Shown here piece after piece: positions 1 to 64,000 of a stretch of DNA of 64,000 nt. Origin of the DNA: Deltaproteobacteria bacterium (GTDB lineage: Bacteria > Myxococcota_A > Polyangia > Polyangiales > Houyiibacteriaceae); NCBI GenBank assembly GCA_004283055.1, contig SHLP01000007.1, positions 1-64,000 of the forward strand. Direction: 5' to 3'. The first letter of the stretch is position 1; each line of letters opens with the position of its first letter. Under the pieces are notes generated by a model. The model was given only the letters and a program-made list of their open reading frames with translations. It was not told where the DNA came from and did not search any database. The position numbers and the translations under genes were made by a program.

Positions 1-74
1 CGCCGCCCCCACGCGAGCGCCTAAGCCGAGCCGTTCGACGCAGCCCCGTGACGCGTTTTTTCCGCGCCCCGTTG

Positions 75-593
75 TTAGCGCAGCATGAAGTAGATCACGA
101 CGCCGGTGACGGAGACGTAGAGCCAGATTGGGAGGGTCCATTTCGCGAGCCGCTTGTGTGCTTCGAAGCGCTCTTTCGCCGCGAGGAAGAACGTCGTCAG
201 GATCATCGGGAGCATGACGATCGACAGCAGGACGTGGCTGATCAGGACGGCGAAGTAAACGAATCGTATCGCGCCCTGGCCCTGGTAGCTCGTATCGCCG
301 TGTGCGTAATGGTAGAGGACATAGCCCACGAGAAAGACGGCGGAGGCGGCGAATGCGGAAACCATCAGTCGCTTGTGGATTTCGCGCCGGCCGTTTCGAA
401 TCGCGATCAGCCCGGCAACGAGCAGCGCAGCGGAGGTCGCGTTGAGCCCAGCGTTGACTCCGGGCATGAAGCTCAGGTCTGCGTCGACGCCACCGCCTTC
501 TCTGACGAGCAACAGCCAACCGAGAAATCCGACCGCTGCGCTAGAGACCAGTGCGTTGAAGATCCAGAAGCTGCGATCGCTTTGGCGGGTCAT
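75..593 (-). CDS. DUF420 family integral membrane protein
   Basis: A 172-residue protein with about five hydrophobic segments (roughly residues 9-29, 49-66, 76-95, 107-137 and 152-170). Histidines lie at 73, 95, 98, 120 and 146, the spaced-His pattern of the DUF420 family. Family members are small membrane proteins often found near haem-copper oxidase genes; CtaM of Staphylococcus is a DUF420 protein needed for terminal oxidase maturation. No oxidase gene is visible here, so a role in respiratory oxidase maturation is inference. The ATG start lies 15 bp downstream of the stop of the PLP enzyme gene, so this is probably the last gene of the minus-strand operon that begins with the biotin carboxylase. 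Confidence 0.85.
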   Translation of the reverse strand: MTRQSDRSFWIFNALVSSAAVGFLGWLLLVREGGGVDADLSFMPGVNAGLNATSAALLVAGLIAIRNGRREIHKRLMVSAFAASAVFLVGYVLYHYAHGDTSYQGQGAIRFVYFAVLISHVLLSIVMLPMILTTFFLAAKERFEAHKRLAKWTLPIWLYVSVTGVVIYFMLR

Positions 594-608
594 CGTGCGA
601 GCGTAGGC

Positions 609-1796
609 TCAACGACGCAGCTCGGCCAGCGACTGGTCTACTGCGTCGAGGACGCGGGGTACTTCGTCACTAGCATTCGGCCAGTGTGGGGCGAGGCGCA
701 GCAGGCCGTCCGGTGTGTTGACGATGACACCGCGATCTCGGAGCGCAGCGGCGAGCTTAGACAGACGGACATCGGCGGGCACCGTCAATCCGAGGATGGT
801 GGAGCGAAGCGCGGGCGCCGCGGCCCGATGACTCCGAAATCCCCTCGCCGCGAGACCGGCTTCGAGCGCTTCGAGGTAAGCATCGACGTGCTGATGGATG
901 GCGGGAACGCCCAGCTCGCCGATCAGCTCGAGCGACGCGCCGAGCGCCGCAAGCCCGATGACGTTGCTGGTGCCCGTTTCGAGCGCCGGTGCGCCTCGCT
1001 TCAGCGGGTTGTCGTAGCGCAGTTGCGGCTCATCGCCGACCAGGAAGGCGACAGGATCCTCATGACCGAGCCAGCCCGCGAGCCGCGGCTTCATCGCTGC
1101 GGCGCAGCGCTCGGCCACATACAAAAAGCCTGTTCCCTCGGCTCCCATCAGGTGCTTGTGGCTGCCAGAGCTCAGGTAGTCGATTCCCCAGGACACATCG
1201 ACCGGCGTGGCGCCGAGCGCCTGAATCGCGTCGACGAAGAGCTCCGCGCCGTATCTATGGCAGAGGGCCGCCATCTCGGCGAGCGGCATGCGCAGTCCGG
1301 TCTTGTACTGGACCGCGCTCACCGCGACGAGGCGGACTCCCCGCTCTAGCTCCCGTTCGAGTGCGACGAGACCTTCATCGACGGAACGATGAAAGCCATC
1401 CAGCGACAACCAGCGAAGCTCGAGAGCAAACTCTTCGGCGGCCTGTTGCCAGGGCGTGACGTTGGCAGGGAACTCGCCGTCGAAGAGGACGACGCGATCA
1501 CCTTTGCGCCACGGCAGCCCGAACGCGATGTCGATGACGCCCTGAGTGGTGTTTGCCACGATTGTGATCTCACCCGGACTTGCCGAGACGAGCGAGGCGA
1601 GATCGCGCCGAACTTGCGCGAGCCTTGGCGCCCAGCGCACGAAGCCTGCCATCCCACCGCAGGCGTAGTCCTCGGTCACGTCTCGGATGCGCTCGCAAAC
1701 TGGAGCCGAAAGAGGCGAAATCGCCGCGTGGGCGAGGTATGCGACCCCTTCGAGCTTGGGAAACAATGCCCGATCGCCGAGCTGGGGCTTCACCAT
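609..1796 (-). CDS. Aminotransferase class V / cysteine desulfurase-like PLP enzyme
   Basis: A 395-residue fold-type I PLP enzyme. The likely Schiff-base lysine is Lys214 in SSGSHKHLMGAEG, and the Asp that contacts the pyridine nitrogen is Asp189 in FVDAIQALG. ANTTQGV (81-87) matches the phosphate-binding loop of class V enzymes. The class includes cysteine desulfurases, selenocysteine lyases, isopenicillin-N epimerase-like proteins and kynureninase. I see no mobile Cys loop typical of IscS/SufS, so desulfurase activity is doubtful and the substrate is unknown. It starts 30 bp after the esterase gene and runs on to the DUF420 gene, in one transcriptional direction. Confidence 0.85.
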   Translation of the reverse strand: MVKPQLGDRALFPKLEGVAYLAHAAISPLSAPVCERIRDVTEDYACGGMAGFVRWAPRLAQVRRDLASLVSASPGEITIVANTTQGVIDIAFGLPWRKGDRVVLFDGEFPANVTPWQQAAEEFALELRWLSLDGFHRSVDEGLVALERELERGVRLVAVSAVQYKTGLRMPLAEMAALCHRYGAELFVDAIQALGATPVDVSWGIDYLSSGSHKHLMGAEGTGFLYVAERCAAAMKPRLAGWLGHEDPVAFLVGDEPQLRYDNPLKRGAPALETGTSNVIGLAALGASLELIGELGVPAIHQHVDAYLEALEAGLAARGFRSHRAAAPALRSTILGLTVPADVRLSKLAAALRDRGVIVNTPDGLLRLAPHWPNASDEVPRVLDAVDQSLAELRR

Positions 1797-1826
1797 GCCC
1801 GTACCTTAGCACCATGCGGTTTTCCG

Positions 1827-2795
1827 CTAGAGCGTGCTTTGGAAGAAACGCCAAGCCGCGATGGACGCATCGATGTCGCGGCTGGTTCTGCCGATCAAGC
1901 TCTCGGGCAGGTACTGCCAGCCAGACGGCCAGGTGTGACCTGCGCCCTGGACTTCAAAGAGCTCGACCTTCACGGGTTCTCGACAGCCCGTTGCTTTGGT
2001 ACGTCTAATTCGGGTGCCATCTTGCGGAACGAAATCGGGGATCAATGAAACCTCTTCGCTCGCGCAGGCAGCCTGACGCTTCCAAAACGCAAAGGTCCGT
2101 TGCGTCGAAAGAACCTTGCCGAGCTTCTGCCCGTCGAACTCGACGACTCCGCCGTCCGGGGGCACGATCGGGTCCTCGGTGCCGTTGATCATCAGAACCG
2201 AGAGCGGCTCTTTGCCACAGCGACTGCGCCTGCGCGCCACCCTGTAGGGCATCGCGCCGATCACGGCGGTGAACGCACGGATCTCGTTCGTCCGCTCGCA
2301 TGCGAACCGATGGGCCATCATCGCACCGTCCGAGACGCCGACGAGGAAGACGGCCTCGGGGTCAACGCTTCGTTTCTCGACCAGCTCGTCGATCAAAGCC
2401 GCCAGGAAGCCCACGTCGTTCACGCGCTCTCGCTGGGCTACGAAGGCCTGCACGTTGCGGCCGTCGTTCCAATGTCCGCCGACCCCTTGGGGATAGACGA
2501 CGAGAAATCCGTCTTCGACGGCAAGCTCGTTCAGCTTTCCAAAGCTCAGTGTCACCGTGTCGTCGTCGTCTCCAAGCCCTCCGTGCAAAACGATCACCAA
2601 TGGCCGGAGCCCCGACGACGACTTCTCTGTCGAGTCGAAGACCCCGACGTCGCGAACCATGCCCTCGTACTTGAACACGAAGCTCTTCAGCTCGGCCGCG
2701 CCCTCCGCACCCTTCCCCGGCGTCCCCGACGGACACCCCAGCAAGATCAAGAGCGGCAGCAGACACGATCCGCGCGTGAGAGCTTTCGAGACCAC
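1827..2795 (-). CDS. LpqC/PHB-depolymerase-like esterase, predicted lipoprotein
   Basis: A secreted alpha/beta hydrolase of about 322 residues. The catalytic set is visible: nucleophile Ser in VGVSDGAM, acid Asp in NGTEDPIVP and His in GAGHTWPSG, the pattern of the LpqC / polyhydroxybutyrate depolymerase / feruloyl esterase family. The N-terminus is a lipoprotein signal: a hydrophobic stretch, then LLGC, with Cys as the likely lipidated residue. I chose the GTG at 2795: it sits one base after the stop of the biotin carrier gene, has a GAGG about 7 bases upstream, and leaves a clean signal peptide. A longer start inside the carrier gene would put a charged tail in front. The substrate could be a short-chain ester or polyester; the sequence does not decide this. 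Confidence 0.85.
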   Translation of the reverse strand: MVSKALTRGSCLLPLLILLGCPSGTPGKGAEGAAELKSFVFKYEGMVRDVGVFDSTEKSSSGLRPLVIVLHGGLGDDDDTVTLSFGKLNELAVEDGFLVVYPQGVGGHWNDGRNVQAFVAQRERVNDVGFLAALIDELVEKRSVDPEAVFLVGVSDGAMMAHRFACERTNEIRAFTAVIGAMPYRVARRRSRCGKEPLSVLMINGTEDPIVPPDGGVVEFDGQKLGKVLSTQRTFAFWKRQAACASEEVSLIPDFVPQDGTRIRRTKATGCREPVKVELFEVQGAGHTWPSGWQYLPESLIGRTSRDIDASIAAWRFFQSTL

Positions 2796-2796
2796 G

Positions 2797-3390
2797 TCAG
2801 CCCTCAGCCAAAGCTCGCAGTGCCAGGATGACATCGCCTCGTACGACGTCATCGCCCTCGTTCGGAACGACTCTCTCTACCTTCGCCGCATCTGGTAGGG
2901 CGTCACCCTGATACACGAGGCGGTTGAACGTCTTCATCACCTCTAGGAGCCCCAGCGTTTGGCCCCGTTTCACGATGTCACCTGCTGATACGAACGGCGG
3001 CTCGGACGGAGATGGTCGACTGTAGAAGCGGCCGCTCATAGGCGCCGTGAATGCAAGAGCGCCCTCCGAATCGGCCGTCCGGGACGAGGAAGCCGCGTCG
3101 CTCCGCATTGCCATCGCGGTCGTCGATATGGAAAGCAAGACGTCGCCATACTGAACGGGAACGCGCGCTCGGCCACCGCCGATCCGCTGGCTCACTCGCC
3201 CCTCGAGATTCTGTGGAATGAAGAGACTGCGCCGCACACCGAGCACTTCGATCATCCCAATCGATTGTCCCGAGGCGATTAGCTCGCCCTCGGCGACCCT
3301 GGGCAAGAACACCCCCACGCTGGGCGCCAGAAGCTCCGTCCCCTCCCCGCCGATCGTGCGAGCACGCAGAACGTAGTCGCCCTCGCTCAT
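2797..3390 (-). CDS. Biotin carboxyl carrier protein of an acyl-CoA carboxylase
   Basis: A 197-residue protein. Its C-terminal half (about 113-193) is a biotinyl domain with the biotinylation motif EVMKT; the modified residue would be Lys153. The N-terminal half (about 20-90) has the same alternating beta pattern but reads EVLGV where EVMK is expected, so it looks like a second, degenerate biotinyl/lipoyl-like domain without a target lysine. The ATG overlaps the carboxyltransferase stop (ATGA), which suggests translational coupling. With the two genes upstream it would form a three-subunit biotin-dependent carboxylase: the biotin is carboxylated by AccC and the CO2 is moved to an acyl-CoA by the carboxyltransferase. 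Confidence 0.9.
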
Positions 3391-5117
3391 GCGCGTCCTC
3401 CGTTCATCAAGACGTCGAGGTCATGTAGGCTCCAAATTCGCGCGTTCTTGACGCGGCGATACCCGACACTCTGATAGCTCATCTCCACCAAGGCTTTCAG
3501 CCAGTCGCGGAGCTCGTCGAGATGCACGATCTCGTCGGTATCCATTTGCTTGGCGGCTACATACGGATCCATGTCTTGTTCGATTCGCGCCTCGACCTCC
3601 GCCATGCGTGCTTCAATCTTGGCGCGCTCCTCTGGGTCGGTCGCTAGTATCTCGAACTCGTCGTCGAGCTTGCTGTTGTACGAGGCGATGGCGAGCGTGC
3701 GACCCTCCATGACGCTCAGCCGCGAAATGGGAGTCGAAAGCTGGACGACCGGGTCGTACGGAAGCCCCGCCATCGCGTAGTAGCCAGCGCCGGATGCTTT
3801 CCGCAGCAGAACCGTGAACATCGGCGTCTCGTTGGTGCTGTTGGTGTAAATGAGGTTGGAGCCGTAGGCGAGGAGCCCGTGCCGCTCAGCCTCGGCGCCG
3901 ATGTCGAAGCCGCTGATGTCTTGAAGCCAGATCAGCGGAATGCCGTCGCTGTCGCACGCCCTGCTAAACGCGCTGATTTTGGCGATGCCTTGCCTGTAGA
4001 GAATGCCTGCGGGGCGCTGCTCGTCGCGGGCCTCCGGGTCGTCGATCAGTCCTTGCCGGTTGAGTACGAAGCCCGCGTACAGGCCCCCGACGCGAGCGAC
4101 GCCGCAGATCATCTCTCGGCCTACCGACGGCAACACCTCCCAAAAGAGGCTTTGATCGCAAAGCCGCGCCAGGATTTCGGTCGCGTCGTAGGCCTGACGG
4201 TGATCGATGGGGAGTAAGCCAAAAAGCTCCGAAGGTGAGTGAACGGGCTCCATCGAATCGACGCCACCTCGATAGAATGCTGCGCCAGAGCTCGGAAGCC
4301 GCGCGACTTCGCGACGTAGGCAGTCGATCAGCGTGACGTCGTCGGGAACCCTTTCATCGGCACAGCCGGACTGATGCACGTGCACCTCGGGACCGCCGAT
4401 GTCGAGTGATGTGATGTGTTGGCTCTTCGCACCTTTGATCAGCGCGGCGCCGGCGATGACCATGTACGCTTGCTCCGTCATGTACACGCGATCGCTGATG
4501 ATGGGCATGTAGCCCCCGCCGGCGATGCAGTCTCCGAACACGCCTGCGATCTGTGGGACGCCTTCTGCCGAAAGAAGACTGTTCATTTTGAAAATGTGTC
4601 CGGCGCCCGTTGCGCCAGCGAAGCTCCGACGCTGCTCTGGCAGGTACAGGCCGCTGCAATCGACCAGGTAGAGCGCCGGCAAGCGAAGCCGGCGGGCCAT
4701 CTCTTGAGCCCGCTGGATCTTCTCCGGTGTCTTCGGCCACCATGCGCCCGAGGCGACGGTGTTGTCGTTGGCGATCACGACACACCAGCGGCCTTCGACC
4801 AGAATGAATGCCGTGATGACGCCGGCCGCCGGGGACCGGAGTCCGTCGAAGTCGACGCCGTAATTGACGAACGTACCAACCTCGAACATCGACGAGCCGG
4901 GGTCCCTCAGGCGTTCGAGCCTCTCGCGGGTAGTGAGCTTGTCTTTTTCGTGCACGCGAGCGACGTACTTTTCCCCCCAACCCGCTTTGACCTCAGCGCG
5001 ACGCTCATCGAGGCGCGTCTGGAGCGGCGCATGAGCGGCCCGTTCACGCTCGTAGCTCGCCTGATCCACGATCTCCTCGCGGGGTTTGCCAATTGGGACT
5101 ACCGGAATGCGTGCCAT
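3387..5117 (-). CDS. Acyl-CoA carboxylase carboxyltransferase (beta) subunit
   Basis: A 576-residue carboxyltransferase with paired crotonase-like halves, the size of propionyl- or methylcrotonyl-CoA carboxylase beta subunits. Typical segments are [14 protein letters not shown] in the N-terminal half and [13 protein letters not shown] plus [13 protein letters not shown] in the C-terminal half. The start is the ATG at 5117: it overlaps the biotin carboxylase stop (TGATG) and has GGGAGAG just upstream, whereas the upstream in-frame codon at 5129 is only a TTG. The acyl-CoA substrate (acetyl, propionyl, methylcrotonyl or another) cannot be read from the sequence. It transfers carboxyl from carboxybiotin on the neighbouring carrier protein. 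Confidence 0.92.
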
Positions 5118-6466
5118 CAGCTCTCCCAACCCGGTACGGCCCGAGTGTCGTACCGATTCGCCCGGAACTCCTCCGACCTCAGAACCGCGAGGTGCATCGG
5201 GATCGTGGTCGAGATGCCGTCGCAGCGAAGGCTCTTCAGTGCACCGGCGAGGCGATCACAGGCCGCGTCGCGGTTTTCACCCCATGCGATGACCTTGCAA
5301 ATCAAACTGTCGTAGTGGGGTGGAACTTCGTAGCCAGACTCCACGTGGGTATCGACTCGAACGTGCTCATCCTCCGCTAGTCCAAGCTCCCAGCGCGCGA
5401 TGACGCCAGGGCTCGGGGCAAATCCGCTGGACGGGTCCTCGGCGTTGATTCGGCACTCGATAGCGTGACCGCGGAGGCCGATCTCATCCTGCGAGAACCA
5501 AAGCCGCTCGCCGCCCGCAATCCGAATCTGCGCCTCGACGAGATCGATGCCCGTTCGCATCTCGGAAACGGGATGCTCGACTTGAAGGCGCGCGTTCATT
5601 TCCATGAACCGAAGCTCACCGTGCTCGTCGAGAAGGAACTCCATCGTGCCTGCGCCGACGTATCCAATCGCAGAAGTCGCTCGGACGGCAGCTGCAAGCG
5701 TTTGCTCGCGCTCCGCCTCGCTCAGGACGGTGGCCGGCGATTCCTCGATGAGCTTTTGGTGCTTGCGTTGCACGGAGCAGTCTCGTTCTCCGAGATGCAC
5801 GACCTCTCCGTACTGGTCGGCCAGCAGCTGAATCTCGATGTGGCGCCCGCCTTCGATCAGCTTCTCGAGATACAGCCGACCGTCGGCGAAACAAGCAAGC
5901 GACTCGGACTGCGCCGACTCGTAGGCGGCTCTCATTTCGCTCGCCTCACGGACGATTCGCATGCCTCGACCGCCGCCGCCGCTCTCGGCCTTCAGCAAGA
6001 CCGGGAAACCAATCGCGTTGGCGACGTCGCGCGCATGCTCGGCGCCGTGCAACACGCCGTCGCTGCCAGGGATGAGTTTCAAGCCCGCGGCCGCCATGGA
6101 AGCTTTGGCGGGCGTTTTGCGACCGAGCTTTTGCATCACCGCCGCTGGCGGGCCGATGAAGGTGACGCCATGCGCTTCGCACAGGGACGCAAACAGTGGA
6201 TCCTCGGCGAGAAACCCCCAGCCTGGGTGAAGCGCACTACACCGGGTTTGCACTGCAGCCTGGATGATGCGCTCCCGGGCGAGGTAGCTCTCGCTCGACC
6301 TCGCGGCTCCGAGAACGATCGACTCACGACCGCGCAGGTAGGGTGCGTCGCGGTCGGCCTCCGAGACGCCAAACACGGGCGTGACCCCGAGCTGGTCGCA
6401 GGTCCCCGCGATGCGCGCGGCAACCTCGCCTCGGTTCGCGATGAAAAGACGCCTAAATCGCTTCAC
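5117..6466 (-). CDS. accC: Biotin carboxylase (AccC-type)
   Basis: A 449-residue ATP-grasp biotin carboxylase, the family's usual length. It opens with [18 protein letters not shown], shows [10 protein letters not shown] (about 80-89), the ATP-lid glycine loop SGGGGRGM (about 162-169) and the active-site segment [16 protein letters not shown]. It carboxylates biotin on the carrier protein with ATP and bicarbonate. I place the start at the GTG at 6466, which has AAGG about 9 bases upstream and gives the canonical N-terminus; a GTG at 6484 in frame has no evident ribosome binding site. It is the first gene of the minus-strand operon and is divergent from the amidotransferase gene, with about 80 bp between. 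Confidence 0.93.
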
Positions 6467-6548
6467 GGGCGCGCACCTTAACACTCGGCCCGCGTTCTGA
6501 ACAGCAGAGGGAGCATCGCGGCGCGGTTCGTGTCAAAATGAGGAGGCC

Positions 6549-7400
6549 ATGTGTCGCTTATTTGGGTTTCGCAGCGTGATTCAGAGCCAAGTCCATCGCT
6601 CGTTGATGGATGCTGACAACGCGCTCGGCGCCCAGAGCAACGACCATCGCGACGGTTGGGGCGTGGCATTCTACGTCGACGGCGCCCCTCATATCACGCG
6701 CAGTCCGGCGACGGCCCTCGACGATGCCCTCTTTCATCGCGTGAGCGGCATCGTCGCCTCCGAAACCGTGCTGGCGCACGTCCGGCGTGCGACCAATGGC
6801 GAGCTCTCCGTGCTGAACTGCCACCCGTTCCAATACGGCAAGTGGATCCTCGCACACAACGGCGATATTCAGGACTTTGCCAAGCACCGCGCCGAGCTAT
6901 TCGGGCGCATAGCGCCCCGGCTCCGGCGATACGTCCTCGGTGACACCGACAGTGAGATCTTGTTCTTCTTGTTCCTGACACATCTGTCGCAGCACGGCCC
7001 GTTGGAGGGTCGTATCGGGGTCGAGGAAACATCGATGGCTCTGCAATCGACGCTCGAGCACGTGCGCGCGATTTGCGACGTTGATCCAAAGAAGGAGCCT
7101 TCTCTGCTCACCGTCATCGTGACCGACGGGACGACCATGGTGGCGGCCGAAGGTGGCAAGGAGCTCTACTGGTCGACCTACAAAACACGCTGCGCCGATC
7201 GCGACACTTGTCCCAGCCTTTCGTTGGAATGCGAGGCGCCTTCTGAGAGCGGGTACGTGAACCATCTCATCTTTTCGAGCGAAACGATCATGGGTGAAAA
7301 CATTTGGCTGCCCTTGGAGCCCGGCGAGCTCATTGGCGTCGACTGGCGCATGAAGCTGCTCCGAACCAACGGGCAGCGTCGCCTTGCGGTCGTGAACTGA
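6549..7400 (+). CDS. Class II glutamine amidotransferase, YafJ/EgtC-like
   Basis: A 283-residue protein starting MCRLFGFRS. In Ntn-type class II amidotransferases Cys2 becomes the N-terminal nucleophile after Met removal. Other hallmarks are DGWGVAFYVDG, LAHVRRATNG and FQYGKWILAHNGDI, which form the glutamine site and oxyanion hole. The protein has only the glutaminase domain, like YafJ and EgtC, and no synthase domain. EgtC removes glutamate from an ergothioneine intermediate, but no other egt gene is present here, so the generic name is safer. The gene is divergent from the carboxylase operon and is followed after 44 bp by dusB. Confidence 0.87.
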   Translation: MCRLFGFRSVIQSQVHRSLMDADNALGAQSNDHRDGWGVAFYVDGAPHITRSPATALDDALFHRVSGIVASETVLAHVRRATNGELSVLNCHPFQYGKWILAHNGDIQDFAKHRAELFGRIAPRLRRYVLGDTDSEILFFLFLTHLSQHGPLEGRIGVEETSMALQSTLEHVRAICDVDPKKEPSLLTVIVTDGTTMVAAEGGKELYWSTYKTRCADRDTCPSLSLECEAPSESGYVNHLIFSSETIMGENIWLPLEPGELIGVDWRMKLLRTNGQRRLAVVN

Positions 7401-7444
7401 CAGCCGGACGGAGGCCCCCCTCCCTCTGAAGGATCGATGCTGCA

Positions 7445-8623
7445 ATGGAGCAGGTGTACAAGAGCGAGTTGAATCGCAATGTCCCGTTGGCGAGCCCCAA
7501 CGAGTTTGCGGCAATCGAGATTGGTCCGCTCTCGGTGTGGCCTCCGGTCGTACTGGCGCCGATGGCCGGAGTGACGAACTGGCCGTTTCGCAGCATATGC
7601 CGCCAGTTTGGCGCGGGTTTGTACGTCAGCGAGATGGTGACCGCGCGCCCCCTGGTCGAAGGCCGAAAGAAGACGCTCATGCTTGCCGAGTTCGGCGAAG
7701 ACGAGGCTCCGAGAAGCCTTCAACTCTACGGCGTCGACCCGCACTACGTCGGGGAAGCGGTGAAGTGGCTCGTCGGTGAGGGCCGTGTGGATCACATCGA
7801 TATGAACTTCGGGTGCCCGGTCCCCAAGGTCACGCGCAAGGGAGGCGGCTCGGCCATTCCCGCCAAGCCCCAGCTGCTCGCCAAAATCGTCCGGGCCGCG
7901 GTGAACAACGCCGGTGAGACTCCCATCACGATCAAGTTTCGCATGGGTATCGACGAGACCCTGCTCACATACGAAGACGCGGGTCGCATCGCGGAGCAAG
8001 AAGGTTGCGCAGCCGTCGCCCTGCACGCACGAACGGCCGCGCAGCTTTACGACGGCGAGGCGCAGTGGGACGCCATCGCAGCGTTGAAGAAGCACGTTCA
8101 GTCGATCCCCGTACTCGGCAACGGGGACATTTGGGAAGCCCACGACGCGCTCCGCATGATGCGCAGCACCGGCTGCGACGGCGTCGTCATCGGACGAGGC
8201 TGTCTTGGCCGGCCTTGGCTATTTCGAGACCTGGCGGACGTGTTCGAAGGTCGCGAACCCCAGAACCCACCGACCTTCGGAGAAGTTGCCGAGATCGCAA
8301 TCGAGCATGCTGCGCTCTTGAGCGAATGGGCGGGCGAAGCTCCGTCGATGCGGATGTTCCGGCGGCACAGCAGCTGGTACACGAAAGGGTTTAGGGGCAG
8401 CGCCAAGCTCCGGGCGCGGCTGATGCGCGTCACCGAGCTGCGCGAGCTCGCAGAGGTCCTCCGGGCCGCCGACCGCTCTGAGCCTTTTCCCCCGGACGCC
8501 ATGCGAGTGCCGCGTGGGAAAACCGCCGGCCGCCAGAAAGTCTCGCTCCCCGAAGGGTTCCTTCAGAACCGGCTGACCGACGACACCTCCCCCGTCTACG
8601 TCGACCCCGGCAGCGGCGGCTGA
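7445..8623 (+). CDS. dusB: tRNA-dihydrouridine synthase, DusB type
   Basis: A 392-residue flavoenzyme that reduces uridine to dihydrouridine in tRNA. It has the FMN-barrel opening LAPMAGVTNWPFR (about 37-49), the catalytic Cys124 in DMNFGCPVPKV, followed by RKGGGSA, and the phosphate-binding end GCDGVVIGRGCLGRPWLF. The C-terminal helical domain (about 290-345) is followed by a tail of some 45 residues that is low in recognisable motifs. AAGG lies about 12 bases before the ATG; another ATG at 7437 is out of frame. The closest match in style is DusB, but assignment within the Dus family by eye is not absolute. Confidence 0.9.
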   Translation: MEQVYKSELNRNVPLASPNEFAAIEIGPLSVWPPVVLAPMAGVTNWPFRSICRQFGAGLYVSEMVTARPLVEGRKKTLMLAEFGEDEAPRSLQLYGVDPHYVGEAVKWLVGEGRVDHIDMNFGCPVPKVTRKGGGSAIPAKPQLLAKIVRAAVNNAGETPITIKFRMGIDETLLTYEDAGRIAEQEGCAAVALHARTAAQLYDGEAQWDAIAALKKHVQSIPVLGNGDIWEAHDALRMMRSTGCDGVVIGRGCLGRPWLFRDLADVFEGREPQNPPTFGEVAEIAIEHAALLSEWAGEAPSMRMFRRHSSWYTKGFRGSAKLRARLMRVTELRELAEVLRAADRSEPFPPDAMRVPRGKTAGRQKVSLPEGFLQNRLTDDTSPVYVDPGSGG

Positions 8624-8747
8624 GCTCGATGCCGGAGGGCTGGGCTGCGATCGATGGCCTAGAAATGGCGTGATTTCGGTTCGTTGAAGGGGTAATGAGT
8701 GTCGCCGCCGCAAGACGACCCTAGGTTTGCGGCGCGAAGGAGTACGG

Positions 8748-9197
8748 ATGTCTGAGCATAGAGCCACCGTTCATTGGGATCGCCAAGGGACCGAGTTCAC
8801 CCACAAGGAATACACGCGCGACCACGTGTGGAAGTTTGACGGCGGAAGCGACATCGGAGCCTCGGCGGCGCCTCAGTATCTGGGAAACCCAGAGCTGGTC
8901 GACCCCGAGCGAGCCTTCGTCGCCGCGCTTTCGAGCTGCCACATGCTGACGTTTCTGGCGATTGCGGCCCGCGACGGCTTCGTCGTCGACGAGTACCGGG
9001 ACGAGGCCGTCGGCATCATGGAACGAAACGAAGAGAAACGGATCGCGATCACCCGTGTCGTTCTTCATCCCAACATCGTCTGGGGAAGCGAGCCGCCGAA
9101 CCAAGATCAGCTCGACGCACTTCACGCAAAAGCACACAAGCACTGCTTCATCGCCAACTCGGTGACCACCGAGGTGGAAGTCGCGCCGCCCGCCTGA
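8748..9197 (+). CDS. OsmC family protein
   Basis: A 149-residue OsmC-fold protein. The two cysteines expected in the peroxidase-active OsmC/Ohr families are present: Cys64 in ALSSCHMLTFL and Cys133 in KHCFIANS. The family reduces organic hydroperoxides or fatty-acid peroxides through these thiols, in the cytoplasm. The start at 8748 is supported by AAGGAG six bases upstream; a TTG further upstream in frame is not. It stands alone, 124 bp after dusB, and ends in a hairpin shared with the convergent Kazal gene region. Confidence 0.88.
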   Translation: MSEHRATVHWDRQGTEFTHKEYTRDHVWKFDGGSDIGASAAPQYLGNPELVDPERAFVAALSSCHMLTFLAIAARDGFVVDEYRDEAVGIMERNEEKRIAITRVVLHPNIVWGSEPPNQDQLDALHAKAHKHCFIANSVTTEVEVAPPA

Positions 9198-9220
9198 CGG
9201 TGATGGTGGGGCCGTCAGGC
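9192..9220. terminator. 9-bp perfect hairpin at the end of the OsmC gene
   Basis: GCCTGACGG (9192-9200) and CCGTCAGGC (9212-9220) form a perfect stem with an 11-base loop. It overlaps the OsmC stop codon and lies between two convergent genes. There is no T-run after it on either strand, so it is not a classical intrinsic terminator; it could stop transcription weakly or protect mRNA ends. Confidence 0.5.
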
Positions 9221-9250
9221 AGGCGGTTCGAAGTACGATAGGTTAAGCCT

Positions 9251-10873
9251 TCAACAGACAGCGCCCTCAGGGAGGCATTCCCAGCTCACCCAGCAGTAGT
9301 CGCAGGTCCAGCCCGCTTCACAGCCGTTGGTTCGGCAGTCGCCGGCCGGCGGCACGCACCAGCCCACGCAGACATCGCACGCCGGGCAAGCCGGGTCCTG
9401 CAGGCACACCTCGGCGGCATTGCAGCGCTGCTCGTCGCCGCACTGCTCGGGCCCGTAGCACTTCGGAACACACTCACCTTGGAAGTTCCGGATGTGTGTT
9501 TCGACCGGGCACTCATCGGTGCACTCACCTTCGTAGGCCACGCGAACGTGCGCACAGCGGGCCTCGCAGGCGTTGCCATAGGTCTGTCCGTCAGCGCCAC
9601 AGACGGGAGAGTAGATCTCGGGGCAGGCACATCGTTCGCACACGCCTCCACCCAGCGGCGCTCCTAGAATGCCTTCCTGACAAATCCAGCCGATCGGACA
9701 GTCGTAGTCATTCTCGCAGAACGGGTGCTGCGGGATGCACTCGCCCAACTCGCAGACGTAGCCGGGTGCGCAGTCGATGAGCGCGCACAAATCGACGCAC
9801 ATGCCGGGCGGCGGAGGCTCAGGGACGCTCGGATCGATGACGCCGTCGTCGGGCCATACACCGAAGCGATCGCAGTAGTGACCCGAAGGGCAATCGCTGT
9901 CGTCCAAGCACTCGCCCGGGTGCGTCTCCGGCAGGATCGTGCACTGCACCTCTAGGTCGCCGAGCGGTGTCATCATGACGAAGCCCTCGAACCGGGTCTG
10001 GTCTCCGTCACACAGCAGCACGCCTTCGCCGAAAAACAAGTCGTTGAAGATCGGTGGATCGAGCAGCTGGAAGCTCGCGCCAAACGGCTCGCCGAGGCGC
10101 ATCAACTCGTGAGGTGAGATCGCGAGGACGCCGGTGATGCCCGGAACCTGAGGGCTCTCGCATTCGGCCTCGAAGCCGTCCTGCCAGCGCGGATCAACGC
10201 GGCACATGCCTTCGCCAAACCGCTCCAAGCATTCGACGAGCTCATAGGTGGGCGTGAAACCACACTGGCCGTTTGGCTGCCGATCGCAGCTGGCCTCCTG
10301 GTAGCACTCGTACACCGGGCGCCATTCGCAGGTGCTGGCGATATCCATGCCCTCTTCGACGCAAAGCTGCCCGCTGCAGCCGGAACGAACACAGCCCTCG
10401 CCAGGAGGTTGCTCGCAGTACCCTTCGTGCCGAACGCCGACCCCGGCACAGGCCGCCTCGCAGGCATTGATGTAGTTCCGGCCGTCGCCCCCGCACACCG
10501 GTTCGAAGACGCCCGGGCAGTTGCAGCGAGTGGGGCCGGGAATGCACCAGTAGGCGTCCGGGCCAGAGGGGAAATCGGCCGGATCCGCGCCTAGGCCGTT
10601 CACTTCGTTTCCTGCGGCCCAGGGCACGGGCATGCAGACATCCCCCACGAAGCAGTCGATCGGAGATTCGCAGTGCATGGGCGCATCGCAGCGACCGCGG
10701 TGCTCGACGTCACGCTCGCCGTGAACGGCCTCTTCGACCGAATACGTCGAGCCGTCCTTCCCGCAGACAAAGCCCTCGAGTGGGGCTGCGCTGTCGTCCG
10801 TCGTTTCGCCACAGCCGGCAACCGTCAACACGACGACACCGAACACCACACCAGCCAACCAGAATCGATTCAT
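9251..10873 (-). CDS. Cysteine-rich Kazal-domain lipoprotein
   Basis: A surface or periplasmic protein of 540 residues starting MNRFWLAGV. It carries a lipoprotein signal with TVAGC as lipobox (Cys near residue 22). The body is Cys-rich. Two Kazal-type units are clear, CPGVFEPVCGGDGRNY and CPEIYSPVCGADGQTY, each continuing to NACEA and a closing Cys. A partial third, VCGKDGSTYS, follows the signal. Between them are short Cys-rich units such as DDSDCPSGHYCD, of the kind common in Myxococcota. Kazal domains often inhibit serine proteases, so a protective or predatory role is possible but inferred. The ATG at 10873 has GGAGAGAAG upstream; a longer in-frame opening to 11008 lacks a signal peptide at its end. 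Confidence 0.85.
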   Translation of the reverse strand: MNRFWLAGVVFGVVVLTVAGCGETTDDSAAPLEGFVCGKDGSTYSVEEAVHGERDVEHRGRCDAPMHCESPIDCFVGDVCMPVPWAAGNEVNGLGADPADFPSGPDAYWCIPGPTRCNCPGVFEPVCGGDGRNYINACEAACAGVGVRHEGYCEQPPGEGCVRSGCSGQLCVEEGMDIASTCEWRPVYECYQEASCDRQPNGQCGFTPTYELVECLERFGEGMCRVDPRWQDGFEAECESPQVPGITGVLAISPHELMRLGEPFGASFQLLDPPIFNDLFFGEGVLLCDGDQTRFEGFVMMTPLGDLEVQCTILPETHPGECLDDSDCPSGHYCDRFGVWPDDGVIDPSVPEPPPPGMCVDLCALIDCAPGYVCELGECIPQHPFCENDYDCPIGWICQEGILGAPLGGGVCERCACPEIYSPVCGADGQTYGNACEARCAHVRVAYEGECTDECPVETHIRNFQGECVPKCYGPEQCGDEQRCNAAEVCLQDPACPACDVCVGWCVPPAGDCRTNGCEAGWTCDYCWVSWECLPEGAVC

Positions 10874-11023
10874 TGCTTCTCTCCAGGCACAGGGGTCACT
10901 CCGGCTAGTGAAGCAACTTCGGTGCCAGCGTGAAGGCTGAAAATCCGAAACGATTTCGCCGGTGGAGACGATACGCGGCTGTGCCAGCCCGTGCCATTGC
11001 GAGGGCAAGCCTTGCAGAAAAGT

Positions 11024-12202
11024 TCAGATTGAAGCGCCGCGCCGTCGCTGGAGCCGAGCTAGCCGTCGCCCGGCCGCTTCTTCTCCCTCGGCGGGCGCCG
11101 TGCCCTTCGCGTGCTCGAGCGCGCGATCGAGATCTTTGCGGCGATGCTCGTACAGTTTGGCAAGTGAAAGCCGAACGACGGCGACGAGGAGCTCGTCGTC
11201 GGCCGCTCGCAGCGCGTCCAGGAGCGCTCGTTCCTCTTCTTCGACATCGCCTCCGCGCCGCGCCATTCGCGCGCTGAGCAGGCAAGCTTCCACGGTGCAC
11301 GCGGACTCCCCACCGCCCTGGGCCGCAGCGTCTGCAAACGAACGGGCGCGAGCACGATCTCCGGTCCGCTCGGCGACCTTGGCGTATGCCAAATGGTCGC
11401 GCGGGTCGTCGTTGCCATGCACCTCATCGAAGTGACTCACCAGCTCGGCGAGCAGCGCGGCCAAGGCGATTAGGTCGTTGGCGTTGTGTTCGATGACTTT
11501 CGCGATCGGTGAGACGTCGCCTCCATCGAGGTAGTCGAAATAGAGCTGGGGAATCAAAGCCCCAGAGACATCGTCTTCCCGGTGCATGCCGAGCACCCGA
11601 CGTTCGAGCTCGACCAGTCGCACCGATTTCAGCCGCGGCCGCAGAACCCGGCGCGCGCAGTGCAGCAAATCGAGATGCGGCGGCAAGACCGGTGCGCGGA
11701 CTCGGTTCAAAACGAACCGGTTTCGCAGCAGCGGCCAGTCGAAGGTCTTTCCGTTGAACGACACGATGCAGGAACTCTGCTGCACCCGCTCGCGAAGCCA
11801 GCCCAGCATGGGCCCCTCCCGACCGAGCTCGGGGAGGAAGAGCTGCTGAATCCGCATGGATTGGTCTTCGAACCAGGCGATTCCGATCAGAAAGGGCACC
11901 GTCCCCGTCCCACCGGCAAGGCCGGTCGTCTCGGTGTCCAGGAACAGGGCGCGTTGAAGGTCGATGCGTTCGAGCGACGGATCGAGGGCGAGCTGAGCCA
12001 ATCGCTCGGTCGACACCTCGAGCGCCTTGGCGATGGGCGATCGCCCGTGATGATGCCGGGGTTCGAGATACTCGTCGATGAGGTGCAGCTCACCGTGCTC
12101 GGTCTCGTGACGCTCACCGGGCAGCGCGCCTCGAACGCTGGCAACGTCCAGCTGTCGGGGTGTCACTTGGGCTAGTCTCGCCAGGCTTCGTTTGATCGAC
12201 AT
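11024..12202 (-). CDS. mrfB: MrfB/YprB-like DEDDh 3'-5' exonuclease with C-terminal helical repeats
   Basis: A 392-residue RNase H-like nuclease. The DEDDh set can be read: Asp89 and Glu91 in LFLDTETTGLAGG, Asp155 in NGKTFDWPLL, and His239/Asp243 in EHNANDLIAL. The last 120 residues are helical and resemble TPR repeats. YprB of Bacillus subtilis (MrfB) has this layout and works with the helicase YprA (MrfA) in repair of mitomycin C damage. Here the ATG lies six bases after the helicase stop, with GAGGG directly upstream, so the two are surely co-transcribed. Assignment rests on motifs plus this pairing. Confidence 0.87.
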   Translation of the reverse strand: MSIKRSLARLAQVTPRQLDVASVRGALPGERHETEHGELHLIDEYLEPRHHHGRSPIAKALEVSTERLAQLALDPSLERIDLQRALFLDTETTGLAGGTGTVPFLIGIAWFEDQSMRIQQLFLPELGREGPMLGWLRERVQQSSCIVSFNGKTFDWPLLRNRFVLNRVRAPVLPPHLDLLHCARRVLRPRLKSVRLVELERRVLGMHREDDVSGALIPQLYFDYLDGGDVSPIAKVIEHNANDLIALAALLAELVSHFDEVHGNDDPRDHLAYAKVAERTGDRARARSFADAAAQGGGESACTVEACLLSARMARRGGDVEEEERALLDALRAADDELLVAVVRLSLAKLYEHRRKDLDRALEHAKGTAPAEGEEAAGRRLARLQRRRGASI

Positions 12203-12208
12203 CGGCCC

Positions 12209-14629
12209 TCAGTGGGTAGCGCTCACACCAACCGCATCCAGTAACCCGAGCACCAATCGCTTGCGCGCTGCCTCTGGCTCGTCGTCACCCGAAGCGTCGG
12301 GACCGATGCAGCCCGGGCAACCCTCTTCGCATTCGCAGCTTTCGATCAGGTGCCGCGCGCGCCGAAGGAGATCTTCGCGCTCTTCGAACAAGCGCGAAGC
12401 CAGGCCGATCCCGCCCGCCACCGCGTCGTAGAGGAAGATCGTCGGGTCAAAGCCCGGGCCCTGCCCGTTTCCGGGTGGCGCCTCGTCTTCGTTGCGGCTT
12501 CCAAGCGTTCGTCCGAGATCCCGCGGGTCGATCATGAGCCCTACGGCGCCTACCAGATGCATGGCTTTGGAAAGACCGCGCAAGGCGTCCACGACCACCG
12601 CCCGCGGCTCGGGCTGGCTCTGAACGAAGTCCTCAGGAAAGGTGAGCCAAAAAGAAGTGGTGTGCTTTTGCATCTGGGGAAGGTGAACTTCGCCGTAGCC
12701 CACGTTCTCGTGCGTGTGGAACTTGATTTTCTTGTAGCCGACGACCTTTTCGATGACGCTCACGTCACCGAGCGCCGCATCGAGCGGGACTTCACCGAGC
12801 TCGATGGTTGCGCTCTGGTCCTCTTCGAGCACAGCGACCCTGCTGTGGGTCATGGCGGTCGTGTAGTAGTCTGGCTTCACTCTGCGAACGAAGGCCTTGT
12901 GGTTGTCGAAATCCAAGCGTTCGACTTGGTACTGCCCACCCTCGTGCTGGTAGATCGCCTGCTCGTGCAGCATCGTGTGCGTGCTTCGCCAGTCCATCTC
13001 GGCGATGGTCCGGTTCCCATCGAGGTCGATGATCACGAAGTTGTCCCAGCTGGCGCTTCGAAGAGATACGTTGTTGGCAGGGTAGCTGTCCGAAGCCCAG
13101 TGGTAGATCGAGCCGGCGGCCGTGGCGCTGGGGTGCACCACCCCGTTGTCGGCCAAGTAGTCGAGCGCTTCGCCCAGAGCGTCGTCTGGAATGTCGCCGA
13201 ACACGTCATCGGGCTCGAACGGAAGCTCGAAGGCGGCACACTTGAGATGCTGGATCAGAATCTCGATGTTGTCGGGGTCGATTCGGGCGTGCTCGATAGG
13301 AGCCGAGACCAGCTGACGTGGATGCCGCGCCATGTACTGATCGACTGGATTGCTCGACGAAACCAGAACGGCCAGCGAGAGATCGCGCCTTCGCCCTGCC
13401 CGGCCGAAGCGCTGCCAGAGCCCGGCCATCGTCCCCGGGTAGCCTGCGCAGACGACCGCATCGAGCGCGCCGATGTCGATGCCGAGCTCGAGGGCGTTGG
13501 TCGCGACGACGCAGCGAATTTCCCCGGCCCGAAGCGCAGTCTCGATGCGCCTGCGCGTCTGAGGCAGATAGCCGCCGCGGTACGCGTGAATCGCTTCAGG
13601 ATCGATCCGATCGACCGACAGCTTGTCGCGAAGGTATTTGAGCATCACCTCGACCCCGTTACGGGAATTCCCGAAGACCAAGGTCGGCACGCCGGCGCGT
13701 ACGAGATCCTGGGTGAGACGCACCGCCGTCTTGATGTAGCTCTGCCGAATTCCGAGCTCGGCATTGACCACAGGGGGATTGTAAACGACGAGCTGACGCC
13801 GCCCCGTCGGCGCACCGCTCTCATCGACGAGCTCGACCGGTGCACCGCAGATGCGTGACGCGTGTTCCCGTGGATTGCCGATCGTCGCGGACGCGAATAG
13901 AAAGGTGGGGGACGAGCCATGAAACCGCGCAATGCGCTGCAGGCGGCGGACGACGTTGGCAAGATGCGAGCCAAAGATGCCGCGATAGCTGTGGAGCTCG
14001 TCGATCACGACATATTTCAGGTTCGAGAATAGCCGCGCCCAGCCCGTGTGGTGCGGCATGATGCCCGCGTGCAGCATGTCCGGGTTGCTGAGGAGCACCC
14101 CGGCCCGCTGTCGCGCTGCTCGCCGCGCATCGTTTGGGGTGTCTCCATCGTATGTGATTGCGCCAACGCTCAAACCCGCGTCGCGCATCATCGCGCGCAA
14201 TGCTTCTTCTTGATCGCGAGAGAGCGCCTTGGTTGGAAAGAGATAGAGCGCCGTCGCGCTCGGGTCGGAAACCAGCGCTTGGAGGATCGGCAGGTTGTAG
14301 CAAAGGCTCTTCCCCGAGGCGGTGGGGGTAGCGATGACCAGATGCTTGCCCTGGGACGCGAGCTCGAACGCCCGGGCCTGATGGCTGTAGAGCCGGTGAA
14401 TGCCTCGGTTGCGCAAGGCCTTCACCAGGCCTGACGCAAGCGAACCGGGCATCGACACCTCGCTGGCCTCGTGGGGCTCGACGAGATGGTTCCATGTGAC
14501 GTTCCGCCACGTGGAACCTGACCTCCAACCCTCCAGAACCTCGGCAGCCCCGCGTGGTCGCGCCCAGGGCTCGTCTACGCGTCGAAAAGGCCGCGGCTCG
14601 CGGCTCGTGTTTCCCCCCACTGCGCTCAT
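12209..14629 (-). CDS. mrfA: MrfA/YprA-like superfamily 2 helicase with C-terminal zinc-type cysteines
   Basis: A DEAD/DEAH-type helicase of about 806 residues. Walker A is TPTASGKSL, Walker B/motif II is VVIDELHSY, motif III FASATIGNP, and motif VI GRAGRRRDLS. The C-terminal part carries a DUF1998-like region ending in four clustered cysteines, CECEEGCPGC (CxCx3CxxC), as in MrfA/YprA. In B. subtilis MrfA is a DNA-dependent ATPase with helicase activity used in excision of mitomycin adducts independent of UvrABC. I prefer the ATG at 14629; a GTG at 14638 is also in frame and no strong ribosome binding site is seen for either. A palindrome lies right at the start. Divergent from the Lys/Ala-rich secreted protein gene. 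Confidence 0.88.
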   Translation of the reverse strand: MSAVGGNTSREPRPFRRVDEPWARPRGAAEVLEGWRSGSTWRNVTWNHLVEPHEASEVSMPGSLASGLVKALRNRGIHRLYSHQARAFELASQGKHLVIATPTASGKSLCYNLPILQALVSDPSATALYLFPTKALSRDQEEALRAMMRDAGLSVGAITYDGDTPNDARRAARQRAGVLLSNPDMLHAGIMPHHTGWARLFSNLKYVVIDELHSYRGIFGSHLANVVRRLQRIARFHGSSPTFLFASATIGNPREHASRICGAPVELVDESGAPTGRRQLVVYNPPVVNAELGIRQSYIKTAVRLTQDLVRAGVPTLVFGNSRNGVEVMLKYLRDKLSVDRIDPEAIHAYRGGYLPQTRRRIETALRAGEIRCVVATNALELGIDIGALDAVVCAGYPGTMAGLWQRFGRAGRRRDLSLAVLVSSSNPVDQYMARHPRQLVSAPIEHARIDPDNIEILIQHLKCAAFELPFEPDDVFGDIPDDALGEALDYLADNGVVHPSATAAGSIYHWASDSYPANNVSLRSASWDNFVIIDLDGNRTIAEMDWRSTHTMLHEQAIYQHEGGQYQVERLDFDNHKAFVRRVKPDYYTTAMTHSRVAVLEEDQSATIELGEVPLDAALGDVSVIEKVVGYKKIKFHTHENVGYGEVHLPQMQKHTTSFWLTFPEDFVQSQPEPRAVVVDALRGLSKAMHLVGAVGLMIDPRDLGRTLGSRNEDEAPPGNGQGPGFDPTIFLYDAVAGGIGLASRLFEEREDLLRRARHLIESCECEEGCPGCIGPDASGDDEPEAARKRLVLGLLDAVGVSATH

Positions 14630-14631
14630 GC

Positions 14632-14649
14632 ACAGCACTGTACGGCTGT
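14632..14649. promoter_or_regulatory. Palindrome ACAGC-N8-GCTGT at the mrfA start
   Basis: ACAGC (14632-14636) and GCTGT (14645-14649) are perfect arms separated by eight bases, ending three bases upstream of the mrfA ATG. Position and symmetry fit an operator for a dimeric repressor. It does not match the CTG-N10-CAG LexA box of enterobacteria. Regulatory role is inference. Confidence 0.35.
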
Positions 14650-14770
14650 TTAGCCGGCAGGGTCAAGAATCTCAAAACGGTTTGGGCGTAAGAGGTTTGG
14701 GCCCTACTCTGCACCAGAGATGAATGTGTGCGGGGGCGACTTCGTCGAGCACACCTAATGGAGGAAGAGT

Positions 14771-15358
14771 ATGAGAATCGTTCCATCTTTGTTGATCGCG
14801 CTGGCTTTGGTTTGCGGCGCGTCTACCGGGGCCGTGCCGACGGCAAAGGCCGACCATCACGAGGAAGCCAAGGGCGCAGCCAAAAAGGGCGCTAGCAGCG
14901 CCAAGAACGCGGCGGCCGCGGCCAAAGGCAAAGCCAAGAAGGCTGAAGAGAAGGCCGAGCAGGCCGACGAAAAAGCCCAGGAGGCCAAGTCCCTGGCCGC
15001 CGATGCCGTAGAAGAGGGCAAGGGCAAGAAGTCCGAGGCCGAAGCGCGCAAGGAAGCCCAGAAGGCCAAGGTAGAGGCCCAGAAAGCCAAAGCAGAGGCT
15101 CGGAGGGCCGAGCAAAAGGCGAAGGCAGAGGCGCGCAAGGCCCAGCAGAAAGAGAGGGCGGCCGCGGCCAAGGCTGCCCGCAGGGAGCGCGCGCAAGCGC
15201 AAGAGGATAAGCGCCACGCCGCGCAGCTCAAGCAGATCCAAAGCCGCCGTGATCGCGTCAAAGCCCTCTACGAAAAGCAGATGCGCAACGTCGACGCCTC
15301 CGAGGCCCGTGAAAAGGCCCGGCACGAGAAGCGTAGCGCCCAGATCGACGCCCAGTAA
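14771..15358 (+). CDS. Secreted Lys/Ala/Glu-rich low-complexity protein
   Basis: A 195-residue protein with a clear signal peptide (about residues 1-27, ending AKA before DHHEE). The mature part is almost only Ala, Lys, Glu, Gln and Arg in short repeats such as EARKEAQKAK, which predicts one long charged helix or coiled coil. No domain is recognised. The strong GGAGG ahead of the ATG and a good terminator just after the stop suggest a well-expressed single gene. It could be an envelope-associated helical rod or a polyanion-binding protein; neither can be shown. Low complexity makes homology calls unreliable. Confidence 0.8.
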   Translation: MRIVPSLLIALALVCGASTGAVPTAKADHHEEAKGAAKKGASSAKNAAAAAKGKAKKAEEKAEQADEKAQEAKSLAADAVEEGKGKKSEAEARKEAQKAKVEAQKAKAEARRAEQKAKAEARKAQQKERAAAAKAARRERAQAQEDKRHAAQLKQIQSRRDRVKALYEKQMRNVDASEAREKARHEKRSAQIDAQ

Positions 15359-15383
15359 TCCCGCGCGGCGAACGAGGAACGAG

Positions 15384-15419
15384 GCCCGTCTCCATCGCGG
15401 AGGCGGGCTACGCCTTTTT
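15384..15419 (+). terminator. Intrinsic terminator of the Lys/Ala-rich protein gene
   Basis: A 10-bp stem, GCCCGTCTCC (15384-15393) against GGAGGCGGGC (15399-15408), with one G-T pair and a 5-base loop, followed by TTTTT at 15415-15419. It begins 25 bases after the stop codon. Confidence 0.8.
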
Positions 15420-15436
15420 CAGAGCCGCTGCTGCGG

Positions 15437-15946
15437 CTAGGTCTGGCCTGGAAGAGGCGCGTTGGGGTCGTAGGGCATTTCCTCGCCGGCTTCCATGCGC
15501 TCTTGCATCTCGTACTTCGAGGGGCATCGCGGGATCACCTGATTGGCGAGAAAGACGCCATCACCGCCGAGCTCTCCCTGCACCGTGACCTGGATACCCA
15601 TGCCGTCCCGGAACGTGTCGGGGACGACGCATTGCGGAAAGCGTACGGGCATTTCTTTGTCCTCTTTGTAGAGAACGAAACGCCACTCGCAGGGGTCCTC
15701 GCGAAATTCGATCGAACCTTGACGCAGCTCGCCTTCGACCCGCAGGCGGCGCCCCTGGAATGAATCCGGCGCTCCCATCACTTCGTGCACCAACTTGGAG
15801 TACACGAAGGGGTTGTCACTGCCCGAGAGTAACCAGGCCGCGGCGCCGACTAGCACTACGAATACGATGCCAGCTTTCACGCCACCTGAAAGCCCTCTCT
15901 TTGGAGAGGGCTCGATTGCCGGCGATGAGTCGGACGGCTTCGTCAT
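15437..15946 (-). CDS. ccmE: CcmE-family haem chaperone, CxxxY variant
   Basis: A 169-residue protein: short cytoplasmic N-terminus, one membrane segment (about 23-41), then a periplasmic OB-fold-like domain. The CcmE pattern is clear in FQGRRLRVEGELRQGSI and VTVQGELGGDGVFLANQV. CcmE binds haem covalently at a His in an HxxxY motif and hands it to cytochrome c synthetase. Here that position reads CPSKY, with Cys141 and Tyr145, so the His is replaced by Cys. A CxxxY form of CcmE is known from some deltaproteobacteria and archaea. An extra disulfide-capable pair (Cys86, Cys106) also lies in the domain. The gene follows atpE after 76 bp on the same strand; other ccm genes are not in view. Confidence 0.88.
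   Translation of the reverse strand: MTKPSDSSPAIEPSPKRGLSGGVKAGIVFVVLVGAAAWLLSGSDNPFVYSKLVHEVMGAPDSFQGRRLRVEGELRQGSIEFREDPCEWRFVLYKEDKEMPVRFPQCVVPDTFRDGMGIQVTVQGELGGDGVFLANQVIPRCPSKYEMQERMEAGEEMPYDPNAPLPGQT
15891..15912. promoter_or_regulatory. 9-bp stem, 4-base loop near the ccmE start
   Basis: AGCCCTCTC (15891-15899) and GAGAGGGCT (15904-15912) are a perfect stem with a 4-base loop, inside codons 12-19 of ccmE. Its core resembles the CCTCTC hairpin before atpE (16366-16381). A structure this close to the start could slow translation or mark an mRNA end. Function is inference. Confidence 0.4.
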
Positions 15947-16022
15947 CGATACAAGTATGGTGCCGGAAGCTGTTGCCCGCCAGGCGGTACCCGAAAGACC
16001 GCGCCTCGACGTGCGCTACGGC

Positions 16023-16346
16023 TTACGGCTGTACCTGGAACGCGATGACGAGCGCGTAAATGCAGAGCGACTCGATGAGCGCCAGGCCGAGAATGAGCGG
16101 AACGAGGATCTTACCCGAAGCATTCGGGTTGCGAGCGATACCCTCGAGCGCCGCGGTCGCGGCGCGACCCTGGCCCAAGCCGCAGCCGAACGCCGCGATC
16201 CCGATCGCAAGGCCGGCTGCCATGGCGCGGCCGGCGATTGCGACGGCCTGGTTCTCAGCGTCCGACGCGGCGTCTTGCGCGAAAGCGGTCGCGGTGAGAG
16301 CGAGTGGTGCAGCAAAGCTGACAAGTCGAAGAGCCAATTTCTTCAT
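16023..16346 (-). CDS. atpE: ATP synthase F0 subunit c with N-terminal signal peptide
   Basis: A 107-residue proteolipid. After a signal-like N-terminus (1-23, ending AFA before QDAAS) come two membrane helices joined by the polar loop ARNPNASGK. The ion-binding carboxylate is Glu92 in ALIESLCIY. Gln59 (GLGQG), Ser93 and Tyr97 are also present; these are part of the sodium-site signature but also occur in c subunits thought to use protons, and the usual Thr is Leu94. The ion is therefore undecided. The ATG at 16346 has AGGAGG upstream; in-frame codons further up would precede the signal peptide. The ring turns against AtpB. Confidence 0.93.
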
Positions 16347-16365
16347 TTTCCGGAGCCTCCTCAAG

Positions 16366-16381
16366 CCTCTCTTCCGAGAGG
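16366..16381. promoter_or_regulatory. Stem-loop in the atpB-atpE intercistronic gap
   Basis: CCTCTC and GAGAGG flank a 4-base loop, inside the 40-bp gap between atpB and atpE. A similar, longer GAGAGGG hairpin lies at 15891-15912. Such elements can raise expression of the c subunit, which is needed in many copies; here this is inference from position. Confidence 0.35.
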
Positions 16382-16386
16382 GAAAC

Positions 16387-17187
16387 TTAGTGTTCATCAT
16401 CGTGTGCGATTGCCAGGGTGATGTAGATCACCGAGAGCAAACAAAAGACCAAGGTCTGGACGGTGACGACCAGCACGCCCATCAAGTAGAAGACGATGGG
16501 CACGGGCAGCCACACCAGACCCATGGCTGCAAACAAGCTAACGAAGATGCCGAGCACCAAGTGGTCGGCGGTCATGTTGGCCATGAGTCGAATGCCGAGC
16601 GTGATCGGCCGGACTACGTGCGAGATCATCTCGATGACGAACATCAAGGGCGCGATGAACCAGGCGATCCACCAGGGCACCTTCGGCCCGAAGAAGTGCG
16701 AGAAGTACTTCACGAAGCCGTGCTCTTTCACACCATAGATGTGAGTCACGAAGAAGATCACGATCGCCATTGCGAAGGTGGTGTTGAGATTGTCGGTCGG
16801 CGGTAGGAACCCTGGAATCAAGCCAAGCGCATTCGAAAACCAAATCACGAGGGCGCAGGCGCCGATCAGCGGCAAGAAGTACGCGGCCGGCTTCGCACCC
16901 ATCAAATCGGCCGAGAGCTTGTACGTGGCGCTGACGATGGTCTCGATAAAGCCGTAGAAGGTGACCTTGCCCTCCGGAAGGATGTTGTCCTCGGGCTTCT
17001 TGAGCTTTCGGCTCACGTAGACGCCGACCCCGATGAGGAACAGCACCACGGTCCCGTAGGCGAGGACGTGCTGCACCCCGAGGTGCGCGTTGTGCTCCAT
17101 GTAGCTCGGGCCGAACAGCTCCGAGACCCAGTGCGAAAAAGACTCGAGGAACGGAAGGAAGCTGAACCATGATTCGCCGTGTGGCAC
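16387..17187 (-). CDS. atpB: ATP synthase F0 subunit a
   Basis: A 266-residue membrane protein with about six hydrophobic segments. The essential stator arginine is Arg200 in [13 protein letters not shown], which faces the c-ring carboxylate. A GTG at 17187 is the likely start; it lies 3 bp after the atpI stop. The gene order atpZ-atpI-atpB-atpE with no b, delta, alpha, gamma, beta or epsilon genes shows that F0 and F1 are encoded apart, as in many Myxococcota and relatives. Confidence 0.95.
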
Positions 17188-17190
17188 GCC

Positions 17191-17592
17191 TTAGCCCTCC
17201 CCCGCCATCTGGGCGCTGCGCGCCGCCTGGGCTTCTCGAATCGAAAGGTCGACGCCCGCCAAGAGCATCCCGATCACAAGGGCGCCGAGCCCCACGGAGA
17301 ATCCGAGTGGATCTGCGCCCCAACGCGCGAGCAGCGCCCAACAAACCGCCAGGAGGGTGACGAGCTTCACGCCGAGCAACCCGGCGGCCACCCCGGTGCC
17401 GATGAAGCCAGCTCCGGTGACGATGCGCTTTGCCAGCCAAGTGATCGCCCAGGCGTCCAGTGTGGCCACCACGCCTCCAACGAGAGCGCCCGTCCCCACG
17501 ACACGCCCGCCCAGCACGAAGGCCAAGCCCACCAGGACAATCGCGGTCGCCGCGACGTAGCGTGGGGTTTGCGTTTTCAGTTGGTCGATCAC
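17191..17592 (-). CDS. atpI: ATP synthase subunit I (AtpI-like membrane protein)
   Basis: A 133-residue protein with four hydrophobic segments, the size and pattern of ATP synthase I proteins, which assist assembly of the c ring or ion uptake. The start is a GTG at 17592 whose GTGA overlaps the atpZ stop, with GAAGG upstream. A longer in-frame opening reaches 17694 but lies in atpZ and reads as charged non-membrane sequence. Identity rests mainly on position between atpZ and atpB, since the family is poorly conserved. Confidence 0.8.
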   Translation of the reverse strand: MIDQLKTQTPRYVAATAIVLVGLAFVLGGRVVGTGALVGGVVATLDAWAITWLAKRIVTGAGFIGTGVAAGLLGVKLVTLLAVCWALLARWGADPLGFSVGLGALVIGMLLAGVDLSIREAQAARSAQMAGEG

Positions 17593-17840
17593 GGAGCCTT
17601 CTCGTCTTCTTGTTCCATCATCTTCTGGGCGCGGCGGACGACCCTGTAGAGGCTTAGAGCGCCGGCGGCAAGCCCAAAACCAAGGCCAATCCATTCAAGC
17701 CAAGGTTGGGTTCCGAGCTTCTCGTCCAACCAGCGGCCCCCGAAGTAGCCGAGACTGATCGAAAGGGCGATTTCGAGCCCAATCGTCGACAAGCTGCCCA
17801 CTTGCTTGAGCTGCTCCCGCTGTTCCCGATTGAGGAGCAT
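17589..17840 (-). CDS. atpZ: AtpZ/AtpI-type small ATP synthase assembly protein
   Basis: An 83-residue protein with two hydrophobic helices (about 17-36 and 44-64). The segment ISLGYFGGRWLDEKLGTQPW is the hallmark of the AtpZ family (F0F1-ATPase-associated subunit). AtpZ and AtpI form a small membrane complex that helps c-ring assembly. The ATG at 17840 is chosen over a GTG at 17849. First gene of the F0 cluster. Confidence 0.87.
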   Translation of the reverse strand: MLLNREQREQLKQVGSLSTIGLEIALSISLGYFGGRWLDEKLGTQPWLEWIGLGFGLAAGALSLYRVVRRAQKMMEQEDEKAP

Positions 17841-17973
17841 CGCCAGCACATCGTTTCCCTACAGTTCCAAGGATCCGCGCCCGAAGGCGGGCGGCGTATA
17901 GCATGGGGGGATATGGGGTCAAGGTTGGTAGAAGACCACTTCAGCCCCGAAATTCGCGGTTTTTTCCGTGAGC

Positions 17974-19257
17974 TCAGAGAGCGGCGAACGCTGCCTTGAA
18001 CGCTTCGCCACTCGTCTGGAGGGCCGCCGCGTCGTGCGCGAGCGAAACGAAGGCCGCCTCGAACTGGCTGCAGGGCCAATACACCCCGTGTTCGAGGAGT
18101 GCCGCGTGCCACATGCCGAAGGCCTCGCGATCGGTGTCCGAGGCCTCGTCCCAGTTGCGCACGGGCCGGTCCCGGAAGAACGCGGTCAGCATGGAGCCCA
18201 CCCGCTGGACGGTGATCGGCACCCCGGCGCGGCCGGCGTGCTCGAGGAGCATGTCCTGCACCCGAGCGCCCTTGTCTTCGAGGTCCTCGTAGACACCTGG
18301 GCGAAGCAGGTGCTCGATGGTCGCCAGGCCGGCGGCGACGGCCAAGGGGTTCCCGCTAAGGGTGCCTGCCTGATACACCGGACCGACCGGCGCGACTTTC
18401 TCCATGATTTCGCGCCTGCCGCCGTACGCGCCGACCGGGAGGCCGCCGCCGATGATCTTCCCGAGGCAGGTGAGGTCCGGTTGGATGTCGAATCGTGCCT
18501 GCGCACCTCCCCAAGCCACCCGGAAGCCCGTCATGACCTCGTCGCAAATGAAGAGGGCACCGTGGTTTTGGGTTTGGGTGCGGATGGTTTCGAGCCACTC
18601 GGGGTCCGGGGGGATGCAGCCCATGTTGCCCGCGACCGGCTCGATGATCACCGCAGCGATCTCGCTTCCGCGCTCGGCAAAGAGCTTCTCGACCGCATAA
18701 CCATCGTTGTAGGGGATGAGCAGGGTCGTACCCGCGATCGCCGCGGGAACGCCTGCGCTATCGGGTTCGCCAAGCGTTGCGAGGCCGCTGCCACCCTTCA
18801 CCAGGAGGTAGTCCGCGCCGCCGTGGTAGCCCCCGATGCATTTCACGATGAGATCGCGGCGCGTGTAGCCACGGGCAACCCGTATGGCTCCCATCGTCGC
18901 TTCGGTGCCGCTCGAAACCAGCCGGGACATCTCCATCGAGGGAACCGCATCCCGAATCCGCTCGGCCATGACGATCTCGGACTCGGTCGGCGCTCCATAG
19001 CTCGAGCCCCGCGTGGCGGCGTCCTGGATGGCCGCGACGACGTCTGGGTGCGCGTGACCCAGGACCATCGGCCCCCACGAACCGATGTAGTCGACATACT
19101 TCGCGCCATCGGCGCCGACGAGGACGGGGCCTTGCGCTTCCTTGATGAAGACGGGCTCGCCTCCCACCGCGCGAAAAGCGCGCACCGGCGAATTGACGCC
19201 GCCCGGAATCACCTTGGAGGCGCGGGCGAAGAGCGCTTCGGAAATGGGGTCGGACAT
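17974..19257 (-). CDS. hemL: Glutamate-1-semialdehyde 2,1-aminomutase
   Basis: A 427-residue PLP enzyme that turns glutamate-1-semialdehyde into 5-aminolevulinate in the C5 haem pathway. The N-terminus is canonical, with VIPGGVNSPVRAF. The PLP lysine is Lys267 in LGKIIGGGLPVGAYGG, with FICDEVMTGFR just before it for the Asp contact. The start at 19257 gives the family length; an in-frame extension to 19479 runs through moxR's promoter region and is not coding in style. The gene is divergent from moxR. No other haem gene adjoins, although the ccmE gene lies 2 kb away. Confidence 0.95.
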   Translation of the reverse strand: MSDPISEALFARASKVIPGGVNSPVRAFRAVGGEPVFIKEAQGPVLVGADGAKYVDYIGSWGPMVLGHAHPDVVAAIQDAATRGSSYGAPTESEIVMAERIRDAVPSMEMSRLVSSGTEATMGAIRVARGYTRRDLIVKCIGGYHGGADYLLVKGGSGLATLGEPDSAGVPAAIAGTTLLIPYNDGYAVEKLFAERGSEIAAVIIEPVAGNMGCIPPDPEWLETIRTQTQNHGALFICDEVMTGFRVAWGGAQARFDIQPDLTCLGKIIGGGLPVGAYGGRREIMEKVAPVGPVYQAGTLSGNPLAVAAGLATIEHLLRPGVYEDLEDKGARVQDMLLEHAGRAGVPITVQRVGSMLTAFFRDRPVRNWDEASDTDREAFGMWHAALLEHGVYWPCSQFEAAFVSLAHDAAALQTSGEAFKAAFAAL

Positions 19258-19423
19258 GCGGGGAGCCTTCCGAGCCATCGCCCCCCTGTCAACCCGTCCG
19301 CTCGGGCCGCCGCTGGCACTGACACCGGGGCCGACACCGGCGCGGAAACCCGAATAATCCCACGACCCCAGCTGTTGGTGGGGGGTGGGTCGCCGTGCTA
19401 GCCCGTGGCCCCGAGGAAAACAC

Positions 19424-20437
19424 ATGTCGAACGACGTCCGTGCCATCAATGAAATGGTCCAGCGCGAGAGCGCATTCATCGATACGATTCTTCACGAGGT
19501 CCACAAGGTCGTGGTCGGCCAAGATGTGATGATCGAACGCATCTTGATCGGGCTGCTGACCGGGGGTCACATCCTGCTCGAGGGCGTGCCCGGTCTCGCC
19601 AAGACGCTCACGGTCAACACGATTTGCAGGACCATCGCTGCCAAGTTCCAACGCATCCAGTTCACGCCCGACCTCCTTCCTGCCGACGTGATCGGGACCG
19701 TCATTTACAATCAACAGCGCGGGGAGTTCACCGCGAAGAAGGGCCCGATTTTCGCGAACCTGGTGCTCGCCGACGAGATCAACCGAGCACCCGCCAAAGT
19801 CCAGAGCGCGCTGCTCGAGGCGATGCAAGAGCTGCAGGTGACCATCGGAGACACGACGCACCCGCTCGACCAGCCGTTCATGGTGATGGCGACGCAAAAT
19901 CCCATCGAGCAAGAGGGCACCTACCCACTTGCCGAGGCCCAGGTCGACCGCTTCATGCTTCATGTCCGCGTCGACTACCCGAGTCAGGACGAAGAGAGGA
20001 AGATCATGGACCAGATCTCCGATCACTTGCTGCTCGGAAGGGACGCAGGGGCGGGGTCCGGCGTGCAGCAGGTCGCGACCACGGCGCAGCTGCTCGAGGC
20101 CCGAAAGACGGTCGGGCACGTGTACATCGATCCGAAGATCAAGGACTACATCGTCCAGATCGTCACTGCGACGCGACACCCCGTGCGCGTGGGTCTTGGA
20201 GATCTAACCGACATGATCGCTCACGGCGCGTCTCCGCGCGCATCCATCGCTCTCAATGTCGCGTCGCGGGCGCACGCCTTCATGCGGCACCGCGGCTACG
20301 TCACCCCCGAGGACATCAAGGCCATCGGCCCCGACGTGCTCCGCCACCGGATCATCCGGTCGTACGAGGCGGAGGCGGAAGAAATCACGAGCGATCAGAT
20401 CGTACGTCGCATCTTCGAAACCGTGGAAGTCCCCTAA
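19424..20437 (+). CDS. moxR: MoxR-type AAA+ ATPase
   Basis: A 337-residue AAA+ ATPase of the MoxR family. Walker A is GVPGLAKT (54-61), Walker B is LVLADEIN (113-120), and MATQNPIEQEGTYPLAEAQVDRFM holds sensor 1 and the arginine finger region. MoxR proteins act as chaperone-like partners of proteins with von Willebrand A domains, several of which follow here. The start at 19424 has GAGG upstream. It opens the eight-gene Bat-type operon that runs to 27876. Confidence 0.94.
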   Translation: MSNDVRAINEMVQRESAFIDTILHEVHKVVVGQDVMIERILIGLLTGGHILLEGVPGLAKTLTVNTICRTIAAKFQRIQFTPDLLPADVIGTVIYNQQRGEFTAKKGPIFANLVLADEINRAPAKVQSALLEAMQELQVTIGDTTHPLDQPFMVMATQNPIEQEGTYPLAEAQVDRFMLHVRVDYPSQDEERKIMDQISDHLLLGRDAGAGSGVQQVATTAQLLEARKTVGHVYIDPKIKDYIVQIVTATRHPVRVGLGDLTDMIAHGASPRASIALNVASRAHAFMRHRGYVTPEDIKAIGPDVLRHRIIRSYEAEAEEITSDQIVRRIFETVEVP

Positions 20438-20448
20438 GCAGGCTCACC

Positions 20449-21336
20449 GTGATCTCCCGCGAGCTCGTAAAGAAACTCAAGAAGATCGAGATCTATACGT
20501 CGAGGCTCGCCAACGATCAGCTCGCGGGCAGCTACCATTCGGTGTTCAAAGGTCGCGGCATGGCGTTCAGCGAAGTGCGTCAGTACCAGGCCGGCGACGA
20601 TGTTCGCTTCATCGACTGGAACGTGAGCGCGCGCATGAATGACACCTACGTGAAGGTTTTCACGGAGGAACGAGAGATGACGGTCATGCTCCTGGTCGAC
20701 CTCTCGGCGAGCGAGCGCTTCGGCTCGACACAGAAGCCGAAGATCGAGACCGTCGCAGAGGTGGCAGCGCTGCTCGCGTTCAGCGCGATCAAGAACAACG
20801 ACCGCGTGGGACTGATTCTATTCACCGACCGGATCGAGCGCTTTGTGCCGCCGAAGAAGGGTCGCTCCCACGTGATGCGCGTGGTCACGGAGATCCTCAA
20901 TGCGAATCCCGACGGCGAAGGCACCGACCTCAGCGTAGCGTTGGACCTGCTCGGCGGGATTGGGAAGCGCCGAACCGTCGCCTTCGTGATTAGCGATTTC
21001 ATCGCAGACCAGTACGAAAAGGCGCTCAAGGTGGTGTCCGCAAAGCACGACGTCATTCCAATTCGAGTCGTAGACCCGCGCGAGGATGAGCTCGCCGACG
21101 TCGGCCTCGCCCTGGTCGAAGACCTGGAAACGGGGGAGCTCGTCGAAGTCGACACGTCCAACGCGAAGGTGCGCAGCGAATACGCTCGCGAGGCACAGCG
21201 GCAACGAGCAGCGCGCGAACACCTGTTTCGCAGGCTGCAGCTGGACCACGTCACGGTGAGCACTGAACGTGACTTCGTTCGACCCTTGACCGAGCTGTTC
21301 CGCCTGCGGCAGCGGCGACTCACGGGCTATCGGTGA
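20449..21336 (+). CDS. DUF58 domain protein (VWA-like)
   Basis: A 295-residue DUF58 protein. The family signature appears as RQYQAGDDVRFIDWNVSAR (about 44-62). A VWA-like fold follows with DLSAS (84-88) as the metal-site start. DUF58 genes almost always follow moxR. I choose the GTG at 20449, 11 bp after the moxR stop, because it gives the normal family N-terminus; the open frame upstream belongs to the moxR coding region read in another phase. It is cytoplasmic and likely a MoxR client. Confidence 0.92.
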   Translation: MISRELVKKLKKIEIYTSRLANDQLAGSYHSVFKGRGMAFSEVRQYQAGDDVRFIDWNVSARMNDTYVKVFTEEREMTVMLLVDLSASERFGSTQKPKIETVAEVAALLAFSAIKNNDRVGLILFTDRIERFVPPKKGRSHVMRVVTEILNANPDGEGTDLSVALDLLGGIGKRRTVAFVISDFIADQYEKALKVVSAKHDVIPIRVVDPREDELADVGLALVEDLETGELVEVDTSNAKVRSEYAREAQRQRAAREHLFRRLQLDHVTVSTERDFVRPLTELFRLRQRRLTGYR

Positions 21337-22274
21337 GACGCGCGGCCGCCATCGCTCTGTGTTCCCTGCTCGCGCCCACGATCGCCTTGGCGCAGGCCCC
21401 CAGCGTTGCGCTCGACGCTCCGCTCGAAACCACGATCGGCGATGCGATCGAGGTGATCTTGACGGTCAGCGCCGCTTCCTCCGACGACGTGGCTGTACCC
21501 GATCAATCGTTCGAGCCCTTCGAGATCCTAGGCAAGAAGGTGACGATCGCCCCGTCGCCCGACGGAGCATCCAAGACCTTCACGTTCGAGCTCGAGCTTC
21601 TGTGCTTCGAAACCGGGGTTCAGGAGCTGGGACCCATTCGAGTGCGCGTTACCAGCGCTAGCGGCGACTTCCTCGAGCTCGATTCGAACAGCAGCCAAGT
21701 TGAAGTCCGCTCACTGCTCGCAAATGAGCCGGATGCGCAGCTTAGGCCGCCAAGCGAACCCGCGGTCATCGAGCAAGACGACTACAGGTTGCTGCTGGTC
21801 CTCGGCGCGTTGCTCGCCCTGGCGGTCGGAGCACTTCTGGCATGGCTATTCATGCGCTGGTGGCAGAAGCGGGACAGGCCCGAGCCCGCGCCACCACCAC
21901 CGCCGCCCCCTTGGGAAACCGCGTTCGCGGAGCTCCGCGCGCTCGAGCACGACCGCCCAAGCGCGATCGCAGAAGACCGAACCGAGCAATGGGTGGATGC
22001 GGTCAGCGATGCGGTTCGAGCCTACCTCGGCCGACGCTACGGGTTTCACGGGCTCGAAAGCACGACCGACGAAATCGCAGGCCAGCTCGAGCTCGCAGCT
22101 TCGCTGTCCGTTGCCCCGGCAGAGGTCATCGGGTTTCTCGGTCAGTGCGACCTCGTGAAGTTCGCGAAGGCCTCCCTGGCCGATGATGCCTCGCACTGCT
22201 TGATCGACGATGCGCTGGCCCTCGTCGATCGGACTCGCCCCTCGGGCGCGAGCCCGGAAGGAGGCGTGTCGTGA
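21333..22274 (+). CDS. Bat-operon membrane protein with periplasmic beta domain
   Basis: A 313-residue protein. It has a signal peptide (1-20, ALA before QAP), an Ig-like beta-rich periplasmic region (to about 145), one membrane helix (about 152-175), a proline run (PPPPPPP at 187-193) and a cytoplasmic helical domain (about 195-300). The layout resembles a short BatD. In other bat operons a gene of this kind (DUF4381-like or BatD-like) sits between the DUF58 gene and the first VWA gene. Its GTG overlaps the DUF58 stop (GTGA), so it is translationally coupled. Function unknown; it may link periplasmic state to the VWA/MoxR machine. Confidence 0.8.
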   Translation: MRRAAAIALCSLLAPTIALAQAPSVALDAPLETTIGDAIEVILTVSAASSDDVAVPDQSFEPFEILGKKVTIAPSPDGASKTFTFELELLCFETGVQELGPIRVRVTSASGDFLELDSNSSQVEVRSLLANEPDAQLRPPSEPAVIEQDDYRLLLVLGALLALAVGALLAWLFMRWWQKRDRPEPAPPPPPPPWETAFAELRALEHDRPSAIAEDRTEQWVDAVSDAVRAYLGRRYGFHGLESTTDEIAGQLELAASLSVAPAEVIGFLGQCDLVKFAKASLADDASHCLIDDALALVDRTRPSGASPEGGVS

Positions 22275-23383
22275 CCCGCGCAGAGCGCAGGGGCTGGGCG
22301 TTCGCCTGGCTCGGAGCCGCCGCGTTTGCGGGGCTGGTGATCAGTCTGCGCTACCTCGAGTCGAGGTATCAGCTCTTGATCACCGACGAGCAGCTTCGCT
22401 TCGAGCGCCCCTGGGCAGGCTTGCTCTCGCTCGCTGTCCCTATGGTTTGGTTTGCTCGTGTCTGGTTGCAACGGCTGTCGCGTCCACGGCTTCAGTTCAG
22501 CCGGGCTGCCGCGCTGCGGATTCCGGAGGGGAGCTGGCGCGCCCGCCTCTCAGATCTGCCGGGCGCGCTACGAGCGGTTGCCGTCGCGCTCCTGGTGGTC
22601 GGCCTCGCGGGACCCCAGAGCATTCACGCACGCGATACCGCAGAGGTGAGCGGCATCGAAATCATCCTCACTCTCGACATGTCTCGCTCCATGGAGGCTT
22701 CCGACATCCGACCCACCCGCTTCAAAGCGACGAAGTCGGTGGTTCGGCAGTTCATCAATCGTCGGCCCAACGACCGGATTGGCGCCGTCGTGTTTGGGGT
22801 CGACGCATATACGCTTCTCCCGCTCACGACCGATCGTGAAGCCTTGCGCACGGCGCTTCGTGGCCTTCAGCTCGACCAAATCGACGGACGAGGCACCGCG
22901 ATCGGCAATGCGGTCGGCGTCAGTCTAAACCGGCTCAAGCGCTCGCGCGCCAAGAGCAAGGTGATGATTCTTTTGACGGACGGCGAGTCGAACGCGGGGA
23001 ACGTGTCGCCCTCGCAGGCTGCGGATCTCGCGAGCGCGATGGGCGTCAAGATCTATCCCATCCTGATGGGCGTCTCCAGCGCGGCGCCCGTCCAACGGGG
23101 AACGGGGGTTTTCGGCCGCGCGATCTTCGGGACCGGGAACTACCCTGTCAATCCGGAGCTGCTCGATGAAATGGCCCAGAAGACCGGCGGTGAGTTCTTC
23201 CTGGTCAGCGACCGGGAGGCTCTGGAACAAAGCTTCCACCAAATCCTCGACGCGCTCGAGAAGTCGGACATCGAGGATGCAGGCCGAATGTACACCGAGC
23301 TGTTTCCCGCATTCGTCGGCCCCGCCCTCCTCTTCCTCTTGATCGAGCTTCTGTTTCTCCTCTGGCTCAGGAGGTGGCCGTGA
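22271..23383 (+). CDS. batA: BatA-like VWA-domain membrane protein
   Basis: A 370-residue protein with N-terminal hydrophobic helices (about 10-26, 49-65 and 99-115), a von Willebrand A domain and a C-terminal membrane helix (about 346-366). The metal-ion-dependent adhesion site begins DMSRS (Asp136, Ser138, Ser140), with ILLTDGESNAG further on. This matches BatA of Bacteroides and its relatives. The GTG start overlaps the previous stop (GTGA). Unlike the usual BatA it carries extra N-terminal sequence before the standard two-helix start. Confidence 0.88.
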   Translation: MTRAERRGWAFAWLGAAAFAGLVISLRYLESRYQLLITDEQLRFERPWAGLLSLAVPMVWFARVWLQRLSRPRLQFSRAAALRIPEGSWRARLSDLPGALRAVAVALLVVGLAGPQSIHARDTAEVSGIEIILTLDMSRSMEASDIRPTRFKATKSVVRQFINRRPNDRIGAVVFGVDAYTLLPLTTDREALRTALRGLQLDQIDGRGTAIGNAVGVSLNRLKRSRAKSKVMILLTDGESNAGNVSPSQAADLASAMGVKIYPILMGVSSAAPVQRGTGVFGRAIFGTGNYPVNPELLDEMAQKTGGEFFLVSDREALEQSFHQILDALEKSDIEDAGRMYTELFPAFVGPALLFLLIELLFLLWLRRWP

Positions 23384-24438
23384 CCTGGGCGGACCCTCAG
23401 CTTCTTTGGCTCTTGGCCCTGCTGCCCGCCGCGATTGCCGCGCTCGGATGGAACGCAGCCCGGCGGGAGCGGGCTAGCGACCTCTTCGGAAAGAGCGCTA
23501 CTGTTCAACCACTGATCGCAGGCCGCTCCAAGTGGTTGCGGAGCGCGCGGGCCATGCTCTGGTTGCTCGGCGCTGCACTCGTCATCGTCGCGTTCGCGGG
23601 CCCTCAATACGGAAGTCGGACACGAGTGCTTCGAAAACGAGGAATCGACATCGTCATCGCACTCGATTTCTCGAAGAGCATGCTCGCTCGCGACGTGCAC
23701 CCCAGCCGAATCAAGCGAGCCAAGGGCGAGCTCGAACGACTCCTGGCCGACCTCGACGGTGACCGAGTCGGGCTCGTTGCGTTTGCCGGCGACGCGATGG
23801 CGTTCCCCATGACGGTCGACTACTCGGCCGTGCGGCTGTTCCTGCGCGACCTGGGCCCGATGGACATGCCGGTGGGCGGCACCGCCATCGGCAAGGCGCT
23901 GATCGCTTCGAAACGTCTGATCGAGAGCTCGAGCGAAAGCCGTAGCGACGAGGGCAATCCGGACCGGCGCTCCAGGGTGGTTATCCTGTTGACGGACGGA
24001 GAAGACCACGAGGGCGATCCGATTGCAGCCGCCGAAGAGCTGAAGGCCGTGGGAATAAAGGTCTATGCCGTCGGCATTGGTTCAGGCAGCGGTGAGCCGA
24101 TTCCGAGCTACACTGCCGACGGCACATTTACAGGACACATGAAGCATGCGAGCGGCCGCCTGGTGATGACCGCGCTCAGCCCCGAAAACGAAGACACCCT
24201 GGAACGAGTCGCAACGATGACCGGCGGAGAGTATGTCCGAGCGGAAGAGGGCACCGTGGGCGTGACCGAAATCCGAGCCGAGCTCGCCAAGCTCCAGGCG
24301 TCTGAAAGAAAGGCGCGGCGCGTCACCGTGCATGAGAACCGGTTCGCTCTGGCGCTTCTCCCTGGATTCCTCCTCATCGTCCTCGAAGCGATTCTGCCGG
24401 AAGCCTGGATCGTCCGGCGCCGAAGGAGGAATACATGA
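23380..24438 (+). CDS. batB: BatB-like VWA-domain membrane protein
   Basis: A 352-residue VWA protein with two N-terminal membrane helices, the VWA domain with metal site DFSKS (Asp96, Ser98, Ser100) and ILLTDGEDHEG, and a C-terminal membrane helix. I set the start at the GTG at 23380: AGGAGG at 23369-23374 lies five bases upstream and the GTGA overlaps the batA stop. A GTG at 23374 would sit inside that ribosome binding site. BatA and BatB are thought to form a membrane complex with BatC and BatE. Confidence 0.9.
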   Translation: MTWADPQLLWLLALLPAAIAALGWNAARRERASDLFGKSATVQPLIAGRSKWLRSARAMLWLLGAALVIVAFAGPQYGSRTRVLRKRGIDIVIALDFSKSMLARDVHPSRIKRAKGELERLLADLDGDRVGLVAFAGDAMAFPMTVDYSAVRLFLRDLGPMDMPVGGTAIGKALIASKRLIESSSESRSDEGNPDRRSRVVILLTDGEDHEGDPIAAAEELKAVGIKVYAVGIGSGSGEPIPSYTADGTFTGHMKHASGRLVMTALSPENEDTLERVATMTGGEYVRAEEGTVGVTEIRAELAKLQASERKARRVTVHENRFALALLPGFLLIVLEAILPEAWIVRRRRRNT

Positions 24439-25259
24439 GCCGGTTTGCACTACTCCTGATCGGCGCGGCAGCGCTGGTTTTCCCAGCAAGCGCATCTGCT
24501 TGGGCACCCCTTCGCAGCGAGAATTCGAACGCGAAGAAGGGCAACGCGCTGATGGCTCGAGAGCAGTATGGTCCTGCCCTCGAAGCGTATGACGAGGCGG
24601 CGCGAGAGCTGCCGGAAGAGCGGGCCGTGCAGCTCAATCGCGGGCTTGCGCTTCTCAGCCAAGACCTGAGCGAGCAAGCGAAGGAAGCGTTCGTCGCGGC
24701 CGCCGACCCTTCCGCCGCGCCCAATGTTCGCGCCGATGCGTACTACGACCTAGGGATCGCGTTCGCCCGAGAGGGAGACGCCTTGTCACAGCAGCAGTCC
24801 TACGAGGAATCGTCGGCGCATTTCCGCGAAGCGTCGGACGCCTTTAAACGGTCACTGCGGGTGCGACCGGGGGATCGCAACGCCGCGTGGAATCTCGAAT
24901 ACGCCCTGAAGCGGATTCGAGAAGAAGAGGAGAAGCAGCAGCAAGAGCAGCAACAAGACCAGGAACAGCAGCAGAACCAGGAACAGCAGCAGAACCAGGA
25001 ACAGCAGCAGAACCAAGACCAGCAGCAGAACCAAGACCAGCAGCAGGAACAGGACCAGCAGCAGGAACAGGACCAACAGAACCAGGACCAGCAGGAGTCC
25101 GAGAGCGACGCCGCCGAGGAAGCGCAGCAAGCCCAGCCGATTCCACGCGACGAGGTGCAGCGCTTTCTCGATGCCCTCGAGCAGAACGAAGAGAACCTTC
25201 CCCTTCAGCGTGCTCGCCGCCGAAGCGCAGGCCGTCCGCCACCGGAGAAGGATTGGTGA
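24435..25259 (+). CDS. batC: BatC-like TPR protein with a Gln-rich repeat tract
   Basis: A 274-residue protein with a signal peptide (1-23), TPR-type helical repeats (about 30-150) and then a long tract of Gln with Glu, Asp and Asn (about 167-220), built of six-residue units such as EQQQNQ. A short basic tail with RRRSAGRPPPEKDW ends it. BatC/BatE TPR proteins sit at the inner membrane or in the periplasm and bind the VWA proteins. The ATG overlaps the batB stop (ATGA), with AAGGAGG five bases upstream. Confidence 0.85.
   Translation: MSRFALLLIGAAALVFPASASAWAPLRSENSNAKKGNALMAREQYGPALEAYDEAARELPEERAVQLNRGLALLSQDLSEQAKEAFVAAADPSAAPNVRADAYYDLGIAFAREGDALSQQQSYEESSAHFREASDAFKRSLRVRPGDRNAAWNLEYALKRIREEEEKQQQEQQQDQEQQQNQEQQQNQEQQQNQDQQQNQDQQQEQDQQQEQDQQNQDQQESESDAAEEAQQAQPIPRDEVQRFLDALEQNEENLPLQRARRRSAGRPPPEKDW
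24934..25095 (+). repeat. Imperfect 18-bp tandem repeat inside batC
   Basis: About nine copies of an 18-base unit of the type GAACAGCAGCAGAACCAG encode the Gln-rich tract. Copies differ mainly by GAA/GAC/AAC changes that keep the frame. Such tracts change length readily by slippage, always in steps of six residues. Confidence 0.8.
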
Positions 25260-27055
25260 TGCGAGCTCTCGCACTGCTCGTGGTGGCCTCGTCTGCGATG
25301 CCCTGCTTCGCCAGAGCAGCCACCGAGCCCGAGGTGACCGTGACCCTCAACGCGACGCCGAATGAGGCGCAGGTGGGCGATCCGGTGCGGCTAGAAGTCC
25401 GGGTGCGCGCCCGCGGCGGCAACATCGAGGACCTTCAGCTCCGCGACCTCAAGAAGCACCTCGAGCTCGAGATCGTGTCGCATCAGACCATGCGCCCAAT
25501 GCAGTTCAGCTTTGGCTTTGGGTCCGGTGTCCAGAAAGAGTCGAGCATTGCGAACATCTACGTGTTGGTCCCGAGGGCGGCCGGAACCTACGAGTTCTCT
25601 CCGGCCGTCGCGAAGGTCGACGGGAAAAGCTATCGAAGCGAACCGCTGACTTTGGTCATCCGACCAAGCGGGAGCAGCGCAACTGACCCCTCAGACCCAG
25701 CGAGCGCGCCAGACGGCTCGCCGGGCGGTGATCTGTCCGGCGCGCGCTACGACTCTCGGGCGTTCCTGAGGACCGTCGTCGAGCCGACGGAGGTCTATCT
25801 TGGGCAGCAGGTCGACATCGCGGTCTACCTCTACACCCGAATCCGGCTCTCTCCGCAATCCGTAGTCCCGAGCAAGCCAGCGATGGATGGGTTCTGGGTT
25901 CACGACGATCCGATCACGAGCCTCCAGTTCGAGACTGTTTCAGTGAAGGGCCAGCAATACCGCGCCTATCCGATCCAGCGTTCCGCGGCCTTTCCGCAGC
26001 GCTCGGGCGAGCTCGCAGTCGGAGCACCGAAGATCGCGTTCGACGCCGGCACTGGCAACTTCTTCGACGCTCCCCAGCGAATTGAGCGCGTCGGAGTTCC
26101 GGTCACCGTGCGGGTCAAGCCCCTTCCACCGCCCGTGCCTGCCAACGCCGTCGTAGGGAACTACGCGATTGAGGCGAGGCTCGACCGCAAAACGGTGAAG
26201 ACCGGCGATGCGGTTACCCTGCGCGTCGATGCAGGTGGGGTCGGCAACGTGAACGATCTCCGCATCGACCTGCCTCCGATCGCAGGAGTACGCGTTCTTC
26301 AGCCCGCGATTCGAGACCAACGCCGGCTTACGAACGGCGGGCTCTCCGGCACGCGGTCCTGGGAATGGATCTTGATCGCGGAATCACCCGGTGAACATCG
26401 CGTTCCACCGATCGAGCTACACTTCTTCGACCCCGAAACAGAGGCCTACGAGACGGCTCGGACTACGGCTCTGAGCTTCAACGCGACGGGCGCGACCAAG
26501 CCCCCGGAGCCGACGATCAAACCGGTCGATGCGCCTCGAAAGCTGTCTACTGCGACCTTTGGACCGATTCGTGTATACAGCGCGCTGACACGAGACCGGA
26601 CGCCCATTCGCGATCGTGGCTGGTTTGCTTGGCTTCTTGCGCTCCCGCCGGTGCTCTTCGCTCTCGTCTGGTTGGGAGCGGCTGTTTCGCGGCAGCGCGG
26701 CCAACGCGGAACCACTTCCGGCGCCATTCAGAGAAAGCTCCTCCGTGAGGCCGAGGGCGCCCTCCAATCAGATGATCCCCGGGCTTTCTACGACCGTATC
26801 GTCGCCTCGATCACACATGCCTTGGACACGCGGCTCAACGAGTCCGTAGCCGGCCTTCCGCACACCCAGCTCCTCGCGCGACTCAGCGCGGAGGGTTTCG
26901 ACGAGGACTTGAAGCAGCGGCTGATCAACGAGCTCGAAGGCGCCGACTTCGCACGATTCGCCGCTTCCGGTGTGAACCGGGATGAGATGGACCGCTGTTT
27001 GCAGCGAACCACCGCGATCATCGAGAGAATCCAACGAGCGAAGAGTGCGAGCTGA
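25259..27055 (+). CDS. batD: BatD-like protein
   Basis: A 598-residue envelope protein: signal peptide (1-21), several Ig-like beta domains, a membrane helix near residues 460-482 and a cytoplasmic tail with helical sequence. The N-terminal region, with the motif VQVGDPVRLEV-like ordering and a Met/Phe/Gly-rich stretch (MQFSFGFGSG), matches the BatD / oxygen-tolerance family. The ATG overlaps the batC stop (TGATG) with AAGG upstream. The open frame continues upstream through batC in another phase and is not used. Confidence 0.88.
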   Translation: MRALALLVVASSAMPCFARAATEPEVTVTLNATPNEAQVGDPVRLEVRVRARGGNIEDLQLRDLKKHLELEIVSHQTMRPMQFSFGFGSGVQKESSIANIYVLVPRAAGTYEFSPAVAKVDGKSYRSEPLTLVIRPSGSSATDPSDPASAPDGSPGGDLSGARYDSRAFLRTVVEPTEVYLGQQVDIAVYLYTRIRLSPQSVVPSKPAMDGFWVHDDPITSLQFETVSVKGQQYRAYPIQRSAAFPQRSGELAVGAPKIAFDAGTGNFFDAPQRIERVGVPVTVRVKPLPPPVPANAVVGNYAIEARLDRKTVKTGDAVTLRVDAGGVGNVNDLRIDLPPIAGVRVLQPAIRDQRRLTNGGLSGTRSWEWILIAESPGEHRVPPIELHFFDPETEAYETARTTALSFNATGATKPPEPTIKPVDAPRKLSTATFGPIRVYSALTRDRTPIRDRGWFAWLLALPPVLFALVWLGAAVSRQRGQRGTTSGAIQRKLLREAEGALQSDDPRAFYDRIVASITHALDTRLNESVAGLPHTQLLARLSAEGFDEDLKQRLINELEGADFARFAASGVNRDEMDRCLQRTTAIIERIQRAKSAS

Positions 27056-27876
27056 TGCGCATCTCTTTCATCGCCGTCGCACTCGTCGTTACGACACTTT
27101 TCGGGCATGCAAACGCGTTCGCTCAACAAGCCCCTCAAAGGGCCACCGGATCGTCGCTGCGCGAGCTCTTCGAATGGGCGAACGTCGCAGCCTCGAGGGG
27201 CGACCATGCAAACGCAATCGCCGGCTACCGCAAATTGATCGAAGCGGGGGTTCACGATCCCGACGTATACTTCAACCTCGGCACCTCCTTCGCCCAATCC
27301 GGCGACTACCCGCGCGCCATCCTGAACTACGAGCGAGCTCTCCTCCTCCGCCCGAATGAAACCAAGGCGTCAGAGAACCTTCGGGATGCCGAAAAGGCGC
27401 TCGAAGAGCAACGAGCCGAGCTCGAGGGCGAGGCCACAATTCAACGAAGCAGCTCGATCAGCGATGCGGCGTACGGCAACGTGCCCGAAGACGCGCTTGC
27501 CTATGCACTGCTGCTTGCCAATTTGGTGTTCTTCTTGGCCCTTGCCGCGGTCTCGACTGGTCGCCGGAAACACCGCTCTATCTACGCCTTGCTGCTAGGC
27601 GCCGGAGCGGTCCTTCTGATCGCTGCACTCGGGCTGGCAACCAAGGCGGGTTTGCTGCGAGACGGACCTCGGGTCGTGACGCTGGAGGACCGCGTCGTCT
27701 TGCGTGAAGGACCCGACCCACGCGCTCAGCTTCGCGGCGAGGCGCGCGGGGGCGATCGGGGGGAGCTGGTCGGGAGGGACGGCGACTTCGTGAAATTGCG
27801 GCTGGTTAGCGGGCTCGAGGGCTGGACGACGGCTTCGGGCGTCGGACTCATCGACTTGGACCACGACCGCCATTGA
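27055..27876 (+). CDS. batE: BatE-like TPR and SH3 protein
   Basis: A 273-residue protein: signal peptide (1-24), TPR repeats (about 35-125), two membrane helices (about 148-166 and 178-198), and a C-terminal SH3b-like domain (about 205-265) with VLREGPDPRAQLRG and LVSGLEGWTTASGVGLI. This is the BatE architecture. It ends the operon; the coupled TGATG with batD confirms co-translation. The complex built from this operon is linked to oxygen tolerance in other bacteria, though the mechanism is unsettled. Confidence 0.87.
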   Translation: MRISFIAVALVVTTLFGHANAFAQQAPQRATGSSLRELFEWANVAASRGDHANAIAGYRKLIEAGVHDPDVYFNLGTSFAQSGDYPRAILNYERALLLRPNETKASENLRDAEKALEEQRAELEGEATIQRSSSISDAAYGNVPEDALAYALLLANLVFFLALAAVSTGRRKHRSIYALLLGAGAVLLIAALGLATKAGLLRDGPRVVTLEDRVVLREGPDPRAQLRGEARGGDRGELVGRDGDFVKLRLVSGLEGWTTASGVGLIDLDHDRH

Positions 27877-27937
27877 CAAGCCGCGTCAACGGAACGACCA
27901 TGCGTCCCAAACTAGGGTACGCTGGAGTGAGGAAAAG

Positions 27938-28330
27938 ATGATGACGGACGCCAAAACCAAGATCCTAGTCGCTGACGATGACTTGGAAATCTTGGCGTTG
28001 GTGGCGCGGCACTTGACCGCACTGCCGGCCGAAGTCGTCGAGGCCTCCGATGGCGAAGAAGCGCTGCGCCTCGCCCAGCGCGAAAAACCCGACCTCGTCG
28101 TGCTCGACGTAATGATGCCAGGAATGAGCGGATGGGAAGTCTGCCGGGCGATCCGCGAGGACGAGGCGTTGACCGGCACCGGGGTGATCATGCTCACTGG
28201 CATCGGAGAGCGGCTCAACGAAATGACGTCGCCGCTCTACGGCGCCGACGGCTTCCTCGACAAGCCCTTCGAGCTCGACGAGTTGAGCGACAAGGTTCAA
28301 GAAGTCCTGGGCGAGCGCGCGTCGATCTGA
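27938..28330 (+). CDS. Stand-alone CheY-like response regulator
   Basis: A 130-residue receiver domain with nothing else. The acidic pair is in LVADDD, the phospho-acceptor Asp is in VVLDVMMPGMSG, the switch Thr in IMLTGIG and the Lys in LDKPFEL. It has no output domain, so it must act by protein contact. The gene lies between the Bat operon and two chaperones, with no histidine kinase in the window to pair with. GAGG precedes the ATG. Confidence 0.9.
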   Translation: MMTDAKTKILVADDDLEILALVARHLTALPAEVVEASDGEEALRLAQREKPDLVVLDVMMPGMSGWEVCRAIREDEALTGTGVIMLTGIGERLNEMTSPLYGADGFLDKPFELDELSDKVQEVLGERASI

Positions 28331-28377
28331 ACTTTGGCGCCGTTGCCGCGCGTGCGGTATATGCTAACGGGCTGACG

Positions 28378-29337
28378 ATGTTTTCGAAACCTGCCGTCAT
28401 CATCCTGCTGCCGCTCGTCGCTCTGAGCGGCGTCGCCGCGGGAGGCTGCTCGAAGCAGGCTGAAGGTCCGACCGCGGTCGAAGAGGAATGGCCCCAGAAC
28501 GGGCTCACCGAAGCACAGGCCAACGAGGTCTTGGCGACCGTGGGGGACCGTACGATCACCGTTGGGGAGTTCGCGGACCGCCTCGCGTCTCAGTCTCCGT
28601 ATCTTCGTGCACGCTTCGAGAGCCCGGAGCGCCGAAAGGAGTTTCTAGACAACCTCGTGCGCTTCGAGCTCCTGGTCTACGAGGCGAGGAGGCGCGGCTA
28701 CGAGGACAAGCCGGAAATCAAGCGGGCCCGGCGGAACGCCATGATTCAGCAAATGGTGAAGCAAGAAATCGATGTGCCTCTCCAAGAGAGCGAAGTCACG
28801 GAGGAAGAGGTCAAGGCGATCTACGACGCCGATCCGGCGCAGTACAACCGCCCGGCTCAAGTCCGTGCGAGCCACATCTTGATCACGGACCGGGCCCGCG
28901 CGCAGCGGCTTCTCGCTCAGGCCAAAAAGGCCGACCTGGCTGGTTTTCGCAGGATGGCGCGCGAGCAATCGCAAGATGAGAAGACCAAGCGCAGCGGGGG
29001 TGACCTTCAGTTCTTCGCAGCCGACGAAGAAGGTGCGCCCGCCAAGGCGATTCGTGACGCAGCCTTCAAACTAGCGAAAGTAGGAGAAGTTTACCCCGAG
29101 CTCATCGAAGGGGGCGAGGGCTACCACATCATCATGCTTACCGGAAAGCGGGCGCCGCTGACGCGAACCTACGAGCAGGCGAAGCGGGCGATCCGGCACA
29201 AGCTCACGCGCGAGCGAAAAGCCGCAGCGGTCGCAGCGCTGACCGAGCGGCTCCGGAAGGACATCGACGTCGAGATCGACTACGAAGCCCTGAAGGCCCT
29301 CGAAATCTCAACGGAGGATACACCGAAAAGCCCATGA
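28378..29337 (+). CDS. Peptidyl-prolyl isomerase lipoprotein, PpiC/SurA type
   Basis: A 319-residue protein. It starts with a lipoprotein signal, VAAGGC at the lipobox (Cys near residue 22), then a SurA-like helical chaperone part and a parvulin domain with the classic VRASHILITD and, later, GGDLQFF. It would help fold outer-membrane or secreted proteins in the periplasm, tethered by lipid. The ATG at 28378 fits the signal peptide; the open frame upstream overlaps the receiver gene in another phase. Confidence 0.88.
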   Translation: MFSKPAVIILLPLVALSGVAAGGCSKQAEGPTAVEEEWPQNGLTEAQANEVLATVGDRTITVGEFADRLASQSPYLRARFESPERRKEFLDNLVRFELLVYEARRRGYEDKPEIKRARRNAMIQQMVKQEIDVPLQESEVTEEEVKAIYDADPAQYNRPAQVRASHILITDRARAQRLLAQAKKADLAGFRRMAREQSQDEKTKRSGGDLQFFAADEEGAPAKAIRDAAFKLAKVGEVYPELIEGGEGYHIIMLTGKRAPLTRTYEQAKRAIRHKLTRERKAAAVAALTERLRKDIDVEIDYEALKALEISTEDTPKSP

Positions 29338-30275
29338 TCAGCCGTCTTGCCACCATTGTGCTCGTCATTGCGATCACGGCCGGCTCGGCCGGAGCCGATG
29401 TCATCGAACGCGTGGTGGCCACCGTGAACAACGAGGCCATCTTCCTGAGCGACCTTCGAACGCGTGCTGTTCCGTTTCTTCCACAGGTCGCCGACGCGCC
29501 GACCGAAACCGAGCGGATGTCGCGTCTCAAGGAGCTCTACGACGAGCTGCTCAACTTCCTGATCGACGAACAACTCGTTCGCCAACTGGCGGCCAGCAGC
29601 GGGATCCGCGTGACCGATGCCGACATCGATGGCGCCATCGAGAATCTTCGAATGCAGAACAACATGACCGAAGAGCAGTTCCGGGAGGCTCTCGACGCTC
29701 AGGGCTTCACGATCAGGCAGTACCGAAAAGATCTGAAGCGGCAGCTGATTCGTCTGAAGGTGGTCAACGAACGCGTCCGCTCCCGAGTAAACGTGACGGA
29801 GGAAGAAGTTCGCGCACGCTATGAAGAGCGCGCACGAGGCGAGGGCAACGACATTCGCTTTCGGGTCTCGTACCTCGTGGTCCCGGTCGGAGAGGGAGCG
29901 TCGGCCATCCAGGTGGCCGCGAAGCGTCAAGAAGCCGTGCAACTCCGAGCTGACTTGAACCCCGAGAATTTCGAAGCCCGGGCGCAGGAGCTTGGAGGTG
30001 GAGACCTCGGTTGGCTGACGGAGGGCGACCTGCCCGAGGAGCTGGAGCGCCCGATCCTAGCGCTCGACGCCGGTGAAATCAGCGAGCCTGTGAGAGGGTC
30101 CAAAGGGTTCAATATCTTCTTTTTGCTGGAGCGGCAGGTTGGTACGGACTTCCCGTCCTTCGACGAGATGAAACAGGAGCTGTTTCGCGAGATGTTGGAC
30201 GCAGCGATGATCCGGCAGGAAAAGATCTTCCTCGACGAGATTCGCCGGAGCGCCGTCATCAACCGGATGCTCTAG
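29334..30275 (+). CDS. SurA-like periplasmic chaperone
   Basis: A 313-residue protein with a signal peptide (1-21, SAGA before DVIER). ERVVATVNNEAIFLSD is the typical SurA N-terminal opening. The chaperone region is followed by a parvulin-like domain that reads FRVSYLVVPVG where ASHIL(I/V) is expected, so isomerase activity may be reduced, as for one of the two parvulin domains of E. coli SurA. The ATG overlaps the upstream stop (ATGA), making the two a coupled pair. Likely a partner in outer-membrane protein assembly. Confidence 0.88.
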   Translation: MISRLATIVLVIAITAGSAGADVIERVVATVNNEAIFLSDLRTRAVPFLPQVADAPTETERMSRLKELYDELLNFLIDEQLVRQLAASSGIRVTDADIDGAIENLRMQNNMTEEQFREALDAQGFTIRQYRKDLKRQLIRLKVVNERVRSRVNVTEEEVRARYEERARGEGNDIRFRVSYLVVPVGEGASAIQVAAKRQEAVQLRADLNPENFEARAQELGGGDLGWLTEGDLPEELERPILALDAGEISEPVRGSKGFNIFFLLERQVGTDFPSFDEMKQELFREMLDAAMIRQEKIFLDEIRRSAVINRML

Positions 30276-30279
30276 CCCG

Positions 30280-31068
30280 ATGCCCATGAGTGGCGAGGTC
30301 AGAATCGAGCGGGACGGCCCGATTGCCCGAATGGTGTTCGACCACCAGGAGCGCCGAAACGCCATCACGGTCGACATGTGGGACGCGATCCCGAACGTCG
30401 TTCAAACCCTGCAGGAGGACTCCGAGGTTCGGGTGGTAATCATGCGTGGCGGTGGGTCTGAGGCGTTCGTCTCAGGTGCGGACATCTCGGAGTTCGAAAA
30501 GACGCGCACCGGAAACGCCGGGCGAGACTACGACGCGCTCACCGCGCGGGCGTTTGCCGCTTTGCAAGGGCTTGAAAAGCCGCTGATCGCCTCGATCCAT
30601 GGCTTCTGCATCGGCGGTGGCGCCGCTATCGCCCTCACGGCCGACCTTCGCTACGCCGCGGACGATGCCCGCTTCTCCGTCCCACCGGCCCGTCTCGGCC
30701 TCGGCTATCACACGGCCGGCATCCAGACTCTGATCCGAATCGTTGGCTTCTCCGAAACCGCCGACCTGCTGTTCACGGGGCGGCGCGTGGACGCTCACGA
30801 GGCGCGGCACATCGGACTTGCAAACGAGGTCTTTGCGAAAGATTCGCTCGACGCGAGCGTCGATGAGCTGGCTCAAATGATTTCAAACAACGCCCCCCTC
30901 ACCATCCGTAGCGCAAAGATCAGCTTGCAGGAGCTGGCGAAGCTCGAAGCCGAACGCGACACGCTGCGCATCAACGATTCGATCGAGCGCTGCTATCAGA
31001 GCGAGGACTTCAAGGAAGGAGTGAGGGCATTCCTCGAAAAGCGGAAACCGAAGTTCCGCGGCAAGTAG
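30280..31068 (+). CDS. Enoyl-CoA hydratase/isomerase family protein
   Basis: A 262-residue crotonase-fold enzyme. The oxyanion-hole segments are SGADISEFEK and IHGFCIGGGAAIAL. The position of the first catalytic Glu of enoyl-CoA hydratase falls in the loop VPPARLGLGYHTAG, where I see no clear Glu; the second reads less clearly still. Dehydratase activity is therefore not assured, and another crotonase reaction is possible. It starts four bases after the SurA gene. Confidence 0.85.
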   Translation: MPMSGEVRIERDGPIARMVFDHQERRNAITVDMWDAIPNVVQTLQEDSEVRVVIMRGGGSEAFVSGADISEFEKTRTGNAGRDYDALTARAFAALQGLEKPLIASIHGFCIGGGAAIALTADLRYAADDARFSVPPARLGLGYHTAGIQTLIRIVGFSETADLLFTGRRVDAHEARHIGLANEVFAKDSLDASVDELAQMISNNAPLTIRSAKISLQELAKLEAERDTLRINDSIERCYQSEDFKEGVRAFLEKRKPKFRGK

Positions 31069-31149
31069 CCTTGGTTCCCGCGACGCGAACGCGACCGACT
31101 GGCACGACGGCCGTTCGAGACCTAAGACATCGGACCAAGGAGTAAGGCG

Positions 31150-32157
31150 ATGTTAGAGAAGCAATCCACAGGCCTTCTGGCCTTCTGGCGTGAGTACGAT
31201 CGCAAGACCTACGTCAAGGCCGCCGTCCTGGCAGACCGTCTCGGATACGACTCGTTCTGGCTGCCCGAGGTTTGGGGATACGAGGTCTTCTCTCTCCTCA
31301 CGGAAATCGCTCTGAAGACGAAGCGAATCAAGATCGGCACCGGAATCATCAACGTTTTTAGCCGTTCGCCCGCGCTCATCGCCATGCAGGCTGCGACGCT
31401 CGACGAGATCAGCGCTGGCCGCTTCATTCTCGGCATCGGTACCAGCGCGAAGAACGTCGTCGAGGGTCTGCACGGGCGCGACTTCGAGAAACCGCTGACG
31501 CAGACTCGAGACGTCATTCGGGTCGTCCGTACCCTGCTCAATGGACGACCGCTCAGCGAAGCGGACACCAAGCTACGTCGCTATCGGCCGTTCACACTCG
31601 ATTTTGAGCCGACGCGCCGACGGATTCCCATCTACGTCGCCGCTCTGAAGCAGAAGTCGATTACTAGCATCGGGGAGATGGCAGACGGTTGGATGCCGAT
31701 TTTCTGGCCGTACAGCCGCCTCAGCGACGGCCGTGCGTGGATCGCAGAGGGTGCTGCCAAGGCGGGACGCAGTCCCAGCGAGATCGCGACCGCGCCGTTT
31801 ACCACGGTCATTCCGATTCCTGGAAAAGGTGCCTCGAAGAAAGCACGAGAGATCATTTCCTTCTACATCGGCGGAATGGGCGACTACTACAAGCAGCTCC
31901 TCAGCGGCTTCGGCTATGCCGAAGAATGCAACGAGATCGCGAGGCTTTACACAGACAAGGCGACGCGCAAAATGGCGCCCGATGCCGTAACGGACGAGAT
32001 GATCGAAGCGCTGACTATTTCGGGCGATCCAATTCACTGCCGCCGCGAGATCGCACGTCGGCGCGAGCTGGGCATGGAGCAGCCGATCATCAACCTGCCC
32101 CCGGGCATGGCATGGCCCGGGATGGCCGCATTCATTACAACTTTGGCTCGAGCGTAA
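31150..32157 (+). CDS. LLM-class (luciferase-like) flavin/F420 oxidoreductase
   Basis: A 335-residue TIM-barrel protein of the luciferase-like monooxygenase superfamily. Segments [32 protein letters not shown] and [14 protein letters not shown] are the usual family landmarks. Many members use coenzyme F420, others FMN; the cofactor cannot be decided here. Its substrate is unknown. SD-like AAGGAG lies upstream of the ATG. An 80-bp gap with a partial sigma-54 -24 element separates it from the crotonase gene. Confidence 0.85.
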
Positions 32158-32240
32158 CGTCGCACTGAACGTCCGGCGGGCCGATTAGACGGTTCAGAGA
32201 AAAAGCACAAACATTTCCGGACGGTTTCCGATACAAGCCG

Positions 32241-32278
32241 GAACAATTACGTACGGATGGTGAACAATTACGTATGGA
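32241..32278. repeat. Two 17-bp direct repeats, 21-bp period
   Basis: GAACAATTACGTACGGA (32241-32257) and GAACAATTACGTATGGA (32262-32278) agree at 16 of 17 positions. The period of 21 bases, two helical turns, puts both copies on the same face of the DNA, as for paired activator or repressor sites. Confidence 0.75.
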
Positions 32279-32379
32279 AGAGTTTCGGTATACGACCTAT
32301 ACAGTTGTCCACAGGGGCTAAGCAGACAGAGATCCAAATCGTGCGCTCAGCCACCTGCTCGACTCTTGAGTTGGGCATC

Positions 32380-32426
32380 GACGCGGTCGGTCGGATAACG
32401 GGCTGACCGACCGCGTCGTCTTTTTT
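32380..32426 (+). terminator. Strong intrinsic terminator
   Basis: GACGCGGTCGGTC (32380-32392) and GACCGACCGCGTC (32405-32417) make a perfect 13-bp stem with a 12-base loop, followed by TTTTTT at 32421-32426. It is 223 bases after the nearest upstream stop, so it may serve an unannotated transcript as well as the LLM gene. Confidence 0.88.
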
Positions 32427-32471
32427 ACTTGGCGATTGGTTTAGCTCGGATGTTTCGATCCGAACGCAGCC

Positions 32472-32840
32472 TCAGGCCTCATCGTCTTCGTTTGCCGCGC
32501 CTTCGGTCATGGTCGCGATGAGTTCGGCCTGCGAATTCACGTTAGCCTTCTTGAAAATCGCGCCGAGCTGCGTCGTTACCGTCCTGAGAGAGGCATTGCG
32601 CAACTCGGCGATCTCTTTGATGGTTCGACCCATCAAGACGGCATCGATGATTTCGTGCTCAGCCGACGTCGTGCCCTCTGGGTAGCGCAGCTTCGGGAGC
32701 GGGACGCTCAAAACGAGGATATCTTCGCCGCCCACCCGCATCCGGCTCACGCGTGGCCCGGAATCGGTGTCCACCGGGGGCGGCGAATCCGAGCCTTCGA
32801 ACGGACCTTCTCCGTCTCCTGAACCAGAGTCAGTTGTCAC
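32472..32840 (-). CDS. LuxR-type HTH protein without a sensor domain
   Basis: A 122-residue protein. Residues about 55-112 are a LuxR/GerE helix-turn-helix: TSAEHEIIDAVLMGRTIKEI then SLRTVTTQLGAIFKKANVNSQAELI. The first 50 residues are acidic, Gly/Pro/Ser-rich and likely unstructured, so there is no receiver or autoinducer domain. Start is a GTG at 32840. It lies downstream of the acyl-CoA dehydrogenase gene on the same strand with an 89-bp gap. Targets are unknown; the repeats at 32241-32278 downstream are possible sites. Confidence 0.85.
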   Translation of the reverse strand: MTTDSGSGDGEGPFEGSDSPPPVDTDSGPRVSRMRVGGEDILVLSVPLPKLRYPEGTTSAEHEIIDAVLMGRTIKEIAELRNASLRTVTTQLGAIFKKANVNSQAELIATMTEGAANEDDEA

Positions 32841-32929
32841 ACCGCGACCTAATCAAACCAAGGTCTGCGGGTCAAGATTCAATCGTGACATTCATGAATC
32901 GAGCTGGGAGTGGTGCGGAAGACGCAGCC

Positions 32930-34072
32930 TTAGAGCCCCATCTGCTTCGCGATGATCACCTTCATGATTTCGCTCGTGCCCGCGTAAATCCGCTGTACGC
33001 GCGCATCGACATACGCGCGGCTGATCGGATACTCGAGCATATAGCCGTAGCCGCCGTAGAGCTGAAGACAGGCGTCCACGATGCGGCCCTGCATTTCCGT
33101 CTGCCAGAGCTTGGCCATCGAACACTCTTTGACGAGATAGTCTCCAGCCACGTGGCGTGCGACGAGGCTGTCCAGGAACGCCCTACCCACTTCAACTTCA
33201 GTGGCGCATTGGGCCAGCGTGAACTGGGTGTTTTGGAACTTCGAGATCGTGCGGCCGAAGGCCTTGCGCTCCTGCGTATAGGCGATCGCGTCTTCGAGCA
33301 CCTTCTCTGCGCTGGCCTGCGAGAGGATCGCCACACAGAGCCGCTCCTGCTGAAGCTGTTGCATGAGCATCATGAACCCCATGCCCTCTTGACCCAACAG
33401 GTTGTGGGCGGGGATCCGACATTCGTCGAACGCGAGCTCCGCGGTGTCTTGGCTTTCCATTCCCATCTTCTCGAGCTTTCGGCTCCGGATGAAACCCGGA
33501 GTATCCGCTTCGACGACGAACAGCGAGACGCTGCGATGGGGGTCGTCGGAATTCGCGGTTCGGGCGGCGACGACGACGAGATCACAGCTCATGCCGTTCG
33601 AGATGAAGGTCTTGGAGCCATTGATTACGTACTCGTCGCCGTCACGCTTCGCCGTGGTCGTGATTCCCGCCACGTCCGATCCGGTTCCCGGTTCGGTCAT
33701 TGCCAGGGCGGTCACGGTCTGACCGCTCGCACAGCCTGGCAACCACTTGGACTTCTGCTCGGCGCTGCCAAAGGCATGAATGTACGGGACGATGATGTCG
33801 GAGTGCAGGCTTGCCGCCCAGCCGGACTCGTAGGCGCGGGAAACCTCCTCCATGACGATCACCGAGTGGAGGAAGTCGCCCCCTGCACCGCCGTACTCCT
33901 CCTCCATCCATGGACACAAGAAGCCCGCCTCACCGGCTTCGAGCCAGATCTCGCGATCGACGACACCCTGGGCGCGCCACTTGGCCTGTTTGGGAACAAC
34001 CCGGGTTTCGATAAACTGCCGGAAGTTGTTTCGGAAGATCTCGTGTTCCTCGGAAAATAGGCGTCGTTCCAT
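32930..34072 (-). CDS. Acyl-CoA dehydrogenase
   Basis: A 380-residue flavoenzyme of the acyl-CoA dehydrogenase family. FAD contacts appear in TALAMTEPGTGSDVAG and QLYGGYGYMLEYPISRAYVD. The C-terminal motif is IYAGTSEIMK, with Ala where medium- and short-chain enzymes carry the catalytic Glu. The alternative catalytic Glu used by long-chain and isovaleryl-CoA dehydrogenases is present as Glu243 in QQERLCVAI. Its chain-length or branched preference is thus probably of that type. It may act with the crotonase at 30280 in acyl-CoA breakdown. Confidence 0.93.
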   Translation of the reverse strand: MERRLFSEEHEIFRNNFRQFIETRVVPKQAKWRAQGVVDREIWLEAGEAGFLCPWMEEEYGGAGGDFLHSVIVMEEVSRAYESGWAASLHSDIIVPYIHAFGSAEQKSKWLPGCASGQTVTALAMTEPGTGSDVAGITTTAKRDGDEYVINGSKTFISNGMSCDLVVVAARTANSDDPHRSVSLFVVEADTPGFIRSRKLEKMGMESQDTAELAFDECRIPAHNLLGQEGMGFMMLMQQLQQERLCVAILSQASAEKVLEDAIAYTQERKAFGRTISKFQNTQFTLAQCATEVEVGRAFLDSLVARHVAGDYLVKECSMAKLWQTEMQGRIVDACLQLYGGYGYMLEYPISRAYVDARVQRIYAGTSEIMKVIIAKQMGL

Positions 34073-34185
34073 TGATATCCCTCGACTGAATCGTCATTCA
34101 TTTAGCCCAGACGCCCATCTCTGGCAAGGGTTGCCGGGCGCGGCTGCCTTGCCCATGCCGACCTCCGTATCTATGGTCCCGCGCG

Positions 34186-35499
34186 ATGCGCCGCCGACCG
34201 GCTCGGTTCTTGTTTCTGCTTCTTCTGTTCGCGGCGATTCCAGCCACTGCGCTGGCGAGCGGCGATGGTCACGGACTGAGTTACGATGTCTGGCTGATCC
34301 TCGCGGCGATGATCCTCGCGGCGAAGCTTGGCGGCGAGGTCGCGGTGCGTCTCAATCAGCCATCCGTGCTCGGTGAGCTCTGCGTCGGCATCGTGCTGGG
34401 CAACCTCTATCTAGTCGGCATCCACACCTTCGAGGGCGCGGCCGAGTTGGTACCCGTCGAGTTCCTCGCCGAGCTCGGCGTCGTCCTCCTGCTCTTCGAG
34501 GTCGGCCTCGAGTCGACTCTGACCGAAATGCGTGCGGTCGCGCCGACGTCAGGGCTCGTAGCGATCATCGGCGTGGTCGCGCCCATGGCGTTTGGCTACG
34601 GCGTAAGCCTCTGGCTTCTTCCCGAGGAGCCTTTTTCGCTTCACCTCTTCATCGGAGCGACGCTTGCCGCAACCAGCGTGGGGATTACGGCACGCGTTTT
34701 GAAGGACCTCAACGCGATGGCACGCCCAGAGACTCGCGTCATCCTCGGCGCAGCGGTCATCGACGACGTCCTCGGCCTCATCGTGCTCGCGGTGGTTGCG
34801 AGCATTGCCGAGTTCGGTGCGATGCCCGGCCCCCTCGACCTCACGAGGATCATCGGGCTTGCTGCCGGATTCCTCATCGGCGCGCTCCTGCTGGGCGCCT
34901 ACGTCATGCCCGGCGTCTTTCGGTTTGCGTCCAAGCTTCGGACTCAGGATGTCCTCGCCGCGGTCGCGATCGGCCTTTGCCTGCTTCTTGCAGGCATTTC
35001 CGGCGCTGCAGGGCTCGCTCCGATCGTCGGGGCTTTTGCGGCAGGGCTCATCCTCGACGAGGTTCACGTCAGGCCGTTCGGCCGCAAGTCGGCGCACGAC
35101 CTTACCGAGATCATCGGACCCATCGTCGCTGTGATGGCCCCGATCTTCTTCGTTCGCACTGGCATGATGGTGAAGCTCGGCGGCATCGGGACTGGACCGC
35201 TGCTCCTTGCCCTTGCGCTGACGGTCGTCGCGATCGTTGGGAAGCTGGTGTCGGGCTTGGGCGTCCGTGGCAACACCGCGGACAGGCTCACCGTGGGGAT
35301 CGGCATGATCCCACGCGGCGAGGTGGGGCTCATCTTCGCCAACGTCGGCGCGGGCATTCGTTTCGAAGGCGAGCCGCTCATCGCAGCGGGGGTGTACGCA
35401 GCCATCGTGCTCATGGTGATGGCCACGACAGTCGTGACGCCTCCGTGGTTAGCCCAGCGCATCCGACGAGTCATGCGCGAACAACCCGATGTCGCTTGA
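34186..35499 (+). CDS. CPA2-family cation/proton antiporter (KefB/NapA-like)
   Basis: A 437-residue membrane protein with a signal-like first helix and about twelve further hydrophobic segments. The antiporter core shows AAVIDDVLGLIVL, where the paired Asp residues mark an electrogenic CPA2 transporter, and RLNQPSVLGELCVGIVLG near the N-terminus. No cytoplasmic RCK/TrkA domain follows, so it is short compared with KefB/KefC. It would exchange Na+ or K+ for H+. Its last codons overlap mfd by 11 bases. Confidence 0.9.
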   Translation: MRRRPARFLFLLLLFAAIPATALASGDGHGLSYDVWLILAAMILAAKLGGEVAVRLNQPSVLGELCVGIVLGNLYLVGIHTFEGAAELVPVEFLAELGVVLLLFEVGLESTLTEMRAVAPTSGLVAIIGVVAPMAFGYGVSLWLLPEEPFSLHLFIGATLAATSVGITARVLKDLNAMARPETRVILGAAVIDDVLGLIVLAVVASIAEFGAMPGPLDLTRIIGLAAGFLIGALLLGAYVMPGVFRFASKLRTQDVLAAVAIGLCLLLAGISGAAGLAPIVGAFAAGLILDEVHVRPFGRKSAHDLTEIIGPIVAVMAPIFFVRTGMMVKLGGIGTGPLLLALALTVVAIVGKLVSGLGVRGNTADRLTVGIGMIPRGEVGLIFANVGAGIRFEGEPLIAAGVYAAIVLMVMATTVVTPPWLAQRIRRVMREQPDVA

Positions 35500-38400
35500 A
35501 GCGGCGTTAGAGAACGCGAACGCGCCGATTCGTGAGCTCGTCGAGTCGCTCGGATCCGATGCGCGGATCGATGTCGCGTCGATCCCTCGAGGCGCCCTCG
35601 ATTGGACGGTCGCAGAGGCTGCTGCGGCTCATCTCGATCGCCGTTTCGTCGTGGTGGCTCCCGACCTCGAAGAGGCCTACCGCCACGAGGCGAATCTCCG
35701 GTTTCTCCTCCCCGACGGAAACGCCGACGTCCTGCTGTTTACCGCGGCAGATACGAGCGCTCTCCTCGATGTCGTGCCGGACCGACGCGCGGAGATGCAG
35801 CGCATGGCCGTCTTGGCACAGCTCGCCGAAGCGAAACCGTGGCGTGTGCTCATCGTTCCGGCCTCCGCGCTCCTCCGCCGCATCCCGCCGGTCGACCATG
35901 TGAAATCGGGCCTCGTTTCCATCGAAATCGCCCAAGAGATCGAACGCGACGACTTGGTTCGGCGTTTGTCGGAGCTCGGCTATCTCAGGGTTCCCCTGGT
36001 CGAAGATAGAGGGACATTCTCTGCGCGCGGGTCGCTAGTCGACGTCTTCGGTCCGGACGCCGTCCTCCCATTTCGCATCGAGCTCGACGACAATCTGATC
36101 TCGCGCATTCGCCGATTCAACCCCGAGGATCAGAAGTCGGCCGACGAAATCGACTCGCTCCAGCTCGCCGCCGCGCGCGAGGTGCCAGACACGCATGCCT
36201 CGATCGCTCGAGCCAAAGCGATGGTTCGCGAGCTGTGCGATGAAATGAACATGCCCACGCTGCAAGCCCGAGAGTTGGTGGCCGAGCTCGACCGAGGCTC
36301 CGCTGCATTGACTTCGAACGCGCTGCTGCCGGCCTACTTCGATGAGCTCAACACGCTCTTCGACTATCTGCCCAAAGACCTGCGCTTGATCTTGTCCGAC
36401 CCCCTGAGCATCGCGAGCTCGGTTCGGGGCGAGCTCCAGCAGGCTCAGGACGAGCATGCTGCGCGGCGCGACCGACCCACGTTCGACCTGTCCGCGTACT
36501 ACTCGAGTGAAGAGGAGCTCAGTCGAAGGCTCCTCGCCTACCCGGTGATGGTCTCGCATCGCCTGACGGTGCACGGTGCTCCGAGCGACGACGAGGGGCC
36601 GATCGTCGGCGCCTTTGCGGCGCCCGGGGACTCGGTGATTCGGGTGAGCGCGTCAGACCAGCAGCCGCTCATTTCAGAGCTGCGTGCGCAAAAAGGACAT
36701 GGGGAGCGAGGGCTGCAGCCCTTGGCCGACCGGCTCCTCGAATGGAACGAGCAAGGCCTGCGGGTCTCGCTCGTCGGAAGAACCCAGCATCAGGCAGACC
36801 GCCTCGTCGACCTGCTCAAGGGTTACGGCGTCGCGCCAGAGATCCTCGCCGCGACGGCCTTGGGAGAGCTTCGCGACGGATTCGTCCTCTGGAGCGAGGG
36901 CATCGCCTATGTCACCGAGGAAGAGATCTTCGGCTCCCGGGTTCGTCAGCGCCGCAGCCAGCGCCAGACCCGACGCCAACAGCAGCGCTTTCTCGAGGAC
37001 CTTCGAGAGCTGAGCCCGGGCGACTTCGTCGTTCACGTCGACCACGGAGTGGGCAAATACCTGGGTCTCTTTCACAAGGAGCTGAGCCTCACGGCAATGG
37101 ACCGGCTCCACGGCCGTACCGCGCAAACCGTGGAGGTGATGGTCGTCGAGTACGCAGCTGGCGACAAGCTCTTCGTCCCGGTCACGCGCTTAGGGGTGAT
37201 CCAGAAGTTCAAAGGTGGTGAGGGACACCAGCCGAAGCTGGATCGCCTGGGCGGTACGACGTTTGGAACCAAGAAGGGGCGCGTACGCAAGGCCGTACAA
37301 CAGATGGCAGAGGAGCTCCTGAAGCTCTACGCCGAACGGACTGCATCCGAGCGCGAGCCGTTTGAGCCGGCCGGGCGGGCGTACGCGGAGTTCGAAGCGA
37401 CGTTTCCTTTCGAAGAAACCCGCGACCAAGAAAAGGCCATCGAGGACGTCATGGCGGACCTCGAGCAGCCGCAGCCGACCGATCGGCTCGTTTGTGGAGA
37501 CGTAGGCTTCGGAAAAACGGAAGTTGCGCTTCGGGCAGCGTTTCGGGTGGCGATGAGTGGGCGGCAAGTGGCGATCCTGTGCCCGACGACCGTTTTGGCC
37601 CAGCAGCACTATAGGACCTTCTCTTCTCGACTGGACGGATACCCACTCCGAGTCGAGGTGCTGTCGCGATTCGTCTCGCGCAGCAAGCAGCTCGAAGTGC
37701 TGAGCGGCCTCAAAGACGGCACCGTCGACGTCGTCATCGGAACACACCGCGTTCTTTCGAAAGACGTTCACTTCGCCGCGCTGGGGCTCTTGGTGGTCGA
37801 TGAAGAGCAGCGGTTCGGCGTAACGCACAAGGAGCGAATCAAGAAGCTTCGGACCAACGTCGACGTCATTACGCTGAGCGCAACACCGATCCCGCGTACG
37901 CTGCAGCTCGCTGTCGGGGGCATGCGCAACCTGTCGCTCATCACCACTGCTCCGCAGGACAGACGCTCTGTGCGCACTTTCGTTTGCCGCTGGGACGACC
38001 ATTTGATCAAAGAAGCCATCGAACGAGAGCTCGGCCGCGGTGGTCAGGTCTTCTTCGTCTACAACCGTATCGAAGGCCTGTACGAACGCGCACAACTCAT
38101 TCAAGATTTGCTCCCAAACGCACGCATCGCCATTGCGCACGGCCAGATGAAGCCCGCGCTTCTCGACCGGACGATGACCGACTTCGTAGAGGGCGCATAC
38201 GATGTTCTGTGCTCGACGGCCATCGTCGAGAGCGGGCTCGACATCCCTCGCGCGAACACCATCCTGGTCGACCGTGCGGATACCCTGGGACTCGCTCAGG
38301 TCTACCAGCTTCGAGGTCGCGTCGGCCGCTCGGACCAACGCGCGTATTGCTACCTGATTACCCCTCCGCCGAACCAAATGTCCGAGGAATCTCGAATTCG

Positions 38401-39058
38401 CATGGAAGCGCTCGAGCGGTTCTCTGGCCTCGGTGCGGGCTTCAGGGTAGCGACCCTGGACATGGAGCTTCGAGGGGCCGGCAATCTCCTGGGATCGGAG
38501 CAAAGCGGCAACGCGTCCCTCGTTGGCTTCGACATGTTCGTGCAGATGCTCAACGAAGCCGTCGCGGAGCTCAAGGGCGAGCCGCTTCAGCCCGAAATCG
38601 ACCCAGAGCTTTCCGTCGAAATCGAGCACTACCTCCCAGAGGAGTACATCGACGACATCGGGCTCCGTCTCTCATTGTATCGGCGCTTTGCCACCGCAGT
38701 CGACGAGGCCGCCGTCGACGAGCTAGCGATGGAGATGGAGGAACGCTTCGGAGCTCCTCCACCTCCGGCGCGCGCGTTCATTCGCCTGATGTCGATCAAA
38801 CCGCTGCTGCGGGAGCTTCGAGCCCTCGGCTGCGAGGCGGACCGCAGGCGGGTGACGCTGCACCTGAGGGAGGATACCCCAATCGATCCGTCGCGGCTGA
38901 TGCCTCTGGTCGCCACGCCGGGCGCAGGCTGGAGCCTTTCGCCTGACATGAAGCTCACTCGGCGCTATCGAGAAGAGGATGCTGGCGATGCGGTGGATCG
39001 CGTTCGATCGCTGGTCGTCGAGCTCGAGCCCATGCGCTCGACGGGGCGCAAGCCCTGA
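35489..39058 (+). CDS. mfd: Transcription-repair coupling factor Mfd
   Basis: A 1189-residue protein of normal Mfd length. The N-terminal UvrB-like part leads to the RNA-polymerase-interacting domain (about 505-575, opening LSPGDFVVHVDHGVGKYLG). The translocase follows: Walker A GDVGFGKTE (about 670), VVDEEQRFGV (about 771), LSATPIPRTL, and QLRGRVGRSDQRAYCYL (motif VI). The C-terminal TRCF domain ends near 1180. Mfd removes RNA polymerase stalled at lesions and recruits UvrA. It overlaps the antiporter gene end and is followed by the HEAT gene. Confidence 0.97.
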   Translation: MSLEAALENANAPIRELVESLGSDARIDVASIPRGALDWTVAEAAAAHLDRRFVVVAPDLEEAYRHEANLRFLLPDGNADVLLFTAADTSALLDVVPDRRAEMQRMAVLAQLAEAKPWRVLIVPASALLRRIPPVDHVKSGLVSIEIAQEIERDDLVRRLSELGYLRVPLVEDRGTFSARGSLVDVFGPDAVLPFRIELDDNLISRIRRFNPEDQKSADEIDSLQLAAAREVPDTHASIARAKAMVRELCDEMNMPTLQARELVAELDRGSAALTSNALLPAYFDELNTLFDYLPKDLRLILSDPLSIASSVRGELQQAQDEHAARRDRPTFDLSAYYSSEEELSRRLLAYPVMVSHRLTVHGAPSDDEGPIVGAFAAPGDSVIRVSASDQQPLISELRAQKGHGERGLQPLADRLLEWNEQGLRVSLVGRTQHQADRLVDLLKGYGVAPEILAATALGELRDGFVLWSEGIAYVTEEEIFGSRVRQRRSQRQTRRQQQRFLEDLRELSPGDFVVHVDHGVGKYLGLFHKELSLTAMDRLHGRTAQTVEVMVVEYAAGDKLFVPVTRLGVIQKFKGGEGHQPKLDRLGGTTFGTKKGRVRKAVQQMAEELLKLYAERTASEREPFEPAGRAYAEFEATFPFEETRDQEKAIEDVMADLEQPQPTDRLVCGDVGFGKTEVALRAAFRVAMSGRQVAILCPTTVLAQQHYRTFSSRLDGYPLRVEVLSRFVSRSKQLEVLSGLKDGTVDVVIGTHRVLSKDVHFAALGLLVVDEEQRFGVTHKERIKKLRTNVDVITLSATPIPRTLQLAVGGMRNLSLITTAPQDRRSVRTFVCRWDDHLIKEAIERELGRGGQVFFVYNRIEGLYERAQLIQDLLPNARIAIAHGQMKPALLDRTMTDFVEGAYDVLCSTAIVESGLDIPRANTILVDRADTLGLAQVYQLRGRVGRSDQRAYCYLITPPPNQMSEESRIRMEALERFSGLGAGFRVATLDMELRGAGNLLGSEQSGNASLVGFDMFVQMLNEAVAELKGEPLQPEIDPELSVEIEHYLPEEYIDDIGLRLSLYRRFATAVDEAAVDELAMEMEERFGAPPPPARAFIRLMSIKPLLRELRALGCEADRRRVTLHLREDTPIDPSRLMPLVATPGAGWSLSPDMKLTRRYREEDAGDAVDRVRSLVVELEPMRSTGRKP

Positions 39059-39073
39059 AGGATGGCTTGAACG

Positions 39074-39700
39074 ATGTCACTTTCCGATGAGCTAAAGCGT
39101 ATCTTCGACTCCGATCGCGCGCTTCGAATGGCGGAGCATGGGCTGCTTCGGCACAAGGACGCCGTGGAGCTGGTCGCCCTGCTCGAGCGAGAAACCGAGC
39201 ATGCTCTCACGATGGAGGACCGAACTGAGGGCACGATGCGACTCGAACGACTCGCAGATCTTTGTGCCCAGGTTCCCGGCCCGCGGATGACGGATGCTTT
39301 GATCGCCATCCTGAACGACCCAGAGCCGCGGGTGCGCGTCGCAGCAGGCGAAGCGCTGAGAGATCTCGGGTACGAGCGCTACGCGGAGCTAGCCCGTGGA
39401 ATCGAGCGCTCGCTCGATCGCAAAGCGGATGGGCTCGCCATGTCCGAGCTCCCCTGGGTCCTCGCCGAGATCGCCGAGCCGAGCGCCCTGGCTTTGATTC
39501 GCCGCTTTCTCGACCATCCGAGCGCGGACGTCGTCGCCGCGGCCATCGAATCGCTCGCTCAGCTGCGCGACCCCGAATCGATTCCGGACCTCGAGCGCTT
39601 TATCCATGATGCGCGCGTCGTGACCATCGAAGACTTCGAAGATGAAGACAAGACGACGCTCGGCGACCTAGCAGCAGACGCGCTCGACATCGTCCGCTGA
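39074..39700 (+). CDS. HEAT-repeat protein
   Basis: A 208-residue, all-helical protein with HEAT/PBS-lyase-type repeats, for example NDPEPRVRVAAGEALRDLG and DHPSADVVAAAIESLAQLRD. Such repeats form curved protein-binding scaffolds. No catalytic site is seen. The ATG is 15 bp after the mfd stop, so the two are probably co-transcribed. Possible partners include Mfd or another repair protein, but that is inference. Confidence 0.82.
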   Translation: MSLSDELKRIFDSDRALRMAEHGLLRHKDAVELVALLERETEHALTMEDRTEGTMRLERLADLCAQVPGPRMTDALIAILNDPEPRVRVAAGEALRDLGYERYAELARGIERSLDRKADGLAMSELPWVLAEIAEPSALALIRRFLDHPSADVVAAAIESLAQLRDPESIPDLERFIHDARVVTIEDFEDEDKTTLGDLAADALDIVR

Positions 39701-39717
39701 GTACAATCGGATGGTCT

Positions 39718-40773
39718 CTAGGGGCTCTCGCGGGTCCAAAGCGCACGCCGCTTGGCCGCCTTGGCGCGGGCGCGGTCCTTCGTGAAGAGCGCCAGGTAGT
39801 CCTCTCGGACGGCGTCCACGTCGACCCAATCGGGAAGCGCCCCTCGTGCCGTCTGCATGGCTTGAACCAAGGACTGAAGCGGCCCAGCCGCTTGGCCGAA
39901 GGTTGACGGCTCGATGGTCTCCGAGACCTCGGCCATCCGATCGACTACGTCCTTGCTGAGATACCCCCGTCGGCAGAGGTCATCGAAGCTAGCAACGAGC
40001 ACCTCTGGGTTGAAGGTATGGGCAACTACCAGGTCGGCTCCAACCCGGAGCACCGCCTGCGCGTCGAGCGCGCCGTCTTCGAGCAGGACGAGCGCGGGCT
40101 GAAAGTAGTTGTAAAAGGGGCAGACGCGCCGCCCGAAATCACCAAACCCGGCCGTGGACGAAACGCGCTCGAGATGGATGAAAATCCGGCGCACTGAATC
40201 TCCACGGGGGACTCGGGCTGCGATGCGGACCAGCTGGGGAATATCGGTGGGATACACCTCAGCGGCTTCCGCGATCTTCATCAAGAGCTCCTGGCTCACC
40301 CGGCCAGCCACGATGTCCGCGTAGAGCGAATAGATGAACGCATCGCCTTCGGCATCGTCACCGAAGAGAATTTCGTCGGTCTCGGGTGACACATTCGTAC
40401 GGGAGCGAAGGAGCGCGGTTAGCTTGTAGCTGAGTTGATCGCGGAGGAATCGGAACTTGCCACGGACGAGGTTGCGCAGGCTCGGTTTGAGGGTGAACCC
40501 GTCCCAACGAATGCCGTCGAGCCTGAGCTTCGCTTCCAGCACACTGCGCATCTGCTCGGGGCTGCCCGACAAGATGAAAATCGCCTCGGGATCCGTGGCT
40601 CGGATCTCGCGCAAGAGGGTGCTCGCGCCCGGATAGGCTTGTTTGCGGGAAGCGGGTTCGAATGCGGTACGCACCAGGTCGCGCAGCGTGTCGAATTCCG
40701 TGCGAAGGTACGTCTTGTCGAGGTCCCAGCGATAGACGATCTCGTGCCTGCGCTCGCTCAAGTCCGGTGCCAC
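39718..40773 (-). CDS. HAD-like APP1 (DUF2183) phosphatase-type protein
   Basis: A protein of about 351 residues. HAD motifs are visible: YRWDLDKTYL (DxDxT near the start), the motif II Ser in LSGSPEQMR, a lysine near GKFRFLRDQL and the acidic motif IV FGDDAEGDAF. This is the DUF2183/APP1 group, named after a yeast phosphatidate phosphatase. The bacterial substrate is unknown. I favour the GTG at 40773; the ATG at 40839 would overlap the UPF0262 start codon on the other strand and leave no promoter. It is convergent with the HEAT gene (17-bp gap). Confidence 0.8.
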   Translation of the reverse strand: MAPDLSERRHEIVYRWDLDKTYLRTEFDTLRDLVRTAFEPASRKQAYPGASTLLREIRATDPEAIFILSGSPEQMRSVLEAKLRLDGIRWDGFTLKPSLRNLVRGKFRFLRDQLSYKLTALLRSRTNVSPETDEILFGDDAEGDAFIYSLYADIVAGRVSQELLMKIAEAAEVYPTDIPQLVRIAARVPRGDSVRRIFIHLERVSSTAGFGDFGRRVCPFYNYFQPALVLLEDGALDAQAVLRVGADLVVAHTFNPEVLVASFDDLCRRGYLSKDVVDRMAEVSETIEPSTFGQAAGPLQSLVQAMQTARGALPDWVDVDAVREDYLALFTKDRARAKAAKRRALWTRESP

Positions 40774-40837
40774 CCGCAGACCATAGCAGCCAAGCGCTCG
40801 GAGATGCAGACGCGGTCGAAGCTGATATGTTCTGCCC

Positions 40838-41314
40838 ATGGCCCTCCACTCGGTGCAGATCGATGAGCGGACTCTGCAGCGTGGGTCGGAAGCTCAGCGG
40901 GTCGAGTGGGAAGCGATCGTTCGGGAGCTTCTGTCGAGGGCCAAGAGCAACATCGAGGAGCCTGCGCGGCTCGACGTGAGCGTTACCGAGCAAGGTTTCG
41001 AGATCGAGTTTCACACCGATCGGCGGCAAGAGCTGGGGACGATTGTGATCCCGCACCAGCTCTTGTCCGAGCACATTACCGAATACATCGATATCGTTCG
41101 TCAAATCGCCGAGGCGGACGGCCTCAATCAGCTGGAGGCACTCGATATGGCCAAGAAGGTGACCCATGACCGCGGAGGTCGAGTGCTGAAGCGCGAGCTG
41201 CGCGAGTTCGGATTCGATCTGGAGACCTCCCGCCGCTTGTTCACTCTCCTGCTTTCTCTGAGGGTGGACACGACGAGAATCGTGGGGATCCATGGGCACC
41301 GCACGATTCGCTAG
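40838..41314 (+). CDS. UPF0262 family protein
   Basis: A 158-residue protein. The C-terminal half, LEALDMAKKVTHDRGGRVLK then LETSRRLFTLLLSL, matches the UPF0262 family, which is best known from Alphaproteobacteria. The N-terminus (VQIDERTLQR) also fits. Function is unknown in all members. The start ATG shares the bases CATG with a possible ATG of the divergent APP1-like gene. Confidence 0.78.
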   Translation: MALHSVQIDERTLQRGSEAQRVEWEAIVRELLSRAKSNIEEPARLDVSVTEQGFEIEFHTDRRQELGTIVIPHQLLSEHITEYIDIVRQIAEADGLNQLEALDMAKKVTHDRGGRVLKRELREFGFDLETSRRLFTLLLSLRVDTTRIVGIHGHRTIR

Positions 41315-41434
41315 CGGGCCGCCGCGGCCGTGAATGCCCGAAAATACCGTGCTTTCGCTCCTCATTGGCGCCACGTCCTGTCGCGGGTTCGACCTTTTTC
41401 GTCATTTGTTGAACACTGAATTGCGAAGGGGGTC

Positions 41435-42100
41435 ATGACAGCGTCGCTAAAAGAGTCGGTCCGTCCGCCGGCCGGGGAACCGCATCCTCAGGCACCGAGC
41501 GCTGCCCACTCCAAGCGCGACGAGGAGTTCCTGCGTCTTCTGCACGCTGCAGATCTTGCCACCGAGCTGGACACAGAGCAGCTTCTGGCAATCGGCGCGG
41601 ACCTCGGAGACTCGGGAGTCGATTCCCGCCGAATGGACATCTTGGAGCTCTACTACCGCGGCAACGACGACACCTCGGTCGCTTTGCGCCGCCGTTCCAG
41701 CGATCGCTTCTTCATGCACAACGCCTACTTCACGGTCGATGCACATCAGCTGGTCGCTTCCTTGGCCAGCCTCAATCCCGAGGTCGCTCCGGTCGAGCTC
41801 CAGCGAATCGGCAGCGATGACGGACCTTTGGTCCTTCGAGCCGGCGAGCACTTCAGCGCCGTCGCGGATGAGGACGACGAGCTTTCCGAGCAGGGCACCG
41901 TCGCGGTCCGAGCCTTGATCCGTGCCCTCAATGTCCTTCTCGCCAAATCGGGCGTCGCCGAGCGGCTCGTTCCCCTGGTGCCCGATGAATCGCGCGAGCT
42001 CTACGTGGGCGTGACTCAAGCGGCTGCGATGACGCTCCTTCAGGGCGGATGCACGGAGCTTTCGGGACCCGCGGCTCTTCGCGAGTTTGCGGGCTGGTAG
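41435..42100 (+). CDS. Hypothetical protein
   Basis: A 221-residue soluble protein that I do not recognise. It opens with a Pro/Ala-rich stretch (to about 27), then a mainly helical region; there is no signal peptide or membrane segment and it is rather acidic. The C-terminal half has ALNVLLAKSGV and AAAMTLLQGGCTELSG, which look like packed helices. It starts 120 bp after the UPF0262 gene and ends 22 bp before glutathione reductase, so it may be co-expressed with it. Codon use is like its neighbours, which supports coding. Confidence 0.7.
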   Translation: MTASLKESVRPPAGEPHPQAPSAAHSKRDEEFLRLLHAADLATELDTEQLLAIGADLGDSGVDSRRMDILELYYRGNDDTSVALRRRSSDRFFMHNAYFTVDAHQLVASLASLNPEVAPVELQRIGSDDGPLVLRAGEHFSAVADEDDELSEQGTVAVRALIRALNVLLAKSGVAERLVPLVPDESRELYVGVTQAAAMTLLQGGCTELSGPAALREFAGW

Positions 42101-42122
42101 TTACCGTCCTAGGTGAGTGACC

Positions 42123-43463
42123 ATGACGGACTACGACTACGACCTCTTCGTCGTTGGCGCAGGGTCGGGAGGCGTGAGGGCCGCTCGCGTGGCAGCCGAG
42201 CTTGGCGCAACGGTCGCGATCGGAGAAACGGATCGCATGGGCGGCACCTGCGTCAACGTCGGCTGCATCCCAAAGAAGCTCTTCGTGTACGGCTCCCATT
42301 TCGCTTACGATTTGGATGACGCGAGAGGCTACGGTTGGTCGACGCAGCCGACGTTTGATTGGCTCACGCTAAAGGAGAACAAGGACCGTGAGATCGTACG
42401 GCTCAATGGGATCTATGAGAACCTCCTTGCGCGCGCGGGGGTGGAGATCCTGCGCGGAAGGGTCCGGCTGCTCGACGCGCACAGGATTGAAATCGCAGGT
42501 GTGCAGCGCTCCGCCGAGAGAATCCTGATCGCAACGGGAGGCAAGGCGATCGTGCCGGACATCCCGGGCCGCGAACACGCATTGACCTCCGACGCGGTGT
42601 TTTCGCTCGAGGCGCTTCCTCGGCAAATGATGGTCGTCGGAGCCGGCTACGTCGCACTCGAGCTAGGTTCGATGTGCTGTGCGCTGGGAGTCGATGTGAC
42701 CGTAGTCCACCGCGGCGAAGAGATCCTCAGGGGATTCGATCACGACCTCCGCTGTCATCTTCACGCAGAGCTCGAGGCGAAAGGGATGCGCATCCTTCTG
42801 GAAACGCAGGTGACGGAGCTTCGAAAGAAAGGCTCGGCGTTCGAGGCTGAGCTCGACAGCGGCGACGTCTTGGAAACCGACTTCCCCCTGTTCGCAGTCG
42901 GGCGCGAGCCGAATGTCGAAGGGCTTGGGCTGCAGGAGCTCGGTGTCGAGCTCGGTCAGCGCGGAGGAATCGTGGTCGACGAGAACTACAGCAGCTCGGT
43001 CCCTTCGATTCACGCCGTTGGCGACGTCATCGATCACATCCAGCTCACTCCGGTCGCCGTCGCCGAAGGGATGCACTTCGCTCACCATTTTTACGGCGAG
43101 GGCGAGCACCGCATCGATTACCTCAGCATTCCGACGGCGGTGTTTTGTCAACCCGAGCTTGCGACGGTGGGCCTGACCGAAAAGGAAGCCTGGCACCGCT
43201 GTCAGGACGTGCGCGTGTACAAATCGGTCTTCACGCCCTTGAAGCTGGCGCTGAGCGAACGAAAAGAGCAGACCATCGTGAAGCTCGTGGTGGACGCATC
43301 CGACGATCGCGTGCTTGGCTGCCACATGGCCGGCCACGGTGCGGCGGAAATCATCCAAGGCCTCGCGGTCGCCATCAAGGCCGGCGCGACGAAAGCCCAG
43401 TTCGACGCGACGATCGGGATACACCCGACCGCAGCCGAAGAATTCGTCACCCTTCGATCGTAG
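42123..43463 (+). CDS. gor: Glutathione-disulfide reductase
   Basis: A 446-residue class I pyridine nucleotide disulfide oxidoreductase. FAD site VVGAGSGGVRAARVAAELG, redox pair Cys43 and Cys48 in GGTCVNVGCIPKK, NAD(P) site VVGAGYVALELG, second FAD site IHAVGDVID, and the active-site His in IGIHPTAAEEFV. The CVNVGC pattern with this length is that of glutathione reductase rather than dihydrolipoamide dehydrogenase. The ATG at 42123 is preceded by an AGGTGA; a GTG at 42117 is possible too. It keeps glutathione reduced with NADPH in the cytoplasm. Confidence 0.9.
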   Translation: MTDYDYDLFVVGAGSGGVRAARVAAELGATVAIGETDRMGGTCVNVGCIPKKLFVYGSHFAYDLDDARGYGWSTQPTFDWLTLKENKDREIVRLNGIYENLLARAGVEILRGRVRLLDAHRIEIAGVQRSAERILIATGGKAIVPDIPGREHALTSDAVFSLEALPRQMMVVGAGYVALELGSMCCALGVDVTVVHRGEEILRGFDHDLRCHLHAELEAKGMRILLETQVTELRKKGSAFEAELDSGDVLETDFPLFAVGREPNVEGLGLQELGVELGQRGGIVVDENYSSSVPSIHAVGDVIDHIQLTPVAVAEGMHFAHHFYGEGEHRIDYLSIPTAVFCQPELATVGLTEKEAWHRCQDVRVYKSVFTPLKLALSERKEQTIVKLVVDASDDRVLGCHMAGHGAAEIIQGLAVAIKAGATKAQFDATIGIHPTAAEEFVTLRS

Positions 43464-43497
43464 TTGATCTATTGAGTCAACAATATGCTCTCTCTTG

Positions 43498-43529
43498 AGC
43501 TGAAGAAAGCCCTTTGTTTTTCAGCTTTT
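43498..43529 (+). terminator. Probable terminator of gor
   Basis: AGCTGAA (43498-43504) pairs with TTCAGCT (43520-43526); inside it AAAG pairs with CTTT. TTT follows directly. The structure lies 35 bases after the gor stop. The T-run is short, so strength is uncertain. Confidence 0.55.
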
Positions 43530-43604
43530 AGAGCCTAGACTGGAGGCTCTGCTCTGGACGCATTGCGAAAGCGCAGTAGACTTGTCAAGTTACTCCGAGT
43601 TGCC

Positions 43605-44357
43605 ATGGAAGCTGCCCGCATCGCCTCAGTCGATTCCGACCTCGTTCAAGAGAATCGAGCCGTCGGCGCCTCCACCGCCGAGGAGCTCATCGGCTGGGCC
43701 TGGAATCGGTTCGGCGAGAAGCTCATCGCGTCGACCAGCTTTGGCGCGACCTCTGCGGTCATGCTGCACCTCGTGCACCGCGTGGCTCCTCGAACGCCAA
43801 TCATCTGCGTCGACACGGGCTACCTCTTTGCTGAAACCTATCAATTCGCCGAAGCGCTGATCCAGCGCTTAGACCTCGACGTTCGTTTCTACTCGGCACA
43901 GATGACTCCTGCACGTCAGGAAGCGCTCTACGGAAAGCTCTGGGAGCAAGGCGAAGAAGGTGTCGACCGCTACTTGCAGATCAACAAAGTCGAGCCGATG
44001 CAGCGCGCGATTCGCGAGCTCGGTGCGGACGCTTGGATGGCCGGCCTACGTGCCGAGCAGACCGAGCATCGCGCCGGGCTGCGTCGAGTAGATCGCCAAA
44101 ACGGCGGCATCAAGCTCCACCCCGTCTTGCACTGGACCAGCGAGGACATGACCGCCTACATGGACCGTCACGACCTCCCCTACCATCCGATGTTCGAGCA
44201 AGGATACCGCTCCATCGGTGACCACCATTCCACGATTCCGACGACGGCCGAGATGGATCCCCGCGACGGGCGGATCCTCGGGAAAACTCGGGAATGTGGG
44301 CTTCACCTCCCGCTCACCGAAGAGCAAAACCAGAGCCTGAAGTCGAGCGGCTTGTAA
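43605..44357 (+). CDS. cysH: Phosphoadenylyl-sulfate (PAPS) reductase
   Basis: A 250-residue enzyme of the PAPS/APS reductase family. The nucleotide-binding part shows TSFGATSAVMLHLV and ICVDTGYLF; the catalytic Cys231 is in RECGLHL near the C-terminus. The family branch can be told from INKVEPMQRAIREL: the cysteine pairs that hold the [4Fe-4S] cluster of APS reductases are missing, so it is an E. coli-like PAPS reductase that works with thioredoxin or glutaredoxin. The ATG at 43605 gives a normal start; a TTG upstream is less likely. It forms sulfite for cysteine synthesis, next to glutathione reductase. Confidence 0.92.
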   Translation: MEAARIASVDSDLVQENRAVGASTAEELIGWAWNRFGEKLIASTSFGATSAVMLHLVHRVAPRTPIICVDTGYLFAETYQFAEALIQRLDLDVRFYSAQMTPARQEALYGKLWEQGEEGVDRYLQINKVEPMQRAIRELGADAWMAGLRAEQTEHRAGLRRVDRQNGGIKLHPVLHWTSEDMTAYMDRHDLPYHPMFEQGYRSIGDHHSTIPTTAEMDPRDGRILGKTRECGLHLPLTEEQNQSLKSSGL

Positions 44358-44411
44358 GAAGCTGGCCCATCGCAAGCCCGTCTGCGTAACCTCAATTCGA
44401 GGTAGCGAAAC

Positions 44412-45521
44412 GTGACCTTGCTTCGGATAGTGATCAGCGACCTGCATCTCGGGACGGGAACCCGGCGTGGCCAGTTGAACCCGCTCGAAGACTTCATTCA
44501 CGACGACCGCTTCGTCGAGCTCCTGGCCTTCTACCAAGCTCGCTGCGGCCCCGAAGGGAGCATCGAGCTGATTCTGAACGGGGACATCTTCGATCTCTTG
44601 AAAGTGAAGATTGCCGACCATTGGCCCACCGAAGTGACGGAAGAGATCGCGGTAGCCAAGCTGCAGCAGTGCCTGGAGGGACACCCGAGATTCGTCCTCG
44701 CGCTCCGCGAGTTCATCCAGAAGCCCACCAACCGGGTGACCTATCTTCCTGGGAACCACGATATGGAATTCTGGTTCACGGGCGTACAAGAGCTCTTTCT
44801 GCGCTACGTGGCGCCGGGTGAGGCCGCCGAGCGCGTCCACTTCGTCACTTCCTCCGACACCTACTACCTCCCCGAGGGCATCCAGATCCGCCACGGACAT
44901 CAGTTCGAACGCATTCACCGCGTCGACTACGCACAGATGACACGAACGCGTCGAGACGGAACCGAAGTGCTGGCCTTGCCGTGGGGTAGCCTGTGGATTC
45001 TCGAGGTGATGAACCCGCTCAAAGAAATCCGAAGCCACATCGATAGGATTCAACCACTGAGGCGATTTCTTTGGTCGTCCGCGCTGCTGGATCCGGGCTT
45101 CGTTCTCAAGTTCCTCTGGCGTTCGACGATCTATTTCCTTCGGCACCGCGTCTTCACGATTCAAGCTTGGCGGGAACGCATCTTGAACTTTCCGCGGCTG
45201 GTGCGCGAAGAGGTGCTCGAAGTCACGAGCGGTGGCTACGATGAGCGCGCGATTCGCGCACTCAACAAGACCCGCGGCGCCCACACACTCATCGTCGGCC
45301 ACAGCCACGGCCCACGATTTCTCCAGCTGCCCAACGACCGCATTCTGGTCAATACGGGAACCTGGGTGAAGATGATCAACTTGGACCTGCAGTACCTGGG
45401 CCAAGACAGCGGATTGACCTACGCGGTGATCGCGTACGATGTCGACGGCAAACCGGAGACGACCTTGATGCGATGGCAGGGCGTCCACGACCCCTGCGAG
45501 GCGATTCCGTACGCCGACTGA
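44412..45521 (+). CDS. Calcineurin-like metallophosphoesterase
   Basis: A 369-residue metallophosphoesterase. Metal ligands: Asp10 and His12 in SDLHLG, Asp58 in NGDIFD, Asn115 in LPGNHDMEF, a His in IRHGHQFER and the closing GHSHG. This is like the UDP-2,3-diacylglucosamine pyrophosphatase/YfcE-type fold. The middle part (about 190-280) is an insert with helices. Substrate unknown. GTG start at 44412 lies 54 bp after cysH. Confidence 0.88.
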   Translation: MTLLRIVISDLHLGTGTRRGQLNPLEDFIHDDRFVELLAFYQARCGPEGSIELILNGDIFDLLKVKIADHWPTEVTEEIAVAKLQQCLEGHPRFVLALREFIQKPTNRVTYLPGNHDMEFWFTGVQELFLRYVAPGEAAERVHFVTSSDTYYLPEGIQIRHGHQFERIHRVDYAQMTRTRRDGTEVLALPWGSLWILEVMNPLKEIRSHIDRIQPLRRFLWSSALLDPGFVLKFLWRSTIYFLRHRVFTIQAWRERILNFPRLVREEVLEVTSGGYDERAIRALNKTRGAHTLIVGHSHGPRFLQLPNDRILVNTGTWVKMINLDLQYLGQDSGLTYAVIAYDVDGKPETTLMRWQGVHDPCEAIPYAD

Positions 45522-45533
45522 ATCGGCGGTCCA

Positions 45534-46610
45534 GTGTCCCCTTGCAACGCCGAGCCCCGCGATATACTGTTCACGTGTTCAGTGCCGCACCTTTCCGAAA
45601 ACCCGCCTAATCGCTTCCAAGAGGCCCATGTCGACTGGGACGGAGAGGCTCCGCCTGCCGATCTCCAGGTCCATGAGGAGCAGGCGAAGAGCGCGCTCTC
45701 CGAGAACAAGAGCCCGGACGTTGGCTTTCGCTGGAGCGTCAATCCGTACCGCGGCTGCTTTCACGGCTGTGCGTATTGCTACGCGCGCCCGACCCATCCG
45801 TATCTCGGCTTCGGCGCGGGCACGGATTTCGAACGGCAGATCGTAGTGAAGGTCAATATCGTCGATCGTCTGCGAGCAGCTCTTCGCAAGAAGTCATGGA
45901 AGCGTGAGCTCGTTGCGTTTTCAGGAAACACCGACTGCTACCAGCCGATCGAGTCGCACTACCAGCTTACGCGTCGCTGCCTCGAAGTTTGCGCCGAGCT
46001 CCAAACCCCAGTGACGATTATCACGAAGGGCAAGCTCGTCCGGCGCGATGTCGATGTGCTGCAGGCACTTCAGCGCGAGTCGGGGTGCCGTGTCACGCTC
46101 AGCATCCCTTTCGCGAACGACGTGCACGCGCGGGCAATCGAGCCCTTTGCAAGCCCGCCCAGTAAGCGTTTCGAGACGCTGCGCATCCTTTCCGACGCGG
46201 GGGTTGACACGGCCGTAGCGGTTGCTCCGATCATCCCCGGTCTCAATGACGACCAAATCCCCGAAATCCTGAAGCGCGCCCGAGATGCCGGCGCTTCGGC
46301 TGCGTTCAAGATTCTTCTACGGCTTCCACTCGAGGTTGGCCCGGTCTTCTCGGCGCGGCTCGCCGAGGCCTTTCCGCTGCGGCACGCCAAGGTCATGAGC
46401 GCGATTCACGACATGCGCGGAGGTGGGCAAAACGATGCGCGCTTCGGCGCGCGGATGGTCGGTCAAGGCCCGCGCTGGGCGATGACCGAGAAGTTGTTTT
46501 CGGTGCACTGCGATCGACTGGGCCTCGAGTACCTCGCCGGCGAAGCAGCCCGTCCGGCGCGGGTCCGTCCACCGGACCGGGGCGGGCCTCAGCTTCCCTT
46601 GCTCTTCTGA
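45534..46610 (+). CDS. PA0069-type radical SAM protein
   Basis: A radical SAM enzyme of up to 358 residues. The cluster cysteines are Cys75, Cys79 and Cys82 in RGCFHGCAYCYA (CxxxCxxC), followed by RPTHPYLGFG, which is characteristic of the PA0069/Rv2578c family related to spore photoproduct lyase. The reaction is not known; DNA repair is possible by analogy. A start at the GTG at 45582 (342 residues, beginning near SENPPNRFQ) would fit the family better; a TTGCAA...TATACT promoter-like pair lies between the two starts. Confidence 0.87.
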   Translation: MSPCNAEPRDILFTCSVPHLSENPPNRFQEAHVDWDGEAPPADLQVHEEQAKSALSENKSPDVGFRWSVNPYRGCFHGCAYCYARPTHPYLGFGAGTDFERQIVVKVNIVDRLRAALRKKSWKRELVAFSGNTDCYQPIESHYQLTRRCLEVCAELQTPVTIITKGKLVRRDVDVLQALQRESGCRVTLSIPFANDVHARAIEPFASPPSKRFETLRILSDAGVDTAVAVAPIIPGLNDDQIPEILKRARDAGASAAFKILLRLPLEVGPVFSARLAEAFPLRHAKVMSAIHDMRGGGQNDARFGARMVGQGPRWAMTEKLFSVHCDRLGLEYLAGEAARPARVRPPDRGGPQLPLLF

Positions 46611-46612
46611 CC

Positions 46613-46628
46613 TGGCCCGCAGATTGCA
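46613..46628 (+). promoter_or_regulatory. Predicted sigma-54 promoter of the response-regulator gene
   Basis: TGGCCCGCAGATTGCA at 46613-46628 matches TGGCACG-N4-TTGCW with one substitution, and GG (46614-46615) is ten bases from GC (46626-46627). A start point near 46639 leaves a 44-base leader with GGAG nine bases before the GTG at 46683. Confidence 0.7.
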
Positions 46629-46682
46629 TCCCCCTCCCGGTAATACGGTGCAGAGGCCCGGAATTTCCTGGAGATAAAGCAA

Positions 46683-48131
46683 GTGATTACAGCTAGTTAT
46701 GCGGCAGCGAAAGACTTGGACGACTTGTCATCACGTGACATAGTGTCAAAAGTGTCTGCCAGAGAGTCTCAAATGACCGATTCCACCGAGCTCTCGGTGC
46801 TCGTCGTCGATGACGAAGCGCCGAACGTCGACTCCCTGCGACGCATCTTCGAGCGCGAAGGGTTCGAGGTCCTCACGGCGACGAGCGGGAAGAAGGCCCT
46901 CGACCTCTGCCGACACCATCCGGTGAACGTGGTGGTGAGCGACCTCATGATGCCGGGAATGAACGGCATCGAGCTGGTCAAGGCTTTGAAGACGGTCGTG
47001 CCCGACGCCGAGGTCGTCCTGATGACCGCGTTTGGTACGGTCGAAAAGGCCGTCGAGGCCATGCGCGCCGGCGCCTACGACTTCGTCGAGAAGCCCTTGA
47101 AACGGCTCCAGATGGTCAAGACCGTTCGCAAGGCGGCGGAGCGCCAGCAGCTCGTCGTCGAAAACAAGGATCTTCGACAACAGCTCTCGCAGCTCAGCGA
47201 TCGGAGCATCGTAGGCTCTGCGGCGTCACTTCGAAGCGCTCTCGAGATCGCTACCCAAGCGGCACCATCTTCGGCGAACGTGTTGATCCTCGGGGAGAGC
47301 GGCACCGGCAAGGAGTTGCTCGCACGTCACATTCACGAGCGGAGTGGAAGAAAACAGTTCGTGGGCGTCAACCTCTCCGCCCTCCCGGAGACGATCGTCG
47401 AGTCGGAGCTTTTCGGCCACGAAAAGGGAGCCTTCACCGGTGCCGTGGCGCGACGCGGCGGTCGCATTGCGGAAGCTCAGGGCGGCACGCTGTTTCTCGA
47501 CGAGATCGGCGAGCTGTCCGCGGCAGTCCAGGTAAAGCTGCTCCGCGTTCTTCAGGAAGGCGAATACCAACCGGTCGGCGGACAGACCAAGAAGGCTGAC
47601 TTCCGCTTGATTGCGGCGACCAATCGTGACCTTCACGCTGCGGTGGAAGCGGGGGAGTTTCGCGAAGACCTGTACTACCGACTCAACGTCATCGCGCTCA
47701 CCAGCCCTCCGCTCCGCGCACGACGCGACGACATCCCAGTGCTGACCGAGCACTTCGTAGCAACCTATTGTGCGAAGAACGGGAAGGAGCCTTTGGCGGT
47801 GGATCGCGACGCGCTTCAACAGCTGGTCGCTTACGACTGGCCCGGCAACGTTCGGGAGCTCCAAAATGTGATTGAACGCGCTGTCGTTCTGAACAAGAGC
47901 GGCGTCATCAAGCTGGCCGACCTTCCCGACCCGGTCGCCCGCGCCGAACCGCACTTCGACGCGTTTACATTCCCCGTCGGAACGGCGCTGAGTGAAGTCG
48001 AACGACGGGTGATTCACGGCACGCTGAAGCACACTTCGGGAGACAAGCAGCTCGCGGCGCAGCTCCTCGGCATTTCTGCGCGAACGATCTATCGCAAGCT
48101 GGGGGCCGAGAAGGGCGACGAGGCCGCCTGA
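46683..48131 (+). CDS. NtrC-type sigma-54 response regulator
   Basis: A 482-residue transcription activator. Receiver domain (about 37-150) with phospho-acceptor Asp87 in VVVSDLMMPGMNG. AAA+ domain (about 172-400) with Walker A GESGTGKE (204-211), the sigma-54 contact GAFTGA (249-254) and Walker B FLDEIGE (271-277). A Fis-type HTH ends it (about 452-473, GDKQLAAQLLGISARTIYRKL in the helix region). It activates sigma-54 RNA polymerase once phosphorylated; no kinase is seen nearby. GTG 46683 has a GGAG; ATG 46773 is an alternative without 30 residues. It lies directly upstream of the T2SS operon, whose promoter has the matching type. Confidence 0.93.
   Translation: MITASYAAAKDLDDLSSRDIVSKVSARESQMTDSTELSVLVVDDEAPNVDSLRRIFEREGFEVLTATSGKKALDLCRHHPVNVVVSDLMMPGMNGIELVKALKTVVPDAEVVLMTAFGTVEKAVEAMRAGAYDFVEKPLKRLQMVKTVRKAAERQQLVVENKDLRQQLSQLSDRSIVGSAASLRSALEIATQAAPSSANVLILGESGTGKELLARHIHERSGRKQFVGVNLSALPETIVESELFGHEKGAFTGAVARRGGRIAEAQGGTLFLDEIGELSAAVQVKLLRVLQEGEYQPVGGQTKKADFRLIAATNRDLHAAVEAGEFREDLYYRLNVIALTSPPLRARRDDIPVLTEHFVATYCAKNGKEPLAVDRDALQQLVAYDWPGNVRELQNVIERAVVLNKSGVIKLADLPDPVARAEPHFDAFTFPVGTALSEVERRVIHGTLKHTSGDKQLAAQLLGISARTIYRKLGAEKGDEAA
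46726..46756. promoter_or_regulatory. TGTCA-motif cluster near the regulator start
   Basis: TGTCA-N5-TGACA (46726-46740) is an inverted repeat, followed by TGTCA (46744-46748) and TGTC (46753-46756). It lies inside the first codons if GTG 46683 is used, or just upstream if ATG 46773 is used. The same core recurs at 48151-48163. Confidence 0.4.
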
Positions 48132-48150
48132 ACGGCTGAACCTCCCACGG

Positions 48151-48163
48151 TGTCATTTTGTCA
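48151..48163. promoter_or_regulatory. Candidate upstream activating site for the T2SS promoter
   Basis: Two TGTCA copies (48151-48155 and 48159-48163), eight bases apart, about 100 bases upstream of the sigma-54 -24 element at 48259. This is the usual distance for an enhancer bound by an NtrC-type activator, and the motif is shared with the cluster at 46726. Confidence 0.45.
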
Positions 48164-48257
48164 ATCGACCGGGATCCGGCCCGCCACGTTGTCCACGAGA
48201 GCGGGGCAAAATTGCGCGCCTGCGTACGAAATCATTGCTGTTTTCGTGATTGTGATT

Positions 48258-48273
48258 CGGCACGGGCGTTGCT
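48258..48273 (+). promoter_or_regulatory. Predicted sigma-54 promoter of the T2SS operon
   Basis: CGGCACGGGCGTTGCT at 48258-48273 matches the consensus TGGCACG-N4-TTGCW with one substitution; GG (48259-48260) and GC (48271-48272) are ten bases apart. The implied start point, about 48284, lies only three bases before the GTG at 48287. Confidence 0.72.
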
Positions 48274-48286
48274 CTAGTAACTGGCG

Positions 48287-49264
48287 GTGGCAACTCCACG
48301 ACAAAGACGCGTCTCGGCTGTGATCGTGCTCGCAACGCTGGCCCTCTGTGCTTTGTTCCTGGCGCAGGGGACGACCAGGGTCTTGGCGGCGGAATTGCTC
48401 GCGCCGAATGCGGTTGCCCCGAAGCCACCCGGCAAACGTTTCACGGCAAGCTCGCCGAGTTTTCTTCGCAGGCGCAAACCCGAAGCGATCCTCCGGCGAA
48501 ACATATTCGATTCGGCCCGCGGCGACCTCACGGCCGAGCCGCTTCCCGAGATCCCGCTCGACGAAGATGGGCAGCCGGTCGCGGACTGGGATCCGAACCG
48601 ACCGCCGCCGAAGTGCACGGGCAAGCTGCGACTCGTCGGCTCCGTGGTGAGCCCGGTGGCCCCGGACTGGTCGTTCGCCGCAATCGCTGGCTCGAGCGAC
48701 GGAAAGACCATGCTCTACCGCGAGGGCTCCGAGGTGGACGGTTCCCGAGTGATGGCCGTTCACTCTTCGAGTGTCGTGATGACCGGCTCAACCGGAGTTT
48801 GCCAACTACTGATGTTCGAAGAGGAAGAGACGACGGCAGCGAGGGCGCCGGTCGCGAAAAAGCCCGCAGCTTCCAAGCCTGCAGATGCCAGAAGCGCTGG
48901 CCTCAGCGCAGAAGAGATGACCGACGGAATCGAAAAGATTAGCGATACCAAGTACAACATTCAACGAAGCTTGGTCGACAAAGTCTTGGCGAATCAGGGG
49001 AGTCTGATGAAGTCCGCGCGTGTGATTCCGCACGAGGAGAACGGACGCGTCGTCGGCGTCAAGCTCTACGGCATCCGGCGCAACAGCCTGCTCGGGCGTC
49101 TTGGAGTTCGAAACGGAGACATGCTGCGAACCATCAACGGGTTCGACATGACGAGCCCTGACACCGCGCTCGAAGCGTATTCTCGATTGCGAAGCGCCGA
49201 CAAGCTCACGCTCGCGATCAAACGTCAGAACAAAGAAACCACCATTGACTACAACATCGAATGA
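48287..49264 (+). CDS. gspC: Type II secretion protein GspC
   Basis: A 325-residue inner-membrane protein with one N-terminal helix (about 10-28), a homology-region domain (about 70-160) containing KLRLVGSVV and a C-terminal PDZ-type domain (about 243-320) with LYGIRRNSLLGRLGVRNGD. GspC links the inner-membrane platform to the secretin GspD. An Ala/Lys-rich linker (about 188-205) joins the parts. First gene of the T2SS operon, with a GTG start and almost no leader if the sigma-54 promoter is used. Confidence 0.9.
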   Translation: MATPRQRRVSAVIVLATLALCALFLAQGTTRVLAAELLAPNAVAPKPPGKRFTASSPSFLRRRKPEAILRRNIFDSARGDLTAEPLPEIPLDEDGQPVADWDPNRPPPKCTGKLRLVGSVVSPVAPDWSFAAIAGSSDGKTMLYREGSEVDGSRVMAVHSSSVVMTGSTGVCQLLMFEEEETTAARAPVAKKPAASKPADARSAGLSAEEMTDGIEKISDTKYNIQRSLVDKVLANQGSLMKSARVIPHEENGRVVGVKLYGIRRNSLLGRLGVRNGDMLRTINGFDMTSPDTALEAYSRLRSADKLTLAIKRQNKETTIDYNIE

Positions 49265-49299
49265 GACGCCAACTTGGAATTTCAGGCGGGGAATGAATC

Positions 49300-52101
49300 G
49301 TGACTTCTAGAAATCAGCTCATTTGCTTGCTCGTCGGCGCGCTCCTTCTGAGCACGGGACACGGCGCGGTGGCCCAACAGAACGAAGCGAAGCCAGCAAA
49401 GCCGCCCGCGCGGATTCCCTCTCCACCCGTCCCGCTGCGACCGGCGCCGCCGAAGGCGGATGCGACCGCCTCTCCCGGACCTGGCCCGAGGGCAAAGCCT
49501 GAGCCCGCCGCCGTAGAAGAGCCAGAGCTCGAAAACGAGCTGCCGCAGTTCGAGACCGGGGTCGAGTTCAAGGCCATGTCGCCGCGCACCAGGGTGACGT
49601 TCAACCTCGAGAACGCCGAGCTCCCGGACCTGGTCCGCCTGATCTCGAACATGACGGGGCGTCGCTTCATTCTTCCGACCAAGCTGCGCGCGATCAAAGC
49701 AACCGTGTTTGCACCGACCAAGGTGACGGTCTCGGAGGCGTATCAGGCCTTCTTGTCGGTTCTCGAGGTCAACGGCTTCACGATCGTGCCGGCGGGTCGA
49801 TATTTGAAGATCGTGGAAGCTCAGCAGATCGAACGCCAAACGGTCCCGATGTACGAGGACGGCAGCGCTGTTCCTGCAACCGACCGCTACATCACTCGAA
49901 TTCATCACCTGGATCACCTCTCGGCCGAAGATGTCACGACGCTGCTCGCACGCTTCGCTTCCCGGACAGCAAACATCACGTCCTACGCGCCCACCAACAT
50001 GCTGATCCTCACCGACACTGGCGCCCAAATACGCCGCATGCTCCGTCTGATTGCGGCGATCGACCTACCCCGAAGCGGAACCCAGACCTGGATCGAACCA
50101 ATTCACTTCGCAAATGCGCCAGACCTCGGCGCGAGGTTGCTGGAGATCTTCGCCGCCGACACCGAAACGGCGGCCCCGAAAAAGGCCACCGCGCGATCCA
50201 CAGCGAAGAAGAAGAACGAACCACCGGCCGTGCTCGGTGCCTCTTCGGCCGGGCCGACAATCCGGAACATCATCGCCGACGAGCGGACGAACTCTCTCAT
50301 CATCATCGCAACGGAACGCGCGTACCTGCGTATTCTCGAGATGATCCGGCAGCTCGATGTCGCGCTCGAGGGCGAGGGGCGCATCCACGTTCACTACGTT
50401 CAGCACGGCGCTGCGACCGACATCGCCGCGGCGCTAACGGCGCTCGTAGGCGCCTCTTCGGGCGGCCGACCGACACCTGCGGCCAGAGGCGCTGCACAGA
50501 GGGGCGCGGCGGCACCAAAAACCACGGCGTCGCTCTTCGAGGGGCAGATCGGGGTCACCGCATACGAGCAGTCGAACGCGCTGCTGATCACGGCCTCTCT
50601 TCACGACTATACGGCGCTCAAAAAAGTGATCGAACGTCTCGACGCGCCGCGCAAGCAGGTGTTCATCGAGGCGGTCGTCATGGAGCTCGGCATCGAGCGA
50701 TCGTCGGACCTCGGCTTTGCGTTCCACGGGGGCGCGGGCGACTTCCCGACCGACGGCTCTCTCTCGCTCTTCGGGTTCAACGCGCCGTCGTCTATCGACA
50801 TCACCCAAAACGATCTCAGCGGCTTGGCTCTTGGCGTTCGTGGACCGACCATCGAGAACTCGCAGCAGCTCGTCGGTTTCTCGGTGCCAGGGTTTGGCGT
50901 GGTGGTGACCGCGCTCGCGAAGTCTGGCGACGCGGACGTGCTCTCGACACCGCACATCATCGCGATCGACAACACCGAAGCTGAAATCAGCGTCGGAGAG
51001 AACATCCCTCTGCAGACCAATGGCGTGGCGCCGGGGACCTTCGCCGGTGCGGGCAGCCTCGGGGCCTTGGCCCAAGCGTCCGCCGGTGGGCAAGATCTAG
51101 GCGGTCTCGCAGGGCTCGCGGGGGGTCTTGGAAGCGTCGCCCGTCAGGACGTCGGCACCACGATTCGAGTCGTGCCGCACATCAACGAGAACAACGAAGT
51201 CCGGCTCGAGATCGAGGAGGAGATCTCCGAGCAGGGCGCCACCTCGGGTACGCTGGGAGTCGTCTCGATCAACCGCCGTACCGCGCGAACGGAGGTCATG
51301 GTTCGGGACCAGCAGACGATCGTCATTGGCGGTCTGATGCGTGACGCGATTCAGAACAGCGAAGACAAGGTTCCCGTTCTCGGCGACATCCCGATTTTGG
51401 GCGCGCTCTTCCGCAAAACCAGCAAGCAGAAGCGCAAGACGAACCTGCTTCTCATTTTGACGCCTTACATCATTCGCGACCCGGGTGACCTTCGGGAGAT
51501 CTTCGAGCGGAAGATGCAAGAGCGGCAGCAGATGATCGATCGCTACTTCGTATTCGGTGAGGACAAGTTCGAGCCGTACATCGACTACACCCGCACGCGC
51601 GGTCTCGTCGCCGAGATCGTAAACGAGATCGACGGCGTCGAAGAGGAAATTAAGCTGGCGCAGGCTGCGGAGCTCGAGCCACCGCCGGACCACGTGCCAC
51701 GCGCACCTATCGGCCCTTACAGCGCGGCCTTGGCCGTCGAGGACGACACCTACGTGATTGGGCCGAACGGGGTAGAACCGCAGGAGGGGAGCAAGCCGAA
51801 TCTCATCGAGTCGATCCCAGCGACCGCAGCGGACGAGCAGGAAGGAGGCGAGGCCCCCCCTCCCCCGATTGAACGACCGCACGGGGCAGAGCCAGAATCT
51901 CCGCCCGAACCGACGCTTCCCGACAAAGCGGAGCAGGCGACCGACGTCGTCGGCAGCGAAGAGATCATCGAGCCCGGCGAGCCTCCGTCCGAACCGGACG
52001 GCGCGACCCAAGGTGCCGAACCTGCAGACGGCTCGAGCGAAGCGGAGCCCGAGGACGGCGCGGAGCCAAGCGGCGAAGAAACGAAGAGCATCCCGCAATG
52101 A
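49300..52101 (+). CDS. gspD: Type II secretion secretin GspD
   Basis: A 933-residue outer-membrane secretin. Signal peptide (1-25, AVA before QQNEA), a Pro/Ala linker, N0-N3 domains, then the secretin core that ends with VPVLGDIPILGALFR (about 690-704). About 190 residues follow, mostly acidic with many Pro, Glu and Ser; most secretins end soon after the core, with at most a short S domain. The tail may bind a pilotin or the cell wall. GTG start 36 bp after gspC. Confidence 0.93.
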   Translation: MTSRNQLICLLVGALLLSTGHGAVAQQNEAKPAKPPARIPSPPVPLRPAPPKADATASPGPGPRAKPEPAAVEEPELENELPQFETGVEFKAMSPRTRVTFNLENAELPDLVRLISNMTGRRFILPTKLRAIKATVFAPTKVTVSEAYQAFLSVLEVNGFTIVPAGRYLKIVEAQQIERQTVPMYEDGSAVPATDRYITRIHHLDHLSAEDVTTLLARFASRTANITSYAPTNMLILTDTGAQIRRMLRLIAAIDLPRSGTQTWIEPIHFANAPDLGARLLEIFAADTETAAPKKATARSTAKKKNEPPAVLGASSAGPTIRNIIADERTNSLIIIATERAYLRILEMIRQLDVALEGEGRIHVHYVQHGAATDIAAALTALVGASSGGRPTPAARGAAQRGAAAPKTTASLFEGQIGVTAYEQSNALLITASLHDYTALKKVIERLDAPRKQVFIEAVVMELGIERSSDLGFAFHGGAGDFPTDGSLSLFGFNAPSSIDITQNDLSGLALGVRGPTIENSQQLVGFSVPGFGVVVTALAKSGDADVLSTPHIIAIDNTEAEISVGENIPLQTNGVAPGTFAGAGSLGALAQASAGGQDLGGLAGLAGGLGSVARQDVGTTIRVVPHINENNEVRLEIEEEISEQGATSGTLGVVSINRRTARTEVMVRDQQTIVIGGLMRDAIQNSEDKVPVLGDIPILGALFRKTSKQKRKTNLLLILTPYIIRDPGDLREIFERKMQERQQMIDRYFVFGEDKFEPYIDYTRTRGLVAEIVNEIDGVEEEIKLAQAAELEPPPDHVPRAPIGPYSAALAVEDDTYVIGPNGVEPQEGSKPNLIESIPATAADEQEGGEAPPPPIERPHGAEPESPPEPTLPDKAEQATDVVGSEEIIEPGEPPSEPDGATQGAEPADGSSEAEPEDGAEPSGEETKSIPQ

Positions 52102-53876
52102 GCCTCGAACAGCGTTACATTGGTGAGATCCTGGTTCGGCGCGGCGCGCTCGAGCCCGACAAGCTCGAGGCTGCACTGCAGACGGCGTCGGATCGATCTG
52201 TAGATCTCACCGACCTCTTGGTTGCAACGCACGCCGTCGAAGAGGTGAAGCTCGTGCGCGCCTTGGCGGACGAAGTCGGCATGGAGTTCGTGGAAAAGCT
52301 CGCTACGGAGCTGATCCCCGAGGAACTGGTCGATGCGGTCCCGATTAATTTCGCGCGCCAGAATCACGTTCTGCCCCTGACGCAATCCGATGACAGCGTG
52401 CGGGTTGCAATTGCCAATCCGCTCGACCCCTTTCCCATCGACGACCTGCGGATTCTCCTCGGCAAGACAATCATTCCGGTCGCTGCGTCGGAAGAGAGCA
52501 TCGACGACGCGATCAACCGGGTCTATGAGCGAAAAGACGAAACAGCCCTCGCCGAAGCGAAGGAAGGCGAAGAGGTCGAAGAGCTGCGCGACCTGATCGA
52601 CATGACCGACGAGGCGCCGGTGATTCGCTGGGTCAACAACCTCTTTTACACAGCGGTCAAAGAGCGAGCATCCGACATTCACATCGAGCCAACGGATGAA
52701 AAGGTCATCGTTCGGTATCGTGTCGATGGACGCCTCATTCCACGCAAGGAAGCGAATCGCGGCTTTCTTTCGTCGATCGTGAGTCGCGTGAAGATCGAGG
52801 CAGGCCTCAACATCGCGGAACGGCGCCTGCCCCAAGACGGGCGCATCACCAAGAAGATCGCGGGCAAGGTGGTCGACGTCCGTGTGTCGACGATTCCGAC
52901 GGCGAAGGGCGAGCGCGTCGTCATGCGTCTCCTCGACAAGGAACAGGTTCTGCTGAATCTCATCGACCTCGGCTTTGCACGCCGCGAGCTCGACCAACTC
53001 GAGGGCCTGATTCGGCGCCCCAACGGCATCATCTTGGTGACCGGGCCCACCGGCTCCGGCAAGACGACCACGCTGTACGCCTGTCTGAACACGATCAACA
53101 CGCCCGAGAAGAACATCCTGACTGCCGAGGATCCGGTCGAATACGAGCTTCGCGGCATTGGGCAGATGCAGGTTCAACCCAAAATTGGTCTGACCTTTGC
53201 GTCAGGCATGAGGAGCTTTCTCCGTCAGGACCCGGACGTGATCATGGTTGGCGAGATCCGCGACCACGAAACCGCTGAAATCGCAATTCACGCGTCGCTG
53301 ACTGGTCACCTCGTGCTCTCGACACTGCACACCAACGACGCGCCGAGCGCCATCACGCGTCTAGTCGACATGGACATACAAGCCTACCAGCTGTCCTCGT
53401 CGATTCTCGCGGTCCTCGCGCAGCGGCTCGTTCGCCGGCTTTGCGACCAATGCAAGAGCCCGTACACACCGACCAATCAACATCTACTCGAGCTCGGCAT
53501 TGACGCTGCCATGGCCCAAGAGAAGCTCGTGGAGCTCAAGAGACTCGCTGCGACCACCGTGATCGGAAACAGCAGTCCTCCGATCCTGCCCCCTGCCGCG
53601 GCTACGGACTCGGGCCAGCTGACGTTTTATCACCACCGCGGCTGCGACGAGTGCAGCAACACCGGCTATCGAGGTCGAATCGGCATCTTCGAGCTGATGA
53701 TGATCGACGAGCCGGTACGCCGCGAAATCTTGAACAACAGTGATTCAAAGACGATTCAGCGGGTTGCACAACAGCAGGGGATGCGGCTGCTTCGCGAAGA
53801 CGGCGCGCGCCAAGTCGTCGCAGGCGTGACGAGCGTCGAAGAGGTCCTCGCTGCGACCCAGGCCGCAGAGGTCTGA
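52098..53876 (+). CDS. gspE: Type II secretion ATPase GspE
   Basis: A 592-residue hexameric ATPase. N-terminal GspL-binding domain, then Walker A GPTGSGKTTTLYA, the Asp box, Walker B VGEIRDHETAEIA and the His box HTNDAPSAITRL. The zinc site typical of GspE is present, with CDQC and CDEC separated by about 65 residues. It powers pseudopilus assembly from the cytoplasm. The ATG overlaps the gspD stop (ATGA). Confidence 0.95.
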   Translation: MSLEQRYIGEILVRRGALEPDKLEAALQTASDRSVDLTDLLVATHAVEEVKLVRALADEVGMEFVEKLATELIPEELVDAVPINFARQNHVLPLTQSDDSVRVAIANPLDPFPIDDLRILLGKTIIPVAASEESIDDAINRVYERKDETALAEAKEGEEVEELRDLIDMTDEAPVIRWVNNLFYTAVKERASDIHIEPTDEKVIVRYRVDGRLIPRKEANRGFLSSIVSRVKIEAGLNIAERRLPQDGRITKKIAGKVVDVRVSTIPTAKGERVVMRLLDKEQVLLNLIDLGFARRELDQLEGLIRRPNGIILVTGPTGSGKTTTLYACLNTINTPEKNILTAEDPVEYELRGIGQMQVQPKIGLTFASGMRSFLRQDPDVIMVGEIRDHETAEIAIHASLTGHLVLSTLHTNDAPSAITRLVDMDIQAYQLSSSILAVLAQRLVRRLCDQCKSPYTPTNQHLLELGIDAAMAQEKLVELKRLAATTVIGNSSPPILPPAAATDSGQLTFYHHRGCDECSNTGYRGRIGIFELMMIDEPVRREILNNSDSKTIQRVAQQQGMRLLREDGARQVVAGVTSVEEVLAATQAAEV

Positions 53877-53879
53877 TTC

Positions 53880-55103
53880 ATGGGGGTGTACGCATACAGA
53901 GGGATCGACGCCCGAGGGAAATCGGTCAAAGGCGTCCGAGATGCCGATAGTGCGAAAGGCCTGCGCGCTTTGCTCAAGCGGGACGGAGTCCTGGCGACCG
54001 AAATCCTCGAGCAATCGGAGGCCGCTCGAAATGCGTCGCGCGACATCGATTTTCGACGGCTTTTTCAACGTGTTTCATCGGTCGATGTTGCCGTAGCGAC
54101 TCGGCAGCTATCCGTATTGCTCCGTTCGGGCGTCCCATTGGTCGAAGCCGTGAGCGCGTTGATCGAGCAGCTCGATCATCCCGATCTGAAAAACGCGTTC
54201 ACCGACACTCGCAACAAGGTCAACGAAGGCAGCACGCTCGCAGACGCGCTCAGGGCCCATCCGAAGATTTTTCCTCCCTTGTATGTAAACATGGTCTCCG
54301 CGGGGGAGGCGTCGGGCACGCTCGAAGAGGTGCTCGGACGACTGGCGGACTTCCTGGACGAGCAGACCCGACTCCAGAGCAAGGTACGCGGCGCCCTCGC
54401 CTACCCAGTCGTGATGGCCGTGGTCGTGGTCGTCATCCTGTTCTTGATGATGTCCGTCGTGGTCCCCAAGGTCACTTCGATTTTCGAGAACTTCAACCAG
54501 GCCCTCCCCTGGTACACCAGCGTGCTGATCTGGGTGAGCGACATCTTCAGCAACTACTGGTGGCTCCTCGCTGCACTGGCGGGCGGGGCCATCTTCCTGT
54601 TTCGTCGCTGGAAATCGACGGACGAAGGCCGCAAGAAGTGGGACCTTTTCGTGATCGAAGTGCCGCTCTTCGGTCCCTTGATGATCATGGTCGCCGTGGC
54701 CCGCTTCTCTCGAACACTCGCCACGCTGCTAGCGAGCGGGGTTCCTGTGCTCGCTGCCATGGATATCACGCGCAACGTCCTTGGAAACACCGAGCTGATG
54801 CGAATCGTCGAGAATGCTCGGGACAGTGTGCGAGAAGGGGAAGGCATCGCGAAGCCGCTCCGGCAGGCAGGCAGGTTCCCTCCGATCATGACTCACATGA
54901 TCGCCGTGGGGGAGCGGACCGGCCAACTGGAGGAGATGCTCATGCACGTTGCCGATGCGTACGACCAACAAATCGAGGTGCGCGTCGGAGCCATGACTTC
55001 GATCCTCGAACCCGTCCTGATCGTGGTCATGGGCGTCGTCGTTGGCGGCATTGCGTTTGCGATACTCATGCCGCTCCTCCAACTCAACGAGATGATTCAA
55101 TGA
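53880..55103 (+). CDS. gspF: Type II secretion platform protein GspF
   Basis: A 407-residue inner-membrane protein with two cytoplasmic four-helix domains and three membrane segments (about 175-197, 222-241 and 376-398). The opening YAYRGIDARGKSVKG and the repeat LRSGVPLVEAV/LASGVPVLAAM are the GspF/PilC hallmarks. It forms the assembly platform with GspE, L and M. Starts three bases after the gspE stop. Confidence 0.94.
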   Translation: MGVYAYRGIDARGKSVKGVRDADSAKGLRALLKRDGVLATEILEQSEAARNASRDIDFRRLFQRVSSVDVAVATRQLSVLLRSGVPLVEAVSALIEQLDHPDLKNAFTDTRNKVNEGSTLADALRAHPKIFPPLYVNMVSAGEASGTLEEVLGRLADFLDEQTRLQSKVRGALAYPVVMAVVVVVILFLMMSVVVPKVTSIFENFNQALPWYTSVLIWVSDIFSNYWWLLAALAGGAIFLFRRWKSTDEGRKKWDLFVIEVPLFGPLMIMVAVARFSRTLATLLASGVPVLAAMDITRNVLGNTELMRIVENARDSVREGEGIAKPLRQAGRFPPIMTHMIAVGERTGQLEEMLMHVADAYDQQIEVRVGAMTSILEPVLIVVMGVVVGGIAFAILMPLLQLNEMIQ

Positions 55104-55112
55104 GAGACGCGG

Positions 55113-55535
55113 ATGACTCGACGATCCAAAAGAGAACGCGTTTCGTTGCCATGGGAAAGCCGTGGCGGCCGCTGGCGCAATGCGCTCAGCAAGACGCGCT
55201 GGCAAGCGCTACTCGGGATGTTGCTGCTGACAGTGCTAGCCGTGGGCTTTACGCGGTACGCAAGCCGACGAGTGCGGGTGCGCGATACGCTCGTTGCGGT
55301 GGCGCAGGTGAAACAGGCGATCGATCAATTCCGAGCGGACGTGGGTCGCTGCCCGAGATCGGAGACGGAGCTGCTTCACCCACCGCTGTCGCAGAAGCAC
55401 TACCTGCATTCGATGCCAAAGGATGGCTGGGGGAGGCCCCTGACGATTCGCTGTCCAGGCCATTTCGAAGACGAAGCCGACGTAATTTCGGCGGGCCCGA
55501 GCGGCTCGCTCTCGAAGGACGACAACATTCAATGA
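55113..55535 (+). CDS. GspG-like protein without a prepilin cleavage site
   Basis: A 140-residue protein. Residues about 60-140 match the globular part of the major pseudopilin: QIDQFRADVGRCP-type ordering, then MPKDGWGRPLTI, ADVISAGPSGSLSKDDNI, which in GspG read LPKDPWG and the calcium-site loop. The N-terminus, however, is a basic 30-residue stretch and a membrane helix (about 31-47, LGMLLLTVLAVGF) with no G-FTLIE motif. The prepilin peptidase should not process it. It may be a membrane-anchored GspG-like factor or a decayed copy. It begins nine bases after gspF and its TGA overlaps the next ATG. Confidence 0.82.
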   Translation: MTRRSKRERVSLPWESRGGRWRNALSKTRWQALLGMLLLTVLAVGFTRYASRRVRVRDTLVAVAQVKQAIDQFRADVGRCPRSETELLHPPLSQKHYLHSMPKDGWGRPLTIRCPGHFEDEADVISAGPSGSLSKDDNIQ

Positions 55536-55552
55536 AGGGAACGGGAGGCTCC

Positions 55553-55948
55553 ATGCCCAACACGACTGACACCCGCGCACGACGAAGACTGGCCCGCCGG
55601 AGGCGCCGAGACGGCTTCACGCTGATCGAGATCATGATCGTCATCACGATCTTCGCGATGATGGCAGGTGGCGTAGCGGTGGCACTGCTCCCGCAGCTCG
55701 AGAAGGCGCGGCTCAAGACCACCAAAACGGACGCTCAAGGATTGCGTTCGGCTGTGATGCTCTACGTCGCGGACAACCCCAGAGGCTGCCCGACGGTCGA
55801 AGACTTGGTGAACGAGCGATATCTCGACGGAACCCGTCGGACGACGGACGCTTGGGACACGCCATTTCAGATCACCTGCGAAGACGGTGACATCGCGGTC
55901 GTTTCGGCGGGGCCGGACCTCCAATTCAACACCGAGGACGACATTTAG
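55553..55948 (+). CDS. gspG: Major pseudopilin GspG
   Basis: A 131-residue pseudopilin. The prepilin peptidase site is RRRDG before FTLIEIMIVITIF, after a 22-residue, very basic leader. The globular part holds NPRGCPTVEDL and the calcium-loop end SAGPDLQFNTEDDI. I favour the ATG at 55553, with GGGAGG four bases upstream; an ATG at 55532 overlaps the previous stop and is possible. Pseudopilin subunits form the piston that pushes substrates through GspD. Confidence 0.9.
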   Translation: MPNTTDTRARRRLARRRRRDGFTLIEIMIVITIFAMMAGGVAVALLPQLEKARLKTTKTDAQGLRSAVMLYVADNPRGCPTVEDLVNERYLDGTRRTTDAWDTPFQITCEDGDIAVVSAGPDLQFNTEDDI

Positions 55949-55954
55949 GCGATC

Positions 55955-56644
55955 ATGGTCGGACGCGTCCCACCCCGAACGAGCCGAGGATTCACCCTCA
56001 TCGAGGTGATCGTCGTGATCGCAATCATTGCGGTCGTGGTCACTGGAGCGACGTTCGGTCTAGGCGCGATCACACGGACCCGGCTCCGTTCGTCTGCTTT
56101 CAAAGTGATGAGCGCTGCCCGATTCGCCTACAACCGATCCCTCACCCAGGGAACGACCACGCGACTCCGCTTCGACTTCGACAAAGATACGATGGCTATC
56201 GAGGAGACCCTGACGCCCGTCACGCTCGCAACGACCGAACAGCTCGAGGATGAGGATGGTCAGGCAGTCGACCCCTGGGACCTCGCCAGGGCCAGGCTCG
56301 AGCAGCCGCTGACACCCATAAAGCCCACCTCGCCGTTTCAACCGATTGCCAACAAGAACGGCAAGGTCATCGAGCGCTACACCGCCAAACCGGTCGGCGA
56401 GGCGGTTTCGGTCCACGCCTTGATCACGCCGCACGAAACAGAGACTCGAACCGATGGGGAGGGCTCCGTTTACTTCTTCCCCGGTGGACTGACCGAGCAC
56501 GCCGTCATTCAGCTGAGCGACGCCAGTGACACGGTCTACAGCATCGAGATTCATCCGCTCACCGGGAATGCGCGGATTCACAACTTCGCCTACGAGCCGC
56601 TGGACGAGCTCGACGACGAGGGAGAGGTCGAGGATTCACTATGA
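55955..56644 (+). CDS. gspH: Minor pseudopilin GspH
   Basis: A 229-residue pseudopilin with cleavage site TSRG before FTLIEVIVVIAII. Behind the helix lies a beta-rich domain with a long acidic stretch (about 85-150). The C-terminal GSVYFFPGGLTEHAVIQL fits GspH. The protein is longer than usual GspH (about 150-190). Starts six bases after gspG. Confidence 0.85.
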   Translation: MVGRVPPRTSRGFTLIEVIVVIAIIAVVVTGATFGLGAITRTRLRSSAFKVMSAARFAYNRSLTQGTTTRLRFDFDKDTMAIEETLTPVTLATTEQLEDEDGQAVDPWDLARARLEQPLTPIKPTSPFQPIANKNGKVIERYTAKPVGEAVSVHALITPHETETRTDGEGSVYFFPGGLTEHAVIQLSDASDTVYSIEIHPLTGNARIHNFAYEPLDELDDEGEVEDSL

Positions 56645-57261
56645 CTCGAGACGGCTTCACCTTGTTGGAAGTGATGATTGCCGTGGCGATCCTCGGCCTA
56701 TCGCTCACGGCCATTTTCTCGAGTGAGGTGGGTGCAGCGAACATCGCCGCGCGCGCGCGCCGGCAGAACGTCGCTGTGACCCTCGCGCGCTGCAAGATGG
56801 GCGAGATCGAGGAGGTCATCGGAATCGAAGGCTTGCCCGCACTCGAGAAGAAAGACACGGATTCCTGCTGCGAGCATGCGCCCGTCGAAGGGTACGAGTG
56901 TGAGTGGATCGTCGAGCGAATCATCCTGCCGGAGTTCGGCGCCGGCGACGACGAAAGCGAAGAGGACGAAGGTGGCGATGAAACTACGCCCAAAGAGATA
57001 GTCAACGCCGCGGTTGATGAAGTCACCGAGTCCGGTGGCCCGACGGAGCAGGTAATTGCCGGGGGGGCAGGGAACCTGGCGATGCTCGCATTGCAAATCG
57101 GCTTTCCCATCTTGAAACCATTCCTCGAGGAGCAAGTTCGAAGAGCCACAGTGACGGTGCGATGGACTGAAGGGTCCAAGCAACGCGGCTTCGACGTCAC
57201 TCAGTACCTCGTTTCCGCGCAACCAGCGCGGACCGACGACCAGCTAGAGGAGGAAGAGTGA
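56641..57261 (+). CDS. gspI: Minor pseudopilin GspI with a long insert
   Basis: A 206-residue pseudopilin; cleavage site TRDG before FTLLEVMIAVAILG. GspI normally has about 125 residues. Here an insert (about 98-165) contains an acidic run (DDESEEDEGGDE) and a second hydrophobic segment (LAMLALQIGFPIL), before the final beta strands VTVRWTEG. Cys-Cys and another Cys lie at about 76-87. Overlaps gspH by ATGA. Confidence 0.82.
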   Translation: MTRDGFTLLEVMIAVAILGLSLTAIFSSEVGAANIAARARRQNVAVTLARCKMGEIEEVIGIEGLPALEKKDTDSCCEHAPVEGYECEWIVERIILPEFGAGDDESEEDEGGDETTPKEIVNAAVDEVTESGGPTEQVIAGGAGNLAMLALQIGFPILKPFLEEQVRRATVTVRWTEGSKQRGFDVTQYLVSAQPARTDDQLEEEE

Positions 57262-57944
57262 GGAAATCTGCCTTCACCTTGCTCGAAATCATCCTGGCGG
57301 TGTCCGTGCTCGCCTTGGTGGGAACCATGATCTACGGCGGTTTCGCTCAAACTGCGCTCAACAAGGCACGTGTCGAAAAAGACGTCGACCAGTCTCGCGT
57401 CGTACACATGGCACTCGAGCGTATTGCGCGTGAGCTGACGATGGCCTTCGTCTCGACTCACACCAATCCCTCGCTCGATCTCCGAGTCGTAGAGACGGCT
57501 TTCATCGGAAGGGACCGTGGTAAGGAGGACCGAATCGATTTCACTTCGTTCTCGCATCGGCGTCTCTACCGAAACGCGCGCGAGTCCGATCAGAACGAGC
57601 TGAGCTACTTCGTGACCCAAGATCCGGACGACTCGGACGTGCAGGTCCTTGCACGAAGAGAGCAAAACCGGATTGACGATGACCCGCGGAGGGGAGGAAA
57701 ATCACAGATACTCGTTCAGGACGTCGAAGAGTTCAACGTCGAGTACTTCGATCCCTTGCTCAGCGAGTGGGTCCAGACCTGGGACACCGAGGACGTTCTC
57801 TCACAGCCAAATCGACTCCCGACACAGGTCCGGATCCGCTTGGCCGTCAAGCACCCGGGTCGCCGCGGCAAGACCCAGGTGTTCGGCACCAGGGTGACGA
57901 TTCCACTCAACTACGCTCTCAATCACGCGAACTACAACCCATGA
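57258..57944 (+). CDS. gspJ: Minor pseudopilin GspJ
   Basis: A 228-residue pseudopilin. Leader MRKSA before FTLLEIILAVSVLAL; the residue before the cleavage is Ala rather than Gly, which prepilin peptidases tolerate. The remainder is beta-rich with RIDFTSFSHRRLYR and LVQDVEEFNVEYFD, as in GspJ. GTG start overlaps the gspI stop (GTGA). Confidence 0.87.
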   Translation: MRKSAFTLLEIILAVSVLALVGTMIYGGFAQTALNKARVEKDVDQSRVVHMALERIARELTMAFVSTHTNPSLDLRVVETAFIGRDRGKEDRIDFTSFSHRRLYRNARESDQNELSYFVTQDPDDSDVQVLARREQNRIDDDPRRGGKSQILVQDVEEFNVEYFDPLLSEWVQTWDTEDVLSQPNRLPTQVRIRLAVKHPGRRGKTQVFGTRVTIPLNYALNHANYNP

Positions 57945-59293
57945 GCCACCGAAGAACGACATCGCACCCCAAGCGCTCGGAACAAGGCGTCGCGCTGATC
58001 ATGGCGATTGCCACGGTCGCGATTCTATCGGTGATGCTCGCGGACATGCACGAGAAGACGGGGACTGCGTTTGCCGTCTCGACGTCGCAACGGGATTCGC
58101 TTCAGGCCGAATACATGGCCAAGAGCGCGACCAACCTGACTCGGCTCTTAATCGCAAAAGAGCCCGAGGTGCGACGCTTCGTCGACCCGCTCTACCGGGC
58201 CGCGACGGGTCGCTCCGCCCCTCAGTTGCCGGTCTGGAACTTCGTCAACGAGCTGATCGCCCCGTTCTGTACCCCTGAAGACCAGCGAGACACCTTGATG
58301 GAGCTCGGAGTCGATTTCGGCGACACAGTCGGATTCGAAAACCTCCCCGGTACATGCCAGGTCCGCGCCGTCAGTGAGAACGGCAAGCTGAACGTCAACG
58401 ACCCGCTGTTCCTCGACGGGGAGCAAGCGCGTAACGGCGTGGCAACGCAGCTCTTTACTCTCACGGGTGGGCAACTGCCCGAAAGCCCGTACGATGCGCT
58501 CTTCACGTCGGAAGACGAGACCGGCACCTTGACCACGCGGCTCGATCTCATCACAGCGGTGATTGACTGGTGGGATCGCGACATTCAACGGACCGACTTC
58601 GACCCAGGTGCCGGCGTGACGAGGACCGGCGGCACCGGGACGGAAGACGATTCACTTTATCAGCTGAGCGAGAATCCCTACCGAAACAAAAACGCCCCGT
58701 TCGACTCGCTCCAAGAGTTGCGCCTCGTGCGAGGCTTCAACGACGATTTCTGGGCCACCTTCGTCGAGCCGATTCCGAACGACCCTGCATCCCGGCTCAT
58801 GACGATCTACGCATCGGGCCTCGTCAATGTGAACGAAGCCAGCCCCCAAGTTCTGCTAGGGAGGATCTGCTCGTTCGCCCCCGAAGTGAGCCTTTGCGTC
58901 GATCCGCTCGAAAGCATCAAATTCGTCCAAATTCTCACCACGATCCGTCAGCTCATCCCCATCCCCCTCTTCAGCCGGCCAACGGACCTCATCAACTTCG
59001 TCGAAGGCAAGGGGACAGAGAAAGATCTGTACGGGATGCTCACGGGTTTCTTGGGTCCAGAGAGCGAGCTGATTTTCACACCCATCGAGATCCCAACCGA
59101 GCAACGAACGCCGCTTGCCCGATCCTTCGCAACGTCGGCTCAGATCTTCACCATCGAAGCGATCGCGCTGGTTGGGCATTCCCAGATCCGGATCGAGTCG
59201 GTCGTCAACTTCCACTCCCGCTGGGTGCCACCCCCGCCGAATACGGGGCGCATGCCAGGATTGGGCGTGTTTCACTACTATCGGATGAATTGA
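57941..59293 (+). CDS. gspK: Minor pseudopilin GspK
   Basis: A 450-residue protein, the large tip pseudopilin. Leader MSHRRTTSHPKRSEQG before VALIMAIATVAILS; the usual Glu at position 5 is Met, which is typical of GspK. The big globular domain has helix-hairpin-helix-like parts, for example GKLNVNDPLF and ASGLVNVNEASPQVL. GspK caps the pseudopilus with GspI and GspJ. The ATG overlaps the gspJ stop (ATGA); the open frame upstream lies in gspJ and is not used. Confidence 0.9.
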   Translation: MSHRRTTSHPKRSEQGVALIMAIATVAILSVMLADMHEKTGTAFAVSTSQRDSLQAEYMAKSATNLTRLLIAKEPEVRRFVDPLYRAATGRSAPQLPVWNFVNELIAPFCTPEDQRDTLMELGVDFGDTVGFENLPGTCQVRAVSENGKLNVNDPLFLDGEQARNGVATQLFTLTGGQLPESPYDALFTSEDETGTLTTRLDLITAVIDWWDRDIQRTDFDPGAGVTRTGGTGTEDDSLYQLSENPYRNKNAPFDSLQELRLVRGFNDDFWATFVEPIPNDPASRLMTIYASGLVNVNEASPQVLLGRICSFAPEVSLCVDPLESIKFVQILTTIRQLIPIPLFSRPTDLINFVEGKGTEKDLYGMLTGFLGPESELIFTPIEIPTEQRTPLARSFATSAQIFTIEAIALVGHSQIRIESVVNFHSRWVPPPPNTGRMPGLGVFHYYRMN

Positions 59294-59294
59294 G

Positions 59295-60767
59295 ATGTCG
59301 TTGGTTTTGGGATTAGAGGTCACAGGCCGGGTGGTTCGCGGCGCGTTCTTACGGACGGCGCTGCGCGGATGGGAAATGGAGCAGTATGCAGAAGCCCCGC
59401 TTCCCTACTCCGAGGAATCGGACTCGGACCCAGGCGTGCTGCAGGCCGCGATCACGCAAGTCCTCTCGGCGGGCGCCCGGGCACCCGATCGCATCATAGC
59501 GTCGCTCAACGGGGAAGCGGCCTCGCTGAGGCTGATCGACCTGCCGGCCGGCGTCGAGAAGAAGGCCGGAGAAGTCTTGCCCGGTGAGCTCGGCTCGGTT
59601 CTCCCTTTCGATATCGAAGATGCGATCGTCGACTATCAGGTGGTCGGTCGCGGCGAGTCGACCATTCAGCTCATGGCCGTAGCCGCGCCTCGGCGAAACG
59701 TAGCGGCCCGGCTCAATCAGCTCCGGTCGGCGGGCGTAGATCCCACAGAGCTGGCCGTTGGCGCGGCTGCCTTCGACGGCCTCGGCGCGCTGCTGGGTGA
59801 GCCGCTCGCGAACAAGACCGTCATCGTGGTCGATCTGGGACCCACCAACACCGACTTCGCGGCACTGACCAACGGCGGTTGCACCTTCGCGCGCACGCTT
59901 TCGGGAGGGATGAATCTGGTTGAATCGGGCCGACGCGCCGAGCTTGGTGCCGCGTTGCAACGCACGCTGGCCAGCTACCGGGCGCAGCGCTCCGAAGAAC
60001 CGTCCATGGTGCTGCTCTCAGGGGAGACGGCGCCTATGGAAAGCGCGCGGAGCTGGCTGACCGAGCAACTCGGACTCCCGTGCGGCGTCGCTCCGCTCCC
60101 CGAGGCCCCGGGCGCGGACGAAGAAACGCGGCCAAAGTTCGCAAAGGCGGCGGCACTCGCATCGCGGGCCATCTCGCGTCGGAAGCAACTCAACCTGCGC
60201 CGAGGTGAGTTTGCGTCAGCTGCCGCGGCGAGCGAGCTTCGGACGCACGCTCGCCTAATCGCCGCTTGCTTTGCTGCAATCCTACTCTCCTTCGGCGTTT
60301 CGCTGCTCGCCCAATACAGGGTAGCGAGTGCAGAGCAGGAACGGCTCACCGAAACGCTGGCGGAAGTCAGCAAGGACCTGCTCGGAGAGGAGACGCGGAG
60401 CGCGCTTCATGCGCGAGAGCTGCTGACCGCCGGAGCTCGCATCGACGACCCATTGCCTCGTTTCGATGCGTACGACGTTCTCGAGGCGATTTCCGAAAGC
60501 ATTCCAGCCGACATCCAACACGATACCCGTCGACTTCTGATCGAGATCGACGATGACGGAGACAACGGTCGCTTCGAGATCCAGGGGACCGTGGGCTCCA
60601 TCGCCGATCGAGACAGGCTGTTGGGTGACCTCCAGGCACATGCTTGTTTTGCCGAAGCTGAAAAGGGCTCCATCTCGAATGCGGTCGGCGACCGAAAGGA
60701 TTACAAACTGGTGGTCAAGGTCGACTGCGACGAGGCGGCTGCCCGTCCCAAGAACAAGGAGAACTAA
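59295..60767 (+). CDS. gspL: Type II secretion protein GspL
   Basis: A 490-residue inner-membrane protein. The cytoplasmic part (to about 310) is actin-like, with GLEVTGRVVRGAF and VVDLGPTNTDFAAL, similar to PilM-type folds. A membrane helix (about 317-336) and a periplasmic ferredoxin-like domain follow. GspL anchors GspE to the membrane with GspM and GspF. It starts two bases after gspK. Confidence 0.88.
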   Translation: MSLVLGLEVTGRVVRGAFLRTALRGWEMEQYAEAPLPYSEESDSDPGVLQAAITQVLSAGARAPDRIIASLNGEAASLRLIDLPAGVEKKAGEVLPGELGSVLPFDIEDAIVDYQVVGRGESTIQLMAVAAPRRNVAARLNQLRSAGVDPTELAVGAAAFDGLGALLGEPLANKTVIVVDLGPTNTDFAALTNGGCTFARTLSGGMNLVESGRRAELGAALQRTLASYRAQRSEEPSMVLLSGETAPMESARSWLTEQLGLPCGVAPLPEAPGADEETRPKFAKAAALASRAISRRKQLNLRRGEFASAAAASELRTHARLIAACFAAILLSFGVSLLAQYRVASAEQERLTETLAEVSKDLLGEETRSALHARELLTAGARIDDPLPRFDAYDVLEAISESIPADIQHDTRRLLIEIDDDGDNGRFEIQGTVGSIADRDRLLGDLQAHACFAEAEKGSISNAVGDRKDYKLVVKVDCDEAAARPKNKEN

Positions 60768-60768
60768 G

Positions 60769-61332
60769 GTGGCCTTTGGAGACGCGCTGGACAACGTACG
60801 CAGCTGGGCGGATGCGCTGAGCGGGCGCGAACGTCGACTGATTGCCATCATGGCCATCGTTTTCGTCGCGATTCTGATCGTCCTGCCGATGTACGTCGCA
60901 ATCGCGAGCATTTCGGACATCAAGACGGAGAACGACGAAATTGGACTGGTGCTGCAGGACATCCGCCGCTCCGAAGCCCGTCTACGACAGGAGAAAGCCG
61001 ATCGGGTCGCGGTCGAGAAGCTGTATGACCGAAAGGCGCCTTCGCTCGGCGGCTTTCTCGAGGAGCGTGCCCAGCAGTACGGCGTGACGGGTCTCGGAAT
61101 CACAGATCAGCCAAACCTCGACATGGGCCAGTACAGCCGGCGTTCGGTCCGCGTCTCTTTGCCGGTGGTCGAGCTCCGACCCTTGATCGAGATGCTCGCG
61201 GATATCGAGAACAGCTCCTATCCTGTCGCCATCGAGCGGATTCAAATGACCGGCGGCCGCATGCGAACGGGATATACGGTCAAGTTGGGTGTCAACGCCT
61301 ACGACCGCGAAACCGGTTCGGTGGAGCAGTAG
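60769..61332 (+). CDS. gspM: Type II secretion protein GspM
   Basis: A 187-residue protein: short cytoplasmic start, a membrane helix (about 24-45), a coiled-coil stretch (DEIGLVLQDIRRSEARLRQE) and a small periplasmic domain. This is the GspM layout, and it follows gspL, its partner, directly. The GTG at 60769 has AAGGAG upstream and lies two bases after the gspL stop. Confidence 0.85.
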   Translation: MAFGDALDNVRSWADALSGRERRLIAIMAIVFVAILIVLPMYVAIASISDIKTENDEIGLVLQDIRRSEARLRQEKADRVAVEKLYDRKAPSLGGFLEERAQQYGVTGLGITDQPNLDMGQYSRRSVRVSLPVVELRPLIEMLADIENSSYPVAIERIQMTGGRMRTGYTVKLGVNAYDRETGSVEQ

Positions 61333-61335
61333 GCA

Positions 61336-62292
61336 GTGGAACGAATTCCATTCAGGAAGATTCTGACGTGGACGGCGTATCCCTTGTTCTTCGTCGTCTG
61401 TTTTCTCTTCTTCGCGTACAAGACCTTCCCGTATGAGCAGCTCGCCAATCGCATCGTTCACGAGGCGGCCGTGCGGGGCTACCAGATCGAAATCATCGAT
61501 TTGACCCACTCGGGCTTGACCGGGCTCACCTTCGAAGGCCTCCGCTGGATCGTTCCCTCCGAAGAAGAGGGCTCGCCTCCGCTCGATCTGATTTTTGACG
61601 AGCTCACCGTGAGCACATCGATATTTTCGCTGATCTCCGAGACGAAGTCGTACAGCTTCGACGCGGAGCTGGCAGGCGGCGACGCAGACGGCGACATCAC
61701 CGTCGGAGAAAAAGACTTCGAGGTGGACATCGAGATCGACGAGGTGGATCTCGGAGTGCTTCCCGCGCTGCGTCGGTACACGAAGATCCCTCTGGGCGGA
61801 ACGATCAGCGGCGAGATCACGCTGGCCATGCCGAGCGAGGTCGCGGAATCAACGGGGAACATCGCAGTCACCATCGAGCGCTTGAGCCTAGGCGACGGCA
61901 AATCCAAGCTCGAGATTCCGGATTGGGGGGGCTTGACGCTCGACCGTGCGGAGGCCGGGAACCTCGAGCTGACGGTGACGATCGAAGAGGGGGTCGCGAA
62001 CATCGAGCGCGCAACAGCTCGCGGCAAGGACCTGGAGCTCGACGCTCTGGGCAAGGTACGGCTCCTGCGACCGCTCAAGCGGTCGGATTTGAACGTGATG
62101 ATCCGAGCCAAAGTCCAGGACGCCTACAGGGAACGAAGCCCCAAGGTGGCCACCATGCTCGAGCTCGCCTCGTCGGGGCTCAAAGCCGCACAAACAGAAG
62201 ACGGCGCGATTCAATACACGATCGCCGGCGCAGTCGGCGGACGTTTGCGACCGAAGGCGGCGGGTAAGCGAACCTTCCAAGCCCCCAAGTGA
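61336..62292 (+). CDS. gspN: Type II secretion protein GspN
   Basis: A 318-residue protein with one N-terminal membrane helix (about 12-28) and a long, repetitive beta-rich periplasmic part, rich in Glu, Leu and Thr, as in GspN/AsmA-like proteins. GspN is dispensable in several species and its role is not settled. The GTG is three bases after the gspM stop. It is the last gene of the gsp operon; GspO, S, A and B are not in the window. Confidence 0.83.
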   Translation: MERIPFRKILTWTAYPLFFVVCFLFFAYKTFPYEQLANRIVHEAAVRGYQIEIIDLTHSGLTGLTFEGLRWIVPSEEEGSPPLDLIFDELTVSTSIFSLISETKSYSFDAELAGGDADGDITVGEKDFEVDIEIDEVDLGVLPALRRYTKIPLGGTISGEITLAMPSEVAESTGNIAVTIERLSLGDGKSKLEIPDWGGLTLDRAEAGNLELTVTIEEGVANIERATARGKDLELDALGKVRLLRPLKRSDLNVMIRAKVQDAYRERSPKVATMLELASSGLKAAQTEDGAIQYTIAGAVGGRLRPKAAGKRTFQAPK

Positions 62293-62353
62293 GGGCTGCC
62301 ACTGGACGTCTCGGGGGGCTGTGCTTTAGAGAGAATCCTCACGGGCAGGAGCG

Positions 62354-63340
62354 ATGACTGGAAAAGATTCAGAAGAATCGGACGAGATGGACGATCTCCA
62401 GGAGGCCGAGATTTCAGAGGATGCGCCACGCCTCGACGAAGAGGGGCCCGACGCGCTGGCAGTGCCCAGGTCGGCACTCTCCCGCCGTGACCCATTGGCG
62501 GTGTACATGCGCGACGTGCAGCGATACCCGCTTCTTTCGAAGGAAGAAGAGCACGAGCTCGCGGTGCGCTTCCTCGAAGAAGAAGACCTCGAAGCCGCGA
62601 AGCGCCTGGTCACATCGAACCTCCGGCTGGTCGTCAAGATCGCCTACGACTATCGACAGGCTTACAAAAACATTCTCGACCTGGTTCAGGAAGGCAACAT
62701 CGGTCTGATGCAGGCCGTCAAGAAGTACGACCCGTACAAAGGCGTGAAGCTCTCGAGTTACGCCGCTTGGTGGATTCGTGCATACATCCTACGCTACATT
62801 TTGAACAACCATCGCCTCGTAAAGGTCGGCACCACGCAGGCCCAGCGAAAGCTGTTCTTCAATCTGCAAAAAGAAAAGGCACGCCTCTCTGCAATGGGTA
62901 TCGAGCCAACCGCTGAAGTCATTGCCGAACGCCTGAACGTCCCAAAGCGGGACGTGGTCTCCATGGACATGCGGTTGGCAGCCGGAGATGCGTCCCTCGA
63001 TGCACCCGTCGGGATGGGAGAAGGTCGTACCGTGGCGCGCGTGGAGATCCTTCCATCCGAACAGCGCCGCGCGGACGATAACTTGGCGGATGCCGAAATT
63101 GGCGATCAGTTCTCCTCCAAGATCCACGAGTTTGGAAAGTCCCTCGAGGGCAAGGAGAAGCAGATCTTCGACGACCGCTTGGTTGCGGAAGACCCGAAAA
63201 CCCTGCAGGCGCTTGGTGACGAGTTTGGCGTTAGCCGCGAGCGTGTCCGGCAGATTGAGAAGCGTCTGCTCGAGAAGCTGAAAGCATATTTGCGTAGCAA
63301 GCTGGGCGATACCGTCGTCGAAGTCTACGAATCTCCCTAA
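62354..63340 (+). CDS. rpoH: RpoH-type (sigma-32) sigma factor
   Basis: A 328-residue sigma-70 family factor. Region 2 shows DLVQEGNIGLMQAVKKYDP and WWIRAYILRYIL; the RpoH box is QRKLFFNLQ (164-172), which sets it apart from other group 2/3 factors. Region 4 HTH is about 285-315, with GVSRERVRQIEKRLL. An acidic N-terminal tail (about 1-40) is longer than in E. coli RpoH. Myxococci carry several RpoH-like factors with developmental as well as heat-shock roles, so the stimulus cannot be assumed. Confidence 0.9.
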   Translation: MTGKDSEESDEMDDLQEAEISEDAPRLDEEGPDALAVPRSALSRRDPLAVYMRDVQRYPLLSKEEEHELAVRFLEEEDLEAAKRLVTSNLRLVVKIAYDYRQAYKNILDLVQEGNIGLMQAVKKYDPYKGVKLSSYAAWWIRAYILRYILNNHRLVKVGTTQAQRKLFFNLQKEKARLSAMGIEPTAEVIAERLNVPKRDVVSMDMRLAAGDASLDAPVGMGEGRTVARVEILPSEQRRADDNLADAEIGDQFSSKIHEFGKSLEGKEKQIFDDRLVAEDPKTLQALGDEFGVSRERVRQIEKRLLEKLKAYLRSKLGDTVVEVYESP

Positions 63341-63383
63341 AAGGCCGGGTCGCGAAGGCTCGGAGATGTGGTAACGCGACTGA

Positions 63384-64000
63384 ATGTCAGGGCGCCTATC
63401 CGTGGTTGCGACGCCGATTGGTTGTCTCGAAGACGTCACGCTTCGAGCGCTACGCGTGCTGCGCGAAGCAGACCTGATCCTCGCAGAAGACACCCGTCAC
63501 ACACGCACGCTTTGCACCAAGCACGACATCTCCACCCCCTTGCGCTCTTTTCACGCGCACAGCAATGACGCCAAGGTCTTGCAAATCGTCGAAGAGCTCG
63601 CCGAGGGCGCTCACTATGCTTTGGTGAGCGACGCTGGGACTCCGGTGGTGAGTGACCCTGGGGGTTACCTGGTCTCGCGCGCAGCGCAGGCCGGTGTCTC
63701 GGTAGAGGCCATCCCAGGTCCGAGCGCCGTCTTGGCCGCTCTTTGCGTCGCGGGGCTCCCGGTGCGTCGTTTCGTCTTCGAGGGGTTCTTGCCTCGCGGG
63801 GGCGGCGACCGCAAACGCGCGCTCGAGCGCATCGCCCACTCAGAGGTCGCCGTGGTGCTCTTCGAGTCGCCCCATCGTATCCACGCGACATTGGAGAACC
63901 TCGAGAGCGAGTTGGAGAGCGAGAGGCGAATCGCGCTCTGCCGTGAGCTCACCAAACTGCACGAGCAGACCCTGCGAGGTACCGTCCGTGAAGTCCGAGA
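63384..64000 (+). CDS. rsmI: 16S rRNA (cytidine-1402-2'-O)-methyltransferase RsmI, truncated by the window end
   Basis: The first 205 residues of RsmI, running off the right edge with no stop. Markers in order: VVATPIGCLEDVTLRAL, LAEDTRHTRTLC, VSDAGTPVVSDPGG, IPGPSAVLAAL, FEGFLPR, FESPHRI. The family methylates the ribose of C1402 in 16S rRNA with SAM. The ATG at 63384 gives the normal N-terminus; ribosome binding site is not obvious. It lies 43 bp after rpoH on the same strand. Confidence 0.92.
   Translation, partial: MSGRLSVVATPIGCLEDVTLRALRVLREADLILAEDTRHTRTLCTKHDISTPLRSFHAHSNDAKVLQIVEELAEGAHYALVSDAGTPVVSDPGGYLVSRAAQAGVSVEAIPGPSAVLAALCVAGLPVRRFVFEGFLPRGGGDRKRALERIAHSEVAVVLFESPHRIHATLENLESELESERRIALCRELTKLHEQTLRGTVREVR

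What the first reader, a model, noticed from the sequence alone, without database searches (positions are those of the whole stretch)
55113..55535. GspG-like protein lacking the prepilin signal inside a gsp operon
This gene sits between gspF and gspG and is coupled to both. Its C-terminal half has the GspG fold signature, including the calcium-loop ending, but its N-terminus is a plain basic tail and membrane helix without G-FTLIE. It is intact and in frame, so it looks maintained. It could be a fixed, non-polymerising GspG-like piece, for example an anchor or cap at the base of the pseudopilus.
Basis: partly seen in the sequence, partly recalled or inferred. Interest (0 to 1): 0.68.

Follow-up and report, generated by a model that had tools for sequence, protein, structure and literature searches.

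The report
Tethered GspG-like subunit of secretion machine
A whole order of myxobacteria carries, inside its type II protein-secretion operon, a conserved copy of the filament subunit's head fixed to the membrane by a new anchor so that it probably cannot enter the filament; it looks like an undescribed fixed part of the machine.

Summary
ORF 55113-55535 (140 aa, "X") lies between gspF and gspG. Its head is a GspG domain (Pfam T2SSG 5e-10; its family profile matches solved GspG chains at 3.5e-13), and it has no prepilin signal. It is not a decaying duplicate: 78 of 82 well-sequenced genomes of the order carry it, in the same place (E-F-X-G-H-I-J), under purifying selection (dN/dS 0.08-0.21 in the closest pairs). 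A relaxed prepilin test is positive in 0 of 76 X and 74 of 74 neighbouring GspG.

Two details need correcting. The N-terminal tail is not plain: it carries a conserved [L/F]PWE motif (46 of 51). The calcium loop keeps its shape but lost a side-chain ligand (D125) in 50 of 51. X keeps the hairpin length of ordinary GspG, while the polymerising GspG beside it is shortened. One relative (G027) has gspF-gspG without X.

Elsewhere in the phylum, prepilin-less GspG heads with other anchors arose several times independently. The best mechanism, inferred and untested, is a fixed GspG head at the pseudopilus base, held by its tail to the cytoplasmic side of the assembly platform, in parallel to the archaellin-like stators ArlF/ArlG.

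The parts
55113..55535 (+). X: membrane-tethered GspG-like protein, 140 aa, no prepilin signal
55113..55205 (+). N-terminal cytosolic tail of X (residues 1-31), basic, conserved
   Evidence: tail median identity 0.77 in the genus against 0.53 for the TM segment; topology inferred
55146..55157 (+). LPWE motif (residues 12-15) in the tail
   Evidence: P, W and E each in 46 of 51 orthologues; loose form in 69 of 76; a degenerate DNA pattern for the motif has this single match in the window's genome
55206..55262 (+). transmembrane segment (about residues 32-50), no prepilin motif before it
   Evidence: Kyte-Doolittle mean 1.75; relaxed prepilin test 0 of 76 X, 74 of 74 G
55275..55520 (+). GspG head domain (Pfam T2SSG, residues 55-136), with conserved C80 and C114 and DxWG
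55494..55526 (+). calcium-loop equivalent GPSGSLSKDDN (residues 128-138); ligands D117 and D125 of GspG replaced by S and N
   Evidence: ligands from PMC3396595
53880..55103 (+). gspF, assembly-platform protein upstream
   Evidence: TIGR02120 470.7 bits, over cut-off
55532..55948 (+). gspG, true major pseudopilin with GFTLIE; start overlaps the stop of X
55955..56644 (+). gspH-like minor pseudopilin
56641..57261 (+). gspI-like minor pseudopilin
57258..57944 (+). gspJ-like minor pseudopilin
   Evidence: PF11612 1e-8
52098..53876 (+). gspE ATPase
   Evidence: TIGR02533 over cut-off
49300..52101 (+). gspD secretin
48287..49264 (+). probable gspC (weak C-terminal PDZ match)
   Evidence: PDZ_2 E 0.003, below cut-off, at residues 271-321; position before gspD
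57767..59293 (+). gspK-like (open frame from 57767 overlaps gspJ; true start unsettled)
   Evidence: NF037980 3.4e-17, match from residue 72 on
59295..60767 (+). gspL/pilM-like cytoplasmic platform protein
60553..61332 (+). gspM-like (open frame overlaps gspL; true start unsettled)
   Evidence: T2SSM 7e-5, below cut-off

Best explanation
X is a GspG duplicate that was turned, before the radiation of this order, from a filament subunit into a fixed, single-pass inner-membrane protein. The tail (about 31 residues, with the LPWE motif) stays in the cytoplasm, a plain transmembrane helix anchors the protein, and a GspG head faces the periplasm. Shown: head homology, loss of the prepilin signal, a conserved tail, loss of a calcium ligand, fixed place between gspF and gspG, purifying selection. 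Inferred: X cannot be extracted into the pseudopilus, so its head stands at the base next to GspF, where it touches the incoming or lowest GspG subunits, while the LPWE tail binds a cytoplasmic partner of the platform (GspE, GspL or the GspF cytosolic domain). It would steady the base of the filament, or guide or limit GspG insertion. The head keeps the ordinary hairpin length that the polymerising GspG of the same genomes has lost, so the two copies appear to have divided the ancestral roles.
For: Head: T2SSG 51/51 members; family profile against solved GspG 3.5e-13; hhalign against the neighbouring GspG family 2e-21. No prepilin: N_methyl 0/51 X against 42/50 G; relaxed test 0/76 against 74/74. 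Maintained: 78 of 82 genomes of the order, synteny, dN/dS 0.08-0.21 in the closest pairs. Fixed by a cytosolic tail: PWE near-invariant although the TM letters drift. No filament role expected: Glu5 and the free N-terminus are absent (their use in assembly: PMC10191384), and calcium ligand D125 is lost in 50 of 51. Division of roles: the segment between DxW and SxG is 19 residues (median) in X and in single-copy GspG of other lineages, 15 in GspG beside X; those shortened GspG form a starred clade. Recurrence: other prepilin-less, anchored GspG heads arose independently in the phylum. Precedent: ArlF/ArlG resemble archaellins, lack the signal peptide and act as stators (PMC8978795).
Against: No experiment and no usable structure model: AlphaFold2 with the four sequences allowed gave pLDDT 55, and the true GspG gave 54 at the same depth, so it is uninformative. 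G027, a 99% complete relative, has the operon without X, so X is not essential there. Seven of 76 orthologues lack the PWE motif. The partner of the tail is unknown. Topology is from hydropathy and charge only.
Confidence: 0.42

Rival explanations
1. X is a substrate- or secretin-facing adaptor: the tethered GspG head recruits exoproteins, or docks to GspC/GspD, without acting on the filament.
For: The head keeps the ordinary CPG hairpin that GspG beside it lost; GspC has the same topology (short tail, TM, periplasmic domain; background knowledge).
Against: The strongest new conservation is in the cytosolic tail, which a purely periplasmic adaptor does not need; the gene is coupled to gspF and gspG rather than to gspC/gspD.
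Confidence: 0.2
2. X is a regulator of pseudopilus length or GspG supply: a non-polymerising head that competes for GspG docking and so brakes assembly.
For: Tandem arrangement with gspG; loss of the polymerisation signal with retention of the head; similar duplicates recur in the phylum.
Against: A brake does not explain the near-invariant cytosolic PWE motif; GspG beside X has diverged in the head, which weakens direct head competition.
Confidence: 0.2
3. Hidden processed form: X is cut after the TM segment by signal peptidase I and acts as a soluble periplasmic GspG head, or is cut in a non-canonical way and enters the filament as a minor pseudopilin.
For: Small residues after the TM segment in some orthologues (sequences); ArlG is processed independently of the prepilin peptidase (PMC8978795).
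Against: A discarded signal peptide would not keep a near-invariant PWE tail; no G/A/S-x4-E plus hydrophobic stretch in any of 76 orthologues.
Confidence: 0.12
4. X is a decaying or neutral duplicate of gspG.
For: One loss (G027); some young copies elsewhere in the phylum have high dN/dS (0.4-0.6).
Against: dN/dS 0.08-0.21 in the closest pairs, no stops, 78 of 82 genomes, fixed position.
Confidence: 0.02

Closest known systems
GspG / PulG / XcpT major pseudopilin (TIGR01710, PF08334)
   Same: Head domain, DxWG core, calcium-loop outline, operon position next to gspF
   Different: No class III signal, no Glu5, 31-residue conserved cytosolic tail, calcium side-chain ligands replaced; 35.9 bits against the TIGR01710 cut-off of 88.85
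ArlF / ArlG, periplasmic stators of the archaellum (PMC8978795)
   Same: Similar to the filament subunit but without its signal peptide, serving as fixed parts; same type IV filament superfamily
   Different: Archaeal, archaellin fold, ArlG itself forms a filament and is processed; no sequence relation to X was tested
GspK, minor pseudopilin that caps the tip
   Same: A pseudopilin without Glu5 at one end of the filament (PMC10191384 speaks of a tip cap lacking Glu5; that it is GspK is background knowledge)
   Different: GspK is a processed prepilin with a large inserted domain; the operon has its own gspK
GspC / GspL / GspM, single-pass assembly-platform proteins
   Same: Cytosolic N-terminus, one TM helix, periplasmic domain
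   Different: Unrelated periplasmic domains; all three appear to be encoded separately in this operon
Mitochondrial GspG of protists (PMC8134430)
   Same: GspG paralogues in a reduced T2SS without GspO
   Different: They keep the processing site features and Glu5

Membership tests
GspG major pseudopilin | T2SSG head domain | tested here: met
   51 of 51 members match PF08334; PDB GspG 3.5e-13
GspG major pseudopilin | class III (prepilin) signal G-F/M-TLxE and Glu5 | tested here: not met
   N_methyl 0 of 51; relaxed test 0 of 76 against 74 of 74
GspG major pseudopilin | calcium site with D117 and D125 side chains | tested here: not met
   X has S and N; family 20/51 and 1/51, GspG 50/50 and 48/50
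GspG major pseudopilin | curated equivalog score | tested here: not met
   35.9 against cut-off 88.85; the true GspG here is below it too (46.4), so weak evidence
GspG major pseudopilin | polymerises into the pseudopilus | not testable with these tools
   needs experiment
Fixed assembly-platform subunit of T2SS (GspC/F/L/M-like role) | cytosolic N-terminus, single TM, periplasmic domain | tested here: inconclusive
   hydropathy and charge only
Fixed assembly-platform subunit of T2SS (GspC/F/L/M-like role) | encoded in the gsp operon at a conserved place | tested here: met
Fixed assembly-platform subunit of T2SS (GspC/F/L/M-like role) | binds GspF, GspE, GspG or GspL | not testable with these tools
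   needs co-purification or crosslinking
ArlF/ArlG-like stator (works like) | relative of the filament subunit without its signal peptide, retained as a fixed part | tested here: inconclusive
   first half met, fixed role inferred only

The most novel reading that the evidence does not exclude
Type II secretion systems of Myxococcota use a class of tethered GspG heads as fixed base or stator parts of the pseudopilus. X is its old, near-universal form in one order, and the same solution arose several times elsewhere in the phylum by duplication of gspG followed by replacement of the N-terminal helix with a plain TM helix or a lipoprotein anchor. The T2SS would then have a counterpart of the archaellum stator ArlF/ArlG.
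Probability: 0.3. Interest if true: 0.8.

Novelty: new variant of a known kind. Interest (0 to 1): 0.6.

Why it matters
How the base of the pseudopilus is held and how GspG subunits are fed in at GspF are open questions of type II secretion. A natural, conserved GspG head that lacks the polymerisation signal but is kept beside GspF gives a direct handle: it may mark the docking surface on the platform, and its short conserved tail should lead to a cytoplasmic partner. It would also show that filament subunits can be recruited as fixed machine parts in bacteria, as in the archaellum. In the papers searched here (open-licence PubMed Central only) I found no description of such a protein.

Tried and rejected
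Decaying duplicate: rejected by dN/dS, distribution and synteny. Hidden prepilin motif in X: none in 76 orthologues. LPWE as a general sorting tag: a degenerate pattern matches only this gene in the window's genome (the pattern also constrains two following codons, so it is not exhaustive). Single origin of all X, including families f17 and f18: not resolved (AU p 0.44, not rejected). Mitochondrial GspG as a precedent for loss of the signal: rejected, those keep the site. Literature searches for a described GspG paralogue without prepilin signal: none found.

Full report
What is there. The ORF 55113-55535 starts 9 nt after the stop of gspF and its stop overlaps the start of gspG. The surroundings are a gsp cluster: probable gspC, gspD, E, F, X, G, H, I, J, K, L, M. 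The head of X matches Pfam T2SSG at 5e-10, better than the gspG next to it, and there is no N_methyl match. The window's genome has only these two T2SSG domains. X and GspG are 25% identical over 113 residues.

It is conserved. A search of relatives found a match in 49 of 58 genomes. In a phylum-wide draw at 90% completeness or more, 78 of 82 genomes of the order have a match, by my count of the rows. In about 75 loci the order is E-F-X-G-H-I-J, with few loci cut by contig ends. Of the four order genomes without a match, G004 has no gspF-like hit at 1e-40, G047 only a PilC-like one (33% identity), and in G030 gspF is cut by a contig end. The fourth, G027, is a real absence: gspF is followed directly by gspG. 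In the genus, the closest unsaturated pairs give dN/dS of 0.08-0.21 (GspG 0.03-0.14, GspF 0.02-0.09; Nei-Gojobori, six closest pairs each).

It is not a prepilin. A relaxed test (G/A/S, four residues, E, then 14 hydrophobic residues) is negative in all 76 X and positive in all 74 neighbouring GspG. N_methyl matches 0 of 51 X and 42 of 50 GspG. T2SSG matches 51 of 51 X. A profile of X matches solved GspG chains at 3.5e-13, and the X and GspG profiles align at 2e-21.

The tail is not plain. Hydropathy gives one TM segment at about residues 32-50 in the window and a similar one in every orthologue. The tail before it is basic and holds P13-W14-E15, each in 46 of 51 sequences that are 25-76% identical to X. 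Within the genus the tail is 77% identical (median), the TM segment 53%, the head 82%. A DNA pattern for the motif occurs once in the whole genome, in this gene. A conserved tail speaks for a retained cytoplasmic contact and against a discarded signal peptide (inference). Seven of 76 orthologues lack the motif (families f17 and f18, genus g35, and G034).

The calcium loop is altered. In E. coli GspG 3G20 the reported side-chain contacts are D117, T122 and D125, and the two Asp belong to the motif (PMC3396595). At these two Asp positions X of the window has S130 and N138. Over the family D is kept in 20 of 51 and 1 of 51; in GspG beside X it is kept in 50 of 50 and 48 of 50. The one X with an intact G-x-D-G-x5-D-D is that of G225.

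Division of roles. In X and in single-copy GspG of other Myxococcota the segment between the DxW and SxG motifs is 19 residues (median) and usually holds a (C)PG motif. In GspG of genomes with X it is 15. On a tree of the heads (90 columns, 94 rows) the GspG of X-bearing genomes form one starred group (99/96), and the X of the order form separate rows outside it. This is one clade-level association, not a repeated one, and the tree has few columns. Whether the X-like genes of families f17 and f18 share the same origin is open (AU p 0.44).

The same thing happened elsewhere. In G019, G028, G265 and G188 an extra GspG head without prepilin motif stands near gspG; each is sister to its own genome's GspG on the tree, so these are four separate duplications. 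The heads are 66-91% identical to their own GspG, while the N-terminal 120 nt align at only 49-58%, and each carries a new hydrophobic segment. Further cases by inspection: G077, G193, G092, G220 with a TM-like segment; G068, G076 and G084, three species of one genus, where G-1 is kept but Glu5 is Pro; and lipobox-like anchors in G211, G069, G304 and perhaps G180 and G157. Selection on the young copies is mixed: dN/dS 0.05-0.6. Second copies with an intact prepilin motif also exist (G088, G139, G189, G270), so loss of the motif is common but not automatic. Origins of the cases found by inspection were not placed on the tree.

Mechanism. Prepilin cleavage and Glu5 serve assembly into the filament (PMC10191384). 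X has neither, and its charged tail should prevent extraction from the membrane (inference). With gspF on one side and gspG on the other, the simplest role is a fixed GspG head at the base. Tail binding to GspE, GspL or GspF is a proposal. The nearest known parallel is ArlF/ArlG of the archaellum, which resemble archaellins, lack their signal peptide and act as stators (PMC8978795). This is a likeness of role, not membership. AlphaFold2 could not help: X gave pLDDT 55 and the GspG control 54 at the same alignment depth.

Novelty. Known: GspG, its fold, its calcium site and its prepilin signal. New as far as searched: a conserved, prepilin-less, tail-bearing GspG paralogue as a regular part of the gsp operon in a whole order, and its repeated independent counterparts in the phylum. 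Only open-licence PubMed Central papers were searched, and the taxonomy is by group codes, with two relatives titled Myxococcales and one Polyangiaceae.

Noticed in passing
L121:3951-4349 (G019), L120:4243-4698 (G028), L122:3172-3609 (G265), L123:4726-5172 (G188): Lineage-specific duplicates of gspG whose head is 66-91% identical to the neighbouring GspG, but whose N-terminal helix is a different hydrophobic segment without prepilin motif.
   Followed up: partly
L134, L135, L136 (G076, G084, G068; one genus): A second GspG gene next to gspG in three species keeps G-1 but has Pro in place of Glu5 (GMVPVP for GMTLVE); dN/dS about 0.4-0.6.
   Followed up: partly
L138 (G211), L140 (G069), L148 (G304): T2SSG-domain proteins with lipobox-like N-termini (IAGC, LAGC, SGGC) instead of a prepilin signal, possibly GspG-head lipoproteins.
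   Followed up: no
L098 (G088): Two tandem gspG genes, both with intact prepilin motif.
   Followed up: no
L118 (G027): A same-family genome where gspF is followed directly by gspG: X was lost or removed.
   Followed up: partly
window 46683-48131 and 62354-63340: A sigma-54 response regulator upstream and a sigma-70 family factor downstream flank the gsp cluster.
   Followed up: no
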